This document shows, piece after piece, positions 1-64,000 of a stretch of 64,000 nucleotides of DNA (its first letter is position 1; the number at the start of each line of letters is the position of its first letter). Source of the stretch: Algisphaera agarilytica. GTDB lineage: Bacteria > Planctomycetota > Phycisphaerae > Phycisphaerales > Phycisphaeraceae. A program made the position numbers and the translations under genes. A model generated the notes under the pieces. It saw nothing but the letters and a program-made list of their open reading frames with translations. It was not told the origin of the DNA and did no database searches. The DNA lies in the NCBI RefSeq assembly GCF_014207595.1, contig NZ_JACHGY010000001.1, positions 558,001 to 622,000 of the forward strand, given 5' to 3'.

Positions 1-930
1 CTTGGGCATGTCGGCGGTGCGTTCGCAGAGGGTGGTGCTGCCGTCGGTCCAGTAGAGCTCGCCAGCTTCCAAGACCATGAAATGTTTGGCTGGTTTCCAA
101 TCCATGCCGGTTGCGTCCGACTCGAATAGGACCGTCGTGCCGGCCGGATAGTCGCCCCAGGATTGGTAGCAGTCCTTGGCGATGCAGTAGTACTTGCCAT
201 CGACCACCACCTCGACGTGGTCGTCGATGGCAAACAACGCGGTCGGGTGGGTGATGAACGGGACGCCGGTGTCGGTAAACGGCCCGGTCGGCGAATCGCC
301 GAGGGCAGTAACGTGGATCACCCGGCCGCCGCGGGGTTCGCCGTTGTCTTCAACGTACTTGTAGACGAGCAGGAACTTGCCGTCGGGTCGGCGGGTGGCG
401 GTGGGCGTCGAGGTGATCAGGCGTCCGGGCTGGATGTCGATCAGCGGTGCGTCGGAACGCTCCCAGGGGCCGTTCAAGTCTTCGGCCACCGCGAGGCCGA
501 CGCGCTGGTTGTTGCGGTTGACCCACCACTGGTCTTCTTCGAACCCGGGCATGCGCGTCTCGGGGGTGTCGTCCCAGAAGCCGCTGCCGTGGTTGCCCAT
601 GTGGTAGAGGTAGTACTTGCCTTCGTGCTCGACAACGTGCGGGTTGTGCGTGCAGTCGCCGTCCCAATAGGGCTTGCCGCGCGGAGGCAGGACCAGGTTT
701 TGGAAACGGTAAGGGCCGGCGAGATGGTCCGACACCGAGTGGGCGATCTCGGAGTGGGTGACCCACGCCATATGCCCCCGGCTCTTGGGCCAACGCGAAT
801 AGATGGCGTGGTACTTGCCGTCCCGCCCTTTCAGGATGTTCGTCCCCCAAACGTTGTAGTGCTCTTCTTCGAGGATGCCCCGCTTGTCGAACTTGTCGGG
901 GAGAAGTGCCTGGAGATTCAAATCTTGCAT
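1..930 (-). CDS. GH43-like glycoside hydrolase (C-terminus cut by the window edge)
   Basis: The frame is open for 310 codons from an ATG at 930 and runs off the window at base 1, so the C-terminus is missing. The product reads as a beta-propeller glycosidase: repeated blade-like strands such as WGTNILKGRDGKYHAIYSRW (residues 28-47), then HNPHVVEHEGKYYLYHMGNH and DGKFLLVYKYVEDNGEPRGG. These alternate 'D/EGKYYLY' strands are typical of GH43-like five-bladed propellers that act on arabinan, xylan or related side chains. No signal peptide is visible, so it may be cytoplasmic. The substrate cannot be told from sequence alone, and GH117 or GH32-like families are alternatives. It lies 70 bases downstream of the HEAT lipoprotein on the same strand. 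No clear Shine-Dalgarno site precedes the ATG. Confidence 0.7.
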   Translation of the reverse strand, partial: MQDLNLQALLPDKFDKRGILEEEHYNVWGTNILKGRDGKYHAIYSRWPKSRGHMAWVTHSEIAHSVSDHLAGPYRFQNLVLPPRGKPYWDGDCTHNPHVVEHEGKYYLYHMGNHGSGFWDDTPETRMPGFEEDQWWVNRNNQRVGLAVAEDLNGPWERSDAPLIDIQPGRLITSTPTATRRPDGKFLLVYKYVEDNGEPRGGRVIHVTALGDSPTGPFTDTGVPFITHPTALFAIDDHVEVVVDGKYYCIAKDCYQSWGDYPAGTTVLFESDATGMDWKPAKHFMVLEAGELYWTDGSTTLCERTADMPK

Positions 931-1000
931 AAAAGAGATCACACTTCGGGGAAAAAATCAGAAGGATGATATCTTCGAGTTTCGCTTGGCGTTCGTCTGA

Positions 1001-3211
1001 TCACGAGGAACCCGCCGATTGAATCTTCTCGTCCAGCAGCCTGAGTTGCTGGGCCAGTTCGGGTTTGATGCCGCCGTCGTTGTTCGGGCCCAGGAGAAGA
1101 CGGAGGCCGTCGCCGATCTGCTTGGCGGTTTCGATACGGCCCAGGTCGGCGGCGCGGTGGCCCGCACGGATGAAGTGGCCCATGAGCGGATCGTCGGTGG
1201 CGGCGGGGTCGATGCCCGCGGGGTTGGTCGGGTCGGCGAAGAAGGCGCGGGCGGCGGTGAACGCGCTATCGATGCGGTCGGCCTGGAGGTAGGCGGGGAT
1301 CAAACCGCGGTAGAGCTGATCCCGTTGGGGGTCGGTCATCTCCGGCAGGCCGTCCTGCAGCAGGTACTCGAAGTCGATGATGGCGAGATCCGGCTCGCCC
1401 ATGGCCAAGCGGTTCTCGGCCCGGGCCATGCGCAGCTCGAGGTAGGAAGCCAACGCCGGGCCCTCGGGGATGCCTTGGTCGATCGCGGCGATGAGGAAAC
1501 GCTCGACCAGGGCCAGGTCTTTGTGATCGGTGGACAGACGCTGGGCGGTGAGCAGTGCATCGCGACGCGGGACCTGGGCCGCCATGGCGACCAGCGCCCG
1601 CTCCCACACCGGCAAGACCTGGGGTTGGCTGGGCGGATTGGCGGCGAGCTTGCGGAGTGTCTCGGGGTCCTGGCCACGCTCGGCGGCGGCGCGGAGCACG
1701 ATCGGCTGGATGATCGGGTCCTCGACCCGCTCGGCCAGGATGGCCAACGAACGCGTTTCGGAGTTGGCCCACGCCTGCGCGGCGGCTTGGCGGATCACAT
1801 CGTCGTTGTCGTCGATCCAGCCCTCGATCATCTTCCAATCTTCGTTTTCACCGACCCGGCCGAGCAGGCGGACGAGCGACGGCGTCGGGCGCTGGCCCTC
1901 TTGGAGATAGCCACGGACCCGTTGTAGTACCGCCTCGGCACGCTTGGGGGTCAGCATCTGCGCCATGCTGATCGAGGCGAGGGTCGCGCTGGCGTCCGAA
2001 CGCAGGCCCGGCTCTTCGAGCAGGTCGTAGGCGGTGTTGGTGACGTTCTTGCGGGGCATACGTGCCAACAGTTGGAGGTAGGCCGAGCGGACCCGGTTGA
2101 CGTGTTCTTCGTTATCGATCAGACGCTGCGCCACGATGTCGGCCGCGGGTTCGTCGGCCAGGTCACGCAGCACCTCGGCACTGCCCCACCGCACCTCGGC
2201 CGAGCTCTCGTCGTCCAGCAAATCCCGCAACGCTTCCCGTAACGGCTCCTCGAACGCCACCCCCCGCACCATCCGGGTCTGGGCCAGATCCAGTGCGAGC
2301 AGCTTGGTCGCGGTGAGCGGGCTGCCGAGCATGTAGGTCAACACGCGGGCCTGATCCTCGGCCGAGGACGCCTGATAGAGCGCCCGCTCGGCCTCGCGCA
2401 GCTTCTCGGCGAGTTGTTGGTCGGTCGCCCGGCCGGCGGCGAGCTTGCGGGCGAAATTGTCGACGAGCTGCTGCTGCCAGGACAACGCGTCGAGCTTGCG
2501 GGCCTGGTCCCACCATAGACGCCACGCCTGGCGGTCTTCGCCGAACCCGTCGATCGCGGTCAGTGAGGCCAGCGCGGTGTAAGCCGAGGCCTGGACGCCG
2601 GCGGGCTCGGTGAGTCGGGTCAGGTCGATGAGGACGCTCGCGGTGGCCTGGTCGCGTTGTTCGCCCATCGCGGCGATCGCTCGGGAACGTTCACGGGTCG
2701 GCAGCGAGGACGAGGTCGCGGCGGCATGCAGCCTTTGGAGCAGGATCGGGTCGTCGTATCGCCCCATGGCCTGGACCACGTCGGGCACGAGGGCGTCGTC
2801 CACCGAATAGAGCATCGCCAGCATCGGGCGCCACAGGCCACGCGGCGGCTCGCCGGTGTCGGTCGAGACGGCCTGGAGCACCGCTCGCCAAACCCCTTCG
2901 GGCTGCTCCCGTCCGAGGGCCGAGGCCAGGGCGCGGTCAGCGGAGAACTCGTCGATCTCGATCAGGGTTCGCGCGGCCTCGGTGCGTTCGGCCAGGCTGA
3001 GGCTGGTGCTGGTCAGGCTGCGGTAGGCGTCGCCGACCCCGGCGGGCAGTTCGCGGAGTTCGACCGCGACCGGTTCGTCGCCGATCTCCGGGGATTGGCA
3101 GCCCCACATCACTGCACCCAACGACATCACCCCCACCACGCCGACACGGGCCGAGACCCGACGCCACGCCTTGGTGGATTTTTTAGTTTTTGAGGTCGCG
3201 GGAATCATCAT
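1001..3211 (-). CDS. HEAT-repeat lipoprotein with C-terminal TPR-like region
   Basis: This 736-residue secreted protein starts at tandem ATGs at 3211 and 3208. The open frame extends 5' to 4438, but that part is the shadow of the divergent TPR gene. The N-terminus is basic, followed by a hydrophobic stretch and a lipobox-like SLGAVMWGC with Cys38, so a lipid-anchored envelope protein is likely. The body is a string of alpha-helical repeats with the HEAT pattern (for example LREALRDLLDDESSAEVRWG and IDDNDDVIRQAAAQAWANSE), and the last 150 residues look TPR-like. HEAT proteins usually act as scaffolds; no enzymatic motif is seen. It is divergent from a TPR protein across a 105-base gap, which hints at a shared role. 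The partner and function are unknown. Confidence 0.75.
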   Translation of the reverse strand: MMIPATSKTKKSTKAWRRVSARVGVVGVMSLGAVMWGCQSPEIGDEPVAVELRELPAGVGDAYRSLTSTSLSLAERTEAARTLIEIDEFSADRALASALGREQPEGVWRAVLQAVSTDTGEPPRGLWRPMLAMLYSVDDALVPDVVQAMGRYDDPILLQRLHAAATSSSLPTRERSRAIAAMGEQRDQATASVLIDLTRLTEPAGVQASAYTALASLTAIDGFGEDRQAWRLWWDQARKLDALSWQQQLVDNFARKLAAGRATDQQLAEKLREAERALYQASSAEDQARVLTYMLGSPLTATKLLALDLAQTRMVRGVAFEEPLREALRDLLDDESSAEVRWGSAEVLRDLADEPAADIVAQRLIDNEEHVNRVRSAYLQLLARMPRKNVTNTAYDLLEEPGLRSDASATLASISMAQMLTPKRAEAVLQRVRGYLQEGQRPTPSLVRLLGRVGENEDWKMIEGWIDDNDDVIRQAAAQAWANSETRSLAILAERVEDPIIQPIVLRAAAERGQDPETLRKLAANPPSQPQVLPVWERALVAMAAQVPRRDALLTAQRLSTDHKDLALVERFLIAAIDQGIPEGPALASYLELRMARAENRLAMGEPDLAIIDFEYLLQDGLPEMTDPQRDQLYRGLIPAYLQADRIDSAFTAARAFFADPTNPAGIDPAATDDPLMGHFIRAGHRAADLGRIETAKQIGDGLRLLLGPNNDGGIKPELAQQLRLLDEKIQSAGSS

Positions 3212-3228
3212 CGGGCGTGGCGGGTTCG

Positions 3229-3234
3229 TATAAT
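3229..3234 (+). promoter_or_regulatory. Candidate -10 box for the TPR gene
   Basis: A perfect TATAAT lies in the 105-base gap between the divergent HEAT and TPR genes, giving a leader of about 75 bases to the ATG at 3317. No convincing -35 box is visible 16-18 bases upstream. Confidence 0.3.
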
Positions 3235-3316
3235 CCGGGTGTGAGCCAGACGGCTCGATTGTCGATGGAATGAGTATCAGTGGTTTTAGTCTTATCGTAA
3301 GCCGCGAGCCTCTGCC

Positions 3317-4753
3317 ATGAGCGATTGGAACGACGCCGAAGAACATGCCGAACGGGCCCAACGCTTTTATCGGGCGGGCCAGTGGGAGCAGGCGCTGCGT
3401 GAATTGCGTGAGGCCTTGGACCAGCGCCCGGACGAGGGCGAGTGGCTCTTTGGGCTGGGGCTGACCCTCGACGCGTTGCAGCGGTACGACGAGGCGGCCG
3501 AGGCCTTCGAGAAAGCCCTCCAACACCGCGGCGAGGACGTCCCGGGCCTGCTGCACCTGGGCGTGGACCTCATCCGGGCAGGCCAACCCAAACGGGCGAT
3601 CAAAACCCTGGAACGCGTGAACCAGCTCGACGCCAACGCCGAGCTTGGCTATGTGCACCGGATCCTGGCATACACGCTTTTGGATCGGCACGACGACGCC
3701 GAGCTGATGTTCTACCTCGCCCGTCAGCACGCCCCGGAACCCACAAGCAGCAACCCGAGCGAGTCCGAGCCGCAAAGCGCGTCGCAGGACGACGGCCTGC
3801 CGTTCTACGACAGCGACCTCGAAACGCAGTCGATCGCCTACGACTACCTCGCACAATCGCTGCTGTCCCGCGGCGAATACGACCGCGCCGCCTGGTGCTG
3901 GCACGAGGCCCTGCAACTCGACCCGGCCCACCCGGACGCCAACCGCAGCCTCGCCATACTGCATCAGCAGCGCGGGCAGACCGAGCGGGCCCGGCTGCAC
4001 TACCAACGCCAGCTTCGGCTTGACCCCGACGATGCCGACACCCTGCTCGACTTCGCCGACATGCTTTTCGAGACCGATCGCCTGGCCGAGGCCGGCGAGA
4101 AGTACCGCCGGGCATTGGAATGCGACGGCACCCTCGCCATCGCCCAGCAACGCCTGGGCGACCTGGCGCTGATCAACAGCCACTACGCCGCGGCGATCGA
4201 CCGTTACGAACGCGCCCGACAACTCGACCCCGATCTGCCCGGCGTCCACCTGGGCTTGGCGACCGCGGCCCATCAGCGCGGCGACGACGAGCGTGCCCGG
4301 CTGTGGGTCGCCGAGGAACTCGAACGCGAGGGGCAGAACGCCCAGCAGGTCATCGACCTGGCGGGGCTGCTCATCGACCTGGAGATGCACCACGACGCGG
4401 TGCGGCTGCTCAACCCGTTGATCTCGGGGGCCGACCATGTGCTGCTGAGCAACAACGAGCTTTACGCCGCCGCCCTGCTATGCCGGGGTGTGGCCCGCGT
4501 GGCGATGGGCGAGTTGGCCGACGGGGCCACGGACTGCGAGCGCAGCCTGAAACTGACCCCCGACAACGTGACCGCCCGGCTCAAGCTCGCCGAGGCTCGG
4601 CTCCAAACGGGGGACCTCGAGGACGCCCGTCGCTGGCTGCGCGAAGGCCTGGCCGAATCGCCCTACCACGGCCCGATGCGGCGGCTCAACCGCAAGGTCC
4701 GTCTCGCTCAGTTCAGGCAATTTGTCCAACGCGTCTTCCGCCGCAAGGCCTAA
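3317..4753 (+). CDS. TPR-repeat protein
   Basis: This 478-residue protein is almost entirely tetratricopeptide repeats, with units such as AERAQRFYRAGQWEQALREL (residues about 11-30), DEAAEAFEKALQHR, DRAAWCWHEALQLDPAHPDA and AAIDRYERARQLDPDLPGVH. At least eight units can be seen, interrupted by an acidic Ser-rich insert near residue 145. It has no signal peptide or membrane segment, so it is probably a cytoplasmic scaffold or adaptor. The C-terminus is strongly basic (RKVRLAQFRQFVQRVFRRKA) and could bind RNA or membranes. It stops 48 bases before serS. The start is the first ATG; the Shine-Dalgarno is weak. TPR proteins cannot be given a function without a partner. Confidence 0.85.
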   Translation: MSDWNDAEEHAERAQRFYRAGQWEQALRELREALDQRPDEGEWLFGLGLTLDALQRYDEAAEAFEKALQHRGEDVPGLLHLGVDLIRAGQPKRAIKTLERVNQLDANAELGYVHRILAYTLLDRHDDAELMFYLARQHAPEPTSSNPSESEPQSASQDDGLPFYDSDLETQSIAYDYLAQSLLSRGEYDRAAWCWHEALQLDPAHPDANRSLAILHQQRGQTERARLHYQRQLRLDPDDADTLLDFADMLFETDRLAEAGEKYRRALECDGTLAIAQQRLGDLALINSHYAAAIDRYERARQLDPDLPGVHLGLATAAHQRGDDERARLWVAEELEREGQNAQQVIDLAGLLIDLEMHHDAVRLLNPLISGADHVLLSNNELYAAALLCRGVARVAMGELADGATDCERSLKLTPDNVTARLKLAEARLQTGDLEDARRWLREGLAESPYHGPMRRLNRKVRLAQFRQFVQRVFRRKA

Positions 4754-4788
4754 ACCGCCCCCTAATTCGACACCCACGCCCGGTCGAT

Positions 4789-4794
4789 TACCAT
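4789..4794 (+). promoter_or_regulatory. -10-like box directly upstream of serS
   Basis: TACCAT ends 7 bases before the serS ATG at 4802, so transcription would begin at about the start codon. A TTCGACA-like sequence lies about 16 bases upstream. There is no Shine-Dalgarno site. Confidence 0.4.
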
Positions 4795-4801
4795 CCGCAA
4801 C

Positions 4802-6208
4802 ATGATCGACCTCAAAGACCTGCGTGCGAACCCCGACAAATACCGCCAAGGCGCGGCGAACAAGAACAGCCACGTCGATATCGACGGCCTGCTCTCGCTC
4901 GACGAGGAGGTCCGTGCGCTGCAGACCCAGCTCCAGCAACTGACGGCCGAGAAGAACGCGATCGGCAAGGAGATCGGGCAGATCGCCGGGCGGATGAAGA
5001 AAGCCGAGGGCGACGACAAAGCCGCGTTGCAACAACGCATGGCCGAGCTCCAGGCCCGCCCGAACGAGATCAAAGCCACCGAGGCCGAGCTCGGCGAGAA
5101 GCTCACCACCCTCGAAGGCCAACGCGAAGAGCAGTGGCTGCACATCCCCCAGCCCGCCGACGACGATGTGCCGGTTGGCAAGTCCGCCGACGACAACATC
5201 GAACTCCGCCGATGGAACCCCGAAGGCGAACTGGCCTTCGACCCCGCCAAGCCGTTTGCCGAGCAGCGCGGGTTTGAACCGAAGTCGCACATCCAACTGA
5301 TCGAAGACCTCGGCCTGGTCGACTTCGAGCGCGGCGTGAAGATCGCTGGCTCACGCAGCTACGTCCTGGTCGGCGACGGCATGCGGCTACACCAAGCGGT
5401 CCTGCGTTATGCATTCGACCTCATGACCCAGATCAACGGCTTCACGCCGTTGTCCGCGTCCTGCCTCGTTCGTCATCAGACGCTGGTCGGCACGGGCTTC
5501 TTCCCCCACGGCCGCGAGCAGGTATACGATGTGGCCAACCCCACGGCCGAGGGCGGCCTGGCCCTCACCGGCACCGGCGAAGTCGGGCTCATGGCGTACC
5601 ACATGGACGAGATTCTCACGCCCGAAGACCTGCCCAAAACCTATACGACCGTCAGCACCTGCTTCCGCCGCGAAGCGGGTAGTGCTGGCAAAGACACCGC
5701 CGGGCTCTACCGCATCCACCAGTTCGACAAGGTCGAACAGGTCGTGATCTGCGAAGCCGACGAACAAGTCAGCCGCGACTGGCACCAGAAGATGATTGGG
5801 TACGTCGAAGGATTCCTGCAGAGCCTGGGCCTGCCCTACCGTTTGCTGCAGTGTTGCACGGGCGACCTGGGGCCGAAGAACGCCGACATGATCGACCTGG
5901 AGTGCTGGATGCCCAGCCGGGCCGACGGCAAGACCTGCGAAGACGAAGGCGGAGCCGCAGGTTGGGGCGAGACCCACTCGGCCTCGCGTCTCTACGACTA
6001 CCAGACCCGCCGGCTGAACCTGCGCTACCGCGACCCGGCCGACCCCAAGGGCAAGAAGACCCTGTTCTGCCACAGCCTCAACAACACCGTCGCCGCCAGC
6101 CCCCGCATCCTCATCCCGATCCTCGAGATGTACCAGAACGCCGACGGCAGCGTCACGATCCCCGAGGCGCTGCGTCCGTATATGAACGGCCAGGAAAAGA
6201 TCGGCTGA
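4802..6208 (+). CDS. serS: Seryl-tRNA synthetase
   Basis: SerS (468 residues; family usually 420-470) charges tRNA-Ser with serine and also feeds selenocysteine synthesis. The N-terminal 120 residues form the long antiparallel coiled-coil arm that holds the tRNA variable arm (heptad-rich, residues about 35-110). The class II catalytic core follows, with motif 2 (CFRREAGSAGKDTAGLYRIH) and motif 3 (NNTVAASPRILIPILE, containing the conserved Arg). Motif 3 reads NNTVAASPR rather than the more common NGSGLAVGR; I think this variant occurs in related phyla, but I cannot verify that here. The first ATG is used, with a -10-like hexamer just upstream and no Shine-Dalgarno, which fits leaderless expression. 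It appears to be transcribed alone. Confidence 0.97.
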   Translation: MIDLKDLRANPDKYRQGAANKNSHVDIDGLLSLDEEVRALQTQLQQLTAEKNAIGKEIGQIAGRMKKAEGDDKAALQQRMAELQARPNEIKATEAELGEKLTTLEGQREEQWLHIPQPADDDVPVGKSADDNIELRRWNPEGELAFDPAKPFAEQRGFEPKSHIQLIEDLGLVDFERGVKIAGSRSYVLVGDGMRLHQAVLRYAFDLMTQINGFTPLSASCLVRHQTLVGTGFFPHGREQVYDVANPTAEGGLALTGTGEVGLMAYHMDEILTPEDLPKTYTTVSTCFRREAGSAGKDTAGLYRIHQFDKVEQVVICEADEQVSRDWHQKMIGYVEGFLQSLGLPYRLLQCCTGDLGPKNADMIDLECWMPSRADGKTCEDEGGAAGWGETHSASRLYDYQTRRLNLRYRDPADPKGKKTLFCHSLNNTVAASPRILIPILEMYQNADGSVTIPEALRPYMNGQEKIG

Positions 6209-6321
6209 TCGATCGGCTCCCGCGAGGCTTTGTCAACAATCCATACGCCCCACCACCTGAACGTCGATCAAGCGTCGATTTTCTGTAAGTCGTTGTTTTT
6301 TATGTTTTTAGAGTTTGACAT

Positions 6322-6350
6322 TTGACTCTTTTGACGTTTTCAATTACACT
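6322..6350 (+). promoter_or_regulatory. Sigma-70-type promoter of folC, predicted to be leaderless
   Basis: TTGACT (6322-6327) and TACACT (6345-6350) are separated by exactly 17 bases. The ATG of folC starts at 6359, 8 bases after the -10 box, so the predicted transcription start falls at or within two bases of the start codon. This is the clearest housekeeping promoter in the window. Confidence 0.7.
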
Positions 6351-6358
6351 GATGGACT

Positions 6359-7837
6359 ATGCCATCCTCCACTCAAAACACCAAACGTAAACCTAAATCG
6401 ACCGCCTCGGCGGGCCGATCTCGGCGTCCCTCCGCCCGCCCCAGCAAGCCCGCGGGCACCCCCACCACCGACCCCGGCTCGATCACCAACTACACCACCG
6501 CCCTCCGCTGGCTGTACGAGCACGTCGACCACGAACGCCAACGGATGATCAAGTACGACCAGCCGACCTTCAACCTCGATCGGATGCGCAAGCTCCTACA
6601 CCTGCTGGGCGATCCCCAGGACCAGTTGAAGATCGTCCACGTCGCCGGCACCAAGGGCAAGGGCTCGACCTGTGCGATGATCGCCTCGATGCTCCAGGCC
6701 TGCGGCTACACCGTCGGCAGCTACAGCAGCCCGCACCTCGTGGACCTGCGTGAACGCATCACCATCAACAACCACATGGTGTCCTACGGCGACTGTGCCG
6801 AGCTCTTCAAAACCATCGCCTCGGTCGAACACAAATTTGGCAAAACCAACCAACTGACCTTCTTCGAGATAATGACCGCCGCCGCTCTGCTGCACTTCCA
6901 GCAAGAAGCGGTTGATATCGTCGTGCTCGAAACCGGACTCGGCGGTCGGCTCGACTCGACCAACGTGGTCACCCCCCTGGTCACCGCGATCACCGGCCTC
7001 TCGCTGGACCACACCCAGCTGCTGGGCAAGTCCCTGCCCGAGATCGCCCGTGAAAAAGCCGGCATCTTCAAACCCGAGGTCCCGGCCCTGACCATCGCCC
7101 AGGAAAAAGAGGCTGACGAAACCCTCAAACAGGTCGCCGAGGAAGTCGGCACCACGCTCGAGGTCACCGGCAAGGAGCTCGACTTCTCCTACCGCTTCGA
7201 GGCCAACCGTGAACTCGGCCCGCACACCCGCGTCTGCCTGACCACCGATACCTCCAAGTTCGAACACCTGCCCGTGCCGCTCAAGGGCGAGCACCAGGCC
7301 CAGAACTGCGGCCTGGCCCTCGCGGTGCTCGACAAGCTCAAAGCCCACGGCTTCACGCTCCCGCTCAACCAGGTCATCGACGGCCTGGCCGCGACCGAAC
7401 TTCCCGGCCGGATGGAAACCGTCCTCGATCAGCCCCGCGTCATCATCGACGGGGCCCACAACGGCGCGTCCATCACCGCACTGACCAAGTCGCTCGGGGC
7501 CCACGTCCAATACGATAGCCTCGTCATGATCTTCGGCTGCGGCCAGGACAAAGATATCAACGGCATGCTCAAGCAGATCGCTCTGGGTGCCGACAAGATC
7601 ATCTTCACCCGCGCCAAGGCCAACCCGCGTGCCGAGGAGCCGGACGACCTGATGCGTCGGTTCAACGACCTGTCGCCGAAGATGGCCCAGACCGCGCCGA
7701 ACCTCGAAGCCGCGCTCAAGCTCGCCGCCCGGGCCGTGAGCCGCGAAGACCTGATCGTGGTCACCGGCAGCTTCTACCTCGCCGGCGAAGCCCGCAAGTA
7801 CTTCATCGACGCCAAAGCGAAACAAGCCAAAGGCTGA
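6359..7837 (+). CDS. folC: Folylpolyglutamate synthase / dihydrofolate synthase
   Basis: FolC adds glutamate to dihydropteroate and to reduced folates in the cytoplasm. The Mur-ligase-type P-loop GTKGKGST lies at residues 98-104 within HVAGTKGKGSTCAMIASML, followed by SSPHLVDLRERI, the LETGLGGRLDSTNVV motif and the C-terminal ligase domain. At 492 residues it is longer than the usual 420-440 because of a basic Ser/Pro/Arg-rich leader of about 40 residues before ITNYTTALRWLYEHVDHERQ. Internal starts are not obviously better, and the promoter position fits the ATG at 6359. The gene is followed by a strong intrinsic terminator, so it is monocistronic. Whether both DHFS and FPGS activities are present cannot be decided from sequence. 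Confidence 0.95.
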   Translation: MPSSTQNTKRKPKSTASAGRSRRPSARPSKPAGTPTTDPGSITNYTTALRWLYEHVDHERQRMIKYDQPTFNLDRMRKLLHLLGDPQDQLKIVHVAGTKGKGSTCAMIASMLQACGYTVGSYSSPHLVDLRERITINNHMVSYGDCAELFKTIASVEHKFGKTNQLTFFEIMTAAALLHFQQEAVDIVVLETGLGGRLDSTNVVTPLVTAITGLSLDHTQLLGKSLPEIAREKAGIFKPEVPALTIAQEKEADETLKQVAEEVGTTLEVTGKELDFSYRFEANRELGPHTRVCLTTDTSKFEHLPVPLKGEHQAQNCGLALAVLDKLKAHGFTLPLNQVIDGLAATELPGRMETVLDQPRVIIDGAHNGASITALTKSLGAHVQYDSLVMIFGCGQDKDINGMLKQIALGADKIIFTRAKANPRAEEPDDLMRRFNDLSPKMAQTAPNLEAALKLAARAVSREDLIVVTGSFYLAGEARKYFIDAKAKQAKG

Positions 7838-7864
7838 CCCGCTTATCCACAACCTGCACACCTG

Positions 7865-7901
7865 AAAAGGCGCGATCATCGAAATGATCGTGCCTTTTTT
7901 T
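7865..7901 (+). terminator. Intrinsic terminator of folC
   Basis: A 15-base-pair stem with one G-T pair (arms at 7865-7879 and 7884-7898, loop CGAA) runs into a T-tract, 27 bases after the folC stop codon. Confidence 0.9.
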
Positions 7902-8206
7902 CTTCATCGAAATCAGACGTTCCCCCACGTTCAACGCGCGGCGTAGGTGACAGCCTGATCCGATCGCGTAACCGAGTATTCCCTTATTTCTACGATGAAT
8001 TCGCGTATCTCGTTTTCTTGTTCGCCTCCCGCGTCAAACGATCTCTTGCGCCCCTAACCCACAAGGGGGGAGTTCCCTATCGCCCCGCCGTTCCGACGCG
8101 CGCGTCGTGAACGAAGCCGCCCTCGCGCGGCGGAATCTTCGCTCTTTCCCTCGCCGCGCCTTGTGCTGAATCGCATGCCTTGGACCTCAAACGAAAGGTC
8201 CAGGTT
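7902..8206. other. Intergenic stretch before the flagellin-like gene
   Basis: About 300 bases with no credible gene. An AAAGG Shine-Dalgarno lies at 8195-8199 and a short GC-rich palindrome around 8117-8135. I could not identify a sigma-28-type or sigma-54-type promoter by eye. Confidence 0.4.
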
Positions 8207-9730
8207 ATGTCACTCACTCTTAGCAACGTTACGTCCACGCCCTACCACCAACAGCGCCTTAACCGCGAGGTGAACTCCACGATCCAGCGCCTCAACGCCG
8301 GCGTCACCGTCCGGCCCAAGGACGACCCCGCCGCGTTCATCGCCTACGAACTCAACCGCAGCCGCGAGAACCAGCTCAAGACCGCCGGCATCAACGCCGA
8401 GCGTGCACAGGCCTTCGGCCAGACGGCGATCAACGGGCTCGACCAAGTCAGCGCCGCCATCGACGAGTTGCGCAGCATTTACGCCGGCTCCCACAACTCC
8501 GCAACGCCCCAAACCCGGATCGATGAACTCCTCGCAACCATCGACGCCGTGAACGACAACACCCAGTTCAAGGGGCAACGCCTCTTCCCCGGCGGAACGA
8601 TCACCGAAACCCAGGGCGCCGCCCCCGAACCCGTTCAGCAAACCGACATCCCCACCCTCGGAGGCGTTCAACTGGGCTACGCCCAGGGCGACCTCAGCTT
8701 CCGCAGCAACATCTACGACGGCGAGTTCAACCTCGGCGAGTTCGAGGTGAAAGGCACCTCCTTCACCGCCTCGGCCGACCCGGGTGCCCCCTCGATTGAA
8801 TTGGGCAACCTCGGCCGAGCCGTCACCGCCACGGACGACCGCACCGGCACCGGCTACATCCTGTACTCCGAGGAATCGGTCCACACCCGCTTCGGATCGC
8901 TCCCCCACGAATACAACGCCGATCACCTGATCTCGGTCGTCTACGAGGGCGGGCAGTTCTACTTCGACGACAACCACAACCTGCGCGCCTTCACGCCGCG
9001 CGACAGCGACGTCATTATCGCCGAGGTCGATTACACCAACGACACCATCCGCGGCCTGGCCGGCGCCATCACCCCCAGCACGCCGTCGGAAACCGATGTG
9101 ACCAGCAAGCGCGAGGTCTCCACCCCGAACACATTCGATTTCAACTATTCCACCGAGTCGGGGGCAACCGGCTCGCTATCGCTCTCGTCGGTTTCCGCGG
9201 CCGCGTTGGGCGATGCCGACAACTCGCTGGCGGACCTGGGTCAAGGCGGTGCGCTGGGCTTCTCGGCCAGCAACCGAACCCGCGCGTTGGAGGTGCTCCA
9301 GGCCGCGCAGCAACAGGTCGACTCGGCCAAGCAGCAGGCCCAAACATTCGTCCGCAACACCGTGGGCAGCCTCGATCTGGTCAACCAACACAACCAATCG
9401 ACGCTTGCTGCCGAGCGCCAGCGCCTGGAGAACCGCGCCGGCCAGGAAGTCGCCGAGCAGGCCCGGCGTCTGCTGCTGCGATCGGCCGGGCAGAGCCTCG
9501 TCCAGGATGCTCAGCAGGCCCAAACCGACACGCTCCTTTCACTCATTGAGCAGACCGGCGGGAGTCGGGCCGGCCGCTACTCCATGGACTCGGCCCTGCG
9601 GTCGGTCCAAGGGGCCCAGCAGTCGCAACTCGCCGAAGCCCTGGGGCGTTATACCCAGGAGATGAGCCAGAACGACCCCGTCAGCCTCCAAACCGAAACT
9701 TTGGGAAACCAGCTGGATGTTCTGGGTTAA
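8207..9730 (+). CDS. Flagellin-like protein with C-terminal extension
   Basis: The preferred start is the ATG at 8207, with AAAGG about 8 bases upstream; a TTG at 8180 is possible. The 507-residue product has a flagellin N-terminal domain: LNAGVTVRPKDDPAAFIAYE and QAFGQTAINGLDQVSAAIDE match the conserved D0/D1 helices of flagellin and hook-filament proteins. The variable middle (residues about 125-330) is rich in Thr, Asp and Gly. A C-terminal helix, AEQARRLLLRSAGQSLVQDA followed by TDTLLSLI, resembles the flagellin terminus. A further tail of about 58 Gln-rich residues follows where flagellins normally end. No flagellar gene is near. It could be a filament protein, a cap or hook-associated homologue, or a repurposed surface filament. 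Confidence 0.75.
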   Translation: MSLTLSNVTSTPYHQQRLNREVNSTIQRLNAGVTVRPKDDPAAFIAYELNRSRENQLKTAGINAERAQAFGQTAINGLDQVSAAIDELRSIYAGSHNSATPQTRIDELLATIDAVNDNTQFKGQRLFPGGTITETQGAAPEPVQQTDIPTLGGVQLGYAQGDLSFRSNIYDGEFNLGEFEVKGTSFTASADPGAPSIELGNLGRAVTATDDRTGTGYILYSEESVHTRFGSLPHEYNADHLISVVYEGGQFYFDDNHNLRAFTPRDSDVIIAEVDYTNDTIRGLAGAITPSTPSETDVTSKREVSTPNTFDFNYSTESGATGSLSLSSVSAAALGDADNSLADLGQGGALGFSASNRTRALEVLQAAQQQVDSAKQQAQTFVRNTVGSLDLVNQHNQSTLAAERQRLENRAGQEVAEQARRLLLRSAGQSLVQDAQQAQTDTLLSLIEQTGGSRAGRYSMDSALRSVQGAQQSQLAEALGRYTQEMSQNDPVSLQTETLGNQLDVLG

Positions 9731-9758
9731 AACGGAAAGAAGCTCGCCCCCGGTCTGG

Positions 9759-9764
9759 TATACT
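9759..9764 (+). promoter_or_regulatory. Extended -10 promoter candidate
   Basis: TGGTATACT forms an extended -10 element (TG at 9756-9757, TATACT at 9759-9764). It lies about 115 bases upstream of the TTG start of the membrane ATPase gene and 28 bases after the flagellin-like stop codon. Confidence 0.4.
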
Positions 9765-9878
9765 CGCGGCGGTGGGTAGCGGTAATCGCTGCGGTAAACA
9801 TATCGATCAGGGTGCAGGACAACTTTGAGCCTCGAGCCAAGGGTTTCCCGGCTTGCGGTGGTTGAGGAGTGCACGTAG

Positions 9879-12605
9879 TTGGCCACAAATCGCGGAGGAA
9901 AAAGCGGACGACCTGCGCCCACGAGCAAGACCTCGCGGAGCGATGCAACGTCCGCCGCGGATGCCGGCCAGGTGACCCGCTGGTGGATGCGTTTGTCGGG
10001 GCGCGGCCGTTGGTTGCTACTCGCGGGGGTGATTGGCACCGGCGCGGGTGCGGCGGCGGGTTGGTGGGGATGGGGCCAAGTGACCCATGAAGCCCAGGGA
10101 CACGTTCGGCTGGGCTCCGCGCACAAGCTGATGGGGCTTATCTCCGAAGACGCCGATTCGGTTAGCACCGCCGGCAACCTCCGGATGGATGAAGTCGTGG
10201 AACGCGAACTCGCCGAGCTGCGGCGGCTGTCGGGCGATGGCGACCAGCCCCAGGGCTTGGCCATCACCGTCCAGCGTTCCCCCGAAGCACCGACACGGCT
10301 GGACCTTTCCGCGATCGCAGACGACCCCGACGTGGCCACGGATGCCGTGCGCGCGATCCTCGCGGCTTACCAATCGAGTACCGCGCTCGACGAAGACGCC
10401 AGCCGGGCCCAGGCTCTGGAAACTGCACTGGCCAAACTCACCGAGCGAAAGTCCCAAGCGGCGGCGGCACGAACACGTTTGGCCGAGGCCCAAGCCGCGA
10501 TGCGCAGCGGCGCAGCGGATCAAACCCCATCCAACACAAGCCCGCTGAATACAGAAGACCCGGAGTGGTCCAACGCCGTGTGGGCGCAGGCTCAGGCCCA
10601 GCGAAACAGCGAACGACTTGCTCAGCGGATGGAAGAGCTGGAGCTGCTCTCAGTTCCGAGTGTCGAACAGGTCGCGGCGCTCGATCCGGAAGCCGCGGTC
10701 TGGTGGGGGCGGGTACGGGGACTCAACCAACAACTCGCCGAGGCGATCTGGCCGCCGAACCCCGCGATGGCCAAACGTTTGCAGGAACGAGTCACCCTCG
10801 AGACCAAGCTCCAATCCCGCGCGGCCGACACGCGGATCGTCCCGCTCAGCGAGACCGGGGGTGCGTTTGGCGCGGTCCGGGTCTCCCAAACCCAGGAGCT
10901 TCTCGAACAATCCGTGCAAGCCCAGCAAGCCGCGGATGAACGAGTCGCACAGCTCGAACCGCGTCTCGCGGCGTGGCAAAACCTCCAGGCCGATGTGACC
11001 CGTGCGGAGAAACTTCTGGCCGAGCAAGAGGCCGTGGTCTCACAACTCGACCCCGGCACAGGGGTCCGGCTGATCGAAGCCGGCATGACATCGCCCGATG
11101 CATCGATCTGGCGGGACACCCGGCCTTGGGCGGCAACGGCAGGCGGGCTGGCGGGAGCGCTGGTGGGTGTGTTCGGTTGCGGGCTGATGTTCCTTTTGGA
11201 TAAACGCGTCCGCCGATCACGCGACGGCGGCTTGGTGGGCTCGGCGGTCCCGGTGCTCGGCGCGGTGCCGACCACCGATGACTCGAGCACCGAAGCCACC
11301 GAGCCCGGCGAGCAGCCGATGGAAGTCGCCTCGATCCAGTCGGTGCGAGCCGTGCTGGAGAGCAAGATGCGCAACGGCGGCGAGGGCCAACTTCCCGGCG
11401 GCGCGTTCGCGGTCACCGGCATCGCTGCGGGCAGCGGCGCAACGAGCGTCGCCGTCGGCTTGGCGGTGTCGATGGCGTTGTCCGGCAGCCGGGTATTGCT
11501 GATCGATCTGGCGTGGCTGCAGAAACCCGCCGGCACGGGCACCGACGAAGACGCCGCGCGTCAGGGACTCGGCGTAGACGGCGTGATCGAGGCGTTGGGC
11601 TATCTCGACGACGAAGACCGCGAAGCGATCGCGCTGGGCGACGCCAACGACCTGGGCTTCGGCGCGATCCTCACCGGCATGTCGCTGCGACGCAGCGTGG
11701 TGCAGACGCGGGTGCCGGGGCTGTCGGTGCTCAGCGCGATGGGCCAGGCCAAGACGTTGCGGGAGGAGTGGACCGGCCGGGTGTCTTCACGCTGGCTGAG
11801 CAAGCTCATGGAAGTAGCGCGACGAGGCGGGTACACCGCCACGATCCTCGACGCGGGCTCGGCAACCGGCAGCGTCGAGGGCATGCTCGGTTGCGCCGCA
11901 GCAGACGGCACTGTGGTGGTGGTCAGCGGCGGGCAGTCCCAAGCCGACTACGACAAAGCCGTGACCCGGCTGAAGCTCGTGGGCGCGACGATCCTCGGCA
12001 CCGTGCTGAACCGCAGCGATGCGAAACGGATGGACCCCAACGCCAACGGTCGAATCCCGGGCCGTGCTTCGGCCGTGGGGGGAACAACGGGTTCGGGGAT
12101 CTTCGCTGCGGCGATCGAAGCGCGGGCCGGCGGGCATTCCGCCGACGGCGGCTCGGGCATGGTGGCGGCTCCGCTGCCCCGGGTCGAAGACGCCCCGCCC
12201 ACAGATGATTCAGCTCCCGAACAACCCGCCACCGCTCCCGCCCAAGACATCACACCTCGGCAAGAAGCTTCGGACGTTCCGCCGACCACCGCCGGGGTGG
12301 ACCCCTTTGCCGAGCCGCCCGCCGAGGTTCGGCCCACTCCGGTACGCCAACCTCCCGCCAAGACGAGCCGTGATGCAGCGGTACCCGCGAAGCGTGCCCC
12401 CGAAGAACTGATCGCCGAAGCGTTTTCCACCGATCAGGACGACACCCCGCCACCAGCCGACGGCGAGACCGACAGCCCCGAAACGCCCCAACCCGAGGTC
12501 CACGTGTCGGACGACGTGATGGATCAACTCGTGGATCACGCGATCCGTTCCGCCCAGCGCCCCCGCAGCCCCCAACCCGCCCCGCCCGGAGAGTCCGGCT
12601 CCTGA
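9879..12605 (+). CDS. Wzz/BY-kinase-like membrane protein with degenerate ATPase domain
   Basis: The TTG start at 9879 is supported by GAGGAG at 9864-9869. The 908-residue product has the layout of polysaccharide co-polymerases fused to a tyrosine-kinase-type ATPase: a basic N-terminus, transmembrane helix 1 (residues about 44-64), a coiled-coil periplasmic region (about 165-400), transmembrane helix 2 (about 412-437), then a cytoplasmic ParA/MinD-like domain from about residue 485. The expected deviant Walker A is GIAAGSGATSVAVG, so the Lys that binds phosphate is replaced by Ala. The Walker A' strand VLLIDLAWL keeps its Asp. The last 200 residues are Pro/Ala-rich and lack a Tyr cluster. It is probably a scaffold or pseudo-ATPase for envelope polysaccharide; no export genes lie nearby. 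Confidence 0.7.
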   Translation: MATNRGGKSGRPAPTSKTSRSDATSAADAGQVTRWWMRLSGRGRWLLLAGVIGTGAGAAAGWWGWGQVTHEAQGHVRLGSAHKLMGLISEDADSVSTAGNLRMDEVVERELAELRRLSGDGDQPQGLAITVQRSPEAPTRLDLSAIADDPDVATDAVRAILAAYQSSTALDEDASRAQALETALAKLTERKSQAAAARTRLAEAQAAMRSGAADQTPSNTSPLNTEDPEWSNAVWAQAQAQRNSERLAQRMEELELLSVPSVEQVAALDPEAAVWWGRVRGLNQQLAEAIWPPNPAMAKRLQERVTLETKLQSRAADTRIVPLSETGGAFGAVRVSQTQELLEQSVQAQQAADERVAQLEPRLAAWQNLQADVTRAEKLLAEQEAVVSQLDPGTGVRLIEAGMTSPDASIWRDTRPWAATAGGLAGALVGVFGCGLMFLLDKRVRRSRDGGLVGSAVPVLGAVPTTDDSSTEATEPGEQPMEVASIQSVRAVLESKMRNGGEGQLPGGAFAVTGIAAGSGATSVAVGLAVSMALSGSRVLLIDLAWLQKPAGTGTDEDAARQGLGVDGVIEALGYLDDEDREAIALGDANDLGFGAILTGMSLRRSVVQTRVPGLSVLSAMGQAKTLREEWTGRVSSRWLSKLMEVARRGGYTATILDAGSATGSVEGMLGCAAADGTVVVVSGGQSQADYDKAVTRLKLVGATILGTVLNRSDAKRMDPNANGRIPGRASAVGGTTGSGIFAAAIEARAGGHSADGGSGMVAAPLPRVEDAPPTDDSAPEQPATAPAQDITPRQEASDVPPTTAGVDPFAEPPAEVRPTPVRQPPAKTSRDAAVPAKRAPEELIAEAFSTDQDDTPPPADGETDSPETPQPEVHVSDDVMDQLVDHAIRSAQRPRSPQPAPPGESGS

Positions 12606-12677
12606 AGAACCCCGCCAGCCCCTTAGAATATTGGCACCCCTGAAGTAAACCCTTCCGGCCGTCCCTACCAAGACTCC

Positions 12678-14189
12678 ATGCTCCGTCGTATCGCTCAACT
12701 GCTCCAGCCCCCGTCGATCAGCTCACCCACGCCCGGCGATCAGCCCGCCGAGGCCGAGGCGTTCCAAGGGGTGATTGCGCCGGTCGCCGAGCGGGTGCTG
12801 GCCGCCCCCGCCGAGCGGACCCGATACGCCCAATCGCAAGCCCAGTTCCACATCTCCGGCGTCCACGACTACGAGTTCAGCACCAGCTTCCACGACGCCC
12901 GCCCCGACCGTGTTTTCGATCGCCTGCGTTGGGGTGGACAGCTGATCTTCGTCTCCACCCAGCCGCGTGAACTCGAAGAACTTTTGGGGTTCTACCGCAA
13001 CAAGCCCGAGTGGCTGATCGAGCAGGAACCCGAATCGCTGGTGTGCCCGCGTCTTGATCAACTCCAGAAACTGAGCCGTCTGCCGCTTCCCGCGTCGTTG
13101 CGCCGTTTGCTACTCGAACAACACGCTCACTTTTTTGTGGTCCGCAAGGTCCTGATCGATCCGATCTCGCGTCTGACCGCGAAGCACTCGTACGACGTCC
13201 GGCTGGTGCGTGCTCAAGGGAAGGCCGACGAGCGTTACGCCACCGACGGGTTTGTCGTGCTCAAGCGGGTGCCGACCATGGAGCAGGCGATCGATCGCCT
13301 CAAACAGACTGCGCCCGGGGTGCCGCCCGAGCGCCTGGGCATCATCGCCGAGAAACTGGTTCGTAAGGTCTTCCCGATCTTCCTCACGCGTGAAGCGGCG
13401 TTCCTCAAGCTGCTGCAGCGCGACCTGCCGCCCGAGCTGAAACGCAAGACCCCGCGGGTCATGAGCATGGAGTCGGACAACCAGGGGCTGGTGCGGGCCA
13501 TGTCGATGAAGTGGCTGCGTCAGGGCGGCGAGCCGATCAGCCAGACCGAGTTCGCCAAGCAGACCGCCGAGCTCTTACGGGCCCTGCACGAGCACGTGGG
13601 CATCATGCACCTGGACCTGCGCCTGGACAACCTGCTGGTCACCGGCGACGGCGTCTGCATGATCGACTTCGGCTCCTCGGTGCGCATCGGTGAAGACCTC
13701 TCCACCACCCAGATCATCGAGACCCTGGTCCACGAGATGCTCCAGTCGTCGCAGATCACCCGCGACCTCCAGCGTCAGCGTCGCAAGAAGCTCATACGCT
13801 CGGACGTGTTCGACCACCTGCCCACCCCGCCGTCGCCGGCCTTCGACCTTTTTGCCTTGGCCACCAACATGACCCGGCCGCACGACAACGCCGACTTCAA
13901 GGGCCTGGTCAACCACGACCGCGACAGCGAAGAGGGCCAGCGCTTTTCACGGTTGCGTCGACGCATCCTCAAGCCCAACCCCGACGACGTGCCGGTCCGA
14001 AGCGTCCACGACCTCTGCGTCGAACTGGGCGTGACCAGTCCCCGGCCCCGCAACAAAGACCGCCGCCCCGACGACCCGAGCCAGGTCACCCTCAAGCCGG
14101 TCATCCTCTCCGGCCCGATGATGCCCAAAGCGGGCCAGCCCCAACCGAAGGCGGACCCGGAACTCAACCCGGAAACCGATGTGGCGTGA
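12678..14189 (+). CDS. Protein-kinase-like phosphotransferase
   Basis: The 503-residue product carries a small protein-kinase-like domain: catalytic loop HLDLRLDN (residues about 310-317; HxDxxxDN) and metal-binding DFGSS (about 329-333). Upstream candidates for the ATP-binding Lys are in VLKRVP or MSMKWLRQ. The kinase N-lobe is not recognisable by eye. An N-terminal 130-residue region around GGQLIFVSTQPRELEELLGF and the C-terminal 100 residues are unfamiliar. The compact loop resembles lipopolysaccharide kinases (WaaP/InaA/Kdo kinase-like) or RIO/ABC1 kinases rather than Hanks-type receptors. No membrane segment is visible. It follows the Wzz-like gene by 72 bases on the same strand, so an envelope-polysaccharide role is plausible but unproven. 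Confidence 0.65.
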   Translation: MLRRIAQLLQPPSISSPTPGDQPAEAEAFQGVIAPVAERVLAAPAERTRYAQSQAQFHISGVHDYEFSTSFHDARPDRVFDRLRWGGQLIFVSTQPRELEELLGFYRNKPEWLIEQEPESLVCPRLDQLQKLSRLPLPASLRRLLLEQHAHFFVVRKVLIDPISRLTAKHSYDVRLVRAQGKADERYATDGFVVLKRVPTMEQAIDRLKQTAPGVPPERLGIIAEKLVRKVFPIFLTREAAFLKLLQRDLPPELKRKTPRVMSMESDNQGLVRAMSMKWLRQGGEPISQTEFAKQTAELLRALHEHVGIMHLDLRLDNLLVTGDGVCMIDFGSSVRIGEDLSTTQIIETLVHEMLQSSQITRDLQRQRRKKLIRSDVFDHLPTPPSPAFDLFALATNMTRPHDNADFKGLVNHDRDSEEGQRFSRLRRRILKPNPDDVPVRSVHDLCVELGVTSPRPRNKDRRPDDPSQVTLKPVILSGPMMPKAGQPQPKADPELNPETDVA

Positions 14190-14197
14190 GGCTGGGG

Positions 14198-14203
14198 TAA
14201 ACT
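14198..14203 (+). promoter_or_regulatory. -10-like box directly upstream of the dus gene
   Basis: TAAACT ends 6 bases before the ATG at 14210. There is no Shine-Dalgarno, so a leaderless transcript is predicted. The -35 region is weak. Confidence 0.45.
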
Positions 14204-14209
14204 ATCGCC

Positions 14210-15280
14210 ATGCTCCGCGTCGGTAACGTCCAACTAAAGACCAACCTCTTGCTCGCCCCCGTGGCGGGCTACTTCGACTTGGCCTATCGGCTGGTGGCGC
14301 GGTCGGTGCCGGGGGTGGCGTGCGAGCCCGAGCACCTGGGCGGATCGCTGGACGTGGGCGACGGGACCTATGGAGCCTTGGGCCTGGCGTGCACCGAACT
14401 GCTCTGCCCGCACAGCGTGCTGCGCGAGACCGACAAAGCGATGTGGCGGGCCGCGACCTCGCCGGACGACGACCCGGTATGCATGCAGCTCTACGGCTGC
14501 GACCTCGACATCCTCGCCGAGGCGGCGCGGTGGGCCGAGGGCCGCGGGGCCACGGTCATCGACATCAACATGGGCTGCCCCGTCGACAAGGTCACGAAGA
14601 AGCACGGCGGCTCCAAACTGCTCTGCGATCCCGGCCACGCGGTGGCGGTGGCCAAGACGGTGGTCGAGGCGGTCAGCGTGCCGGTGACCGCGAAGATCCG
14701 GCTGGGCTGGGACGACACCTGCATCGTCGCCGACTCGCTGCCCGCCAAGATGTGCGACGTGGGTATCCAAATGATCACGGTGCACGGCCGAACCACCGCG
14801 ATGAAGTTCAAACCCAGCGTCCGGCTCGACGGCATCACCATGACCGTCGAGGGCGTCAAGAAACACCACCCCGACATCCCCGTGATCGGCAACGGCGACA
14901 TCACCACCGCCGCGGACGCCGAGCACATGATCAACGTCACCGGCTGCGACGGCGTGATGGTCGCCCGCGGCGCGATGGGCCAGCCCTGGCTGTTCCGCGA
15001 CATCGCCTACCGCCTGGCGACCGGGCGCGACCCTGCCCCGCTGCCACGCGTGGACCGTGCCCAACTCGTGCTCGATCACTTCGAGAACCTCGTGAAGTAC
15101 CGCGATGAAGCGGTCGCGCTGCGAACGATCAAGACCCGCATCAGCAAGTACTCGGCCCACCTCCAACCCTGGCCGGGTCTGCGTCGCGATGTCCAACCGA
15201 TCCACGACGCCGAGCAGTTCCGCGAGTTCTGGGCGGCCGGGATGGAGAAGCTGGCGGAGCCTGATCTGGCGGTTTCGTAA
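14210..15280 (+). CDS. tRNA-dihydrouridine synthase (Dus family)
   Basis: This FMN enzyme reduces specific uridines in tRNA to dihydrouridine. Its 356 residues fit the family (310-350). The TIM-barrel start LLLAPVAGYFDLAYR (residues about 14-28) and the active-site block INMGCPVDKVTKKHGGSKLL (about 117-136, with the catalytic Cys and the Lys after it) are diagnostic, as are ITVHGRT and GNGDITTAADAEHM followed by DGVMVARGAMGQPWLFRDI. It resembles DusB most, but subfamily assignment needs a tree. The N-terminal few residues abut a -10-like box, so the start at 14210 is well placed. It is followed by a palindromic repeat element, and no operon partner is evident. Confidence 0.93.
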   Translation: MLRVGNVQLKTNLLLAPVAGYFDLAYRLVARSVPGVACEPEHLGGSLDVGDGTYGALGLACTELLCPHSVLRETDKAMWRAATSPDDDPVCMQLYGCDLDILAEAARWAEGRGATVIDINMGCPVDKVTKKHGGSKLLCDPGHAVAVAKTVVEAVSVPVTAKIRLGWDDTCIVADSLPAKMCDVGIQMITVHGRTTAMKFKPSVRLDGITMTVEGVKKHHPDIPVIGNGDITTAADAEHMINVTGCDGVMVARGAMGQPWLFRDIAYRLATGRDPAPLPRVDRAQLVLDHFENLVKYRDEAVALRTIKTRISKYSAHLQPWPGLRRDVQPIHDAEQFREFWAAGMEKLAEPDLAVS

Positions 15281-15284
15281 AGGG

Positions 15285-15398
15285 TATTGGGCGATTTCGT
15301 GATTTGGTGATTTAGCGATTAGGTGACGCAAGCGGCGGCGGATTAAACGCTGCGGTTCGACAATCGCCAAATCACGAAATCGCCAGATCGCCAAATAC
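15285..15398. repeat. Imperfect palindromic element built from GATT-type units (copy 1)
   Basis: The left arm is a run of units such as GCGATTTCGTGATTTGGTGA. The right arm is its approximate inverse, AATCGCCAAATCACGAAATC. A centre of about 40 bases contains GACGCAAGCGGCGG. A second, similarly built element lies at 20671-20767. It fills the gap between the dus gene and uxaC, starting 5 bases after the dus stop codon. Confidence 0.75.
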
Positions 15399-15483
15399 TT
15401 TGTCCCGTTGCCATCCCCATCGATATCGACGACACTACCGCCGCTCGATTTGACCATATCGCCCGAAACCTCCGAGGCCCGCC

Positions 15484-16947
15484 ATGACATTTCTGCACGA
15501 CGACTTCCTGCTGACCAACGAGCCTGCGCGCCGGTTGTTCCACGACTTCGCCGCGTCGATGCCGATCTACGACTACCACTGCCACCTCCCCCCCGCCGAC
15601 CTGTCGGGCAACCGCCGGTTCGCGAACCTCACGGATGTGTGGCTCGATGGCGACCACTACAAGTGGCGGGCGATGCGGGCCCAAGGGGTCGACGAGTACC
15701 TCATCAGCGGCAACTCCGAGCCGTACGACAAGTTCCTCGCGTTCGCCAAGACGATCCCCCACACGCTGCGCAACCCGCTCTACCACTGGACCCACCTCGA
15801 GCTCCGCCGCTACTTCGGCATCGACCTTCTGCTGAACGAAGCCACCGCCCGCGAGGTCTGGGAAGAAGCTAACCGCCAACTGGGGGACCTGCCGGTTTCG
15901 GCGATCTTCCAGAAGTTCAACGTTGCCCTGGTCGGCACGATCGACGACCCCGCCGACGACCTGGCCCACCACCAACAGCTCAACGCGCAGTCGCCCTACC
16001 CGCAGACCACGGTGGTCCCGGCCTTCCGCCCCGACCGCTACCACACGATGGATGACGTCGAAGCGTGGAACACCGCGGTCGACCAGGTCGGCGAGGCCGC
16101 GGGCGTGAAGGTGCGCAAGCTCGACGACTTCCTCGACGCCTTGGCCAAACGCCACGCCTTCTTCAACGACAACGGCTGCCGGCTGTCGGACCACGGCATG
16201 TCCCACCTGCCCGAGATGGCGTGCTCGGAAAAGAAAGCCCGCGAGATCTTCGACCGCGCCCGCGGTGCAAGCGACGATTGGCTCGACCCTGACGATCTCA
16301 TCGACGACGCGGGCCACGTCAGCCCCTTGGATGAGCTGCGGTTCCGCTCGTTCCTGATGACCTTCTTCGGCCGCCTCGACCACGCCGCGGGTTGGACGCA
16401 GCAGCTGCACCTGGGCGTGATCCGCAACAACAACCCCTACGCCATGGAACAGCTCGGCCGGGACACCGGGTTCGATTCGATCTGCGACACCCCGCAGTTT
16501 GCCGGGCTCCGCCGACACCTCGGCACACTGGCACGCGAGCAGAAACTTCCGCAGACGATCCTGTACAACCTCAACCCCAAGGACAACTACCTCTTCGCCA
16601 CCATGGCGGGCAACTTCCAAGGCGTGCTGCCCGGCGTGAGGCCCGGGCACGTTCAGCTCGGCAGCGGCTGGTGGTTCCTCGACCAGAAAGAGGGCATGCA
16701 GTGGCAGCTCAACGCGCTGTCGAACCTCGGCCTGCTGCCGCACTTCATCGGCATGCTCACCGACTCGCGAAGCTTCCTGAGCTACCCCCGCCACGAATAC
16801 TTCCGCCGCATCATCTGCAACCTGATCGGCCAAGACGCCGAGGCGGGCGAGCTGCCCAACGACCTCGACCTGCTCGGCGGCGTGGTGCAGAACATCTGCT
16901 TCAACAACGCGCGGGATTACTTCGGTATGCCGCTGCGTGGCCGATGA
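15484..16947 (+). CDS. uxaC: Glucuronate isomerase
   Basis: UxaC interconverts D-glucuronate and D-fructuronate (and galacturonate and tagaturonate), the first cytoplasmic step in hexuronate breakdown. Its 487 residues match the family (about 470). The N-terminal block YDYHCHL (residues 29-35, with metal-type His32 and His34) begins the amidohydrolase-like barrel. Other family blocks are DVWLDGDHYKWRAMRAQG, WTHLELRRYFGI and a C-terminal LTDSRSFLSYPRHEYFRRII. A GAGG Shine-Dalgarno lies about 6 bases upstream of the ATG. No other hexuronate gene (uxuA, uxaA, kdgK) is adjacent. The gene fits a polysaccharide-degrading lifestyle together with the hydrolases elsewhere in the window. Confidence 0.96.
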   Translation: MTFLHDDFLLTNEPARRLFHDFAASMPIYDYHCHLPPADLSGNRRFANLTDVWLDGDHYKWRAMRAQGVDEYLISGNSEPYDKFLAFAKTIPHTLRNPLYHWTHLELRRYFGIDLLLNEATAREVWEEANRQLGDLPVSAIFQKFNVALVGTIDDPADDLAHHQQLNAQSPYPQTTVVPAFRPDRYHTMDDVEAWNTAVDQVGEAAGVKVRKLDDFLDALAKRHAFFNDNGCRLSDHGMSHLPEMACSEKKAREIFDRARGASDDWLDPDDLIDDAGHVSPLDELRFRSFLMTFFGRLDHAAGWTQQLHLGVIRNNNPYAMEQLGRDTGFDSICDTPQFAGLRRHLGTLAREQKLPQTILYNLNPKDNYLFATMAGNFQGVLPGVRPGHVQLGSGWWFLDQKEGMQWQLNALSNLGLLPHFIGMLTDSRSFLSYPRHEYFRRIICNLIGQDAEAGELPNDLDLLGGVVQNICFNNARDYFGMPLRGR

Positions 16948-16968
16948 CGAGAAGCCTCACCGCGGCGC

Positions 16969-16974
16969 TACACT
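16969..16974 (+). promoter_or_regulatory. -10-like box directly upstream of the DCC-family gene
   Basis: TACACT, the same hexamer as in the folC promoter, ends 6 bases before the ATG at 16981. No Shine-Dalgarno is present. Confidence 0.4.
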
Positions 16975-16980
16975 GTGGTG

Positions 16981-17388
16981 ATGCCCGAGCCCGAGACCAT
17001 CTTCTACGACGGCGACTGCGGCCTGTGCCACCGGGGCGTGGGCTTTGTCGTGCGTCGGGACCGTAAGGCCCAGTTCACCTTTGCGCCGTTGGGGGGTGAG
17101 ACGTTCGGAGCGTCGGTGCCCGAGGCGGATCGATTGGCACTGCCGGATTCGATCCTCGTGCTCACCGCCGAGGGCGGGCTGCTCATCAAAGCCCGGGCGG
17201 CCTGTCATATCCTGCGACAGCTCGGCGGCATCTGGGCCGTTGCGGGCTGGTGCATCGGCGTCTTCCCGAATGGCCTGAGCGACTGGATTTACGACCGCGT
17301 CGCGGCGGTCCGGCACCGGCTGTTTGCCAAGCCCAAGGGGGTCTGCCCGGTGCTGCCTGAGGAGCTGCGGGGGCGATTTCTGCCATGA
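16981..17388 (+). CDS. DCC-family thiol-disulfide oxidoreductase-like protein (DUF393)
   Basis: This 135-residue protein carries the DUF393 signature YDGDCGLCHRGV (residues about 8-19), with the CxxC pair that gives the DCC family its name. The remainder, including RARAACHILRQLGGIWAVAG and a membrane-leaning stretch WAVAGWCIGVFPNGL, fits the family, which is predicted to be thioredoxin-like. The biochemical role is not established for most members. The ATG at 16981 was chosen over two in-frame GTGs at 16975 and 16978 because the -10-like box ends at 16974. It sits 34 bases after uxaC and 49 bases before tyrS, each probably with its own promoter. Confidence 0.85.
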   Translation: MPEPETIFYDGDCGLCHRGVGFVVRRDRKAQFTFAPLGGETFGASVPEADRLALPDSILVLTAEGGLLIKARAACHILRQLGGIWAVAGWCIGVFPNGLSDWIYDRVAAVRHRLFAKPKGVCPVLPEELRGRFLP

Positions 17389-17421
17389 CATCCCACCCAC
17401 AACGCCAAGCCACCGACCGGG

Positions 17422-17427
17422 TAGAAT
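17422..17427 (+). promoter_or_regulatory. -10-like box upstream of tyrS
   Basis: TAGAAT ends 10 bases before the tyrS ATG at 17438, which would give a leader of only about 4 bases. No -35 box was recognised. Confidence 0.4.
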
Positions 17428-17437
17428 CGCGGGTCTG

Positions 17438-18733
17438 ATGACTTCGACGACCGCCCCTGCTACCAATTTCTACGACGTGATGGCCGAACGCGGCCTGGTC
17501 GCCCAGTGCACCGAGACCGACGACGGCATCCGCAAACGCCTGTCGCAGCCCGTGACCGCGTACTGCGGCTTCGATCCCACGGCCGACTCGCTGCATGTGG
17601 GCAGCCTCGTGCCGATCATGGGCCTGGCCCACCTGCAGCGCTGCGGGCACCGGCCGCTGGTCCTGGTCGGCGGGGCCACGGGCATGGTCGGCGACCCCTC
17701 GGGCAAGTCCGAGGCCCGCAACATGCTCGACGAGCAGACCCTGCAGCACAACGTCGAAGCCATCGCGAAACAGATCGGCCGGTTCCTACGCTTCGCCCCA
17801 GACAACACGCCGAGCGACGACGACGCGTCGGCGGCGCTCATGCTGAATAACTACGACTGGATCGGCCCGCTGTCGTGGCTGGAGGTCCTGCGCGATGTCG
17901 GCAGCAAGATGAGCGTCAACCGCATGATCGGCATGGAGTCGGTCAAGCAGCGCATGACCGGCGAGGGCGAGGGCATCAGCTACCTCGAGTTCAGCTACAT
18001 GCTGCTGCAGGCCTACGACTTCGCCCACCTGTTCAACGAACACCGCTGCACGCTGCAGATCGGCGGACAGGACCAGTGGGGCAACATCGTCATGGGCATC
18101 GAGCTCGGGCGTAAGCTCCACGACGCGGAGCTTGCCGGGCTGACCTTCCCGCTGGTGACCAAGAGCGACGGCGGCAAGTTCGGCAAGAGCGAGGCGGGCA
18201 ACGTCTGGCTCGACGCGAACCGCACCAGCCCGTTCGACTTCTACCAGTTCTGGCGCAACGTGGCCGACGCGGATGTGGGCCGATACCTGGGCTACTTCAC
18301 GTTCCTGCCGATGGACGAGGTGAACCAGCTCGCCTCGGCCGAGGGGCAGGCGATCAACGAATCGAAGATCCGCTTGGCGTACGAAGTGACCAAGCTTGTC
18401 CACGGTGAAGACGAAGCCGTGAAAGCACGCGACGCGGCGAGCGGCGCGTTTGCCGGCGGCGGTGGCGTGGACGTCACGGGCGACTCGATCCCCAGCGCGA
18501 CGATCACGCAGGACGAACTCGCGGCCGAGCCGAGCGTACTGGACCTGCTGGTGACCGCCGGGCTGGCCAAGTCCAAGGGCGAGGCCCGTCGGCTGGTTCA
18601 GGGCGGCGGGGTGAAGGTGCACGACACCAAGATCGCCGACATCGGCCATACTGTGGGGGTCGCCGACGCCCCCGATGGATACGTCCTGCTGCGGGCCGGT
18701 AAAAAACGCCTGTTCCGTTTCGACCTCGCTTAA
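17438..18733 (+). CDS. tyrS: Tyrosyl-tRNA synthetase
   Basis: TyrS (431 residues from the ATG at 17438) charges tRNA-Tyr. The class I signatures are visible: DPTADSLHVGSLV (the HIGH-equivalent HVGS at residues 53-56) and KFGKSEAGNVWLD (the KMSKS-equivalent KFGKS near residues 247-251). The Tyr-binding region contains GQDQWGNIVMGIELGRKL. A C-terminal S4 domain (LAKSKGEARRLVQGGGVKVH) contacts the tRNA. The reading frame continues upstream to 17324 inside the DCC gene, but the family alignment and the -10-like box place the start at 17438. The next gene (DUF502) begins 15 bases after the stop and may be cotranscribed. Confidence 0.97.
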   Translation: MTSTTAPATNFYDVMAERGLVAQCTETDDGIRKRLSQPVTAYCGFDPTADSLHVGSLVPIMGLAHLQRCGHRPLVLVGGATGMVGDPSGKSEARNMLDEQTLQHNVEAIAKQIGRFLRFAPDNTPSDDDASAALMLNNYDWIGPLSWLEVLRDVGSKMSVNRMIGMESVKQRMTGEGEGISYLEFSYMLLQAYDFAHLFNEHRCTLQIGGQDQWGNIVMGIELGRKLHDAELAGLTFPLVTKSDGGKFGKSEAGNVWLDANRTSPFDFYQFWRNVADADVGRYLGYFTFLPMDEVNQLASAEGQAINESKIRLAYEVTKLVHGEDEAVKARDAASGAFAGGGGVDVTGDSIPSATITQDELAAEPSVLDLLVTAGLAKSKGEARRLVQGGGVKVHDTKIADIGHTVGVADAPDGYVLLRAGKKRLFRFDLA

Positions 18734-18748
18734 AGTTCCGCCCGCCCC

Positions 18749-19735
18749 ATGCCTTCCAACCAACCCCACATCCCCGAACGCAGCTTCGGCAAAGACTTCA
18801 AGACCTTCTTTCTCCGCGGCCTGGCGATCGTGCTGCCCACCGCGCTGACGATCTGGCTGCTGGTGATCGCTTACCAGTTCGTGAACCAGAACATCGCGGG
18901 GCCGATTAACTCCGGCGTGCGGGCGGCGGTGATTCAGTTCTCGAACTGGCCCGAGCCACAAGATAAAGACTTCGTGGAGATCTTCGACGACCTACCGAAG
19001 ATCCGGCAAGACGATTGGGAAATCACTGAGTTGGACCGCATCGAAAAAGAGCTGGGCCTCAATAACCTGCCCGGCTCGGTGCAAAGGACCAAACGACTGG
19101 AGTGGATGAAGTCTCAGGACGACATCGTCTTCGAGGCACGCCTCCATGCATTCGAAGAGCAGTGGGACAGCATCCGCGTCGGCGACTTCCGCGTGCTCAA
19201 CCTCATCGGGATCGTCCTGGCAATCATCCTGATCTACATCGCCGGGGTCCTGGTCACCAGCTTTATCGGCCGGCGCTTCTACCGCATGGGCGAGAACCTG
19301 ATCAGTCGGGTGCCGCTGGTTCGCAGCGTCTATCCCGCAGTGAAACAGGTCACCGACTTCTTCTTCAGCGACGACCCGGACGAGAAGATCGACTTCAACC
19401 GCGTGGTCGCGGTGCAGTACCCCCGCAAGGGGCTGTGGTCGGTCGGGCTGGTCACCGGCGACACGATGCAGCTCATCGAGACCACGGCCGGGCAGCCCTG
19501 CCTGACCGTGTTCGTGCCCAGCAGCCCCACGCCGTTTACCGGCTACGTCATCACCGTGCCCAAGGTCGACACGATCGACCTGCCCATCACCGTCGAAGAG
19601 GCCCTGAAATTCGCGGTGTCCGGCGGCGTGGTCATCCCGCAGAATCAGGTCATCAAGCGGGCGGGTGCCGAGCAGATGGTCCTGCCCGGCACCGAGGCGG
19701 AAGCCGAAGAATCTCCCACATCCGCGGCGGACTGA
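18749..19735 (+). CDS. DUF502 family inner-membrane protein
   Basis: This 328-residue membrane protein has two clear hydrophobic helices: FLRGLAIVLPTALTIWLLVI (residues about 26-45) and LIGIVLAIILIYIAGVLVTS (about 152-171). The family-typical block follows (GRRFYRMGENLISRVPLVRS, then YPAVKQVTDFFFS) and a conserved soluble C-terminal domain (GLVTG, VFVPSSPTPFTGYVITVPK). DUF502 proteins are widespread but have no agreed function; plant homologues (LIKE-COV) act in trafficking. An unusual charged insert of about 80 residues lies between the two helices (EDWEITELDRI-type sequence around residues 75-130), longer than I expect for the family. It probably shares a transcript with tyrS. Confidence 0.88.
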   Translation: MPSNQPHIPERSFGKDFKTFFLRGLAIVLPTALTIWLLVIAYQFVNQNIAGPINSGVRAAVIQFSNWPEPQDKDFVEIFDDLPKIRQDDWEITELDRIEKELGLNNLPGSVQRTKRLEWMKSQDDIVFEARLHAFEEQWDSIRVGDFRVLNLIGIVLAIILIYIAGVLVTSFIGRRFYRMGENLISRVPLVRSVYPAVKQVTDFFFSDDPDEKIDFNRVVAVQYPRKGLWSVGLVTGDTMQLIETTAGQPCLTVFVPSSPTPFTGYVITVPKVDTIDLPITVEEALKFAVSGGVVIPQNQVIKRAGAEQMVLPGTEAEAEESPTSAAD

Positions 19736-19812
19736 TCTTCGGCGGTCGGGTACGATGGTCTTAGATCGATCTGCTCGATTTGCTTCTTCGTTTCACTCTC
19801 TCGGAGCCCGCA

Positions 19813-20115
19813 ATGGACATCCTCGTCAACGGCCGTCACCTGGAAATCACCGACCCCATCCGCGATTACACGCACGAGAAGGCCGGCAAGCTGTCGCGGT
19901 ATTTCGACCGCATCTCGAAGGTTGAGGTCGTGTTGACCCACAAGGACGCCCACTCCTACGACGTCGAGATGATCGCCCACGTGGACGGCCACGAACACTT
20001 TGTCTCCCACGGCACGCACGACGACGTCTACACCGCGATCGATACCGCCGAGTCCAAGCTCGCCCGCCAACTGACCGACCACAAGGACAAGCTGGTGCAC
20101 CGCAACCGGGGATGA
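19813..20115 (+). CDS. hpf: Ribosome hibernation promoting factor (short HPF/RaiA type)
   Basis: The 100-residue product matches the short HPF/YfiA family (95-115), which binds the 30S decoding region and promotes ribosome inactivation in stationary phase. The recognisable pattern is VNGRHLEITDPIRDYTHEKA (residues about 5-24), then LSRYFDRISKVEVVL and the C-terminal DDVYTAIDTAESKLARQLTD. The start is the ATG at 19813 with GGAG about 7 bases upstream; the frame reaches 19780 but that part lacks similarity. It precedes a PTS EIIA and an HPr gene, the same order (hpf, ptsN, then a HPr-type gene) found downstream of rpoN in many bacteria, although rpoN is not here. Confidence 0.94.
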   Translation: MDILVNGRHLEITDPIRDYTHEKAGKLSRYFDRISKVEVVLTHKDAHSYDVEMIAHVDGHEHFVSHGTHDDVYTAIDTAESKLARQLTDHKDKLVHRNRG

Positions 20116-20159
20116 TGCCTGAAACACTTGCGGCCCCGACGCCGGCCGATTCGGTTTGG

Positions 20160-20165
20160 TATAAC
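20160..20165 (+). promoter_or_regulatory. Candidate -10 box upstream of the EIIA gene
   Basis: TATAAC lies about 30 bases before the ATG at 20195, which would allow independent transcription of the PTS gene. The -35 region is not convincing. Confidence 0.3.
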
Positions 20166-20194
20166 GGGGCGTCCTTTTCCTCCCGAGACAGGTT

Positions 20195-20665
20195 ATGAAA
20201 CTTAGTGACTTTGTAATCTCCGACGCGATTCTCCCCGAGCTCAAGGCCGCCTCCCGCGACGAGGTCGTGGAAGAGCTGGTCGATGCCCTGATCGCCGCCG
20301 GTGCCGCCCCGGCCGACCTGAAAGACACGCTGATCGCCGAGATCCTCAAGCGTGAGAAGAACGGCTCGACCGGCTTCGGCAAGGGCGTGGCCATCCCCCA
20401 CGTCAAGCACGACCAGATCAAGAAGGTGGCCGCCGCCATCGGCATCAGCCAGACCGGCGTCGACTACAACGCGCTGGACAAGCAGCCCGTGTATTCGATC
20501 TTCATGCTGCTGTCCCCCGCCGACCAGCCCGACCAGCACCTGCACGCGATGGAGAACATCTTCGCGAACCTGCAGAACGACACCTTCCGCAGCTTCCTCC
20601 GCCAGGCCCAGGACCACGACGCGGTCACCACCCTGCTCGCCGAGGCCGACGCGAAGGAACTCTGA
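20195..20665 (+). CDS. ptsN: PTS EIIA domain protein, nitrogen-regulatory (PtsN) type
   Basis: The 156-residue cytoplasmic protein is a single mannitol/fructose-type EIIA domain, a phosphoryl acceptor from HPr. The active-site His69 lies in GFGKGVAIPHVKHD, preceded by ILKREKNGSTG, both classic for PtsN. KQPVYSIFMLLSPADQPDQH and the C-terminal AMENIFANLQ helix complete the fold. No membrane EIIBC gene is nearby, so it is more likely regulatory than a sugar transporter part. The neighbours hpf and HPr support the PtsN assignment. EI (ptsI/ptsP) is not in the window. The start is the first ATG, with a weak upstream GAGACAGG. Confidence 0.9.
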   Translation: MKLSDFVISDAILPELKAASRDEVVEELVDALIAAGAAPADLKDTLIAEILKREKNGSTGFGKGVAIPHVKHDQIKKVAAAIGISQTGVDYNALDKQPVYSIFMLLSPADQPDQHLHAMENIFANLQNDTFRSFLRQAQDHDAVTTLLAEADAKEL

Positions 20666-20670
20666 ATAAC

Positions 20671-20767
20671 AATTGGTGATTGTGTGATTTGGCGATTGGC
20701 CAAGCGACGCAATCCTTTTCGCCATCGCTTGCGTCTTCACAATCACTAAATCGCTAAATCGCCCAAT
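20671..20767. repeat. Imperfect palindromic GATT-type element (copy 2)
   Basis: The left arm AATTGGTGATTGTGTGATTT is mirrored by a right arm AATCACTAAATCGCTAAATC. The centre holds GCGACGCAATCC and, inverted, ATCGCTTGCGTC. It fills the ptsN-HPr gap and ends at the HPr start codon. It is related in design, though not identical, to the element at 15285-15398. Confidence 0.75.
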
Positions 20768-21038
20768 GTCCTCTGCTTCCGCCAACCTGACGATCAGTAA
20801 CCGCCTGGGCCTGCACGCCCGGCCGGCGATGTCGTTGGTGGATACCGCCAGCACATTCAGCAGCGACATCAAGATCGCCAAGGGGGCTCAGGTGGTGGAC
20901 GCCAAGAGCATCATGCAGCTCATGATGCTCGCCGCGACCAAGGGGACTGAACTGGTCGTCACCGCCGACGGCCCGGACGCCGACGACGCCATCGCCGCGA
21001 TCACCGCGCTGGTCAACTCCAAGTTCGACGAAGATTAA
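20766..21038 (+). CDS. Phosphocarrier protein HPr
   Basis: This 90-residue protein shows the HPr signature: NRLGLHARPAM with the phospho-accepting His17, and the regulatory-helix region DAKSIMQLMMLAATKG with Ser48, the position phosphorylated by HPr kinase in some phyla. It transfers phosphate from EI to EIIA proteins, here most likely to the PtsN-type EIIA encoded just upstream. Whether it serves a sugar PTS or only regulation cannot be told; absence of EII transporter genes favours regulation (NPr-like). No Shine-Dalgarno is visible, because the palindromic repeat ends at the start codon; a TAAATC hexamer from that repeat ends 5 bases before the ATG. Confidence 0.94.
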   Translation: MSSASANLTISNRLGLHARPAMSLVDTASTFSSDIKIAKGAQVVDAKSIMQLMMLAATKGTELVVTADGPDADDAIAAITALVNSKFDED

Positions 21039-21051
21039 CCGCCCCATTTAG

Positions 21052-21070
21052 CCCCGGGCTTCGCCCGGGG
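21052..21070. terminator. GC-rich hairpin between convergent HPr and pssA genes
   Basis: A perfect 8-base-pair stem (CCCCGGGC / GCCCGGGG, loop TTC) lies between the HPr stop at 21038 and the pssA stop at 21114. It lacks a T-tract, so termination activity is uncertain. Confidence 0.5.
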
Positions 21071-21113
21071 TCGGCGGCATGATCCAAACCCCCGAGCACA
21101 ACCCGGTAAAAAA

Positions 21114-22013
21114 TCAACCCCGCCCCTTACGCCAAGCCGCCGAAACCGGCCCGCTCACCGCGTACGCCACAAAACCACCCGCGATCGCGGGCTGGGGCCA
21201 GACCAACAGCAGCAGCAACACCACCACCGCCATCGCCACCGACAAAAACGGAGCCCGGCCGCGGACGTAGCGGTTCATCACGTGGACGTAGCGGAACCGG
21301 CTGACCATGGCCAGGGCACACAGCAGCGTCGCGCCCAGCAAGCCATAAGCCGCGAGCCCCGCGCCGAACGATTCGTTGTTGTTCGCCCAGATGTGTTGAT
21401 GCAGGAGCGCCAGCCCCGCCACGGCCCCCGCCGCCCCCGGGGAGGGAAGCCCATCAAACGACAGGTGCGAGCCGACCGTGGCGTCTTCCACCTCGATGTT
21501 GAAACGCGCCAGCCTCAGCCCCGCACAGGCGACGTAGATCGCGGCGACCGCCAAGCCCAGGCGATCGTAGAACGTGTCGCCGGTGTCGGAGAAGTAAGGC
21601 GCCTGGACACCGATGATCTGGACAAGGATGAACGCCGGGGCGACGCCGAAGGTGACCATGTCGGCCATCGAGTCGAGCTGCTCGCCCAACTCGCTGGTGC
21701 TGCGGGTCATCCGGGCGACCCGGCCGTCGAGCGCATCGGCGATCTGCCCGATGAAAATGAACATCGCGGCACAGGTCAACGGCGTCCAGTTGAACGCCAT
21801 GGGGGTGTCCATCGGCCGGGACGCCACAAACACCGCCATGAACCCGCACAAGAGGTTGCCCAACGTAAATAGGGTCGGGACCACCGCGATCGTCTTGCCG
21901 CGGAGGTTTCGCCGACGGGGCGAATCGTCGGAAGGCGAGGACTCCGCCATTTCCTCGGGGTCACCCGGGGCTGAGCCGTCTTCCGGAGTTGTTTCAGTCA
22001 TGCGAAAACCCAT
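21114..22013 (-). CDS. pssA: CDP-diacylglycerol-serine O-phosphatidyltransferase
   Basis: PssA joins CDP-diacylglycerol and serine to make phosphatidylserine in the membrane. The CDP-alcohol phosphotransferase motif is complete: DALDGRVARMTRSTSELGEQ continuing to LDSMADMVTFG (DGx2ARx8Gx3Dx3D). About seven hydrophobic segments follow VVPTLFTLGNLLCGFMAVF. Length from the ATG at 22013 is 299 residues, with a hydrophilic acidic leader of about 45 residues. The start is supported by a TAAAAT box ending 8 bases upstream; an ATG at 22001 is the alternative. The frame is open to 22256, but that part overlaps the divergent DUF2752 gene and is discarded. CdsA, which makes its substrate, is encoded at 43353-44222. 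Confidence 0.93.
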   Translation of the reverse strand: MGFRMTETTPEDGSAPGDPEEMAESSPSDDSPRRRNLRGKTIAVVPTLFTLGNLLCGFMAVFVASRPMDTPMAFNWTPLTCAAMFIFIGQIADALDGRVARMTRSTSELGEQLDSMADMVTFGVAPAFILVQIIGVQAPYFSDTGDTFYDRLGLAVAAIYVACAGLRLARFNIEVEDATVGSHLSFDGLPSPGAAGAVAGLALLHQHIWANNNESFGAGLAAYGLLGATLLCALAMVSRFRYVHVMNRYVRGRAPFLSVAMAVVVLLLLLVWPQPAIAGGFVAYAVSGPVSAAWRKGRG

Positions 22014-22021
22014 GGGACGGC

Positions 22022-22027
22022 ATTTTA
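22022..22027 (-). promoter_or_regulatory. -10-like box directly upstream of pssA
   Basis: On the minus strand TAAAAT ends 8 bases before the ATG at 22013. No Shine-Dalgarno precedes that ATG. Confidence 0.4.
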
Positions 22028-22073
22028 ACCGCTGGCTCGACCATGGACCGCCGAGCCCCCGCGAGGTATCTTG

Positions 22074-22571
22074 ATGGACTGCATGAATCAGGCGGTTACC
22101 CCCCCATCTCCCGTCCGGCCCGAACTGCCGACCCACCGGGTCCGTGAGGCCTCGTGGTCCGCTCGGTTGATCGCGTTGGTGATCTTTGCCCCGGCACTGG
22201 CGGTGCTGCTCACCGCCTCCTCGTTGACCGCCAACGACGAAGGCATCGGCACCCACACCCAGCTCGGACTGGCCCCCTGCGGGTTCAAATCCTCAACGGG
22301 CCTGCCGTGCGCTACCTGCGGGATGACCACCTCCTTCACCCACGCGGCCGACGGCCATCTGCTCACAGCCTTCGTCACCCAACCCGCCGGTGCGGTCCTA
22401 GCGGTGCTGACCGCCATGGTCGTTCTGGTCAGCGGCTGGTCGCTGGCGTCGGGCATGTCGCTTGTGCCGATCGGTATCGCGCTCTGGCGGCCCCGGGTCA
22501 TCATCACGATGATCGCGCTGATCCTGGGCGGTTGGCTGTACACCCTGATCAAGACCGCAGTGCTTCAATGA
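22074..22571 (+). CDS. DUF2752 membrane protein
   Basis: The 165-residue product has a DUF2752 core, LGLAPCGFKSSTGLPCATCG followed by MTTSF (residues about 68-92), the hallmark Cys-containing motif of this small membrane family. Hydrophobic helices flank it (LIALVIFAPALAVLLTA, AGAVLAVLTAMVVLVSGW, VIITMIALILGGWLYTLI). The function of DUF2752 is unknown. The ATG at 22074 (or 22083) is preferred over the TTG at 22071. Its stop overlaps the next start in an ATGA arrangement, so it is translationally coupled to the lipoprotein gene and appears to lead a five-gene operon. It is divergent from pssA with only 60 bases between the starts. Confidence 0.85.
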   Translation: MDCMNQAVTPPSPVRPELPTHRVREASWSARLIALVIFAPALAVLLTASSLTANDEGIGTHTQLGLAPCGFKSSTGLPCATCGMTTSFTHAADGHLLTAFVTQPAGAVLAVLTAMVVLVSGWSLASGMSLVPIGIALWRPRVIITMIALILGGWLYTLIKTAVLQ

Positions 22572-23302
22572 ATGTTCCGCAACGAGCCGTTGCTTTCCTT
22601 CCGAGCCTTTTCCTTATGCCGTACCTGCTTCCCCGCACCCACCGCACCACCCCACGGCCAAGTCGGGCCGGGCTGGTTACCTTGCTCATGCTCCCGCTTC
22701 TGCTAAGCGGGTGTAACTTCATCGCCTGGGGAGCCGCTGCGTCGCGTCCCGACGACGAGGCCACCGTCGAAGTCGCCGCGGAATACCTGGACCTCGTTGA
22801 TAAACGCGTGGCGGTGATGGTCTCGGCCGACGAGTACACATTGTTCCGTTTCCCCCGTGCCACCGATAATGTCGGGCAATCCGTGGGCAACGCGATCCAC
22901 GCCAACGTCGAAAACGCGGTCGTCTCGATCCCCCGCGAAGTCGCCCGCTACCAACGCAAGAACCCGTACTGGATCACCAGCCGCCCCAGCCGATTGATCG
23001 CCGACCTCGGCGTGGACCGACTGGTGGTGATCGACCTCAACGAATACCGCACCAACGAAGAAGGCAACTCCAGCGTCTGGCGTGGCGTCATCGACGGCAC
23101 CGTCACGGTGTACGAAGCCGACGGCGAAGACCCCGACAACGCCACCTTCCAGCGGCCGGTCCGGGCCGAGTACCCCGAGGGCGGCACTTTTGGTTTGGTC
23201 AGCGCCGACGCCGATCAGCACAAGATCGAGGCGGCCGCGCTCCAGCGTTTCACCCTCCGGGCGGCCGGCTTGTTTTACGACCACGAGGATGTGCCGCGAT
23301 GA
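22568..23302 (+). CDS. Lipoprotein, TolB-N/CsgG-like fold suspected (first of a pair)
   Basis: Starting at the ATG at 22568 (ATGA overlap with the DUF2752 gene) gives 244 residues; a second ATG at 22618 would give a more usual signal peptide. The hydrophobic segment LVTLLMLPLLLSGCNF ends in a good lipobox, so an outer-membrane-associated lipoprotein is likely. The mature part alternates strands and helices: KRVAVMVSADEYTLFRFP, SVGNAIHANVENAVVSIPRE, LIADLGVDRLVVIDLNEY. That pattern, an N-terminal 'vav' strand and a later 'lGvdrvv' strand, recalls CsgG/TolB-N-type lipoproteins, but this is only an inference. The next gene encodes a similarly built lipoprotein and overlaps by four bases. Confidence 0.7.
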   Translation: MNVPQRAVAFLPSLFLMPYLLPRTHRTTPRPSRAGLVTLLMLPLLLSGCNFIAWGAAASRPDDEATVEVAAEYLDLVDKRVAVMVSADEYTLFRFPRATDNVGQSVGNAIHANVENAVVSIPREVARYQRKNPYWITSRPSRLIADLGVDRLVVIDLNEYRTNEEGNSSVWRGVIDGTVTVYEADGEDPDNATFQRPVRAEYPEGGTFGLVSADADQHKIEAAALQRFTLRAAGLFYDHEDVPR

Positions 23303-23997
23303 AGACGCCCCCCCGCCGCCGATGGACTTGCCTGGCAGCGTTGCTGTCGCTCCCGATGATCATGGCTGTGCCGGCTTGTGAACAAGCGGCGGTTCTCGCC
23401 GAGGCCGTCAGTGGCCCGGAGAAGGTTGAGCCGTTGTACGTTCTGCCCGACGTTCCGACGCTTGTGATGGTGGACGACCCCAAGCACCTGCTGAGCAACC
23501 CCGGCCTGGCCCGGCAGATCGCGACCACCGCGATCCACTATCTCGAATTCCACGAAGCACTGCCCACGGCCCAATTCATCAAGCCCCGCGAACTAGCCAA
23601 GCTCGAAGCCGAGTTGGGCGACCGCTGGGCCTCGACACCGATCGATGAAGTCGGCCGACGCCTCGGGGCCGAGCAAGTCATCTACGCCAAGATCAACTCC
23701 GCGCAGTTTCACGTGGTGGACACGCTGTACCGCCCCGAAGCGTCGATCGAAGTGAAGATCATCGACGTGGCCGAGGGCAAACGATCCTGGCCCGAAGCCC
23801 CCGCGCTCATCGATCCGGAGAATGTGCCACCGGGCCACATGATCCAGATCAAAGACAACTACGAATCGCGGGACAGCCGATACGTGGGCGACTCCACGCC
23901 GGACGACTTGGCTCGACGCCTCGCCGACGACGCGGGGCTGCGATTGGCCCGGCTGTTTTACCAGTGGCAGAAAGACGCCCCGGGTGCCTCGCTTTGA
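23299..23997 (+). CDS. Lipoprotein, second of the pair
   Basis: The 232-residue product starts at an ATG that overlaps the previous stop (ATGA). It has a basic n-region, a hydrophobic core and a Cys (MAVPACEQ) consistent with a lipobox. As in the preceding protein there is an N-terminal strand (VPTLVMVDDPKHLLSNPG), a long helix, and a later VGRRLGAEQVIYAKINSAQF strand block, so the two may be distant paralogues that act together. EVKIIDVAEGKRSWPE resembles the strand pair seen in periplasmic component lipoproteins. No known domain can be named with confidence. The stop overlaps the probable TTG start of the glycosyltransferase. Confidence 0.68.
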   Translation: MKTPPRRRWTCLAALLSLPMIMAVPACEQAAVLAEAVSGPEKVEPLYVLPDVPTLVMVDDPKHLLSNPGLARQIATTAIHYLEFHEALPTAQFIKPRELAKLEAELGDRWASTPIDEVGRRLGAEQVIYAKINSAQFHVVDTLYRPEASIEVKIIDVAEGKRSWPEAPALIDPENVPPGHMIQIKDNYESRDSRYVGDSTPDDLARRLADDAGLRLARLFYQWQKDAPGASL

Positions 23998-25007
23998 CCA
24001 CCTCGTCCCACCCCCTCCACCTGATCGACCAGGCTTCGCCGCAAGCCCACCCCACCGCCTTGGCGTTAATCGCCAGCCGCGGTGAACCCGCGGTGCTGCT
24101 GGGCAACCAGCAACTCCAACATGCGGCCGAGGTCTCGGGTTTGGTTGACGCTACCTGCCTGCGCGTGCCCGCCGGTTCGGCAACCTGGGGACTGCCGGTG
24201 CTGCGGCAATTTCTTCGCGGAGTGGAGCCCGGGCGTGAGCTGCACGTCTGGTCACTGAGTTGCCTGACCGCGCTCAAACGCCTGGGACGTACCAGCTGCA
24301 CCGTGATGCATATGCTCACCCCGCTGACGCCACGCCAGCTCCAGCGGATGAAACGCCTCGATCGATCCACGCTCCGCTGGCTTGTGCCGGGGGAGTTGTT
24401 GCGCGAGCAGTTGATCGCCCAGGGTTTCACACCCGAACGCATCGGCCTTCAAACACTACCCACGCTTGAACAGGCTGGGGCCATGTTGCAACACGACCGC
24501 GCTTCGCTGCGTGAACGCTGGGGCGTGGATGATGAGATGCCCGTTGTGGCGTTGCTGAGTGATCCCCCCACCGCCGCTCAAGCCCCGTCGATGATGACCG
24601 GCCTGAACCTGGTCAGCCTCGCGGCCGACCGCCCCTTGCGTTTGCTGGTCCACCCCGAGCAGCACGGCCGTTCTCGTACGCAGACCCTGCTTGATCGCTA
24701 CGGCGAACCCGATCGTTTTATCCAAGACACGCAGATCGCCACCCCCTGGGCGGTGCTTCGCGGCTGCGATGCGGTGATGCTGAGCGAACAGCCCGCCCCG
24801 CTGAGCGTGCGCTACGCCTTGGCGGCGGGCCTGCCGGTGGTTGCACCCGATCTTCCCCTGCACCGCGAGGCCTTGGCCAAGGCGGCGGAGGGACAAGCCC
24901 ACTACGCCCTGACCGCCGAGCCCAAACGCATGGCCGACCGGTTGCAACACCGGGCGCTGGGCCTGCCCACCCACCGGTTTGCATACGGCTCGGCCCACGT
25001 GGGCTAG
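23994..25007 (+). CDS. GT-B-type glycosyltransferase-like protein
   Basis: From a TTG at 23994 (overlapping the previous stop as TTGA) the product has 337 residues; an in-frame GTG at 23964 is an alternative. The C-terminal half has the layout of a GT4-type domain: MPVVALLSDPPTAAQAPSMM, RPLRLLVHPEQHGRSRTQTL, then ATPWAVLRGCDAVMLSEQPA and SVRYALAAGLPVVAPDLPLH, which mimic the usual 'ad.fvlPS..E..g....EAma.G.PVva' strand-helix series. The critical Glu of the EX7E motif is not obvious, so activity is uncertain. No signal peptide is present. Its position inside the coupled lipoprotein operon points to a role in modifying envelope glycans or glycolipids. Confidence 0.65.
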   Translation: MTTSSHPLHLIDQASPQAHPTALALIASRGEPAVLLGNQQLQHAAEVSGLVDATCLRVPAGSATWGLPVLRQFLRGVEPGRELHVWSLSCLTALKRLGRTSCTVMHMLTPLTPRQLQRMKRLDRSTLRWLVPGELLREQLIAQGFTPERIGLQTLPTLEQAGAMLQHDRASLRERWGVDDEMPVVALLSDPPTAAQAPSMMTGLNLVSLAADRPLRLLVHPEQHGRSRTQTLLDRYGEPDRFIQDTQIATPWAVLRGCDAVMLSEQPAPLSVRYALAAGLPVVAPDLPLHREALAKAAEGQAHYALTAEPKRMADRLQHRALGLPTHRFAYGSAHVG

Positions 25008-25015
25008 ACTTCCCC

Positions 25016-25765
25016 ATCGACGAGCCCGCCCCACGACCCGCCGCCCCCACACCTCCATCACCAACCGAGCTCCCGCGCGACCTGCTCTGTGAGCGGTGCG
25101 GCTACGGCTTGTTCGGATTGCCTTTCGATTCGGTCTGCCCCGAGTGCGGTCAGGCCATCGCCGACTCGCTCCCCGAACACCGCAACGGGCCGGCGTGGCA
25201 GAATTCGCTGACCGCGAGGTCCTGGCTCGACACCGCCTGGTCGATCTTCGCCCGCCCCGGAATGACCTATCGACTTATGCGACTCGACGGCTCGGCGATG
25301 CCCGCCCGGCTGTTCCTGCTCAGCATGGCCGTGCTCGTGGGCGTGGGTTGGGGCGTCTTCTGCCTGCTGCTTGTCGGCTACAGCGGGCTGATGTCGTGGG
25401 GGGCGGGCATGGTCGCGGCCAAGACGGTCCTGATCATGACGTACATCGAGACGATCGGGGTCACGTTCTTCAGCCATCGCCGGGGCTGGCGGGTGCCGTT
25501 CGACTTGGCGGAGCGGGTGACCTGCTACGCGTCGGTGGGCTGGCTGGTCGCGGCCGTCGTGCTGGCCCCGCTGCTGAGCTGGTACGAGGCGGGCGGATTT
25601 CAGTATTGGGTGATCAAGATCGTCGGGCACTGGGAACCGGAGTACCGGTGGTTCCTCGCGGCCCTGGGATTCGGGGCGGCGGTGCTGTTTTTCGAGACCC
25701 GGGTCTGGTCCGGGGTCCGGCAGGTCCGGTTCGGCAACCGCCCTTCCGGGCATCCTCATGCTTGA
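25016..25765 (+). CDS. Zinc-ribbon membrane protein with a non-canonical start (AUC suspected)
   Basis: The only standard start in frame is a TTG at 25109, but the codons upstream clearly belong to the protein: they supply the first half of a zinc ribbon, CERCGYGLFGLPFDSVCPEC, whose first CxxC is encoded at 25088-25099. The frame between 25016 and 25109 has no ATG, GTG or TTG. An ATC at 25016, 8 bases after the preceding stop codon, gives a coherent 249-residue protein (Pro-rich linker, then zinc ribbon); a CTG at 25082 is possible. Four to five membrane helices follow (for example LFLLSMAVLVGVGWGVFCLL). YIP1-like topology is possible. Function is unknown. It is the last gene of the coupled envelope operon. 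Confidence 0.6.
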   Translation: MDEPAPRPAAPTPPSPTELPRDLLCERCGYGLFGLPFDSVCPECGQAIADSLPEHRNGPAWQNSLTARSWLDTAWSIFARPGMTYRLMRLDGSAMPARLFLLSMAVLVGVGWGVFCLLLVGYSGLMSWGAGMVAAKTVLIMTYIETIGVTFFSHRRGWRVPFDLAERVTCYASVGWLVAAVVLAPLLSWYEAGGFQYWVIKIVGHWEPEYRWFLAALGFGAAVLFFETRVWSGVRQVRFGNRPSGHPHA

Positions 25766-26277
25766 CGTTTTCGCCCGAACACGGCTACCATATCCCACGT
25801 ATATCCCCATGCCTTTTGGCATGTTCAACCCGGCACGTTTCCGGGCCGGACCGTCTCGCAGAATCGCCCGATCTTCCGTTTCGACTTGCACTTACACGTC
25901 CAAACGGCACCCCGCGTCAAAGCCGACGCGGCACGGGAAACACACTCGCTTCCATGTCGTACCTTGAACTCCTACTCCGTTGGCTGATCAACCGGCTGCT
26001 CCCGCAGGCCGAAGACGGTTTCCCCGTCATCGCGTCTGTCGAAGCGCCCGGTCTGCGCTGGCGCCCCGCTCCCGCGGCGTGCCTCGCGGTCGTCAGCCAA
26101 GACGCCCGCTGGGCCAAGTTCAACCGACCCCCCAAGCGTTGCCGCGCGCACCGCTGAGTCTGTTTTGCCTCGCTGATCGTTCGCAGATCGAAGACCGCCC
26201 CGCCCCCGGAACACGTGCCTTAACCCCGGCCGACCCGACGTCCCCCGTCGCCCTCGGCCGCCCGGAAAGGGGCACTC
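25766..26277. other. Intergenic stretch upstream of rny
   Basis: About 510 bases with no confident gene. It holds a small hairpin (CATGCC-TTTT-GGCATG, 25808-25823). A doubtful 67-codon frame starts at an ATG at 25954 with a hydrophobic N-terminus (MSYLELLLRWLINRLL) and ends at 26157, and the rny Shine-Dalgarno is at 26264-26272. The long leader could carry regulation of rny. Confidence 0.4.
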
Positions 26278-27933
26278 GTGATCCACTCCCAACTCCTGAC
26301 GCCTTCGCTCGCTGCGGTTTCTTTTCCCGTCACCCTCGGCAACACCGGGCTGGCTATCGGCATGCTCTTGCTCGGCCTGGTCCTGGGCGGCGTGGCGGCC
26401 TTTGTCATCCTCAAGCTCGTCGCGGGCAACGCCCTGGGCGCCGCCAAGCGCGAAGCCGACGACCTGCTGTCCAAAGCCAAGGCCGAGGGCGAAACCCTCG
26501 CCAAGCAGATCGAGCTCGACGCCCGCAACGAGCAGGCCAAGCGTCGTGAAACCTTCGAGAAAGAAACCGACTCGGCCCGTAACGAACTCAACGAAAAAGA
26601 ACGCCGCCTCACCAAACGGGAAGACAACCTCGACAAGAAGCTCGACACGCTGACCACCAAAGAGAAGTACCTCACCGAGATGGACAGCGATGTGAAGAAG
26701 GCCCAGGCCGCGATCGACGGCAAGCTCGCCGAGGCCGAGTCCCTGGTCGCCGAACGCCAGAAAGCCAACGCCCAGCACCAGGAAAACCTCAAGAACGACC
26801 TGCTCCGCATCGCCCACCTCTCCGAGGAAGACGCCAAGCGTGAAGCCATGACCGTCCTCGAGCAGCAGCTCACCCACGAGTCGGGCGAACTCATCAAACA
26901 GGTCACCGAACGCACCGAACACGAAGCCAAAGAGATCGCCCAGAAGATCACCCTCACCGCGATCCAGCGCTACGCCAGCGAGCACAGCGCCGAGTCGACC
27001 AGCAACTCCGTCGCCGTGGAAGACGACGCGATGAAGGGGCGGGTCATCGGCCGTGAGGGCCGCAACATCCGCGCCTTCGAGGCCGCCACCGGCGTCGACG
27101 TCGTGGTGGACGACACACCCGGCGTGGTCATCGTGTCCTGCTTCGACCCCGTCCGCCGGGCCGCCGCCGCGGAGACGCTGCGTCGCCTGCTCGAAGACGG
27201 CCGGATCCACCCCGCCCGCATCGAAGAACTCTCCAAGCAAGTCCTCGAAGAGTTCGAGAAGAAGATCGTGAAGTTCGGCCGGGACGCCTGCGAAGAGGCC
27301 CACATCCACGGCCTGCACCCCAAGATCTCCGAGATGATGGGCAAGCTGCACTACCGCACGTCCTACGGCCAGAATATCCTCCGCCACTCCCACGAGGTCG
27401 CCTACCTCTGCCAGGTCATCGCTGATGAACTCGGCCTCGACGGCGAACTCGCCCGCCGCTGCGGCTTCCTGCACGACATCGGCAAAGCAATGGACCACGA
27501 GATCGAAGGCGGCCACCCCAAGATCGGCGCCGACTTCTGCCGCAAGTACGGCGAGAACGAAGCGGTCCTCAACGCCATCGCAGGCCACCACAACGACATC
27601 CCCTCGACCACGCCCTACACCCCGATCGTCATGGCCGCCGACGCCATCAGCGGCGCCCGCACCGGGGCCCGCCGCGAGTCGCTCGAGAAATACGTCAAAC
27701 GGTTGCAAGACCTCGAGCAGATCGCCCGAGACCAGAGCGGCGTCCGCGAAGCATTCGCCATCCAGGCCGGCCGCGAGGTCCGCGTGGTGGTCGACCCCGA
27801 AGGCGTCCACGACGAGGCCTGCCACGCCATCGCCCGCAACATCGCCAAACGCGTCAGCGAAGAGATGACCTTCCCCGGTGAGATCAAGGTCACGGTCCTG
27901 CGCGAGATGCGCACGATCGAATATGCTCGATAA
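26278..27933 (+). CDS. rny: Ribonuclease Y
   Basis: RNase Y is a membrane-anchored endoribonuclease that starts bulk mRNA decay. The 551-residue protein shows the full architecture: an N-terminal transmembrane helix (residues about 24-45), a long charged coiled coil (about 55-220), a KH domain ([20 protein letters not shown] near 250-270) and an HD domain ([11 protein letters not shown] near 367-377, [11 protein letters not shown] near 398-408, AGHHND near 438). The start is a GTG at 26278 with AAAGGGG 5 bases upstream. Length is slightly more than the usual 520 because of a short N-terminal extension. The gene ends in a strong terminator and appears monocistronic. It implies RNase Y-based rather than solely RNase E-based mRNA turnover. 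Confidence 0.96.
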
Positions 27934-27937
27934 GCCC

Positions 27938-27971
27938 GGCGGGTCGCCGTGAAAGCGGCGACCCGCCTTTT
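27938..27971 (+). terminator. Intrinsic terminator of rny
   Basis: A perfect 12-base-pair GC-rich stem (arms 27938-27949 and 27956-27967, loop TGAAAG) followed by TTTT, five bases after the rny stop codon. Confidence 0.92.
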
Positions 27972-28003
27972 CATATTTCTCACCCCACTCCGGGAGTTCT
28001 TTT

Positions 28004-29575
28004 ATGGCTTTGTTCCGTTCGTCCGCCTTTCTCGCCGCCCTTCTTCTCACCGTTAACGTTGCCTCCGCACAAGATCAGGACTTAGAAACCGCTCCCCCGG
28101 CCGAAGCGTCTCAAGCCGCTGAAGCCGTCGATCCCCGAGAGGGAACCGTGCGGATTTTCTCCACGATCCGCTACCCGCAGGTGTTCCGCCCATGGGCCAA
28201 GGGATCGGCCAGTGAATCCACCGGCACCGGCTTCTTCATCGAAACCCCCGACGGCCAACGGCTGATCCTGACCAACAACCACGTCGTGCGATGGGCCAGC
28301 CAGATCTATGTCCAGGGCTACCAGTCCAGCGACCGGCATCGGGTCTCGGTGGTCGCCTCGGCGGTGGACTTTGACCTGGCGCTTCTCAAACTCAGGTCCG
28401 ACGACGCCCTGGCCGATGCCCCCACGCTCAGCTTTGCCCAAGAGCTGCCCGAAACCCGCGACACCGTGTCGGTTTACGGCTACCCCACCGGCGGAAACGA
28501 AATGTCCACCACCAAAGGGATCGTCTCGCGGATCGAGGTGGCTGGCTATGACGAGAACGCGGTTGGCCTGCGGGTCCAGGTCGATGCCGCGGTCAACCCC
28601 GGCAACTCGGGCGGCCCCGCGATGGTCGGCGACGAAGTGGTCGGCGTGGCCTTCCAAGCGGATACCGACGCCGAGAACATCGGCTACCTGATCCCCGCCA
28701 CCGAAGTGCGGCGTTTCCTCGACGACGCGTTGGACGGCGAATACATCGGCAAGCCATTGCTGGAGATGCAATACCAAACGCTGGAAAACCCGGCGTTGCG
28801 TCGTCGACTCGGGCTCGAATCCAACCAGACCGGGGTGCTCATCACACGTGAGAACCCCGGCCACCCGGGCATGCCTTCGAATTCTCAGCTCAAAGCCGAC
28901 GACGTCATCACCCACATCGGCCCGCACGACATCGACAACCACGGCCAAACCGAGATCGCCCCCAACCTTCGCGGCCACTTCAGCTACTTCATCGAATCTA
29001 CCAACCGCGAGGACCAGACGGTGCCCCTCACCGTGATCCGCGACGGGGAATCCATCGAGGTCTTCGAGCCCAGCTATTTAGACAACCCCAATCTGGTCCC
29101 GTTCATCGGCAACGCATATCCGCGCTACTACATCTTCGGCCCCATGTCGTTCACTCAGGTCACGACGATGTATTACAACACGATCAACGAGAGCTACCGG
29201 CCGGTCCTCGGGGTCTACAACAGCCCGCTGATTACGCGCGTAATCGACCGGAAAGCCTTCCCCGAGGAGGAGCTGGTGTGCGTGTCTTCTCCCTTCTTCC
29301 CGCACCCCAGCATCCGCAACTACGACGACCCCCACCTGTATGTCGTCGAGGCGGTCAACGGCATCAAAATTCGAAACCTCGAACACCTGGTGACCGTCCT
29401 CAACGAATCCGAAGACGAGTTCCTGGAGTTCACCTACGGCGGCAATTTAGGCGAGCGCATGACGTTCGATCGCCTCGAGATGAAAGAGTCCACCGAAGAA
29501 ATCCTGAACGACAACGGCATCCGCTATCAGTACTCCTCGGACCTCCGCGATCTCGCCGAGCAATACGAGCAATAA
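28004..29575 (+). CDS. Deg/HtrA-type trypsin-like serine protease with PDZ region
   Basis: This exported protease (523 residues) starts with a signal peptide ending near VASAQ (residues about 1-23). The chymotrypsin-fold triad is intact: His93 in LTNNHVV, Asp124 in DFDLALLKL and Ser202 in VNPGNSGGP. A PDZ-like region follows (TGVLITRENPGHPGMPSNSQ, then LKADDVITHIGPHDIDNHGQ), and then a second PDZ-like half around GIKIRNLEHLVTVLNESEDE. The layout is closest to plant-type Deg9/Deg2-like proteases, which have similar C-terminal domains. It probably handles damaged or secreted proteins in the periplasm. It is flanked by terminators on both sides and is transcribed alone. Confidence 0.88.
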   Translation: MALFRSSAFLAALLLTVNVASAQDQDLETAPPAEASQAAEAVDPREGTVRIFSTIRYPQVFRPWAKGSASESTGTGFFIETPDGQRLILTNNHVVRWASQIYVQGYQSSDRHRVSVVASAVDFDLALLKLRSDDALADAPTLSFAQELPETRDTVSVYGYPTGGNEMSTTKGIVSRIEVAGYDENAVGLRVQVDAAVNPGNSGGPAMVGDEVVGVAFQADTDAENIGYLIPATEVRRFLDDALDGEYIGKPLLEMQYQTLENPALRRRLGLESNQTGVLITRENPGHPGMPSNSQLKADDVITHIGPHDIDNHGQTEIAPNLRGHFSYFIESTNREDQTVPLTVIRDGESIEVFEPSYLDNPNLVPFIGNAYPRYYIFGPMSFTQVTTMYYNTINESYRPVLGVYNSPLITRVIDRKAFPEEELVCVSSPFFPHPSIRNYDDPHLYVVEAVNGIKIRNLEHLVTVLNESEDEFLEFTYGGNLGERMTFDRLEMKESTEEILNDNGIRYQYSSDLRDLAEQYEQ

Positions 29576-29624
29576 GTCGACGATCGGTTCTGGCAACCGG
29601 GCTCACCCGGTACCTGCATAAAAC

Positions 29625-29653
29625 AAGCCCACGGCAACTTGCCGTGGGCTTTT
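29625..29653. terminator. Terminator between convergent genes
   Basis: An 11-base-pair stem (AAGCCCACGGC / GCCGTGGGCTT) with loop AACTT and a T-tract on the plus strand. It ends the protease transcript at 29575 and, read on the minus strand, may also serve the gene ending at 29695. Confidence 0.88.
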
Positions 29654-29694
29654 GTGTTGGGATTGACAAGTGTGCCTGACCGCGAGCCCAAGAA

Positions 29695-31134
29695 TCACTT
29701 GTTTTTCTTGTTGCGGTTGGCCGAGAGGAATTTAAACTTCACGGTGAGGTCCTGGATTATCACGTCCAGCTCGCCGGGGCCGTAGGTCGGCTCGAGCCCG
29801 AGCTTGATCGCTTCTTCGTCGAGTTTCTTGAGCGAACGCGCCGCCTTGGCGGCCTGCGACAGATAACCCATCGCCGCTTCACTGCGCTGAGCCCATTCGG
29901 TCCGAGACTGTTTGGTCAGGCGGTTGGTGTCGCGCGAATCGGTGTAGTCGCCTCCCCATTTTTTGCGGCCGCCACTGGACTGATAGGTCGCGTAGCTGTG
30001 TTCGGCGGGGTCCCACTCGGCGGCTTGCTTGATGCCCTGTTGGAGCGTGGCGTCTGCTGATTTACGGCGTTCGATGTTGCGAGCGATCGCCCGGTTTTGC
30101 TGGGCGTGGCTTTCTTCTTCAACCTTCTGCTGGTGCTCGGCGGTCTTGGTCATGGACTCGATGCCGTAATCGCTTTCGGCCGTCCACTTATCGATATCCA
30201 GGAATTCGCCAAGGCCCGCCACATCGACCTGAGCGACCGGCGCCCCCAGCCGCTTGATCTGCGTCCCGTCGAGCACCAGCAACTCACTCGACGGGACGCG
30301 GACAATGACTTGGCTCGCCTCCACGCCCTCGGGAACCACACGGCCGATCATGACCGCCCCGGACTCATCCTCCCACGCGGCGACCTGCTCCGACGGATCG
30401 ATCATCGCCCGCACCAAGCCGGCGGGCCGACCTTTACGCTGGGACACCACGCTGGCTTTTCTTGCCAGGTCGGTCCGCAGGGTTTGTTCCAGTTCCGTAT
30501 CCATGCCCTCGGCGCCCTCGGCCATCACGGCGTCGGAGCCGCCTACAATCGCGTCGGGCAGGAACGTGACCGTATCGCACATCATCGGCACCGCCAACGC
30601 ATCGCCCAGGCAACGAGAGACCAGCGCGTGCATCTCGATCTCGCCCGCGTGCTCCTCCATCTCGCCGACGATCGCCTGCATCTCATCGAGGCTGCCACCG
30701 TCGCTGTCGATCCGAAACACCACGTGCTCGATCGCGTTGCGTTTGGCGTAAGACAACGCACGCCCCACGCCGTCGGCCAACACGTCCGTGCCGATCGTGC
30801 CCATCACCGGGATCTCGATGTACAGGTCCGCCCCGGTTTCAAATCCGCTGCGGTCTGCCTTGCTCACCTCGCCGGGCTTAGGCGAGAAAAAGCCCGCCGG
30901 CAGCTCGGACTTCTCGGCGGAAGCCACCTCGTCCATCTGAAAAGTCAGGCGTGCGCGGATGTCCGACACCATCGTGTCGATCTCGATTTCCTGGTCGTTC
31001 TGCACCAAAATCGAGCCCTCGAACACACGCCCGTCGTTGATCCTGACCACGTCGGCCGTTGCCGAGACAACGCCCCCCAAACCAATCAACGCCACCGCGG
31101 CGACCCGGGAACAAGAACCTACCGATAGAAGCAT
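29695..31134 (-). CDS. Secreted ClpP/NfeD-like protein, catalytic Ser apparently missing
   Basis: From the ATG at 31134 (AGGAG 6 bases upstream) the product is 479 residues with a signal peptide ending near VVSATA. The region YIEIPVMGTIGTDVLADGVG, then HVVFRIDSDGGSLDEMQAIV, matches the crotonase/ClpP-fold of NfeD and SppA-type membrane proteases. Where NfeD has its nucleophile (an SAGAY-like helix), this protein reads SRCLGDALAVPMMCDTVTFL, with no obvious Ser at the key position. Before that is a ~60-residue strand-rich region (VVRINDGRVFEGSILVQNDQ) that resembles an SH3-like fold. The C-terminal 150 residues are charged and Lys-rich. It is likely a secreted, possibly inactive, ClpP-like protein; substrate unknown. 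Confidence 0.7.
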   Translation of the reverse strand: MLLSVGSCSRVAAVALIGLGGVVSATADVVRINDGRVFEGSILVQNDQEIEIDTMVSDIRARLTFQMDEVASAEKSELPAGFFSPKPGEVSKADRSGFETGADLYIEIPVMGTIGTDVLADGVGRALSYAKRNAIEHVVFRIDSDGGSLDEMQAIVGEMEEHAGEIEMHALVSRCLGDALAVPMMCDTVTFLPDAIVGGSDAVMAEGAEGMDTELEQTLRTDLARKASVVSQRKGRPAGLVRAMIDPSEQVAAWEDESGAVMIGRVVPEGVEASQVIVRVPSSELLVLDGTQIKRLGAPVAQVDVAGLGEFLDIDKWTAESDYGIESMTKTAEHQQKVEEESHAQQNRAIARNIERRKSADATLQQGIKQAAEWDPAEHSYATYQSSGGRKKWGGDYTDSRDTNRLTKQSRTEWAQRSEAAMGYLSQAAKAARSLKKLDEEAIKLGLEPTYGPGELDVIIQDLTVKFKFLSANRNKKNK

Positions 31135-31306
31135 GGCCAACTCCTGAAAAGAAAAGATGTGCGATCGCGAAACCTACGCCCAGAAACATCCCCATTGGGA
31201 ACTACGAGTATACCCCTTCACCGCGCCGAACCCGACAAGAACATGAGAGATGTTTTCACCGAAACAAATCGATCGCTTGGGCAATCCCCCTTCAGTCCCA
31301 CAGGGC

Positions 31307-32755
31307 TCATTCCCAAGCCGACCCGACTTCACGCCAAGCCACACGCTTTAACTCGATTGTGCCACCACCGTCGACCCGAAACGCAACCTCCGCGGTTTCA
31401 TCAGGCGGCAACACGGTGAAGGTCATCGTCGTTTCACCCTCATTGATATAGATCTCGATCGAGGTGCGATCCGCCAAAACCCTCATCTGCCGTACCGGCT
31501 CGATCGGCCGACCGGTTTGATCGCCAACCGCGACGGCGTCGGAGCTTACTGCAATGCTTTGCCCCAGCACCACGAAATTCACGACTGCGCCCGGCTCAAG
31601 TTCCAATTCGAACTCGAGATCGTAACTCTGCGTGTGCCCCCCAATCCGTACGGCTTGGTTCGGTTCGACGCGCATCACATTGTGTTCATGAACGACGCCG
31701 TATAACGACGCGATCTCGGCCACCGGTTGCTTGCAGAGCCGAAGATCGTCGTTAATCCTTCTGAGGGTCAGTTCGGTGGGAAAACTCAACTGCTGATCAA
31801 ACGGCATGCCCGGGTATTTTCCCCCGCGTATCCAGCAGATCTGAACAACTCGGCCGTCGGGCAGGTGCTTCCAGGTCTGATTCGCCGACAGGGCCTGGGG
31901 CCGGCCGAAATCCAGCGGACGCATGGCCGTGGTAGGGGTAAACGTCGTGCTGTCGAAGCGACCCACGGCATACTTCTCCCAGTCCATCGCCACCCAGACC
32001 CGGGCGTCTTCCCCCTCGACGGGAAGCTCGAACACATCGGGACAGACGTAAAACCCCGGCACGTGACTCAGCCGGGTCCATGCCTTGAGGTCGGCCGACT
32101 CGAACAGCGAGAACCCGCCCTGCTCGTCCCGGGCCACGCCTTCCCTGACTTCAGAGCCAAGGTTCTCATACAACACCATGGCCCATCGACGGCGTCCGGC
32201 GTCCCACATCACGTGCGGGTCACGCGCACTCAGCGGATAGGACTTGAGCGCATCGTTGGGCAGACGCAAAACGGGGTTGCCTTCGTAACGCGTCCAGGTC
32301 TCGCCGCGGTCGTTGCTGTAGGCCAGGCTCTGACCCTGGCCCCAGCTCGTGAACACAGCCACCACCACCGGGTGTTCTCCGGTTTGAAAGCCGCTGGTGT
32401 TCTGCCAATCGACCACGGCACATCCCGAGTACGCCTGAAAGCCGTCTTGCGGCCAGATCGCGTTGTCGTGTTGCGTCCAACGGACCAGGTCTGTGCTGGT
32501 CGCGTGCCCCCATGCCTTGCCGCTATCGGTCCTGCGTTGAAAGAACAGGTGGTAGACCCCGTCGAGATAGAACAGCCCATTGGGGTCGTTGATGTAGCCC
32601 GTTTGGGACGTAAAGTGGAATTGCGGCCGGAGGGGTTCGTCGAAGCGTGGCATGTCGGTGGTGCGATCGAACTCGCCCGCAAAACTCCAGGCCGGCAGCG
32701 TTCCGGACAAACCCAATACCATAGCCTTCGCCAGCCAAAGGACTCTGCGAATCAT
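31307..32755 (-). CDS. GH32 family fructan hydrolase-like protein, acid/base Glu replaced
   Basis: From the ATG at 32755 (preferred over a TTG at 32776) the 482-residue product has a signal peptide ending near SFAGEF. GH32 signatures are present: YINDPNGLFYLDGVYHLFFQ (nucleophile Asp57 in NDPNG), WGHATSTDLVRW, a SARDPHVMW block (the RDP motif) and a C-terminal beta-sandwich domain. Such enzymes hydrolyse levan, inulin or sucrose. The third motif, normally WECPD, reads YVCPDVFEL: the acid/base Glu is Val237 (codon at 32045-32047). That suggests loss of normal hydrolysis or an altered mechanism. The signal peptide predicts export. No sugar transporter or regulator is adjacent. Confidence 0.85.
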   Translation of the reverse strand: MIRRVLWLAKAMVLGLSGTLPAWSFAGEFDRTTDMPRFDEPLRPQFHFTSQTGYINDPNGLFYLDGVYHLFFQRRTDSGKAWGHATSTDLVRWTQHDNAIWPQDGFQAYSGCAVVDWQNTSGFQTGEHPVVVAVFTSWGQGQSLAYSNDRGETWTRYEGNPVLRLPNDALKSYPLSARDPHVMWDAGRRRWAMVLYENLGSEVREGVARDEQGGFSLFESADLKAWTRLSHVPGFYVCPDVFELPVEGEDARVWVAMDWEKYAVGRFDSTTFTPTTAMRPLDFGRPQALSANQTWKHLPDGRVVQICWIRGGKYPGMPFDQQLSFPTELTLRRINDDLRLCKQPVAEIASLYGVVHEHNVMRVEPNQAVRIGGHTQSYDLEFELELEPGAVVNFVVLGQSIAVSSDAVAVGDQTGRPIEPVRQMRVLADRTSIEIYINEGETTMTFTVLPPDETAEVAFRVDGGGTIELKRVAWREVGSAWE

Positions 32756-32796
32756 GGGCTTGGGCGACAAACTCAAATTGGAGACCTATCGAAGAA

Positions 32797-32832
32797 TGGC
32801 GGGATGATCCGTGGGATAGTTTAATCCCGCCA
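32797..32832 (-). terminator. Hairpin downstream of msrB
   Basis: A 9-base-pair stem (TGGCGGGAT / ATCCCGCCA) with an 18-base loop sits just downstream of the msrB stop codon at 32836. There is no long T-tract, so it could be a weak terminator or a stabilising structure. Confidence 0.4.
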
Positions 32833-32835
32833 GAC

Positions 32836-33423
32836 CTATTCGCCAGCCGTCGCCCCCTCGGCTTTGGCGGTCAGTTTCTCGAACTCCTCGCGTTCGATGA
32901 ACCGCAGTGAAGTGCCGTTGACGCAGTGGCGCATCCCGGTGGGCTTGGGGCCATCGGGGAAGACGTGGCCGAGGTGGCCGTCGCAGCGGGCGCAGACGAT
33001 TTCGACGCGTCGCATGCCGTGGGACAGGTCTTCGTTTTCGCCGACGTGGTCCGGAACGATCGCTTCGTAGTAACTGGGCCAACCCGTGCCCGAATCGAAC
33101 TTGGTCTTCGAGTCGTAGAGCGGGACGTGGCAGCCCGCACAGACGTACACGCCGTCTTGCTTGCTGTCGTGGTACCGGCCGGTGAAGGCCCGCTCGGTGC
33201 CCTTCTCACGAAGCACGTAGTACTCAAAGTCCGACAGCTCTTCTTTCCACTGCTCCGCGGTCTTTTCCACCGGGACCAGCTTGCCATCCTCATCACGCTC
33301 GGGGTTGATCACCACGTTGATTTCCTTTCCATCATCGTCCGCTGCTCCGGCCCCCGCATAGTCCGCGCAAGCCGTCATTCCCAAAGCCAAGATACAAAGG
33401 ACGCTCGCACCGAACCGTCGCAT
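32836..33423 (-). CDS. msrB: Peptide methionine-(R)-S-oxide reductase, secreted lipoprotein form
   Basis: MsrB reduces the R-epimer of methionine sulfoxide. The start at 33423 has AAAGG about 7 bases upstream and gives 195 residues; the frame reaches 33468 but without similarity. A signal peptide ends at a lipobox-like LALGMTAC, so this form is exported and probably lipid-anchored. Zinc CxxC pairs (CAGC and CARC), the substrate block FDSGTGWPSYYEAI and the catalytic Cys in RHCVNGTSLRFIE are all present, so it should be active. The resolving step is likely by thioredoxin-like partners in the periplasm. A cytoplasmic MsrB is not seen in this window. Confidence 0.93.
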   Translation of the reverse strand: MRRFGASVLCILALGMTACADYAGAGAADDDGKEINVVINPERDEDGKLVPVEKTAEQWKEELSDFEYYVLREKGTERAFTGRYHDSKQDGVYVCAGCHVPLYDSKTKFDSGTGWPSYYEAIVPDHVGENEDLSHGMRRVEIVCARCDGHLGHVFPDGPKPTGMRHCVNGTSLRFIEREEFEKLTAKAEGATAGE

Positions 33424-33512
33424 CGGACAACCTTTCTTCAGACGTACTAAAAGCATAGCCACCCCCACGTTTAACGCCCAGTCATCCGGGTTTATTCCTG
33501 CTTGCTGGCCGC

Positions 33513-33540
33513 CCCCTCACCCCTCACCCCTCACCCCTCA
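33513..33540. repeat. Four tandem copies of CCCCTCA
   Basis: A perfect 7-base unit is repeated four times. It covers the stop codon (33531-33533) and the last codons of the SPOUT methyltransferase gene, which ends in ...CEG then TGA. Confidence 0.85.
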
Positions 33541-34373
33541 CAGAAATGGTGCACCACGATCCCTGCCGCGACCGCGACGTTCAGCGAATCGATGTCGTGA
33601 TGCATGGGGATGCGGACCTTGCGGTCGCACCGGCCGACCACCTCGGGGGACAGGCCGTAGCCCTCGCTGCCCAGCAGAATCGCCCCGGGGCCCGCAAACG
33701 GCGGGCTCTCGCGCAACGGCGTGGCGTCCGCATCGATCACCGTCGCTACCAGCTCCACGCCGAACTCACGCTGCATCCGGGTCAGGTCGGCATCCAAATC
33801 GACGCTCCGCACCATCGGCATCGCGAACACCGCACCCATCGAGACCCGCACCGCCCGCCGATACCACGGGTCGCAGCACTTGGGCCCCAATACCATCGCC
33901 TTCACCCCCAGCCCCGCCGCAACCCGCACCAACACCCCCAGGTTGTCCACGTTCGTAATCTCCGGGCACACCAAAATCACAGGGCGTGCGGACTTCAGTC
34001 CACATGACTCATCCCCCAACACCGCCTCAAGCCCAACCGCTGCGGGAGGCTCCACCGCCGCGATGATCCCCTGGTGCATCACAAACCCCACCGATTCCTC
34101 GATCACGTCTTTGGGGCACGCCAAAACCTCAATCGTCTCTTCCGACGAAAACGCAGGCGAAGCCTCCGCCATCGCCAACACGCGCTCGACCTTCGATTCC
34201 ACCACCAACACCGACCGCACCGCCAATCCCGCTTCAAACGCCCGCCGCACGACATGCTCGCCCTCCGCGAGAAACAGCCCGGTTTCGCGACGCACATCGC
34301 GGTCCTTGAGATCGAGGTAAGCCGCCAAGCGAGGGTCTTCGGGCGTCTGAATCAGGGTGCGGTTCACAGCCAT
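33531..34373 (-). CDS. SPOUT (TrmH/SpoU) RNA 2'-O-methyltransferase
   Basis: The 280-residue protein has an N-terminal substrate-binding domain (RDVRRETGLFLAEGEHVVRR, residues about 26-45) and the C-terminal knotted SPOUT domain. Its three motifs are intact: NVDNLGVLVRVAAGLGVKAM (motif 1), ILLGSEGYGLSPE (motif 2) and IPMHHDIDSLNVAVAAGI (motif 3). These methylate a ribose 2'-hydroxyl in tRNA or rRNA using SAM; the specific nucleotide cannot be assigned. The protein is near the usual length for rRNA-type members (about 250-280). Its stop codon lies in a heptanucleotide microsatellite. It is divergent from the metallopeptidase gene across 71 bases. Confidence 0.92.
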   Translation of the reverse strand: MAVNRTLIQTPEDPRLAAYLDLKDRDVRRETGLFLAEGEHVVRRAFEAGLAVRSVLVVESKVERVLAMAEASPAFSSEETIEVLACPKDVIEESVGFVMHQGIIAAVEPPAAVGLEAVLGDESCGLKSARPVILVCPEITNVDNLGVLVRVAAGLGVKAMVLGPKCCDPWYRRAVRVSMGAVFAMPMVRSVDLDADLTRMQREFGVELVATVIDADATPLRESPPFAGPGAILLGSEGYGLSPEVVGRCDRKVRIPMHHDIDSLNVAVAAGIVVHHFCEG

Positions 34374-34444
34374 AGCCTTTGTCCGGTCGGATCGATGTGC
34401 TAGGGTAACCAGACGTTCAACGCATCGCTTTCGGGAGCCGTCGC

Positions 34445-35986
34445 ATGCCGGATCATCCGCTTAAACCCGTTCTGCTGGCCTTGTTCGTTTGCACGCTCAT
34501 CACCCCCCTCGCTCGGGCAGACGCGTGGTTCGAGCAGCGGGAAAAGCTGCGCACCCAGCGGGCGGAGTTTATCGAACAGCTCCAGGCGAGCCGGGTCGAG
34601 CGGGCCGAGGCCGCGAATGCCCGCATCATGGAGTTCCTGGACCTGATCGATGAGAAGAACTGGAAGATCGACGAACGGGCGCTGTGGGGCATGTGTGCCG
34701 GCGTGTTCAGGCTCGACCGCAACCACGTCCGCGACATCCCCCGCAGGATCGACGAAATCACCGAGGACCAGGCGGTTTCGGGGCGAGAAAAGCCCGACCG
34801 CGCGTTCGAGGCGGCACTCAAGCAAGCCCGCAAGGACCTGACCGAGCCCAGCTACGACTTGCTCCGCAGGGCCGAGAGTGTCGGCGAGGTGCAGGCCGCG
34901 GTGGAACTCATGCGGGAGGTCCTGTGTTTCGATCCGGACCACAAAGCAATCCGCCGCGCCCTGGGACAGGTAAAGCTGTCCGACAAGGTGATGGAGAAGA
35001 TCAACCGGATCGATGAAACGACGACCACTGACAACACGCTCGAGAAACTCTTGCGCTTCGACGCCGATCTGTACTGGGTCTCGAAGTTTGAAGCCGAGCG
35101 GATGAAGGCCGGGCTGATCTGGAACCCCGACCGCGGCTGGATGCCCGCCAAGCACGCCGACCGCTACGACAAGGGTTTCGTTTTCAGTCTGCGCCGCAAA
35201 GAATGGATGAGCCTGGCCGATGCCAACAGCTACCACAGCCGCGCCGGCCGGGACTGGGAAATCCGCACCGAACACCTCGACGTCCGCGGCTCGACCGACC
35301 TCGAGTCCATCTCACAGGTCGCCACTCAGCTCGAGATGATGTACGACGAGATTTTCTACGTCTACGCTTTGTTCTTCGCCGAGGGCGGCAAGTACGACCC
35401 GCTGCAGTTGGCCCTGGGGCTGGTGGAGCATCCGCCGATGAAGGTATGGGTCTACCGCGACCACGCCGAATACGTCAATCGTGCCGATGCGGTCAGCTGG
35501 AGCGGCGGCATCTTCCGTCCATCCAACGGCACCTGTTACTTCTACGGCGGCCCGTCCGAGACCATGTTCCACGAGTTCACCCACCAGGTGCTCCACGTGA
35601 TGACCGAAAAAAACGACGCGCCGGTCTGGCTGACCGAAGCGATCGCCCAGTACACCGAGACCGCGGTCTTCCATGAGGACCGGATGCTGTTCCGCGGCGC
35701 CGCGTACTACGGCCACCTGCCCCTCGATGAATTGTTTGGGCTCAAAGACGGCAACCAGTGGTACCGCCACGTCGAGAGCGACCGCCCCTCCGCCTACGCC
35801 GAGGCCGGGTCGGTCGCCACGTTCTGCATGCAGGCGCAGGACGGACGGTTCCGGGCCGATTTTATCGACTACGTCCGCGACGCCTACCGCGGCAAAGACC
35901 GCAACCGCACCGTGTGGGACTACCTGGGGCTCTCGTACGAAGAGTTCCGCGTCGCCTACCACCGGTGGGGCAAGGACCGGTCGTAA
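34445..35986 (+). CDS. Secreted gluzincin-type zinc metallopeptidase (DUF1570-like)
   Basis: The 513-residue product has a signal peptide (hydrophobic VLLALFVCTLITPLARADA, residues 8-26). The C-terminal domain contains HEFTH (residues 376-380) in MFHEFTHQVLHVM, then WLTEAIAQYTET, with a downstream Glu that would be the third zinc ligand in gluzincins. The N-terminal 300 residues are helical (EQREKLRTQRAEFIEQLQAS) and TPR-like around EAALKQARKDLTEPSYDLLR. It resembles DUF1570-type peptidases common in planctomycetes. The substrate is unknown. The presence of both HExxH and the Glu argues for an active enzyme. Confidence 0.78.
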   Translation: MPDHPLKPVLLALFVCTLITPLARADAWFEQREKLRTQRAEFIEQLQASRVERAEAANARIMEFLDLIDEKNWKIDERALWGMCAGVFRLDRNHVRDIPRRIDEITEDQAVSGREKPDRAFEAALKQARKDLTEPSYDLLRRAESVGEVQAAVELMREVLCFDPDHKAIRRALGQVKLSDKVMEKINRIDETTTTDNTLEKLLRFDADLYWVSKFEAERMKAGLIWNPDRGWMPAKHADRYDKGFVFSLRRKEWMSLADANSYHSRAGRDWEIRTEHLDVRGSTDLESISQVATQLEMMYDEIFYVYALFFAEGGKYDPLQLALGLVEHPPMKVWVYRDHAEYVNRADAVSWSGGIFRPSNGTCYFYGGPSETMFHEFTHQVLHVMTEKNDAPVWLTEAIAQYTETAVFHEDRMLFRGAAYYGHLPLDELFGLKDGNQWYRHVESDRPSAYAEAGSVATFCMQAQDGRFRADFIDYVRDAYRGKDRNRTVWDYLGLSYEEFRVAYHRWGKDRS

Positions 35987-36011
35987 GCGACCTGGGCCAT
36001 CGACTCCTTGA

Positions 36012-38576
36012 TCAGGCCGGCTTCAGCGTGACCGTCACCGCGTTGCTCGTGAGGCCGTCAGCCGTGGTGGCGGTGATCGTCGCCTCACCCGCTTCGTCGA
36101 GCGCTTGCACCAGCAGGACACACCGGCCCTTGTACGTCTCGACCGTCGGCACGTTGTAGCGGTCTTGGCAGGCGATGCTGCCGTTGTCGATGCCCAGCAG
36201 ACGCAGCGGGCCGTCGATCTGGAACGTGACTTCGTGGTCTTTATGCAACGCGGGTCGGCCCTCGGCGTCACGCAGCTGCAGCGTGACGTGCGCCGCGGCG
36301 TAGCGGTCGGCGGGGAGCTCGGCGTAGTCCACCTCAAGGTGCAGTGCCGCGGCGTCGCCCGCGGTTTCCAGGGCGCGGGTGATCGTTTGGCCGTCGGCCG
36401 TGGTGCCGCGGGCTTCGAGTTTGCCCGCCTTCCACGCGGGGACGTGCCACAGCAGCAGGTACTTGTCGTTGCCCGGCGCGACGTCTTCCAACTCGCGGAC
36501 GCCCAGCGATTCGCCGTTCAGGAACAGCTCAACGGAGACGCAGTTGGTGAAAGCCTCGACCACCACCGGCTGGCCCACTTCCTGGTTCCAGTGCGGGGTG
36601 CTGCCGTGCCAACTCCACTTCATCTTCTGCTTGTCGTCCCGGTCGAGACGGCGCACGACGCCATCGACCAACTCGTAAGGGTTGGCGTGGTCGGACTGGT
36701 GGCCCAGGCCGTCGAGTTCGAAGTCTGCGGTGTCCTGAGGCACGACTTCGAGATGCAGGTGCGCCTCTTCGAGGTTCCAGAAGCACTTGAAGTGGTGCCA
36801 CGCCGGCATGTCGAGGCCGGCAAAATCGATCAGGCCGCTGTTTCCGCCGCGGTTGGGCCAGCCGCCGGACTCGCCCATGTAGCGGATGCCGGTCCAGAGG
36901 AAGATGCCCGGGGCGTAGTCGCGGTCGATGCACCACTCCCACTCGTGCCACTGCGTCCAGTTTTCGCTGCCGAAGAACGGCACATCCGGGTAGTTCTCGT
37001 GCAGATAGTCGGTGAGGATCTGGCGGTAGCTGGTGCCGACGATGTCGAGCGCATCGCCGTAGCCCGCGACCATGCCGAGGCTGGGGATGACGGTGTTGGC
37101 CGTGACCGGGCGGGTGCGGTCCACCGCGCGGATGCCGTCGGCCAATCGCTTGGCGACCGTGGCGATGTTGTGCGGGCCCAGGTCCTGAGTCTGATACCGC
37201 CGGAGGATTTCTTCCGGCGGGTGCGGCGGGACGTCCCAGTAGTAGTTCACCTCTTTGCCGTTGGGGTCGAGCGCTCGGCCCTCTTCCCAGTAACCCGCCG
37301 CGTACTGCTGAGCGGGGTAGGTCCACTCGATCTCGTTGCCGATGCTCCACATCACGATCGACGGGTGGTTGCGGTCGCGAAGCACCATCGCCGCCACGTC
37401 GCGGTCGGACCACTCGGCAAAGCTCTCGCTGTAGCCGCGGGTCTCGTCTTCCTCCGCCTCCTGCTTGTAGTTCTTGCGTTTGTCCTTGGCGTGGTGCCAT
37501 TCATCAAACGCCTCGTCCTGCACGAGGAATCCCATCTTGTCGCAGAGGTCCAGGAACTCGGCGCTCGGCGGGTTGTGCGCGGTGCGGATCGCGTTGACGC
37601 CGGCGTCCTGCAACTTCTCCAGCCGACGACGCCAAACGTTGAGCGGCACCGCCGCCCCCACCGCCCCGCCGTCGTGGTGCAGGCAAACGCCCTTGAACTT
37701 CACGCTCCGGCCGTTTAGGAAGAAACCCTTCTTCGCGTCGTAATGGAACGTGCGGATGCCCAAGCGGTTCACGACTTCGTCGATCTTTTCGCCGTCACGG
37801 CTGAGCGTGGTCTTCACCGAGTACAGCTGCGGATCATCGATGTCCCACCGCTTGGGGTTGGCGACCAAGATGAACTGCTGCTCGGGGCGGGTGGTGTTGG
37901 CGGGGACAGTCAGCGTTTGCTCGGTCGCGCCCACCGCTTCGCCATCCGGGCCGAGGACCGTCTGCGTCAGTGTGATCTTGGCCTCGTTGTCAGTCGTGTT
38001 CTGCACCTGCGTCTCGACGCACACGCGGGCCTGGGCATCGGTCACGCTTGGCGTCGTCACGAACACGCCGTGTTGCGGCACGCTCACCGGGTCGGTCGCG
38101 ATCAATCGCACGTGGCGGTAGATGCCCGAGCCCGAATACCACCGGCAGTCGATGTAGGCCGTGCGATCCACACGGACGACGATCTGGTTCGGCGCGTCTG
38201 CGCCGAACGTGAGGTGCTCGGTCAGGTCGTACGCAAACGGGATGTAGCCGTACGGCCGATGCCCGAGGTGCTGGCCGTTCACCCACACATCGCTCTTGGA
38301 ATACACCCCATCAAACTCGATTCGGAACCGCTTGCCCTGGGCCGACGCGGGCAGCACGAACGACTTGCGGTAGTGGCCCACGCCCCCGGGCAGGTACGCG
38401 GTGGCGTTGCCGCCGTGCTCCTGCGTGGTCTGGCCTTCGACGCTCCAGTCGTGGGGCAGACGCACCTCGCGCCAGTCGCTGTCGGGGGCGGATTCGCCTT
38501 CCAGCGTGAACTGCCAGTCGAAGTTGAAATCCACGTCAGAACGCAGGTTAGAAGTATTTAAGCAGGGGGTATTCAT
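36012..38576 (-). CDS. GH2 family glycoside hydrolase (beta-galactosidase-like)
   Basis: The 854-residue enzyme has the complete GH2 layout: sugar-binding jelly-roll domain (GHYRKSFVLPASAQGKRFRI near residues 67-86), Ig-like domain, TIM barrel with the acid/base Glu in MWSIGNEIEW (near residue 414) and the probable nucleophile Glu in FGSENWTQWHEW (near residue 536). A DUF4982-type and further Ig-like domains end the protein. GH2 enzymes remove terminal beta-galactosyl, mannosyl or glucuronyl units. No signal peptide is visible, so it would act on oligosaccharides inside the cell. The first ATG is used, with a TACCAT box 7 bases upstream. It is transcribed alone. Confidence 0.92.
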   Translation of the reverse strand: MNTPCLNTSNLRSDVDFNFDWQFTLEGESAPDSDWREVRLPHDWSVEGQTTQEHGGNATAYLPGGVGHYRKSFVLPASAQGKRFRIEFDGVYSKSDVWVNGQHLGHRPYGYIPFAYDLTEHLTFGADAPNQIVVRVDRTAYIDCRWYSGSGIYRHVRLIATDPVSVPQHGVFVTTPSVTDAQARVCVETQVQNTTDNEAKITLTQTVLGPDGEAVGATEQTLTVPANTTRPEQQFILVANPKRWDIDDPQLYSVKTTLSRDGEKIDEVVNRLGIRTFHYDAKKGFFLNGRSVKFKGVCLHHDGGAVGAAVPLNVWRRRLEKLQDAGVNAIRTAHNPPSAEFLDLCDKMGFLVQDEAFDEWHHAKDKRKNYKQEAEEDETRGYSESFAEWSDRDVAAMVLRDRNHPSIVMWSIGNEIEWTYPAQQYAAGYWEEGRALDPNGKEVNYYWDVPPHPPEEILRRYQTQDLGPHNIATVAKRLADGIRAVDRTRPVTANTVIPSLGMVAGYGDALDIVGTSYRQILTDYLHENYPDVPFFGSENWTQWHEWEWCIDRDYAPGIFLWTGIRYMGESGGWPNRGGNSGLIDFAGLDMPAWHHFKCFWNLEEAHLHLEVVPQDTADFELDGLGHQSDHANPYELVDGVVRRLDRDDKQKMKWSWHGSTPHWNQEVGQPVVVEAFTNCVSVELFLNGESLGVRELEDVAPGNDKYLLLWHVPAWKAGKLEARGTTADGQTITRALETAGDAAALHLEVDYAELPADRYAAAHVTLQLRDAEGRPALHKDHEVTFQIDGPLRLLGIDNGSIACQDRYNVPTVETYKGRCVLLVQALDEAGEATITATTADGLTSNAVTVTLKPA

Positions 38577-38583
38577 GGCCCAG

Positions 38584-38589
38584 ATGGTA
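38584..38589 (-). promoter_or_regulatory. -10-like box upstream of the GH2 gene
   Basis: On the minus strand TACCAT ends 7 bases before the ATG at 38576. No Shine-Dalgarno precedes the start codon. Confidence 0.35.
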
Positions 38590-38624
38590 ACGACATCTTG
38601 GTCCGATGAAACCCCAATTCGGGG

Positions 38625-40187
38625 TCAACCCAGCAATTTTGCTTTGATTTTGTCGCCCACCGCTTTAGGGTTGGCCTGGCCCTTGGAGAGCTTCATGATC
38701 TGGCCCAGCAGAGCGCCGATGGCTTTCTCTTTGCCGCCCTTGATCTGCTCGATGGCCTTCTCGTTTTTGGGGTCGGCGAGGATCTGATCGATCCATTCGT
38801 CGAGCTGGCCCTCATCACTGACCTGGAGCAGGCCGTGCTGCTCGGCGAGCTTTTCGGCTGGGTCGTCGCTGGTGCAGGCGTGGCCGAAGAGGGTGTCGGC
38901 GGCGCTGGCGCTGATCTTGTCGGCGTCTTGCAGGGCGACGGTGTCGGCGACCTGCTGGGGGGTGATGCCCAGGCCGTCGAGGAAGACGCCGGCCTCGTTG
39001 GCGCGCTTGGCCCCGGCGTTTAGCAGCATCGCGGCGACGCGGCGGGGCTCGGACACCGGGCCGCCGTCGGCGCGGGCGGCGAGCACGCAGTCTTCGAAGA
39101 AGCGGGTGTTGGCGGGCTCGGCGAGGAGGTTGTCGGCGTCGATCGGCTTGAGGCCGTACTCGCCGATGTAACGGGCCTTCTTCGCCAAGGGTAATTCGGG
39201 CTGCTCGGCGCGCAGGCGGTCGAGCCAGTCGTCGCCGATCTTCAGCGTGACCAGGTCGGGGTCGGGGAAGTAGCGGTATTCGTCGGCGTCTTCCTTCTCC
39301 CGCTGGGGCGTGGTGACGAGCTTGACGTCGTCCCAGCCGCGGGTGGACTTGGCGCGGGCGCCCATCACTCGGCCATCTTCGAGCCACTGCTCGACCTGGC
39401 GGTGGTGTTCGTGGATGATCGCGCCGTGCACAGCCTTGAAGCTGTTGAGGTTCTTGATCTCGACCACCGGCGTCTTGAACACCTCGCCCGACGGCTTGGT
39501 GATCACGACGTTGATGTTGGGCTCAAACCGCATGTGGCCTTTTTGCATGATGCCCTCGGTGACGCCGAGGTGGCGACAGACATCTCGGAGCGCTTGGCCG
39601 AAGGCGACCGCGTCGTCGGCGGAGGTGAAGTCCGGCTCGGTGACGATCTCGAGCAGCGGCGTGCCCGCGCGGTTGAGGTCGACGAGACTGCCGTCGCTGA
39701 AGCCGCCCCCCGGGAGATCGTGCAGGAGCTTGCCCGCGTCTTCTTCGAGGTGGGCGCGGGTGATGCGGATGCGTTTGGTGTCGAAGTCGGGGGCGTTGCC
39801 CGAATCATCGGAGACCGGCACATCAAACGCGCCGTCGTAACAGACGGGACGATCGAACTGGCTGATCTGGTAATTCTTGGGCAGGTCGGGGTAGTAGTAG
39901 CTCTTGCGGTCCCACTTGGTGAGGGAGGAGATGGAGCAGCCCAGGGCGAGGCCGACCTTGATGGACATCTCGACGGCGGCGCGGTTGATGACGGGCAGGG
40001 TGCCGGGCATGCCGATGACCACGGGGTCGAGTAGGGTGTTAGGCTCGGCGTCGAAGTAGTCGGCGTGGGCTAGGTTGGGCGCGGTGGTCCACATCTTCGA
40101 GCGGGTGGCGAGCTCGACGTGGATCTCCATGCCGACGATGAGCTGGGTGGTGAGGCCGTGGGGTTGTCCGGGGTCGGGGTAGGTCAT
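38625..40187 (-). CDS. gatB: Aspartyl/glutamyl-tRNA amidotransferase subunit B
   Basis: GatB is the kinase/tRNA-binding subunit of GatCAB, which converts misacylated Glu-tRNA-Gln or Asp-tRNA-Asn to the amide form. The 520-residue protein starts with LIVGMEIHVELATRSKMWTT (residues about 16-35) and carries the conserved DLNRAGTPLLEIVTEPDF, KGHMRFEPNINVVI and EIKNLNSFKAV blocks; the C-terminal helical YqeY-like tail ends in AIGALLGQIMKLSKGQANP. gatA and gatC are not adjacent, so the operon is split. The start codon is only 10 bases from a (CGAAATC)7 tandem repeat, and no Shine-Dalgarno can be seen. Confidence 0.96.
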   Translation of the reverse strand: MTYPDPGQPHGLTTQLIVGMEIHVELATRSKMWTTAPNLAHADYFDAEPNTLLDPVVIGMPGTLPVINRAAVEMSIKVGLALGCSISSLTKWDRKSYYYPDLPKNYQISQFDRPVCYDGAFDVPVSDDSGNAPDFDTKRIRITRAHLEEDAGKLLHDLPGGGFSDGSLVDLNRAGTPLLEIVTEPDFTSADDAVAFGQALRDVCRHLGVTEGIMQKGHMRFEPNINVVITKPSGEVFKTPVVEIKNLNSFKAVHGAIIHEHHRQVEQWLEDGRVMGARAKSTRGWDDVKLVTTPQREKEDADEYRYFPDPDLVTLKIGDDWLDRLRAEQPELPLAKKARYIGEYGLKPIDADNLLAEPANTRFFEDCVLAARADGGPVSEPRRVAAMLLNAGAKRANEAGVFLDGLGITPQQVADTVALQDADKISASAADTLFGHACTSDDPAEKLAEQHGLLQVSDEGQLDEWIDQILADPKNEKAIEQIKGGKEKAIGALLGQIMKLSKGQANPKAVGDKIKAKLLG

Positions 40188-40197
40188 GGGGCGTGGG

Positions 40198-40246
40198 GAT
40201 TTCGGATTTCGGATTTCGGATTTCGGATTTCGGATTTCGGATTTCG
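40198..40246. repeat. Seven perfect tandem copies of GATTTCG
   Basis: A 49-base microsatellite of the 7-base unit GATTTCG lies immediately upstream of the gatB start codon at 40187 (spacing 10 bases). It would be part of the gatB leader, and changes in copy number would alter the leader but not the protein. Confidence 0.9.
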
Positions 40247-40383
40247 GAGTGATTTTACATGCCCGAGCGGGATCGGTGGTGATTGGGTGGGTTCGGGGGA
40301 GTAGCGAAATGACTTGATATAGATTTAAGTTAATACTTAATTTTAATATCTCGGCTAAACAAAATTGTAATAGTTACGTTTTC
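40247..40383. other. AT-rich gap between queC and gatB
   Basis: About 90 bases (40295-40383) are strikingly AT-rich compared with the GC-rich surroundings. They include an inverted repeat TTAAGT-TAAT-ACTTAA (40325-40340) and several TAAT/TATA-like stretches. It lies upstream of gatB on the coding strand and is the best place for the gatB promoter, though I could not fix the boxes. Confidence 0.4.
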
Positions 40384-41130
40384 TCAGGGTTTCCAGGCTT
40401 CGCCGTGGTGCCGGAGCATCGCGGGGTCGTGTTGGCCCAGCTCTTCGAAGGCGCGGATGCGCAGAAGGCAGGCGTCGCAGTGGCCGCAGGGCTTGATGTG
40501 GTCGGGGCCCAGCGGGTCGTAGCAGGAATGGGTGAGGCTGTAGTCGACGCCGAGCTCGAGGCCGAGGCGGATGATGTCGGTCTTGGGCAGGTCGATCAGC
40601 GGGGTGTGGACCTTGAGGTGGTGGTCATCATCCGCGGTGACGCCGGCCTTGGTCGCGAGGTTGGCGGTGCGCTCAAACGAGGCGATGAACTCGGGCCGAC
40701 AGTCGGGGTAGCCGGAGTAGTCGACCGCGTTCACGCCGATGAACAGGTCCGTGCTCTCGAGCACCTCGGCGAGGGCCAGGGCGTAGCTGAGGAAGATCGT
40801 GTTGCGGGCCGGGACGTAGGTGACGGGGATGTCGTGCGACATGGCGTCGTCGTCACGGTCCTTGGGGACGTCGAGGGTGTCGTCGGTCAGTGCGCTTCCG
40901 CCGAAGGCGCGCAGGTCAATCTTCGCGGTGCGATGAGACGCAACGCCCATCGCGTCGGCGATCTCCTGGGCGGCGGCGAGTTCCACCTTGTGTCGTTGGC
41001 CGTAGTCGAAGCTCAGCGCGTGGCACTCGTAGCCGTCACGCTGCGCCACCGCGAGCGCGGTGACCGAGTCGAGCCCGCCCGACAGCAACACCACCGCTCG
41101 TTTCGTTGTATGGTCCGCAGACTCACTCAC
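40384..41130 (-). CDS. queC: 7-cyano-7-deazaguanine synthase
   Basis: QueC converts 7-carboxy-7-deazaguanine to preQ0 with ATP and ammonia in the queuosine pathway. The 248-residue protein has the PP-loop SGGLDSVT (residues 17-24), [12 protein letters not shown], the [17 protein letters not shown] block and a C-terminal zinc site (CGHCDAC plus an upstream Cys in HSCYDPLG). Its GTG start at 41130 overlaps the stop of the upstream RDD gene in a GTGA arrangement, so translation is coupled. Other queuosine genes (queD, queE, queF) are not present. The pairing with an RDD protein looks like a shared transcript rather than a shared pathway. Confidence 0.96.
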
Positions 41131-43235
41131 GCGTCACCTCCCGACGCCGAATCATCGGCCGAGGGCGGAGCTTTCATCACCACCACCGTGCCCGCGACCA
41201 TGTCGCCCAGCCGCTGCCGATAGGGGCTGATAACCGGGAAGATCAGCAGGAGGAACGCGATCAGGTCAAACGCCTTGAGCAGACCACGCACCGCGTACTG
41301 CCAGAACTTCGGCGTCTCGCCCACCAGCGTCGTGACCCGCAGCCCCGCCACCCATTTACCCAGCGACCGCCCCGTCGCCGCTTCGAGCGCGAGGGTGTGC
41401 GCGACCACGACGCCGATCGCCGTGAGCCCGGGCAACATCTTCTCCCACGTCGCCCCGACGCCCCGGCCCGGCCAGCGGTCATACAACTCCTCGAAAGGCA
41501 GGCCATACACGCTCGTCGCCACGAGCAGCCCCGGCGCCAGGTCGATCAGCCCCGCGAAGCCACGCCGCATCAGGTCCGCGATCGCGTCGCCCTCGGCGAG
41601 CTGCAACGTGTTCGCCGTCGGGTCGCGCCGCCAGAACGCAAACAGCAGAAGCATCGAGACCACAACCACGCCCATCAGGATGATCGTGTCGGCCGACTGG
41701 GAGAGCGGCCGCTCGGGGTCGACATCCATCCGCATCGGCGCGAGGTCCGTTTGACCGTGCAGGTTCACCGTGGTGACCGTCGGCCCCGGCGCAGGATTCA
41801 CCAACGGTTTCTCCTCGCTGCGTTGGAGGATCGCGGCGGCGGTGTCACGCTCGCCGGCCAGCACACCGACCGAGTCGCCGAAAGGCAACGCGATCCAAAC
41901 GCCGTACGCCGGGGTGTCGGTGGACGCGTCGAGGGCAACGCCGCCGATGGCGATCAGCTGGTCGCCACGCACCGCCGACAAGCGAGCAGCAAACCCCGTC
42001 GACGTCGGTTGATGCTGGGCCAGCACAAGCTGCCCGGCCACGCGCAACCCCGTCACCCCCCCGCTCTCGGCCAGAGTCAACGAGGTCGCTTTCCACCGCG
42101 GGCCCACCTCCGCCAGCAGCGGTACCTCGGCTGAGGCGTCATCGGCGCCTTGCCCATCGGCCAAGGCCGCGGCCGCGCGATACAGCGTCACCTCGCGCCC
42201 CGCCTGGAATTTCTCGCCCTGTAGCAACAACACGGGCGATGACTCGGACTCGCTGGGCGCGATCACCTGCACCGGCCGATTCGACTCCCACGCGTCGGGC
42301 AACGGCACCACGCGCCACGCGCCACGGTCCAGGACCAGCAGGCGGTCCGCCGGGGCCTCGGGTAGTTCGGGGGATTGCTGCACCGCTTCCTCGATCACCT
42401 CATCCGCCGCACCGTCGATGTTCTGGGCTTCGGGTTCTGTTTCCTCCGACGCCGGGGCCGAAGCATCGGATTCGGATTCGCCCTCCTGCGGCTCCGAGGT
42501 TTCCGCATCGTCTCCCTCGGCTTGCGGATCTGCTGCCGTCTCTTCGCTCGCGGTATCGCCCTGCTCTTCGGCGCTACCCGCAAACGGGTCGTCGCCTTCG
42601 AGGACCAAGTCGCGCGGCAAGCCGAGCACCAGGTTCAATGGCTCGAGGTCTTCGCTCGATACCGCCGCTTCTGCCTCGGTCGGCCCGCGGTCCAGATCGA
42701 GGATGGCCTGCCCGGTCTCGACCCGGACCAGGGCCCAGAGCTTGCCGTCGGCCGCCGCGCTCGATCGCACCGTGGTCCCCGCGGGCAGGGACTTGCTCGC
42801 GTGTTTCCGGAAGTACCAGTCGCCCTCGATCGGCGCGGGGCGGAGGGTGATCATCGCGACCTGCCCGTTGTCGAACATCAGCCACAGCGTGCCCGCTTCC
42901 GCCGCGGCTCCGCGGGGCGACAGACGCCCGGCAAACTCGGTCACCTTCTCCCAGGCCGGCCCCTCTTCCGGCTCGTACTCGGCCGCGTCGGCGTGGTACA
43001 GCACCGTGACCCGCTGCTCGGGATCGTCCCCGCTCGGCTGATCGGCCCACAGCCAGGCGTGACGGCCGTCCGACACCACCGGCAGGTCCGCCGACCACGA
43101 GGCGGCACTGCCCTGCACCGCCGCCTCAGCGGGCGCCTCTGCGTTGTCCTGCGCGGTCGCGATCGCCCCCCACATCGCCCCGCAAACGACCGCCAACAGG
43201 CCGACCACATACGTCTTGCTCAACCAAGCATTCAT
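41127..43235 (-). CDS. RDD-domain membrane protein with large secreted N-terminal domain
   Basis: The 702-residue protein starts with a signal peptide ([20 protein letters not shown], residues 9-28). A beta-rich extracytoplasmic part follows ([37 protein letters not shown]), possibly propeller-like, with an acidic Glu/Ala/Ser-rich low-complexity insert near residues 230-290. Then a membrane helix appears ([20 protein letters not shown] near residue 530), and the C-terminal RDD domain ([20 protein letters not shown], then [20 protein letters not shown], and [14 protein letters not shown]). RDD proteins are small-ion or metabolite-related membrane proteins of mostly unknown role. A domain fusion of this size is unusual. 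It is translationally coupled to queC. Confidence 0.78.
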
Positions 43236-43338
43236 CGTACAAAGGGTACGCCATCCGATGCTCCCGAGCGAACGTCAGAAGCAAGAAGATTAAGACCCCA
43301 GCGCAACACTTCGCAACGATCGAAGCACTTCAAACTGT

Positions 43339-43344
43339 TACCAT
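43339..43344 (+). promoter_or_regulatory. -10-like box directly upstream of cdsA
   Basis: TACCAT ends 8 bases before the cdsA ATG at 43353. No Shine-Dalgarno and no clear -35 box. Confidence 0.35.
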
Positions 43345-43352
43345 ACCGATCT

Positions 43353-44222
43353 ATGCTCAAGCACCGCATCCCCTCGGGGATCATGATGACCCTGGGGCTC
43401 GTGTTGCTGATGTGGGCCGACGATGCGCTCGGCCGGCGCGGCATGCCGCCGGGGCTCATCCTCCTGGGTTTGGTCATCGCGCTCGGGGCACTCGCGTCCA
43501 CCGAACTCGCCGCCCTGCTGCGAGCCAAGTGGGGCCACTGCAGCCGGCTGTCGACCTTCGGCAGCGCCGCGGTGGGCTGCCTGATGGTGTACCTCCTGCC
43601 CATGATCGAGACGCCACGCACCGCCGTGGCGTTCTTCGGCAGCGGCGTGGCGGGCGTGCTGTTCTTCTCGATGTTCCGCCACAGCTTCCTGCGCAAAGAG
43701 ACGCAGGGCGCCGCCGCGGCGGGGGCCAACGCGGTGTTCGCGATGGTGTACCTCGGGATCCTGCCGGGGATGTACCTGCTCATCCGCGAGGCCGGCTACT
43801 CGGCGTGGGTGATCGCCGCGATCATCATGGTGGTCAAGTCCTGCGACATCGGCGCGTACTTTACTGGCCGATTCCTGGGCAAGCACAAGCTCATCGAATG
43901 GCTGAGCCCCGGCAAGACCTGGGAAGGTCTGGTTGGCGGGATGCTCTTTGCCGGGCTCTGGGCCGTGGTCTTCACGCTCATCGGCAACCACCTCGTGCCC
44001 GAGCGGGCCATCGCCCCGCTCTACGCCCTGCCCGCGGGCATGCTCCTGGGCTTCCTCGGCCAGGTCGGCGACCTCGTCGCCAGCCTGCTCAAGCGCGACG
44101 CCGGCGTCAAAGATTGGGCCGCCACCATCCCCGGCTTCGGCGGGGTCATGGACGTCGCCGACTCGGCCCTGATCGTCGCCCCGGTCGCCTACTGGCTAAT
44201 CACCCTCGCACCCGCAGCCTAA
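43353..44222 (+). CDS. cdsA: Phosphatidate cytidylyltransferase
   Basis: CdsA makes CDP-diacylglycerol, the precursor of phosphatidylserine and phosphatidylglycerol. From the ATG at 43353 the protein has 289 residues with about seven membrane helices (GIMMTLGLVLLMWADDALG, PGLILLGLVIALGALAS, AVFAMVYLGILPGMYLLI). The family signature is present: SLLKRDAGVKDWAATIPGFG followed by GVMDVADS, with Phe where many members have His in PGHGG, and DIGAYFTGRFLGKHKL is the second conserved block. The frame extends upstream to 42375 as the shadow of the RDD gene; the domain and the -10-like box set the start at 43353. It works upstream of PssA, encoded about 21 kb away. Confidence 0.94.
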   Translation: MLKHRIPSGIMMTLGLVLLMWADDALGRRGMPPGLILLGLVIALGALASTELAALLRAKWGHCSRLSTFGSAAVGCLMVYLLPMIETPRTAVAFFGSGVAGVLFFSMFRHSFLRKETQGAAAAGANAVFAMVYLGILPGMYLLIREAGYSAWVIAAIIMVVKSCDIGAYFTGRFLGKHKLIEWLSPGKTWEGLVGGMLFAGLWAVVFTLIGNHLVPERAIAPLYALPAGMLLGFLGQVGDLVASLLKRDAGVKDWAATIPGFGGVMDVADSALIVAPVAYWLITLAPAA

Positions 44223-44305
44223 AGCATCTCACCCACAGGTGTGGCACCCGACGCTCCAGCCATATCTGGAATGCGCCAACCCCGGCCTCGTTCATTCTCC
44301 CGCAC

Positions 44306-44340
44306 CCCACGTTTAGCGTGCGACGCGCAGCGTCCCGCGT
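44306..44340 (+). repeat. Dispersed palindromic element, family GTTTAGCG (copy A)
   Basis: The sequence GTTTAGCGTGCGACGCGCAG continues with CGTCCCGCGT. Copies B (51043-51078) and C (51121-51153, inverted) share the same GTTTAGCG...CGTCCC plan. Confidence 0.75.
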
Positions 44341-44468
44341 GAAGCCCAATACCATCGCCCTCACGCAGGTTGCCTGACCTCTCGCAAGGGAACAACGCCC
44401 GGGCCATCCCCTTGTTGAACCCGGGCCCCGAAGCGCCTGCCCCCAGCACCCGCCGTCGCCCATCGCGC

Positions 44469-44502
44469 AAAAAAACAACGCCCGCTGCGAACAGCGGGCG
44501 TT
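44469..44502 (-). terminator. Intrinsic terminator of PEP-CTERM gene 1
   Basis: An 11-base-pair stem (arms 44477-44487 and 44492-44502, loop CGAA on the plus strand) is followed on the minus strand by TGTTTTTTT. It ends the transcript of the gene at 44537-45337. Confidence 0.9.
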
Positions 44503-44536
44503 GCCTCATTTTTCATGGTTCATGTACTGTTTCAAC

Positions 44537-45337
44537 TCACGCACGTCGGCGGGAGAGCATAGCCAAAGAACCAAGACCCAAAAGGGTTAGGGAAGCGGGC
44601 TCGGGGATCACCGTCGAGAGACGGAAGCCGTCGAGCCGGATACCGTTAGCGCCGCCGAAGTCTTGAAGGTGACCAGAGAGCAGGGTGCCCGACTTGCTGA
44701 AGTCAGGGGTCACACCGCTTTGGGTGGTCAGCGTCGCGCCACCATTCACAGAGGTCTCGACATCAAATGCGCCCAGACCATCGGAGGTCAGGGTGATGGT
44801 GAGGTCGAACGCCGTGCCGAAGGCGACGCCGGTGTCGGCACCCGCGCTCGGGGTGAAGTTAGTGTTGGGGTCGATCCAGACGTTGCCGTTGCCGCCGTTA
44901 CCGACGAGTTGGGCACCGATGGCAAGGCTCGAGCCACCCAGGATGTTGCCGGCATCTTCGTTGGCCAGGCCGACCACACCGATGTTGTTGCCCGAAGCCG
45001 AGTTCGCACCGACAACCAGGCCGATGTACTCGATCACAACCTGCTCACCCGCGCCGAGGCTGGTGACATCGGTTTGGTTACCTGCGGCAGTCCGGCCGAG
45101 CAGCGCCCGCACGAAGCCGTTCGAGTCGCTGGACAGCGTACCCACACCCGCCGAGTCGACGACGGAGTACGGGCCCTGGCCGATCACGGTGTCGGGGTTG
45201 TCCGGACCAAAACCAACACCACCGTCAACAAAACCTTCGGCAGCGGTAAACGAGGTCTCAAACAAAACGCTACCCGAGGCAGACGACGCCAACACGCCGA
45301 GTGCAACGGCACCTGCAAACATTCGTAAATTCTTCAC
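44537..45337 (-). CDS. PEP-CTERM sorted exoprotein 1
   Basis: The start is GTG at 45337 with a perfect GGAGG 7 bases upstream; it gives 266 residues. The signal peptide covers residues 1-22 (FAGAVALGVLASSASGS). The body is a Gly/Asn/Thr-rich beta-sandwich-like domain (VLFETSFTAAEGF, LSSDSNGFVRALLG, GLGAFDVETSVNGGATLT) similar in style to LamG-like folds. The C-terminus is a PEP-CTERM tail: IPEPASLTLLGLGSLAMLSRRRA, with PEP motif, hydrophobic helix and Arg cluster. Such proteins are cut by an exosortase and attached to the envelope or exopolysaccharide; no exosortase is seen in this window. The role may be surface or matrix. It is read from its own promoter, with a leader of about 80 bases. 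Confidence 0.88.
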   Translation of the reverse strand: MKNLRMFAGAVALGVLASSASGSVLFETSFTAAEGFVDGGVGFGPDNPDTVIGQGPYSVVDSAGVGTLSSDSNGFVRALLGRTAAGNQTDVTSLGAGEQVVIEYIGLVVGANSASGNNIGVVGLANEDAGNILGGSSLAIGAQLVGNGGNGNVWIDPNTNFTPSAGADTGVAFGTAFDLTITLTSDGLGAFDVETSVNGGATLTTQSGVTPDFSKSGTLLSGHLQDFGGANGIRLDGFRLSTVIPEPASLTLLGLGSLAMLSRRRA

Positions 45338-45425
45338 TTAATAACCTCCATATGTAGACAGAAATGAGAAATCAAAAAACAAAACATATCGACAATTGCT
45401 AATGCACATCAACACTAGCTAAAAT

Positions 45426-45453
45426 AGTTTAACACAATCCCGCCACTCCGCAA
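45426..45453 (-). promoter_or_regulatory. Candidate promoter of PEP-CTERM gene 1
   Basis: On the minus strand TTGCGG (45448-45453) and TAAACT (45426-45431) are spaced by 16 bases. Predicted transcription starts about 80 bases before the GTG start, giving a real leader. Confidence 0.5.
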
Positions 45454-45583
45454 TGCTTTTCACCCAGGAATTGAAAAAAATTTGCTGCCCAACCACTCTT
45501 TTCGCGCCACGACCCGCACGGCTAACGACACATAAGCGAGCCGCCCAAACAGCACCCACCCCAACCTCACCGGCTCGCGCATT

Positions 45584-45615
45584 AAAAAAACGCCTGCTGT
45601 TTCCAGCAGGCGTTT
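45584..45615 (-). terminator. Intrinsic terminator of PEP-CTERM gene 2
   Basis: A 12-base-pair stem (AAACGCCTGCTG / CAGCAGGCGTTT) with a TTTC loop, followed on the minus strand by a T-run of seven. Confidence 0.92.
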
Positions 45616-45656
45616 CACTTTGATTGGACTTAGTGTCGAATCAGGTCTGATTCAAC

Positions 45657-46475
45657 TCAGGCCCGACGACGAGCGACCAGGGCCAGACCACCCAGACCCA
45701 GCAGCACCAGCGAGCCGGGCTCGGGCACGGGGATCAGCTCAATCTGGAAGTTGTCGATCTGTGCGTAGGCCGTGTTCACCGCCATGTCGGCACCATTGGG
45801 GTTGTTGAAGAAGGTGAACTGGGGGCCGAACGAAGTCACACCCGCGTCGACCATGGCCTGGGTGATGACCAGGTCTTTCACGACCGCAACAGTGTCACCC
45901 ACCGCAGCGGTGGAGAAGTCGTCCCAGGTATCCGGGAAGGCAAACACGGTGAAGGCCGCATCCTTCAGGTTCCAGTTGACGCCCAGGCTCGAGGTCAGGA
46001 GCCGGTCAGCCTGCTTGTACATATCGAAGCTAACACGGTAAATATCGCCAGCGACAGGGGTAATGGCGATGGGGGTCGGCTGGTTGTTCACGCCATTAAC
46101 AGTCCCGATCGGGCCGGTGGACAGCACGGCGAAGCCACCCGCGGTGTGCGAGTGAAGCTGGCCGACATTGCCCGAGCCCGAGGTGAAGTTGGCATCCGCG
46201 CCGGTGATGTAGCCACGGGTGCCGTTACGGGTCGACAGACCCGAGGTCGCACCGGAGCTCGCCGCCGGGGTGCCGTCGCCAGCGGCGTTGGTGTCGCCGA
46301 TGGTCGCGTTAGCGCCAAAACTGACCGAAGCGTTGCCGTCGATCGCGACCTGCAGGGCCTGATCGGGGAACGCGACATCGTCAAAGTTTTCGCTGTAAAT
46401 GATGGTCGCCTGCGCGGCACCGGCAAAGCCAGCACACACCGCCACAGCGGCCAAAGAAGAGGTCCACTTATTCAT
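45657..46475 (-). CDS. PEP-CTERM sorted exoprotein 2
   Basis: The ATG at 46475 (AGGAG five bases upstream; a TTG at 46478 is the alternative) gives 272 residues with a signal peptide ending near AAQATI. The body is a Gly/Ala/Thr-rich beta-sandwich-like domain (IIYSENFDDVAFPDQALQVA, then IYRVSFDMYKQADRLL) of the kind common in planctomycete PEP-CTERM proteins. The tail IPVPEPGSLVLLGLGGLALV ends in an Arg cluster (ARRRA). It is probably exported and exosortase-processed. Two paralogous neighbours and AT-rich flanking DNA suggest local duplication. Codon use is less extreme than in gene 3. Confidence 0.88.
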   Translation of the reverse strand: MNKWTSSLAAVAVCAGFAGAAQATIIYSENFDDVAFPDQALQVAIDGNASVSFGANATIGDTNAAGDGTPAASSGATSGLSTRNGTRGYITGADANFTSGSGNVGQLHSHTAGGFAVLSTGPIGTVNGVNNQPTPIAITPVAGDIYRVSFDMYKQADRLLTSSLGVNWNLKDAAFTVFAFPDTWDDFSTAAVGDTVAVVKDLVITQAMVDAGVTSFGPQFTFFNNPNGADMAVNTAYAQIDNFQIELIPVPEPGSLVLLGLGGLALVARRRA

Positions 46476-46578
46476 CAATTCTCCTCACTTTCAAACGGGT
46501 AGGAAACAGGACAGAAAAGAACACGAAAAATGAGATGCAACACAAATTGGGAGATAGGTCCCAGGAGCTTAAGTGTGT

Positions 46579-46606
46579 AATTTACCACCGCCCCGCCCCC
46601 TGTCAA
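46579..46606 (-). promoter_or_regulatory. Strong candidate promoter of PEP-CTERM gene 2
   Basis: A perfect minus-strand TTGACA (46601-46606) and TAAATT (46579-46584) are spaced by 16 bases. Transcription would begin about 97 bases before the ATG at 46475. Confidence 0.65.
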
Positions 46607-46992
46607 GCACGATTCAACAAATAAATGGAAACAATCCACCACATACACGCCACACGGCGTTAGGCGCAATATCCTTAGAATTGCAGACAATTCACAACTT
46701 TTAGCCGCCTGCAACCCCATTCTGATCATCACCATCCGGCAACGAACGAGCCACGGAACCCCGTTGCACAGAGGAACTCGAGCAAGCCGTTGATAATGAA
46801 TTTAACCATAGCGCACATCCGACTGAACTCCAACGAAACACCGCAACAACGACCCTGCACCCACCCAACCACAGGGCGTCTCCCTCACGATTGCGTTTAA
46901 TAAAGCGGCAAAATCAAGGCTAAAACCCTAGCCCCACCAATCTGCCCTCCTGAAACAAAACCACATCCGCCCGTTCAAACATAAAAAATATT

Positions 46993-47016
46993 TAGGTCGA
47001 ACAGACCTATCTTTTT
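46993..47016 (+). terminator. Orphan terminator-like hairpin
   Basis: Stem TAGGTC / GACCTA with loop GAACA is followed by TCTTTTT on the plus strand. No annotated gene ends here, so it may end an unrecognised small RNA or be a chance structure. Confidence 0.5.
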
Positions 47017-47248
47017 GCAATATCAACCATCAATCAGGGCGGCCACTCACCTTAGCCCGACTCCCTTTAACCACGGCCCCCGCCGCAGGCGTACGCAAAC
47101 ACCCAGATTCAGGTCAACTAAAATACACCATCAACCCTCAATATCCCCTTGGCTCACCCAACAAAGATCTGACGTGATTTCTATTAATGGATATCACGCA
47201 ATCGACAGGATCGTTATTGCAAAATTGTAGACAATCTTCAAATTTCGG

Positions 47249-47277
47249 TTGATTGTCAACACTTTTCGGTGTAATCT
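47249..47277 (+). promoter_or_regulatory. Candidate promoter of PEP-CTERM gene 3
   Basis: TTGATT (47249-47254) and TAATCT (47272-47277) have 17 bases between them; TTGTCA one step further is an alternative -35. An inverted repeat GACAATC...GATTGTC (47230-47257) overlaps the -35 and could be an operator. Confidence 0.5.
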
Positions 47278-47356
47278 AAATCTCACGTAAGACCCAACGT
47301 TTCAGAAGTTGAGGTTAGAGAATCATTTTCATGTCCGTTATAGGAGGTTAATTAAC

Positions 47357-48040
47357 ATGCGTTTTCTTCTTGGTACTTGTGCAGCTCTGACTGTTGCTGC
47401 GGCTCCCCTTTCGCAGGGTGCTGTCGTTAACATCGACGCTCTGGACCTTCGTGGCACCGGCGTCTTTGGTCACACCGATGCTGTTCTCAACTCGGGCCCC
47501 GGCAACACCACCGCCGATCCCCTCGATTGGGACATCACCTACAACAACCTGGACCTCGATGGCGATGCCGCCAACGATGACTCGGTCACCTTCACCGTTC
47601 GCGCTTCGGGCGGCACCAACCAGCGTGCCTGGGGCCAAGGTGTTGACACCGGCTTCGGTAACCTGAACGACGTGACCTTCAGCCTCGTTTTCGCTGCTGG
47701 TCAAACCACGTCCAACGGCGACTTCATCGTCTTCGACGGCTTCACCGGTGGCGCCATCGGCGCTGGTGGTGCGGTTCTTGATCGCTCGGCCGACATCAAC
47801 GGTACCACCGCGACCATCGGTCCGGCTGGCGTCGGTGGTGGCCCGTTCCTGTTCCAAACCGCTTCGGTTGACTTCGCTCCGACCGCTACCGTTACCTACA
47901 CCAACTCGGGTGGTACCGCTGGCAGCATCGTTGCTCGTAACCACGACCTGCAGTTCAGCACGGTTCCCGTGCCCGAGCCCGCCAGCCTCGCTCTGGTCGG
48001 CCTCGGTGGCCTGGCCATGCTCGGCCGTCGCCGCAAGTAA
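47357..48040 (+). CDS. PEP-CTERM sorted exoprotein 3, codon use suggests high expression
   Basis: The ATG at 47357 has AGGAGG 9 bases upstream; the frame reaches 47309 without similarity. The 227-residue protein has a signal peptide (FLLGTCAALTVAAAPLSQGA), a Gly/Asn/Asp/Thr-rich beta-strand body (VVNIDALDLRGTGVFGHTDA, VTFTVRASGGTNQRAWGQGV) and the tail VPVPEPASLALVGLGGLAML followed by GRRRK. The third codon position is unusually T-rich here (GCT, GGT, CGT, GTT, CTT), unlike neighbouring genes that use mostly C or G. That bias, plus a strong Shine-Dalgarno and terminator, points to strong expression. It may be a major surface or matrix protein. Confidence 0.88.
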   Translation: MRFLLGTCAALTVAAAPLSQGAVVNIDALDLRGTGVFGHTDAVLNSGPGNTTADPLDWDITYNNLDLDGDAANDDSVTFTVRASGGTNQRAWGQGVDTGFGNLNDVTFSLVFAAGQTTSNGDFIVFDGFTGGAIGAGGAVLDRSADINGTTATIGPAGVGGGPFLFQTASVDFAPTATVTYTNSGGTAGSIVARNHDLQFSTVPVPEPASLALVGLGGLAMLGRRRK

Positions 48041-48055
48041 GGCCTGATTCAGGCT

Positions 48056-48080
48056 GAACCTCCTCTCCCCGGAGGAGTTC
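48056..48080 (+). other. mRNA stem-loop after PEP-CTERM gene 3
   Basis: A GAA-C-CTCCTC / GAGGAG-TTC stem with a six-base loop lies between the stop codon and the terminator. It may stabilise the 3' end of the transcript. Confidence 0.4.
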
Positions 48081-48094
48081 AAACAGAATTTACG

Positions 48095-48127
48095 ACAGGC
48101 CCCGGTTCACGCCGGGGCCTGTTCTTT
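48095..48127 (+). terminator. Intrinsic terminator of PEP-CTERM gene 3
   Basis: An 11-base-pair GC-rich stem (ACAGGCCCCGG / CCGGGGCCTGT, loop TTCACG) followed by TCTTT. Confidence 0.88.
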
Positions 48128-48315
48128 GCCCGGAACACCACCGACGGCGTCCACCCCGCCCTTTTTCTACGAAAAACCGCCGGATCGCCGATCTCGGCAC
48201 CTTGCTTTTCCCCGGCAGACCGATACGCTTTACATATAAGGTTTCGTTTACCGAACCCCGCCGGACCGGCCGTGCCCGGCCCAAACTTCATTCCCATTCC
48301 CCGGAGAACCTACCC

Positions 48316-48924
48316 ATCGCTAGAGGACGTTTTAAGCCCCAACCCCGGGAGACCGGCAAACGGCTCCGCATCAACGATCAGATCCGCGTCTCCCCTATCC
48401 GTCTGATCGACGAAGAAGACAACCAGATCGGTGTGGTTGAGACCCACGAAGCCAAGGACCGCGCCCGCGAGGCCGGCCTCGACCTCGTCGAAGTCTCCCC
48501 CACCGCTTCCCCGCCCGTGTGCAAGATCATGGACTACGGCAAGTGGAAGTACGCCCAGGCCAAGAAAGAACAGAAGGCCAAGGCCCACGCCAAGAAGTCT
48601 GAGCTCAAGGGCATGCGTCTGCGTCCCAACATCGACGCCCACGACCTCAAGTTCAAGACCGACAAGGCCCGCTCGTTCCTGGAAGACGGCGACAAGGTCC
48701 AGTTCGTCATGCTCTTCCGTGGCCGGCAGATGGCCCACCAGAACCTGGCCCGCGACACGATGAACGGCATCATCGAGCTGCTCGAAGACGTCTCGAAAAT
48801 CGAGCAGCCGCCCAAGATGATGGGCCGTCGCATGACCATGATGCTCACGCCCGACCGCAAGAAGCCCGCGGAGAAGGCCGAAGCCCCGACCCCCGCTCCC
48901 GCGGAAAGCTCCGACGCCGGTTAA
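48316..48924 (+). CDS. infC: Translation initiation factor IF-3, AUC start codon
   Basis: IF-3 (202 residues) keeps ribosomal subunits apart and checks initiator tRNA. The N-terminal domain begins right at an ATC: IARGRFKPQPRETGKRLRIN, matching the usual start of the family, with no ATG, GTG or TTG between the Shine-Dalgarno GGAG (48303-48306) and that codon (9-base spacing). ATT, ATC and ATA starts are known for infC, where IF-3 itself represses initiation from such codons. The core blocks EVSPTASPPVCKIMDYGKWK and FVMLFRGRQMAHQNLARDTM are intact. The C-terminal tail is a Pro/Ala-rich extension (AEAPTPAPAESSDAG). rpmI and rplT, its usual partners, do not follow. Confidence 0.95.
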   Translation: MARGRFKPQPRETGKRLRINDQIRVSPIRLIDEEDNQIGVVETHEAKDRAREAGLDLVEVSPTASPPVCKIMDYGKWKYAQAKKEQKAKAHAKKSELKGMRLRPNIDAHDLKFKTDKARSFLEDGDKVQFVMLFRGRQMAHQNLARDTMNGIIELLEDVSKIEQPPKMMGRRMTMMLTPDRKKPAEKAEAPTPAPAESSDAG

Positions 48925-48973
48925 TCGCTTGGCCATATTCGGCCAACGCAGCGACAGTCAAACTCACGATCTC

Positions 48974-49013
48974 ACCCCTCCAGGACCGACAAGGCCTAGA
49001 GGGGTTGTTTTTT
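48974..49013 (+). terminator. Intrinsic terminator of infC
   Basis: A long imperfect stem (ACCCCTC at 48974-48980 pairing with GAGGGGT at 48999-49005, inner AGG/CCT pairs) is followed by TGTTTTTT. Confidence 0.85.
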
Positions 49014-49120
49014 GGGGCAACCCGCCATATCACACCAGGACATATCCACGCCCCGCCCAACCATTCATTTCGCTTCATTATTCGGGATAATTCCCCAACC
49101 CGAATCCGAGATCACATCCA

Positions 49121-51040
49121 ATGAAAACATCTCCCAATTCTGTCTTCGATCACAAAACCCTGGAAGCTGATGTCTGCGTCGTCGGCGGCGGCATGGCCGG
49201 GCTCTGCGCCGCGGTGGCCTCGGCCCGCAACGGCGCGAAGACCCTGCTCGTGCAAGACCGCCCCGTGCTCGGCGGCAACGCATCGTCGGAAGTCCGCATG
49301 TGGATCTGCGGCGCCTACGGCAAGACCAACAAAGAGACCGGCCTGCTCGAAGAGATCCAGCTCGACAACCTGCACTACAACCGCGGGCTCAACTACTCGG
49401 TCTGGGACAGCGTCCTCTGGGCTAAGGCCGCGCATCAACCCAACCTCACACTGCTGCTCAACACGTCGGTCTGCGACGGCCACGCCGAGGACGGCCGACT
49501 GCAAGGCCTTCGCGCCTGGCAGCTCACGAGCCAGACCTGGTTCACGCTCCACGCCAAACACTTCATCGACTGCTCGGGCGACAGCATCCTCGCGCCGCTC
49601 TCGGGCGCCGAGACCCGCTGGGGCCGGGAGTCGCGGGACGAGTTCAACGAAGACATCGCGCCGGATGTCGCCGACGGCAAGACGATGGGCAACACGCTGC
49701 TGATCCAGCTCCGCCGGACCGACAAGCCCCAGAAGTTCACCCCCCCGAGTTGGGCGATGCGCTTCGACGGCCCCGAAGACCTGCCCCACCGGATCAACGG
49801 CGTGAAGTCGCACAACTTCTGGTGGATCGAAGTCGGCGGCACGCAAGACACCATCCGCGACTCCGAATCGATCCGCGATGAGCTCTACCGCGTCGCCTAC
49901 GGCGTGTGGGACTACATCAAGAACCGCGCCCCCGAGAAGGACGAGGCCGAGGGCTGGGCGATCGAGTTCATCGGCAGCCTGCCGGGCAAACGCGAGAACC
50001 GCCGCTACGTCGGCGACCACATCCTCACGCAACACGATGTCCGCGCCGGAGCCGACTACTTCGACGACGTCATCGCCCACGGCGGCTGGAGCATGGACGA
50101 CCACCACCCCGCCGGGATGTACTACCCCGGCCGGCCCACGCTGTTCCACGAAGCCCCGTCGCCCTACGACATCCCCTACCGGTGTCTGTATTCGCACAAC
50201 GTGTCCAATCTGCTGTGTGCCGGGCGCAACATCTCCACCACCCACACCGCGTTGTCCTCGACCCGCGTGATGGCGACGTGCTCGGTGATCGGCCAAGCTG
50301 CGGGCACCGCCGCGGCGCTCTGCGTCCGCCACGGCGTCGATCCCGCATCGCTCTCGTCCGGCGACCGCCTCAAGGAACTCCAGACCGTGCTGATGGACCA
50401 CGACGTCTGGCTGCCCGGCCGACCGCGCGGCATCGACCCGCTCGCGCAATCCGCCAAGGTCGAAGCCGAGAAAACCACCGAGCGGGGCCACGTCAGCAAA
50501 CTGCTCGACGGCACCGACCGCGACCTGCCCGACACCACCCACACCTACGAGGGCCCGGTCGGCCAACCGATCACCTTCACGTGGGACAGCCCCGTCAACG
50601 TGCCGGGCCTGCGTCTCTCGCTCGACAGCAACCTCGCCAGCGAAAAGCGGATGCCCTACACCTACCCGCAGGCCAGCGACCGCGACCGCGTGCCCGGCAC
50701 ACTGATCAAGGACTTCCGCGTCGAGGCCCGCGACGCGTCGGGCCAGTGGCAAGCTGTGAAGAAAATCACCGACAACTTCCAACGGCTGATCCACCTGCCG
50801 TTGGATGTCCAGACCGATGCGCTACGCGTGGTGCCCGAAACGACCTGGGGGGCCGACGTCGCCCGCATGATGGGCTGCGAGCCGATGGCCACGTTCGCCA
50901 ACCAACGCCCCGCCCCCGACCCGGGCATCACGTTCAAGGAGCGTCAGGCTCAGCTCGACCCCGCCGACCTCGCCGCGCCCGACAGCGGCCTGGAAGACGG
51001 GCCGAAGAAGGCGGCGCGGTTCCACGACCAAGGTGCGTAA
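49121..51040 (+). CDS. FAD-dependent oxidoreductase (FAD_oxidored-type)
   Basis: The 639-residue enzyme begins with a Rossmann dinucleotide fold: ADVCVVGGGMAGLCAAVASA (residues 16-35), then TLLVQDRPVLGGNASSEVRM. A second conserved block, LCAGRNISTTHTALSSTRVM, sits near the end of the FAD domain. This family (PF12831-like) is common in planctomycetes and Bacteroidota, often near polysaccharide genes, and its substrates are unclear. The C-terminal 150 residues are strand-rich (VPGLRLSLDSNLASEKRMPY) and may be a carbohydrate-binding-like module. No signal peptide is present. The first ATG has no strong Shine-Dalgarno. It faces the clan-A hydrolase gene across a pair of inverted repeats. Confidence 0.82.
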   Translation: MKTSPNSVFDHKTLEADVCVVGGGMAGLCAAVASARNGAKTLLVQDRPVLGGNASSEVRMWICGAYGKTNKETGLLEEIQLDNLHYNRGLNYSVWDSVLWAKAAHQPNLTLLLNTSVCDGHAEDGRLQGLRAWQLTSQTWFTLHAKHFIDCSGDSILAPLSGAETRWGRESRDEFNEDIAPDVADGKTMGNTLLIQLRRTDKPQKFTPPSWAMRFDGPEDLPHRINGVKSHNFWWIEVGGTQDTIRDSESIRDELYRVAYGVWDYIKNRAPEKDEAEGWAIEFIGSLPGKRENRRYVGDHILTQHDVRAGADYFDDVIAHGGWSMDDHHPAGMYYPGRPTLFHEAPSPYDIPYRCLYSHNVSNLLCAGRNISTTHTALSSTRVMATCSVIGQAAGTAAALCVRHGVDPASLSSGDRLKELQTVLMDHDVWLPGRPRGIDPLAQSAKVEAEKTTERGHVSKLLDGTDRDLPDTTHTYEGPVGQPITFTWDSPVNVPGLRLSLDSNLASEKRMPYTYPQASDRDRVPGTLIKDFRVEARDASGQWQAVKKITDNFQRLIHLPLDVQTDALRVVPETTWGADVARMMGCEPMATFANQRPAPDPGITFKERQAQLDPADLAAPDSGLEDGPKKAARFHDQGA

Positions 51041-51042
51041 GC

Positions 51043-51078
51043 CCCCGCGTTTAGCGGGCGGCACGAAGTGCCCCGCGT
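51043..51078 (+). repeat. Dispersed palindromic element GTTTAGCG (copy B)
   Basis: The sequence CCCGCGTTTAGCGGGCGGCA continues with CGAAGTGCCCCGCG. It shares the plan of copies A and C and lies just after the FAD oxidoreductase stop codon. Confidence 0.75.
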
Positions 51079-51120
51079 AAAAAATCAACTGACAAGACTC
51101 GCGGTTTTAACGTCGTCGGC

Positions 51121-51153
51121 GTGGGACGCTGCGCGTCTCCCGCTAAACCAACG
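51121..51153 (-). repeat. Dispersed palindromic element GTTTAGCG (copy C, inverted)
   Basis: Read on the minus strand it begins GTTTAGCGGGAGACGCGCAG and continues with CGTCCC, close to copy A. With copy B it forms an inverted pair between two convergent genes. Confidence 0.75.
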
Positions 51154-51161
51154 TATGCCAA

Positions 51162-52214
51162 TCAACCCGCGGTCGATTGCGCCAACTTCTTCAACGCCTC
51201 AAAGAACCCGCGCTTCCGCTCGGACGACAGCGACCAATCCGTCGGCACCGACTGGTAGCCCTCTTCATCGCCCTCATCTTTCATGCGGTAATCGAAATAC
51301 CCCCAGCTCGCCCCGGCTTCGACCGCGGCGGCGAGGTTGTTTTCTTCCTGGTCGAAATCGAAGTGGTCATCTTCGTTGTACACGATCGGCTGACCGCGAT
51401 AGCCCGGCACCTGACGCGACGCTTCGACTTGTTCGATGATCTTGCTCGGCGACTCAACCCCGTTGCCGTGCAGCAACACAAAATCTACGACGCCCGCGAT
51501 CTCCTCGGCCAACACCTGACCGCCGCACTGGCTGGTGCTCACCAGCAGTCGGCCCTCGGGCGTGTCGAGCTTGCCCTCCGAGCGTTCATGGATGCGCTGG
51601 ATCAACTCGTCGCCGCGCTGGACCTGAATGATGGGGTGCTGGTAGTGCGTCGGAGCGTACACGCGGTCGAGGTCCACCTCGTTGCCGACTTCGATGATGA
51701 CGTTGCGGTCGCCGCGCTCGATGAGCCAATCGGTGGTTTGGTCACAAGCACGGATGATCGCGGCTTCGTCGTTGAGGCGTTCATCCTGGCCGAAGTAGAA
51801 CAAGCCGAGGATCACGACCATGCCGAGCTCGTCCGCCGCGTCGATGATCTGGCCCATGCGTGCGGCGAAGTCGGGGCGGAGTGTGCCGTCCGCGTCGAAG
51901 CCCGAGTTGTGCCAGGGCTGTTCTTTGCTGTAGCCCTCGGGGCTGCCGCCTTGGAAGTTGGTGGTGAAGGCGAGCAGGCCGTGGGCGTGGTAGGTCGGGA
52001 GCTGGGCGATGAACTCGTCGGTGTTGCGCTGCGCGTCCCACGGCCGACCGGGCCGATCCCATCGGCTGCGGGTCTCGGGGTTGAGGTCGTCAAACGTCGC
52101 CTGCACCATCCGGCTGTTCATCAGCCGGCCCTCGATCGCGGTGCCGGGGTAGGTCACCTCGCCATTGATAAAAAAACGATCGCCCTCGATCGACACCACG
52201 GTTTGGCCGGCCAT
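51162..52214 (-). CDS. Clan GH-A-like TIM-barrel hydrolase
   Basis: From the ATG at 52214 (GGAG 6 bases upstream) the product has 350 residues. It begins with a typical carbohydrate-active N-terminus, VVSIEGDRFFINGEVTYPGT, and shows a TIM-barrel pattern with the catalytic signatures of clan GH-A: NVIIEVGNEVDLD (acid/base Glu after Asn) and a later IVYNEDDH, where Glu could be the nucleophile. Blocks such as YHAHGLLAFTTNFQGGSPEG and ADELGMVVILGLFYFGQDER fit. No signal peptide is visible. It could be a cytoplasmic glycosidase for oligosaccharides, but the family is not named and the substrate is unknown. Confidence 0.7.
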   Translation of the reverse strand: MAGQTVVSIEGDRFFINGEVTYPGTAIEGRLMNSRMVQATFDDLNPETRSRWDRPGRPWDAQRNTDEFIAQLPTYHAHGLLAFTTNFQGGSPEGYSKEQPWHNSGFDADGTLRPDFAARMGQIIDAADELGMVVILGLFYFGQDERLNDEAAIIRACDQTTDWLIERGDRNVIIEVGNEVDLDRVYAPTHYQHPIIQVQRGDELIQRIHERSEGKLDTPEGRLLVSTSQCGGQVLAEEIAGVVDFVLLHGNGVESPSKIIEQVEASRQVPGYRGQPIVYNEDDHFDFDQEENNLAAAVEAGASWGYFDYRMKDEGDEEGYQSVPTDWSLSSERKRGFFEALKKLAQSTAG

Positions 52215-52345
52215 ACACAACTCCAGTCGGGAAACGCCGCGGATCGAACGCCGGGCGAGAACAGATTAAACACGCCCGCCGACATCGCGGGCGCTGGGGT
52301 GACAGTGTAATGCTGGTGTTTAGGTTTTGGCGAGTCTTGCCTTAG

Positions 52346-52468
52346 CTCCCTCTCCTTCTGGGAGAGGGCCGGGGTGAGGGCGGCAGGAAGTTCTTATGCG
52401 TGGGGCTGGGTACAGGTTGGTCGTGAGTGCCCTCACCCTAACCCTCTCCCGGAGGGAGAGGGGGCCAA
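52346..52468. repeat. Imperfect palindrome of CTCCC/GGGAG type (copy 1)
   Basis: The left arm CTCCCTCTCCTTCTGGGAGA (extending to GGGTGAGGGC) pairs with a right arm GCCCTCACCCTAACCCTCTC (extending to GGAGGGAGAGGG). The arms are separated by about 47 bases. It lies between the divergent hydrolase and dinB. Confidence 0.8.
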
Positions 52469-52475
52469 GACCGCG

Positions 52476-52481
52476 TAAAAT
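52476..52481 (+). promoter_or_regulatory. -10-like box directly upstream of dinB
   Basis: TAAAAT ends 6 bases before the dinB ATG at 52488. No Shine-Dalgarno is present and no LexA-type operator was recognised. Confidence 0.4.
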
Positions 52482-52487
52482 CACGCT

Positions 52488-53690
52488 ATGGCCGACGCTG
52501 TCGATAATCTGTCAACCCCGCCCCCCACTCGCACGATCTTCCACGTCGACATGGACGCGTTCTTCGCGGCGATCGCGATGCTGGACGACCCGTCGCTCAA
52601 GGGCAAGGCCGTGCTCACCGGCGGGACCGGGCCACGCGGCGTCGTGACCACCGCGTCTTACGAAGCCCGCAAGTACGGCTGCCACTCGGCGATGCCCATG
52701 TCCCGCGCCCTGCGGCTCTGCCCCCACGCCATCTGCGTGAAAGTCCCCGGCGAGCGCATCCGCGAATGCTCGCAAGCCATGTTCAAGGTGCTCGACGACT
52801 TCTCGCCACTCGTGCAGCCGTTGTCGGTGGATGAAGCCTTCCTCGACATGACCGGCACCGATCGACTCATGGGGCCGCCGAAGCAAGTCGCACAGAATCT
52901 CAAGGACCAGATCTTCCATGCCACCGGCGGACTCATCGCGTCCGTCGGCGTCGCGCCCAACAAGTTCCTCGCCAAACTCGCCAGCGACCTCGAGAAACCC
53001 GACGGCCTCACCGTCATCCCGCCCACGCCCGAAGGCATCCGGGCCGTCCTCGACCCACTGCCCATCGGCAAGATCTGGGGCATCGGACCGGCCACACAGC
53101 GCAAACTCGAGCAGCGCGGCATCAAGCGCGTCGCCGACCTCCGCCGACTCACCGAAGACCAGCTCAAACAATCCTTCGGCGACCACGCCAAACGCTACTA
53201 CCGCCTCTCCCGCGGCCTCGACGACCGCCCCGTCACCCCCGACCGCGTCGCCAAGTCCATCGGCCACGAACAGACGTTCCGCGAAAACCTCGCCGACCCC
53301 GAGGCGGTGCTCAACATCATGCTCGACCAGTCCGAGCAGGTCGGCTACCGCCTCCGCAAGCACGGCTTCCGCACCCGCGGCGTCACCGTCAAGATCCGCT
53401 TCGGCGACTTCCAGACCATCACCCGCTCGACGACCTTCGATAGTCCAACCGATCTCACCGAAACCATCTACGAACAGGCCAAAGCGTTATTCAACGCGTG
53501 GGCCGAGTCGGGTTTTCGCAGCGTGCGCCTCGTCGGCGTAAGCGCTTCGCCACTAACCTCCGACGACGAGCAATCCGAGCTCTTCCCCGATCCCCACAAG
53601 CAAAAGCAAAAGAAGCTCGACAATGCCCTCGACCAGATCACCGCCAAGTTCGGCAAACGCACCGTCCACCGCGGCGGCGGGCGTGACTAA
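52488..53690 (+). CDS. dinB: DNA polymerase IV
   Basis: Pol IV (400 residues; family about 350-410) performs error-prone translesion synthesis. The Y-family catalytic residues are intact: FHVDMDAFFAAIAMLDDP (residues 18-35, Asp pair) and LSVDEAFLDMTG (Asp-Glu near residue 117). Other motifs are TTASYEARKYGCHSAMPMSR, GVAPNKFLAKLASDLEKP, and a helix-hairpin-helix IWGIGPATQRKLEQRGIK. The C-terminal little-finger domain follows, with a short basic tail that lacks an obvious beta-clamp motif in its last residues; LFPDP near 365-370 is the best candidate. No SOS box is visible upstream. It is transcribed alone. Confidence 0.96.
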   Translation: MADAVDNLSTPPPTRTIFHVDMDAFFAAIAMLDDPSLKGKAVLTGGTGPRGVVTTASYEARKYGCHSAMPMSRALRLCPHAICVKVPGERIRECSQAMFKVLDDFSPLVQPLSVDEAFLDMTGTDRLMGPPKQVAQNLKDQIFHATGGLIASVGVAPNKFLAKLASDLEKPDGLTVIPPTPEGIRAVLDPLPIGKIWGIGPATQRKLEQRGIKRVADLRRLTEDQLKQSFGDHAKRYYRLSRGLDDRPVTPDRVAKSIGHEQTFRENLADPEAVLNIMLDQSEQVGYRLRKHGFRTRGVTVKIRFGDFQTITRSTTFDSPTDLTETIYEQAKALFNAWAESGFRSVRLVGVSASPLTSDDEQSELFPDPHKQKQKKLDNALDQITAKFGKRTVHRGGGRD

Positions 53691-53696
53691 CACGGA

Positions 53697-54344
53697 TCAC
53701 TGCTCGGCTTCGATGAGGTAAGCGTCGTCCGGGCCCTCGGCGACAAACAAATCGTCATCCAGGTTGAAGGGCAACTCTTCGCTGTAGTTAGTGTTCACAC
53801 GAGACGATTCCACCTGCTCGACCGACCTCGCCGCAGACTCGGCGGTGAGGTAAGGGCTGTGCCACAACACCCAGCCGGACCACGCCTCGGGTTTGCCGAG
53901 CGCTGCAGGCGACTCGGCGAGGATCGGAGCATCCGGTACCGCTTCGGTGGTCCACGCGTCACGGCGTGCGCCGGGCGAGGCGATGTCGAGCAGGGCATAG
54001 GAGTAGGCTGCGTCGGGCCGAACGTCGGCGGGGCTGACGAGTACATCGGGCGTAAGGTAATTGCCTTCGACCAACAGTTGGTATCTCTCTGCGGGGTCGT
54101 TGGTGAGCAGGCCGCCATCAGCCTCGAGGCCGATCATGAAATTCTGGTTGCTCATCCCGTGGAACAACATCATTTGGTGAATGGTGCGCATTCGATAGGG
54201 GATAAGAGTGTCGTTGCGGGCGGTTCTTGACGGGGTTGGGCCAAACGCGACCCACGCCAACCCCGCGATAAGCAGCACACAACCCGCCCCCACCAAGACA
54301 TCCGGCCAACGCAGCCCCGACGTGTTTCCCGATCCGCTCGACAT
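53697..54344 (-). CDS. Degenerate pseudopilin-like protein
   Basis: From the ATG at 54344 the product has 215 residues: a short N-terminus, one hydrophobic helix (DVLVGAGCVLLIAGLAWVAF, residues about 15-34), then RMRTIHQMMLFHGMSNQNFM, LEADGGLLTND and DVRPDAAYSYALLDIASPGA. The spacing of a membrane helix followed by a conserved helix and later 'SYALLD' strands resembles planctomycete prepilin-like proteins. The methylation site (GF-x3-E) and the usual H-X9-DG end are missing, so processing by prepilin peptidase is unlikely. It may be a degraded pseudopilin or a membrane-anchored relative. It sits 44 bases after the next gene upstream and may be cotranscribed. Confidence 0.55.
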   Translation of the reverse strand: MSSGSGNTSGLRWPDVLVGAGCVLLIAGLAWVAFGPTPSRTARNDTLIPYRMRTIHQMMLFHGMSNQNFMIGLEADGGLLTNDPAERYQLLVEGNYLTPDVLVSPADVRPDAAYSYALLDIASPGARRDAWTTEAVPDAPILAESPAALGKPEAWSGWVLWHSPYLTAESAARSVEQVESSRVNTNYSEELPFNLDDDLFVAEGPDDAYLIEAEQ

Positions 54345-54388
54345 GCCACATAGCCTAACCCACATCACGCCCCGCGACACTCGGGGCA

Positions 54389-55159
54389 TCACTGATCCAC
54401 GGTTGTGGCCTCGCCAACCATTGCGGCTTGCGCGGGAACCATGTCGCCCGACTCATCCAATTGATTGTGGAGGAAGCCGGTGCGCGTCAGCACGACGGGA
54501 ACCGCATCGAGGTCGCCCTCGTAGCGGAGCACACGGTCGGGGTTTTCATCCCAGAGCTGCATCGCCAGGGTGTTGGGCAGGAGGTTGGTGTGGAGCTCGG
54601 TCGAGATGTGGGGCGGGCCGTAGGTGCGGAGGAACTCGCACATGCCGAACACGCAGAGGCCGGGGGTGCGGATGGTCTGGAAGACCTCGGCTTTGCGTCC
54701 GTTGATGGCCCCATCCAGCAGCGCGTCGCGCATGGCCCGGGCGTGGGGCGCTTCGAGGTCCCATTCGAAGACGTACAGGAACGGCTCCTTGAGCCACCGC
54801 TTGCGGTAGACCCACCACGTGGGCAGGTCGGGCGGGGCGTCGAGGATGACATCGTTCTTCCGGCCGTAGGACGGCTTGGTCAGCCCATACGCCCCGCCGG
54901 GGTCCCAGAACACGGGCGGCTTGCCGGGGGTGGTGACGCGCAGCGCGGTGTGCGTGGAGTGGGTGCGGCTGTAGTGGATGAACACCTGCAGGCGTGGTGT
55001 GCGGTCGCGAACGGCTTGAGCTTCGGACTGCCAAGCCTCGGGGGCGACATCCGCGGTCTCGTCTGCCGTCCAGCCTGCGGGCGCGACCGCGCCGCTCCGG
55101 CACCCCGAGGTGAGCAGCAGTGCAAACACAAAACAGATTGAGCCAAGCGTTCGAATCAA
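54389..55159 (-). CDS. Secreted lipoprotein, possible permuted papain-fold
   Basis: A TTG at 55159 gives 256 residues with a textbook lipoprotein signal (LIRTLGSICFVFALLLTSGC). The longer frame to 55267 has no similarity. The mature part contains LQVFIHYSRTHSTHTALRVT, then FWDPGGAYGLTKPS, and later GLCVFGMCEFLRTYGPPHIS. An N-terminal His strand (HTALRV), a WDPGG turn and a later Cys (FGMCEFL) follow the order seen in permuted NlpC/P60 or DUF4105-like cysteine hydrolases. This is inference only. A role in cell-wall or lipid hydrolysis is possible. It shares direction with the pseudopilin downstream. Confidence 0.5.
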   Translation of the reverse strand: MIRTLGSICFVFALLLTSGCRSGAVAPAGWTADETADVAPEAWQSEAQAVRDRTPRLQVFIHYSRTHSTHTALRVTTPGKPPVFWDPGGAYGLTKPSYGRKNDVILDAPPDLPTWWVYRKRWLKEPFLYVFEWDLEAPHARAMRDALLDGAINGRKAEVFQTIRTPGLCVFGMCEFLRTYGPPHISTELHTNLLPNTLAMQLWDENPDRVLRYEGDLDAVPVVLTRTGFLHNQLDESGDMVPAQAAMVGEATTVDQ

Positions 55160-55340
55160 CGGGTCGCGTTTCCAAGACCAAAACCAGACCGGGACGTGGT
55201 GCCGGGCACAACACTGAACCCCGCGGAGTATCGCATCGCCCCCGCCGCTACGCCTTGTGCCTACCACGTCTTATCGGCTGGATACAGCATACGTCCAGCG
55301 AAACCGCTCACCACACGCTTACGCAATACCCACACAACCC

Positions 55341-56450
55341 TTACGGTTTAACCACGTATTCCGCCAACACCGCGTCGATCTGCTCACGCACTCGTTCCCC
55401 CGCGGTGCCCGCCGTCGATAGGTCAGTCGGCCTCCCCCCGGCCGCCCCACTCAGCTCGGTCGCCAAGGCGAAGACCCGCCGCCAGCGCGGCTCGCCGTCC
55501 ACCTCGTCCCGCAGCAGCACCGGCTGGCCGTCTGCGAACAGGTCGTCCCACGCCCGCCGCCCCTCGGCCCAGAACCCTTCGACCTGCTGCCAGTACCCGG
55601 CCGCCTCGACAAACCCCGCCGCACGCTCCGGCTGGTCGTCGATCCGGCGGTAGCGCACCACCCCCGACTCCCGCGCCAGCCCCGGGGTGTTGTCGTTGAT
55701 CCAACGCTTGGTCAGCGTCTGCTGCTGCATCCAGCCGTCGGGCAGCACCTGCAAACGATCCCGCACCAACACCGCTTGGTAGGTCCCCCGCCGAAGCCCC
55801 TCGCGACGCGGCGGCGGCGCAAGCACCGCGGTACTCGCCGACCACTGCGCCCCGGCCGCGCCGTGGGTCCATCGCCCCCACGCCCCGTAGCTCGGCGAGC
55901 CGTCGGCTTCGCTCACGGTACGGCTCCACCTGCCGATCTGCCCAGGGCTCAGTAATTCTCTTGATTCCCAGACGCTTTGATCCACGTAACGCAACACCGA
56001 CGACGGCGCATAGTCCCAGGTCTGCTGCCAATGCTTAACCACCCGCGCGGGATCACCCATCACCAGCAGGTGCTGTAGTACCACACGTTCGCCGGTGTCC
56101 TGAGCCACCACCACCCACTCCACCGCCGACGCGGTGTACGGCGACGCCAATTCATAACCCGGCCGAAGCGCCGCGGTCTCCTCAAACCGGTAGTCCACCT
56201 GGTACCCCCCCGCCAACGACAAGATCGCCTGCCGGTCCCGCGCAAACCCCGCATCACGGTCGGGGATGTAGGGCTCGTAGGCGGGCAACACCTCTGCGGT
56301 GTCCGTCGTCTCACTCGGCTCAGCGGGCTCGGTCGCAACAGCCGGCGCTGCGGTCGTCGGCGGGGACGTCGCCGGACCGCTCGCGGCGCAGCCCACAAGC
56401 GCGGTCAGACACAGCAGCCCCGAAAACCTCAATTCTCTGAAAATACGCAA
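55341..56450 (-). CDS. Lipoprotein with DUF6607-like domain
   Basis: The TTG at 56450 gives 369 residues; the hydrophobic segment LRFSGLLCLTALVGCAASGP contains a lipobox (VGC). The mature part matches my memory of DUF6607: GGYQVDYRFEETAALRPGYE, ASAVEWVVVAQDTGERVVLQ, then HLLVMGDPARVVKHWQQTWD and SRELLSPGQIGRWSRTVSEA. The function of DUF6607 is unknown; members are secreted or lipid-anchored. A disordered Ala/Pro/Thr-rich linker (residues about 22-55) follows the lipidated Cys. GC content is high and codon use is as in the neighbours. It is separated from the lipoprotein downstream by about 180 bases and is probably an independent unit. Confidence 0.65.
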   Translation of the reverse strand: MRIFRELRFSGLLCLTALVGCAASGPATSPPTTAAPAVATEPAEPSETTDTAEVLPAYEPYIPDRDAGFARDRQAILSLAGGYQVDYRFEETAALRPGYELASPYTASAVEWVVVAQDTGERVVLQHLLVMGDPARVVKHWQQTWDYAPSSVLRYVDQSVWESRELLSPGQIGRWSRTVSEADGSPSYGAWGRWTHGAAGAQWSASTAVLAPPPRREGLRRGTYQAVLVRDRLQVLPDGWMQQQTLTKRWINDNTPGLARESGVVRYRRIDDQPERAAGFVEAAGYWQQVEGFWAEGRRAWDDLFADGQPVLLRDEVDGEPRWRRVFALATELSGAAGGRPTDLSTAGTAGERVREQIDAVLAEYVVKP

Positions 56451-56563
56451 AGCAAACTCTCAACGGTCAGCCCCGAGCAATGGATCAACCGATAGTCTAT
56501 CCCTGCGACCGCTGGATCGCTCGCCCCTGACCGATGGGATGCCCCGCAATATAACTCAAGCCC

Positions 56564-58918
56564 TCAGGCCGCGACATCGAACGATGGATTATCCATCAGC
56601 ATCGCCTTCGCCGTGTCGGCCTCGACCGCGTGGCTGAACAGCCAGCCCTGGGCGTAGTCACACGCAAGCCCCTGCAACAACGAGACTTGTTCCGGGCGTT
56701 CGATGCCCTCGGCGATCACCTGCATGTCCAGGTTCTGAGCCAGCTCGGTGATCGTCGCGATGATCGCCCCGTACCGGCGGACCGCGTCGCCGGCGTTGGC
56801 GATGAAGGTCCGGTCGATCTTCAGGATGTCCAGCGGCAGCTCCTGCAACACGTTCAGCGACGAGTGCCCCGTGCCGAAGTCGTCCAGCGCGAGCTTGACG
56901 CCCAGCTTCTTGAGTTCGAGAAGCTTCTCGCCCATCTCAGCAACGTCGTTGACCACCATCGTTTCGGTGATCTCCAGGCTCAGCTTCTTCGGGTCCAGGC
57001 CGTGGGTTTCGATCTGTTCCTGCAGCAGCCCGATCAGGTCGCCGTCGTACAGCTGAGCCCGCGAGAGGTTGATGTTCAGGAACACATCCTCCCGGCCCGC
57101 GTCACGCCAACGCGCGATCTCGATACACGCCCGCTTCACCACCCATTCACCGACCGGGCCGATGAGGTTCAGCTCCTCCGCCAACGGGACGAACTCCGCG
57201 GGCGGAACCTCGCCACGGTCTTCATGGTTCCAGCGGATCAACGCCTCGAAGCCCGCGATCCGTCCGGAGCTCAGGTCCACGATCGGTTCATACACCAACG
57301 AGAAATCTTCGGTCGCCACCGCGTCGCGCAGGTCGCGCTCCAGCTTGGCCTGGGCGATCAGCGTGTCGTGCATCTGCTGGTCGAACATGACGTACCGCGC
57401 CTTGCCCGAATTCTTGGCTTCGTACATCGCGGTATCCGCGTCGCGCAGCAGGTCGTCGACGCTGATGTAATCCGGGCTGCTCATCGCGATGCCGATGCTC
57501 GCGGTCGAGACCACCTGGTGCGGCCCGAGTTGGTGGGGCTTGTTGAAAGTGTGGAGCAGACGCCGCGCCACCGCGATCGCGTCCTCTTCCCCGGCGATGC
57601 CGTCGAGCATGACGACAAACTCGTCGCCGCCCAGACGCGCGGGCAGTTGCTGCTGCCCCGCCACCGCGGCCGTATCCGCCTCGCGGATGTTCTCCCGCAG
57701 GCGCTGCGAGATGCTGTTGAGCAGCATGTCGCCGACGTCGTGGCCGAGCGTGTCGTTGACGATCTTGAAACGGTCGAAGTCCAGGAACAGCACTGCAAAC
57801 TTGCGACCGCGGGTGTTCTGCGCCCGGACCATCGCCTGCTCGAGGTGTTCCATGAGCAGCTTGCGGTTGGGCAGGCCCGTGAGTTCGTCGTGGTAGGCCA
57901 CGTGGCGGAGCCGGGCCTGGGCGTGGTGGCGTTCGGTGGTGTCGGTGAACGTCACCGCCAGCCCGTCGCCGAGCTGGACCAGCGCCATCTGCATCCACCG
58001 GCCGTTTTCCAGCCGGTACTCTTTCTGCAGCGGCAGGCCCGTGCGCACCGCGGTCACCATCTCTTGGAACATGCTGTGGTTGACCACGCAGGGCAACGCT
58101 TTGGAAAGCCGCTTGCCGACCAGCATCGGCTCGACCTTGCCCAGGATGTTTTCCGCGGCGCGGTTCACCAGCTGGATCTCAAAGTCAACGATCTCCCCTT
58201 GATCACGCACCGCCTTGAGCACCCCCACACCGCCCAGCGCGCTCTCCAGGATGCAATTGAGAAGATAATGCGATTGGTGGAGTTGCTTCATGTCCCGGAC
58301 GGGCCGGTCTTGGTCGGTTCGCCGTGAGCGGGGTGTCGACGGACGAGTGATGGCCGACGCCTTACTCGGCCGACGCCGCATCTCACTGAGCCCGGTCAGC
58401 ACCAACAAGCCGCCGATGATGAACGCGCCCCACTCGATGAACGGGGCATACGAATTCAGTGACTCGGCATGCTCGGGGAACCAGCGGAAAGCCCAGGCGT
58501 CGGGGTTCTGAAACGCCCGCCCCAGCGCCACCAAGCCCACACCGACAAACGCCGTGGCCACACCCATCCACCAATGCGATCCGCCTACTTCACCGGACGT
58601 CGACTGGCTACGCCCCGCCTTGATCTCACGGACCAACGCCTCGAGACGATCGCGGTCTTGTACGGGAAGCTCCTCGAAGGTCATGCCTAGGACGTATTCT
58701 CGCGAGGCGAGTTTCCGCCGCCACGCCACCCGGGCCTGCAGCATGAGCTGCCCCTCGGACGTGTCCAGCGTTACGGTCTGATGACCGTGGCGTTCACGCT
58801 TACTCAGGAGCCGCATCCCCCCCTGCGAGAGGTCCACGACCTGGCCGAGATTGCACGCCAACCCATCCGGCCGATATCGGCCGTGTCGGCGTTTCTCCGT
58901 CACCGCGATCTGAGACAT
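56564..58918 (-). CDS. PilZ-PAS-GGDEF-EAL cyclic-di-GMP protein
   Basis: From the ATG at 58918 the product has 784 residues. The N-terminal PilZ domain keeps the c-di-GMP-binding residues: KRRHGRYRPDG (RxxxR) and VVDLSQGGMRL (DxSxxG). Two membrane helices follow (WWMGVATAFVGVGLVALGRA near residue 115; GAFIIGGLLVLTG near residue 162), then a PAS-like region (LNCILESALGGVGVLKAV), a GGDEF domain with intact RLGGDEF and an RxxD-like site not obvious, and an EAL domain with EALIRW, DDFGTG and NINLSRAQL. Both synthesis and hydrolysis sites look intact, so it may be a dual or switchable enzyme that senses its own ligand by PilZ. No Shine-Dalgarno stronger than GGGA is seen. Confidence 0.92.
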   Translation of the reverse strand: MSQIAVTEKRRHGRYRPDGLACNLGQVVDLSQGGMRLLSKRERHGHQTVTLDTSEGQLMLQARVAWRRKLASREYVLGMTFEELPVQDRDRLEALVREIKAGRSQSTSGEVGGSHWWMGVATAFVGVGLVALGRAFQNPDAWAFRWFPEHAESLNSYAPFIEWGAFIIGGLLVLTGLSEMRRRPSKASAITRPSTPRSRRTDQDRPVRDMKQLHQSHYLLNCILESALGGVGVLKAVRDQGEIVDFEIQLVNRAAENILGKVEPMLVGKRLSKALPCVVNHSMFQEMVTAVRTGLPLQKEYRLENGRWMQMALVQLGDGLAVTFTDTTERHHAQARLRHVAYHDELTGLPNRKLLMEHLEQAMVRAQNTRGRKFAVLFLDFDRFKIVNDTLGHDVGDMLLNSISQRLRENIREADTAAVAGQQQLPARLGGDEFVVMLDGIAGEEDAIAVARRLLHTFNKPHQLGPHQVVSTASIGIAMSSPDYISVDDLLRDADTAMYEAKNSGKARYVMFDQQMHDTLIAQAKLERDLRDAVATEDFSLVYEPIVDLSSGRIAGFEALIRWNHEDRGEVPPAEFVPLAEELNLIGPVGEWVVKRACIEIARWRDAGREDVFLNINLSRAQLYDGDLIGLLQEQIETHGLDPKKLSLEITETMVVNDVAEMGEKLLELKKLGVKLALDDFGTGHSSLNVLQELPLDILKIDRTFIANAGDAVRRYGAIIATITELAQNLDMQVIAEGIERPEQVSLLQGLACDYAQGWLFSHAVEADTAKAMLMDNPSFDVAA

Positions 58919-59137
58919 AAACCAATTCCCATCCTGATGGCGCCCCACGAGCGCAATACCTCCTTTTTCATCGTCTCGACGTCACGCCGACTTTACGCCC
59001 GCTCTTCGCCGCCCAAGCGCAAAAGCCGCATCCTTATCGGTCGTTTTGGCCCTAAGGCAATTCCCCGAGAAGGCCGCGGTAACAGCGAAAAATCTCCCAA
59101 AGCCCGAGGGTGACCACCTCGCTTCTGTCTTACCCCC

Positions 59138-59172
59138 TCTCCCTCCGGGAGAGGGGGCCAAGGCAGCGTCAT
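59138..59172. repeat. CTCCC/GGGAG palindromic repeat (copy 2)
   Basis: The sequence CCCCTCTCCCTCCGGGAGAG is followed by GGGGCCAAGGC. It is nearly the same as the right arm of the element upstream of dinB (52429-52468). Confidence 0.75.
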
Positions 59173-59493
59173 TCGCATGCGCACGGTGGGGCGCGCCCGA
59201 ACGCAGAAAATCATCAACGCAGAAAAATTCTTACTCCTTGTCAGTTCTCACTTCCGTGAAACGAGCGACGATTCCGTGCGCACGCTGGCTGCGTCCCGCC
59301 CCCTAGTGTCGGACCACGGTGGCACTCCAGGCGTGAAGGTCGCACAGGCAAGGCACCAAGCACGCCCATACCCGTGGAACCGGGCTGACGTATACGTCGG
59401 GTGCGTGGCGACACTTGAGCTCACCACCTTGCCGGGATCGCTCAAGGTCGGAACCCGTCGTCGTTGGTCGAGGGTCCGTGTTCAAGGGGACTC

Positions 59494-59624
59494 GTTTCGA
59501 TCCACCACGAAGGACAAGAGACACGGAGACACGGAGAAGAACCAAGGCATTGATTATTGAAATCAAATTCTTCCTGCCTTCCTCCGTGCCTCCGTGTCTC
59601 CAAAGCTCCGTGGTGGATCGAAAC
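59494..59624. repeat. Large inverted repeat with CACGGAG units
   Basis: Perfect 16-base outer arms (GTTTCGATCCACCACG at 59494-59509 and CGTGGTGGATCGAAAC at 59609-59624) enclose inner arms that carry GACACGGAG-type repeats (GGAGACACGGAG, inverted as CTCCGTGTCTCC). The loop holds about 50 bases. Confidence 0.85.
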
Positions 59625-59707
59625 GACAACCCAACCGCCCACCCCACGCCGGCCACGGCAGCGGGTGTGGCGGGGAGCACGGGTTCGCTCTTTGAAAACT
59701 TGAAGCG

Positions 59708-59741
59708 CAAAAAAAGCCCACGGAATCGATCCGTGGGCTTT
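59708..59741 (-). terminator. Intrinsic terminator of ahcY
   Basis: A 12-base-pair stem (AAAGCCCACGGA / TCCGTGGGCTTT, loop ATCGA) followed on the minus strand by a run of seven T. Confidence 0.92.
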
Positions 59742-59770
59742 GGGAACGTCAGGTATTGCAGCACCGCGAT

Positions 59771-61285
<1,515 letters not shown>

Positions 61286-61363
61286 GAGATTCTCCAAATG
61301 AGGGGGTGAGGTTTGAGGGTTGAGTACTGAGGGTTTGTTTGCTTTGATCAAGCCGCTTGCGGC

Positions 61364-62314
61364 TTAGCGTGTCGCGTGGCCCAACAACAACGTCGGGCCC
61401 TTGGCTTCGGGCGCGGGTTTGAGCGAACGGGCGTCGGCGTTGGAAAAACCGGCATCGCTAAGGATCTGGGTGAGCGAGTCGGGCGTAAAACCCATCGAGC
61501 GTTGGCCGAGCGATCGGCGGAAGTCTTCGCGGTCGTGCAGCATGAGGTCGACCACCACCGCTTTGCCGCCGGGCTTGAGCACGCGGTGCATCTCGGCAAT
61601 CACTGCCGCCGGGTCGTCGAGGTAGGTGAGCACCAACACGCAGAGCACCGCGTCGCAGCTCGCATCTTCCAGCGGGACATTGGTGAGTTGGCCTTGCTTG
61701 AGTTCGACGTTGTCGTGGCCCCGGGTCTGAGCCGCGGCGGCTTTGAGCATGGCCGAGCTGTTGTCGATGCCGACGACGTTTTGCACATTGGGCGCGAGTG
61801 CCGAAGCCAGCTGCCCGGTGCCGCAACCGAAGTCGGCGACGGTCCAATCGCTGGGGAGCAACGCGAGCAATGCTTCGTAGCCGAACGAGTCGCCGTAGAG
61901 TTCGGTGCGGGTCTTGTCCCAGCCCGATGCGGCATCATCGAAAAACGCCGAGCTGTCTCCCGCACGCTCGGCCAAGCGAGCGGCGAGACGCACTTCGTCC
62001 TGCGCCAGCGTCGGCCAATCCGCCACACGGTCCCGGGTCAATACCCACAGGTCACGCTGAGCGGGGTCGAGTTCGTCCAGCACCATGCGGTACAGATTGG
62101 TGGTCGCCTGACGGCGGCTGATCAACCAGTCCTCATCGGCCAAAACCTTGAGGTGCCGGCTCACCGTCGACTGCGGGAGCTGCACCACGCTGCACAGGTC
62201 CGACACGCCCAGCTCCTGCCGATCGAGCAGGCGGAGAAGCCGCACCCGCGTGGCGTCGGCCAGGGTGGCCAGCCAGCGGAGCATCGCGTCGGGTTGGGTG
62301 TCGGTGCGGTTCAT
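61364..62314 (-). CDS. ArsR-type HTH fused to a SAM-dependent methyltransferase
   Basis: The ATG at 62314 gives 316 residues. The N-terminal third is an ArsR winged helix: LATLADATRVRLLRLLDRQE, then VSDLCSVVQLPQSTVSRHLK and DEDWLISRRQATTNLYRMVL. The C-terminal two-thirds is a class I methyltransferase with motif I VADFGCGTGQLASALAPN, VVGIDNSSAMLKAAAAQTRG and a motif IV-like EDASCDAVLCVLVLTYLDDP. ArsR-methyltransferase fusions next to ahcY occur in other phyla, and the SAH-responsive regulator SahR is also an ArsR protein of the methionine cycle. The protein could therefore sense SAM/SAH and repress its own operon. The metal-binding Cys residues of true ArsR are absent. Confidence 0.85.
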   Translation of the reverse strand: MNRTDTQPDAMLRWLATLADATRVRLLRLLDRQELGVSDLCSVVQLPQSTVSRHLKVLADEDWLISRRQATTNLYRMVLDELDPAQRDLWVLTRDRVADWPTLAQDEVRLAARLAERAGDSSAFFDDAASGWDKTRTELYGDSFGYEALLALLPSDWTVADFGCGTGQLASALAPNVQNVVGIDNSSAMLKAAAAQTRGHDNVELKQGQLTNVPLEDASCDAVLCVLVLTYLDDPAAVIAEMHRVLKPGGKAVVVDLMLHDREDFRRSLGQRSMGFTPDSLTQILSDAGFSNADARSLKPAPEAKGPTLLLGHATR

Positions 62315-62320
62315 GGGGTC

Positions 62321-62366
62321 ATTATCGGCGATCTTCGCCAACACTTCATCAGTCTATCCGGATGAA
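62321..62366 (-). promoter_or_regulatory. Promoter and candidate operator of the ArsR-methyltransferase/ahcY operon
   Basis: On the minus strand GATAAT (62321-62326) ends 6 bases before the ATG at 62314. An inverted repeat TTCATC-N10-GATGAA (62345-62366) covers the expected -35 region, well placed for repression by the adjacent ArsR protein. A second repeat, AAATC-N5-GATTT, lies at 62372-62386. Confidence 0.45.
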
Positions 62367-62474
62367 TGAATAAATCTAGTCGATTTGGTGATATTCACCC
62401 GAAAATGCCCGTTTGGAGCCGGATTTCCTGGTTTTGTTGGCTTGATCCGCCAAGCGACCAGGGGCCGTGAGCCG

Positions 62475-62480
62475 TATCAT
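62475..62480 (+). promoter_or_regulatory. -10-like box directly upstream of the Gfo/Idh/MocA gene
   Basis: TATCAT ends 8 bases before the ATG at 62489. No Shine-Dalgarno. Confidence 0.4.
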
Positions 62481-62488
62481 GGCCGACG

Positions 62489-63727
62489 ATGACCAGCACG
62501 GAAGCCGTTAAAATCGGGGTGGCGGGGTTGGGCGGATACGCCCAGACGATCGCCCAATTGCTCCTGGATCACGGCCCGGCCACCCAGCCGCGGGCGGAGT
62601 TTGCCGCGGTGTGCGAGCCGGACCTCCAGACCCACGCCGAGCCGGCCGAGCGTCTGCGGGAACGGGGCGTGACGATCTATGACAACTACGAGCAGATGCT
62701 GGAGCACCCCGGGCTCGAAGCGGTTTGGTTGCCGGTCCCGATCGACCTGCACGTGCCGTTTGCCGAGCGGGCATTGGCGAAGGGCCTGGACGTGATGCTC
62801 GAAAAGCCCGTGGCGGGCACGATCGACGAGATCGATCAACTCATCGCCGCACGCGACGCCGCGGGCAAGCAGGTGTTGGTCGGCTTCCAAGACGTGTACG
62901 ACAACGCAACCCTGCCGCTCAAACGCCGCCTGTTATCCGGCGAGCTCGGCAAGGTCCTGAGCGCAACCGTCCACGGCTGTTGGCCCCGCGACACGCACTA
63001 CTTCAACCGCGCCACCTGGGCGGGCGCTCTCCGGCGCGGCGACACCTGGGTCCTCGACAGCCCGGCCAACAACGCGATGGCCCACTTCATCAACATCGTC
63101 CTGTTTCTTCTGGGCAACGATGAAGCGAGCAGTGCCCGCCCCACCCACCTCGCGGCCGAGCTGTATCGCGCTGCCGACATCGAGAATTTCGATACCGCTT
63201 CGATGCGGGTCACGCTCAATCGGCCCGACCCCGCCAACTTTCTCATCCACCTGACCCACGCCTGCAAAACCAACCACCAACCCCTCATCCGGATCAAAAC
63301 CGAGCGTGGCGAAGTCGGCTGGACGGTCCACGACACCTCGGTCACGCTCGACGGCCAAACCCTCACCACCCCCCGCGACAGCCTGATGCGACGCAACATG
63401 CTCGAAGCCTTCGCGCAGTCTGTCCGAGGCGAGAGTTCCAACGACCGATGCGTCGCCACACTCGAGTCGGCCCGTTGTCACACGACGATCATCAACGCCG
63501 CCTCCCAGGCCGCAGCCATCACCCCGGTGCCCGCGTCGTCGATCGCGGCGGTGCAGACCGAGGCCGGCACCGTCCACGCCATCCCCGAGATCGAATCCGT
63601 GTTTGAACGGTGTGCCGCTCAGGGCCAGATGCTCCACGAGTCCGGCCTCCTGCCGTTCACCGTCCCCGCCGCGGAGCTGGACCTCACCCACTACTCCCGC
63701 TTCGCCGGCCCCGCCACCGCCCCATAA
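62489..63727 (+). CDS. Gfo/Idh/MocA family oxidoreductase
   Basis: The 412-residue protein has an N-terminal Rossmann fold, KIGVAGLGGYAQTIAQLLLD (residues 8-27), with the family dinucleotide site, and DVMLEKPVAGTIDEIDQLIA (the EKP motif near residue 110). A C-terminal substrate domain follows (HYFNRATWAGALRRGDTWVL, with SPANNAMAHFINIVLFLLGN). Members act on sugars, inositol or amino-sugars with NAD(P). The substrate here is unknown. Gfo/Idh/MocA enzymes are strongly expanded in planctomycetes. It is divergent from the ArsR-methyltransferase gene across 174 bases, so the candidate operator there could affect both genes. Confidence 0.9.
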   Translation: MTSTEAVKIGVAGLGGYAQTIAQLLLDHGPATQPRAEFAAVCEPDLQTHAEPAERLRERGVTIYDNYEQMLEHPGLEAVWLPVPIDLHVPFAERALAKGLDVMLEKPVAGTIDEIDQLIAARDAAGKQVLVGFQDVYDNATLPLKRRLLSGELGKVLSATVHGCWPRDTHYFNRATWAGALRRGDTWVLDSPANNAMAHFINIVLFLLGNDEASSARPTHLAAELYRAADIENFDTASMRVTLNRPDPANFLIHLTHACKTNHQPLIRIKTERGEVGWTVHDTSVTLDGQTLTTPRDSLMRRNMLEAFAQSVRGESSNDRCVATLESARCHTTIINAASQAAAITPVPASSIAAVQTEAGTVHAIPEIESVFERCAAQGQMLHESGLLPFTVPAAELDLTHYSRFAGPATAP

Positions 63728-63786
63728 CTCGACCCCACGGTTTTCTAGGGGTTTCGGCTTTGTCGGGTTAAACTATACGGCCCCCC

Positions 63787-64000
63787 ATGCCGTATCCACC
63801 CGTACAACCCACACCAAGCCTCCGGACCCTGCGATGGCTCTCGTGCGCTCTGGCGTGCCTTCTTCTGGCATCGCTCTCCATTGGCTGCGTAGAGACGCGG
63901 GTGGTCAGCAGCAGCTGGGACAGCCTCCGCGAATTGGCCGACCCACCCACCGAGCAGGGCAAAGACGGCCGACGGGTGCGTGGCCAAGCCTTTGCCGTCG
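63787..64000 (+). CDS. N-terminus of a lipoprotein (cut by the window edge)
   Basis: The ATG at 63787 opens a frame that runs to the end of the window (71 codons). The start has a basic N-terminus and a hydrophobic core ending in LLLASLSIGC, a good lipobox. The mature part begins VETRVVSSSWDSLRELADPP. A TAAACT hexamer ends 12 bases upstream, and no Shine-Dalgarno is visible. The remainder and the function are unknown. Confidence 0.65.
   Translation, partial: MPYPPVQPTPSLRTLRWLSCALACLLLASLSIGCVETRVVSSSWDSLRELADPPTEQGKDGRRVRGQAFAV

Follow-up and report, generated by a model that had tools for sequence, protein, structure and literature searches.

Five genes follow one another on the forward strand between positions 22074 and 25765 of the window, by which we mean the whole 64,000-nucleotide stretch of Algisphaera agarilytica DNA that was analysed. 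The first gene (22074..22571) encodes a DUF2752 inner-membrane protein, as judged from its Pfam match, its conservation and its hydropathy and charge profile. It is followed by the gene for lipoprotein 1 (22568..23302), identified through its translation, its homologues, its AlphaFold2 model and the match of that model to PelC, and by that for lipoprotein 2 (23299..23997), a paralogue of the former according to its translation, a profile match and its own AlphaFold2 model. The fourth gene (23994..25007) specifies a member of the GT4 superfamily that, on the basis of its family profile and the residues at the Glu positions, is without the EX7E Glu pair and hence a probable pseudo-glycosyltransferase. 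The last gene (25016..25765) codes for an accessory, family-restricted protein with a zinc ribbon and multiple transmembrane segments. The overlaps of genes one to four that the initial annotation describes are present in the sequence: the stop codon of the DUF2752 gene and the start codon of lipoprotein 1 share an ATGA (22568..22571), the two lipoprotein genes share another (23299..23302), and the stop codon of lipoprotein 2 is joined to the TTG start codon of the GT-like gene in a TTGA (23994..23997). The strict co-translation that had been read from this spacing exceeds the data. In related loci, exact 4-base overlaps occur at 44 of 95 junctions between DUF2752 and lipoprotein 1, at 44 of 99 between the two lipoproteins, and at 46 of 86 between lipoprotein 2 and the GT-like gene, so that about half of the homologous junctions are without an overlap.

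Our view of the conservation of this gene cluster relies on 101 loci: 20 diverse loci of 12-16 kb, 80 loci taken from a named collection of genomes (most carry Phycisphaerae or Planctomycetota in their titles, a few MAGs other labels) and the window itself. As all of them were picked by a match to lipoprotein 1, its presence is a precondition of every count given for the other genes. There were 95 assignments of DUF2752 and 99 of lipoprotein 2, and 87 loci contained a GT-like gene. The order DUF2752, lipoprotein 1, lipoprotein 2 and GT4-like gene on one strand is present in 82 of the 101 loci of the Phycisphaerae, and the neighbourhood proposed in the initial annotation consequently does recur in other genomes. 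Used as a single query, lipoprotein 1 retrieves relatives from 185 of 248 class genomes; lipoprotein 2 has relatives in 88 of 150 and DUF2752 is found in 145 of 150 class genomes, and a single-protein scan of the genome contigs with lipoprotein 2 gave no match. Since the four-gene order and the 4-base overlaps both recur, the arrangement is beyond chance, and the operon is real and conserved across the Phycisphaerae. Its flanking genes are lineage-specific, the commonest other family being present in 47 loci and mostly on the opposite strand. DUF2752 still adjoins a lipoprotein gene in several single-copy loci, and in Planctomycetia and in f85 it accompanies one or more lipoproteins in the absence of the GT-like gene.

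The five-gene unit originally described is thus to be reduced to a recurring core of four. The fifth gene was seen only in the window and in two further genomes of its family, G001 and G133, a distribution that rules it out as a core member. Its reading frame contains no ATG, GTG or TTG between the upstream stop codon at 24692 and a TTG at 25109, which lies within the zinc ribbon. Near the expected start (25008-25115) only an ATC (25016) or a CTG (25082) is found in frame, and the 8-base gap reported to precede this gene requires the ATC at 25016 to be the start codon. Its relative in G133 (L037) has a normal, overlapping start; the oddity in the window is due either to an unusual start codon or to a minor error in the sequence.

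The first gene was correctly named as coding for a DUF2752 membrane protein, its match to PF10825 scoring 43.8 bits against a Pfam gathering cut-off of 27. Over 95 homologues, R31, GTH (59-61), C69, C79, C82-G83, MTT (84-86), QP (103-104) and W154 are near-invariant. Hydropathy predicts three transmembrane helices at about residues 32-50, 107-125 and 142-160, and because positive charges are located before the first helix and between the second and the third, the positive-inside rule predicts that the intervening loop (51-106), with its GTHxQLG motif and three conserved cysteines (C69, C79, C82), faces the periplasm. A second type of DUF2752 protein in the phylum, which differs around the Cys motif (CPFHxLTGxxCPGCGSxRA and relatives; L190, L193-L204), has no lipoprotein neighbours. 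At least two contexts are combined in this Pfam family, and because such copies exist, DUF2752 by itself is no predictor of the system. The literature that we searched contained no paper on DUF2752.

Both lipoproteins possess a lipobox with an N-terminal Cys, LSGC with Cys49 in lipoprotein 1 and VPAC with Cys27 in lipoprotein 2, and the lipobox Cys is invariant in the alignments of both families. As neither carries an Asp at position +2, the sorting rule of E. coli would direct both of them to the outer membrane. Lipoprotein 1 is further marked by a conserved EYRxxxxGNxxxWxG hairpin. Pfam contains no dedicated model for the lipoprotein family. The suspicion that the two proteins are distant paralogues is borne out by a profile comparison (probability 99.8, E 3e-29, 204 columns), by BLASTP, which places them in one cluster, and by a tree of 95 sequences (SH-aLRT support from a quick search; rooted for drawing only). 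In this tree, lipoprotein 1 of the Phycisphaerae is found on one side of a branch with a support of 91, and lipoprotein 2 groups with single-copy proteins of f17, f19, f22 and f23. In the Planctomycetia family f48, the two lipoproteins fall into A and B clades that are sister to each other (95), and the two of f63 likewise pair up on their own. The simplest reading of these sequence relationships is that the lipoprotein was duplicated within the Phycisphaerae and that pairs arose separately in other Planctomycetota, which suggests that a two-subunit form was favoured more than once.

AlphaFold2 models built on alignments of the window and the fetched sequences reached a mean pLDDT of 85.0 for lipoprotein 1 and 89.5 for lipoprotein 2. 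In a comparison with structures of the PDB, PelC ranked first or tied first for both models (lipoprotein 1: Z 12.7, rmsd 2.9 Å over 132 residues; lipoprotein 2: Z 9.9, rmsd 3.2 Å over 130 residues), followed by DUF330/PqiC, FlgT, Chlamydia CT253, GNA1162, TraT, LptE, CsgG and TolB; the LpoB domain was also among the matches. Both models have an alpha-beta sandwich core and their top PDB matches are all of the CsgG/TolB-N-like fold, as had been expected for this pair. This fold is common to proteins of many functions and sets the class of the lipoproteins, not their job. GNA1162 (structure 4hrv) matches the two models with Z 8.8 and 10.0; its family, PF05643, gives weak matches in 7 of 63 relatives of lipoprotein 2 (best E 3e-4) and none in the two window lipoproteins. 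Weak as they are, these sequence links are consistent with the structural matches. LptE is likewise a fold match, with Z up to about 9, but PF04390 does not match either window lipoprotein, and a separate PF04390 LptE is encoded elsewhere in the genome, at C1:704925. Consequently, the window lipoproteins are not simply the LptE of this bacterium. A literature search for CsgG in combination with DUF4810 found nothing.

The profile of the GT-like family matches MshA (E 4e-15) and BshA (E 7e-14), and Glyco_trans_1_4 matches 13 of 30 members, placing the family in the GT4 superfamily by sequence. MshA and BshA are retaining GT4 enzymes; the EX7E Glu pair is absent from the GT-like family. Where BshA and MshA have the second Glu of EX7E, the aligned family consensus has Trp, and the first Glu position is not conserved. 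A motif scan of 87 members gave 49 callable sequences, none of which has the second Glu and 32 of which have Trp; the window protein has Tyr. The lack of an obvious catalytic Glu pair, originally pointed out for the window protein, is hence a family-wide property. In G001, a genome of the same genus, the gene (L033:9350-9913) encodes the C-terminal half only (187 aa) and still overlaps lipoprotein 2. Given the lost Glu pair and this truncated form, the GT-like protein is probably not a classical GT4 enzyme; it is possible that it binds nucleotide sugars.

Outside the Phycisphaerae, the class profile (A4) detects weak members of the lipoprotein family elsewhere in the phylum. With a broader profile (A7), the family is detected in 99 of 294 genomes from the phylum as a whole; a profile comparison (E 2e-20, 181 columns) identifies the deep members as the same family. 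In a group of loci (L178, L179, L183, L209, L212-L215, L220, L221 and L223) the lipoprotein gene follows one whose large product is about 900-1400 aa long (641 aa, partial, in L209) and in most cases has an N-terminal hydrophobic segment. In all of these loci but L220, and in L217 and L219 too, a tatA gene comes after the lipoprotein gene; a kdsC gene is found upstream in L179, L212, L213 and L221, accompanied by kdsD (SIS-CBS) in L179. For the names KdsC and KdsD we relied on domain matches and on the gene order kdsD-kdsC-lptC-lptA of E. coli. The large proteins of L183, L220 and L223 match LptD_N/LptA above the Pfam cut-off, and that of L220 also reaches the cut-off of LptC. The giants of L212-L215, L221 and L223 are mutually homologous; those of L178, L179 and L209 are tied to the LPS-transport group by position only. 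Such a giant LptA/LptC-like protein may be a one-protein Lpt bridge. The cluster found in L179, L212, L213 and L221, reads KdsC, giant LptA/LptC-like protein, lipoprotein, TatA and metallophosphoesterase. Elsewhere, RadA and/or a UDP-glucose/GDP-mannose dehydrogenase is encoded beside the lipoprotein (L182, L207, L208, L210, L218), and L211 combines both contexts in the order DUF2752, lipoprotein, lipoprotein, membrane protein, dehydrogenase. An ABC-2 permease is found near some deep copies (L183, L209). The likeness to the LptA/LptC system lies in the genes encoded beside the deep relatives, a connection to LPS transport that was not part of the initial annotation. A PF03968 search of the genome to which the window belongs gave no match, so that an LptA/C-like partner was not found there.

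Assembly of envelope glycolipids or polysaccharides is the common thread of these contexts, with LPS transport as the strongest single link. Our preferred reading, to which we grant somewhat less than an even chance, is that the operon encodes an outer-membrane lipoprotein module for the export of LPS or glycolipid, docked by DUF2752. Its starting points are gene order, paralogy, fold class, predicted lipidation and the neighbours in other lineages, and from these we infer localisation, oligomeric state, contacts and substrate. The gene order is kept while the flanks change, the pairing of DUF2752 with the lipoprotein persists without the GT-like gene in Planctomycetia and f85, pairs of lipoproteins arose more than once, and the genes for LptD_N/LptA giants, KdsC/KdsD, TatA and sugar-nucleotide dehydrogenases accompany the deep copies. 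Furthermore, both models match PelC, PqiC/DUF330, FlgT, GNA1162 and CsgG, and two of these fold relatives form membrane-tethered rings, a 12-mer in the case of PelC (PMC12141448) and an 8-mer in that of PqiC (PMC10897342). The core of the module would be DUF2752 together with a lipoprotein of the CsgG/PelC/PqiC fold, duplicated in the Phycisphaerae. Lipoproteins 1 and 2 would assemble into a mixed oligomer or ring at the periplasmic face of the outer membrane, and the three-helix DUF2752 protein would be their docking partner in the inner membrane through its Cys/GTH loop. Together they would help to pass an LPS-type glycolipid on to, or insert it into, the outer membrane, a job that in deeper Planctomycetota would be shared with the giant bridge encoded beside the lipoprotein. 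The pseudo-GT4 might bind a nucleotide sugar or glycolipid as a cytoplasmic regulator or adaptor, not as a catalyst. Against this proposal stand the separate LptE, the missing PF03968 match in the genome, the versatility of the fold, the dependence of the predicted outer-membrane sorting on a rule from E. coli, the purely positional link of the giants of L178, L179 and L209, and the absence of Lpt, Pel and MCE genes from the operon itself in the Phycisphaerae.

A bolder version of this proposal, which we regard as doubtful, sees in these proteins an undescribed lipoprotein family that Planctomycetota would use as a dedicated outer-membrane acceptor of LPS or another glycolipid; in the Phycisphaerae, its two paralogues would combine into a hetero-oligomer docked to the DUF2752 inner-membrane protein. 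The acceptor would act alongside parts of the Lpt bridge or in their place, with the GT now a non-catalytic subunit. The fold and the general role are already known in kind; the family, its repeated duplication, its pairing with DUF2752 and the degenerate GT4 are undescribed in the literature searched. A transposon study found nearly all genes for lipid A synthesis to be essential in a planctomycete (PMC10632474), which makes a module of this type testable. The operon provides DUF2752 and the lipoprotein family with a conserved, testable set of partners in a class whose outer membrane has been little studied. The link to KdsC/KdsD and LptA/LptC-like proteins in the deep lineages makes it a concrete question which planctomycete proteins receive the LPS that arrives at the outer membrane, and likewise whether a trans-envelope system uses a duplicated lipoprotein ring.

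The prominence of PelC among the structural matches raises the question whether the lipoproteins instead provide an exopolysaccharide exporter with its periplasmic funnel, the GT being on the synthesis side. They share with PelC the N-terminal lipid anchor, and the frequent presence of the GT4-like gene would suit such a system. However, identity to PelC is about 11-12%, two paralogues are present here versus one, and the ring is hypothetical in our case. No PelB-type barrel or other pel gene is present among the neighbour families of the 101 loci, the neighbourhood shows no recurring PelB-like barrel, polymerase or deacetylase, the GT is without its Glu pair, and the Planctomycetia copies lack it altogether; we consider this reading unlikely. 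We assign an equally low probability to an auxiliary of phospholipid trafficking. PqiC anchors a trans-envelope carrier (PMC10897342), and the lipoproteins would tether an unidentified lipid carrier of this kind to the outer membrane. Structures of DUF330/PqiC, of the same fold, match lipoprotein 1 with Z 11.6 and 10.0, lipoproteins auxiliary to ABC systems match weakly by sequence, and the ABC-2 permease near L183 and L209 would fit. Nevertheless, no MCE protein and no Mla or Pqi gene is encoded in the operon or its flanks, and a Pfam search of the window proteins gave no PqiC/DUF330 match up to E 1.

Lower still do we rate a role in envelope integrity or cell-wall regulation, in which the lipoproteins would be structural or activating factors resembling LpoB or FlgT, and DUF2752 would sense metals or the redox state through its three Cys. 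LpoB and FlgT are indeed among the structural matches, and a conserved His joins these Cys in the predicted periplasmic loop, but no cell-wall or flagellar gene recurs nearby and the deep-lineage context points to LPS. That the genes are co-transcribed yet have unconnected functions, their order a matter of operon inertia, would agree with the junctions lacking overlaps and with the degenerate, sometimes truncated GT, but is improbable, as the order is kept between class-level lineages with reshuffled flanks and the DUF2752-lipoprotein pairing extends to Planctomycetia.

Because the flanks change with the clade, we read no function from their families, and this applies to the dipeptidase, ParA, AroB, MraZ, NuoA, GroEL and OGDH complex genes that we named by eye. 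Directly upstream of the operon lies a divergent gene resembling that of CDP-diacylglycerol-serine O-phosphatidyltransferase (21114-22000, minus strand; named by eye). This PssA-like arrangement recurs in a number of genomes from the window's family and nowhere else; with a divergent PssA adjoining the operon in five loci, we do not count it as part of the unit. Further upstream, a cluster (19780-21038) that by eye resembles genes for a ribosome hibernation factor, PTS EIIA-Ntr and HPr is common to the window, G001 and G074, and partly to G133. By eye, an RNase Y-like gene is situated near the DUF2752-lipoprotein genes both in the window (26278-27933), as a representative of its family, and in the Planctomycetia genome f98 (L175:5189-8932), where a YmdB-like gene lies between the two; this shared proximity is possibly an old synteny.
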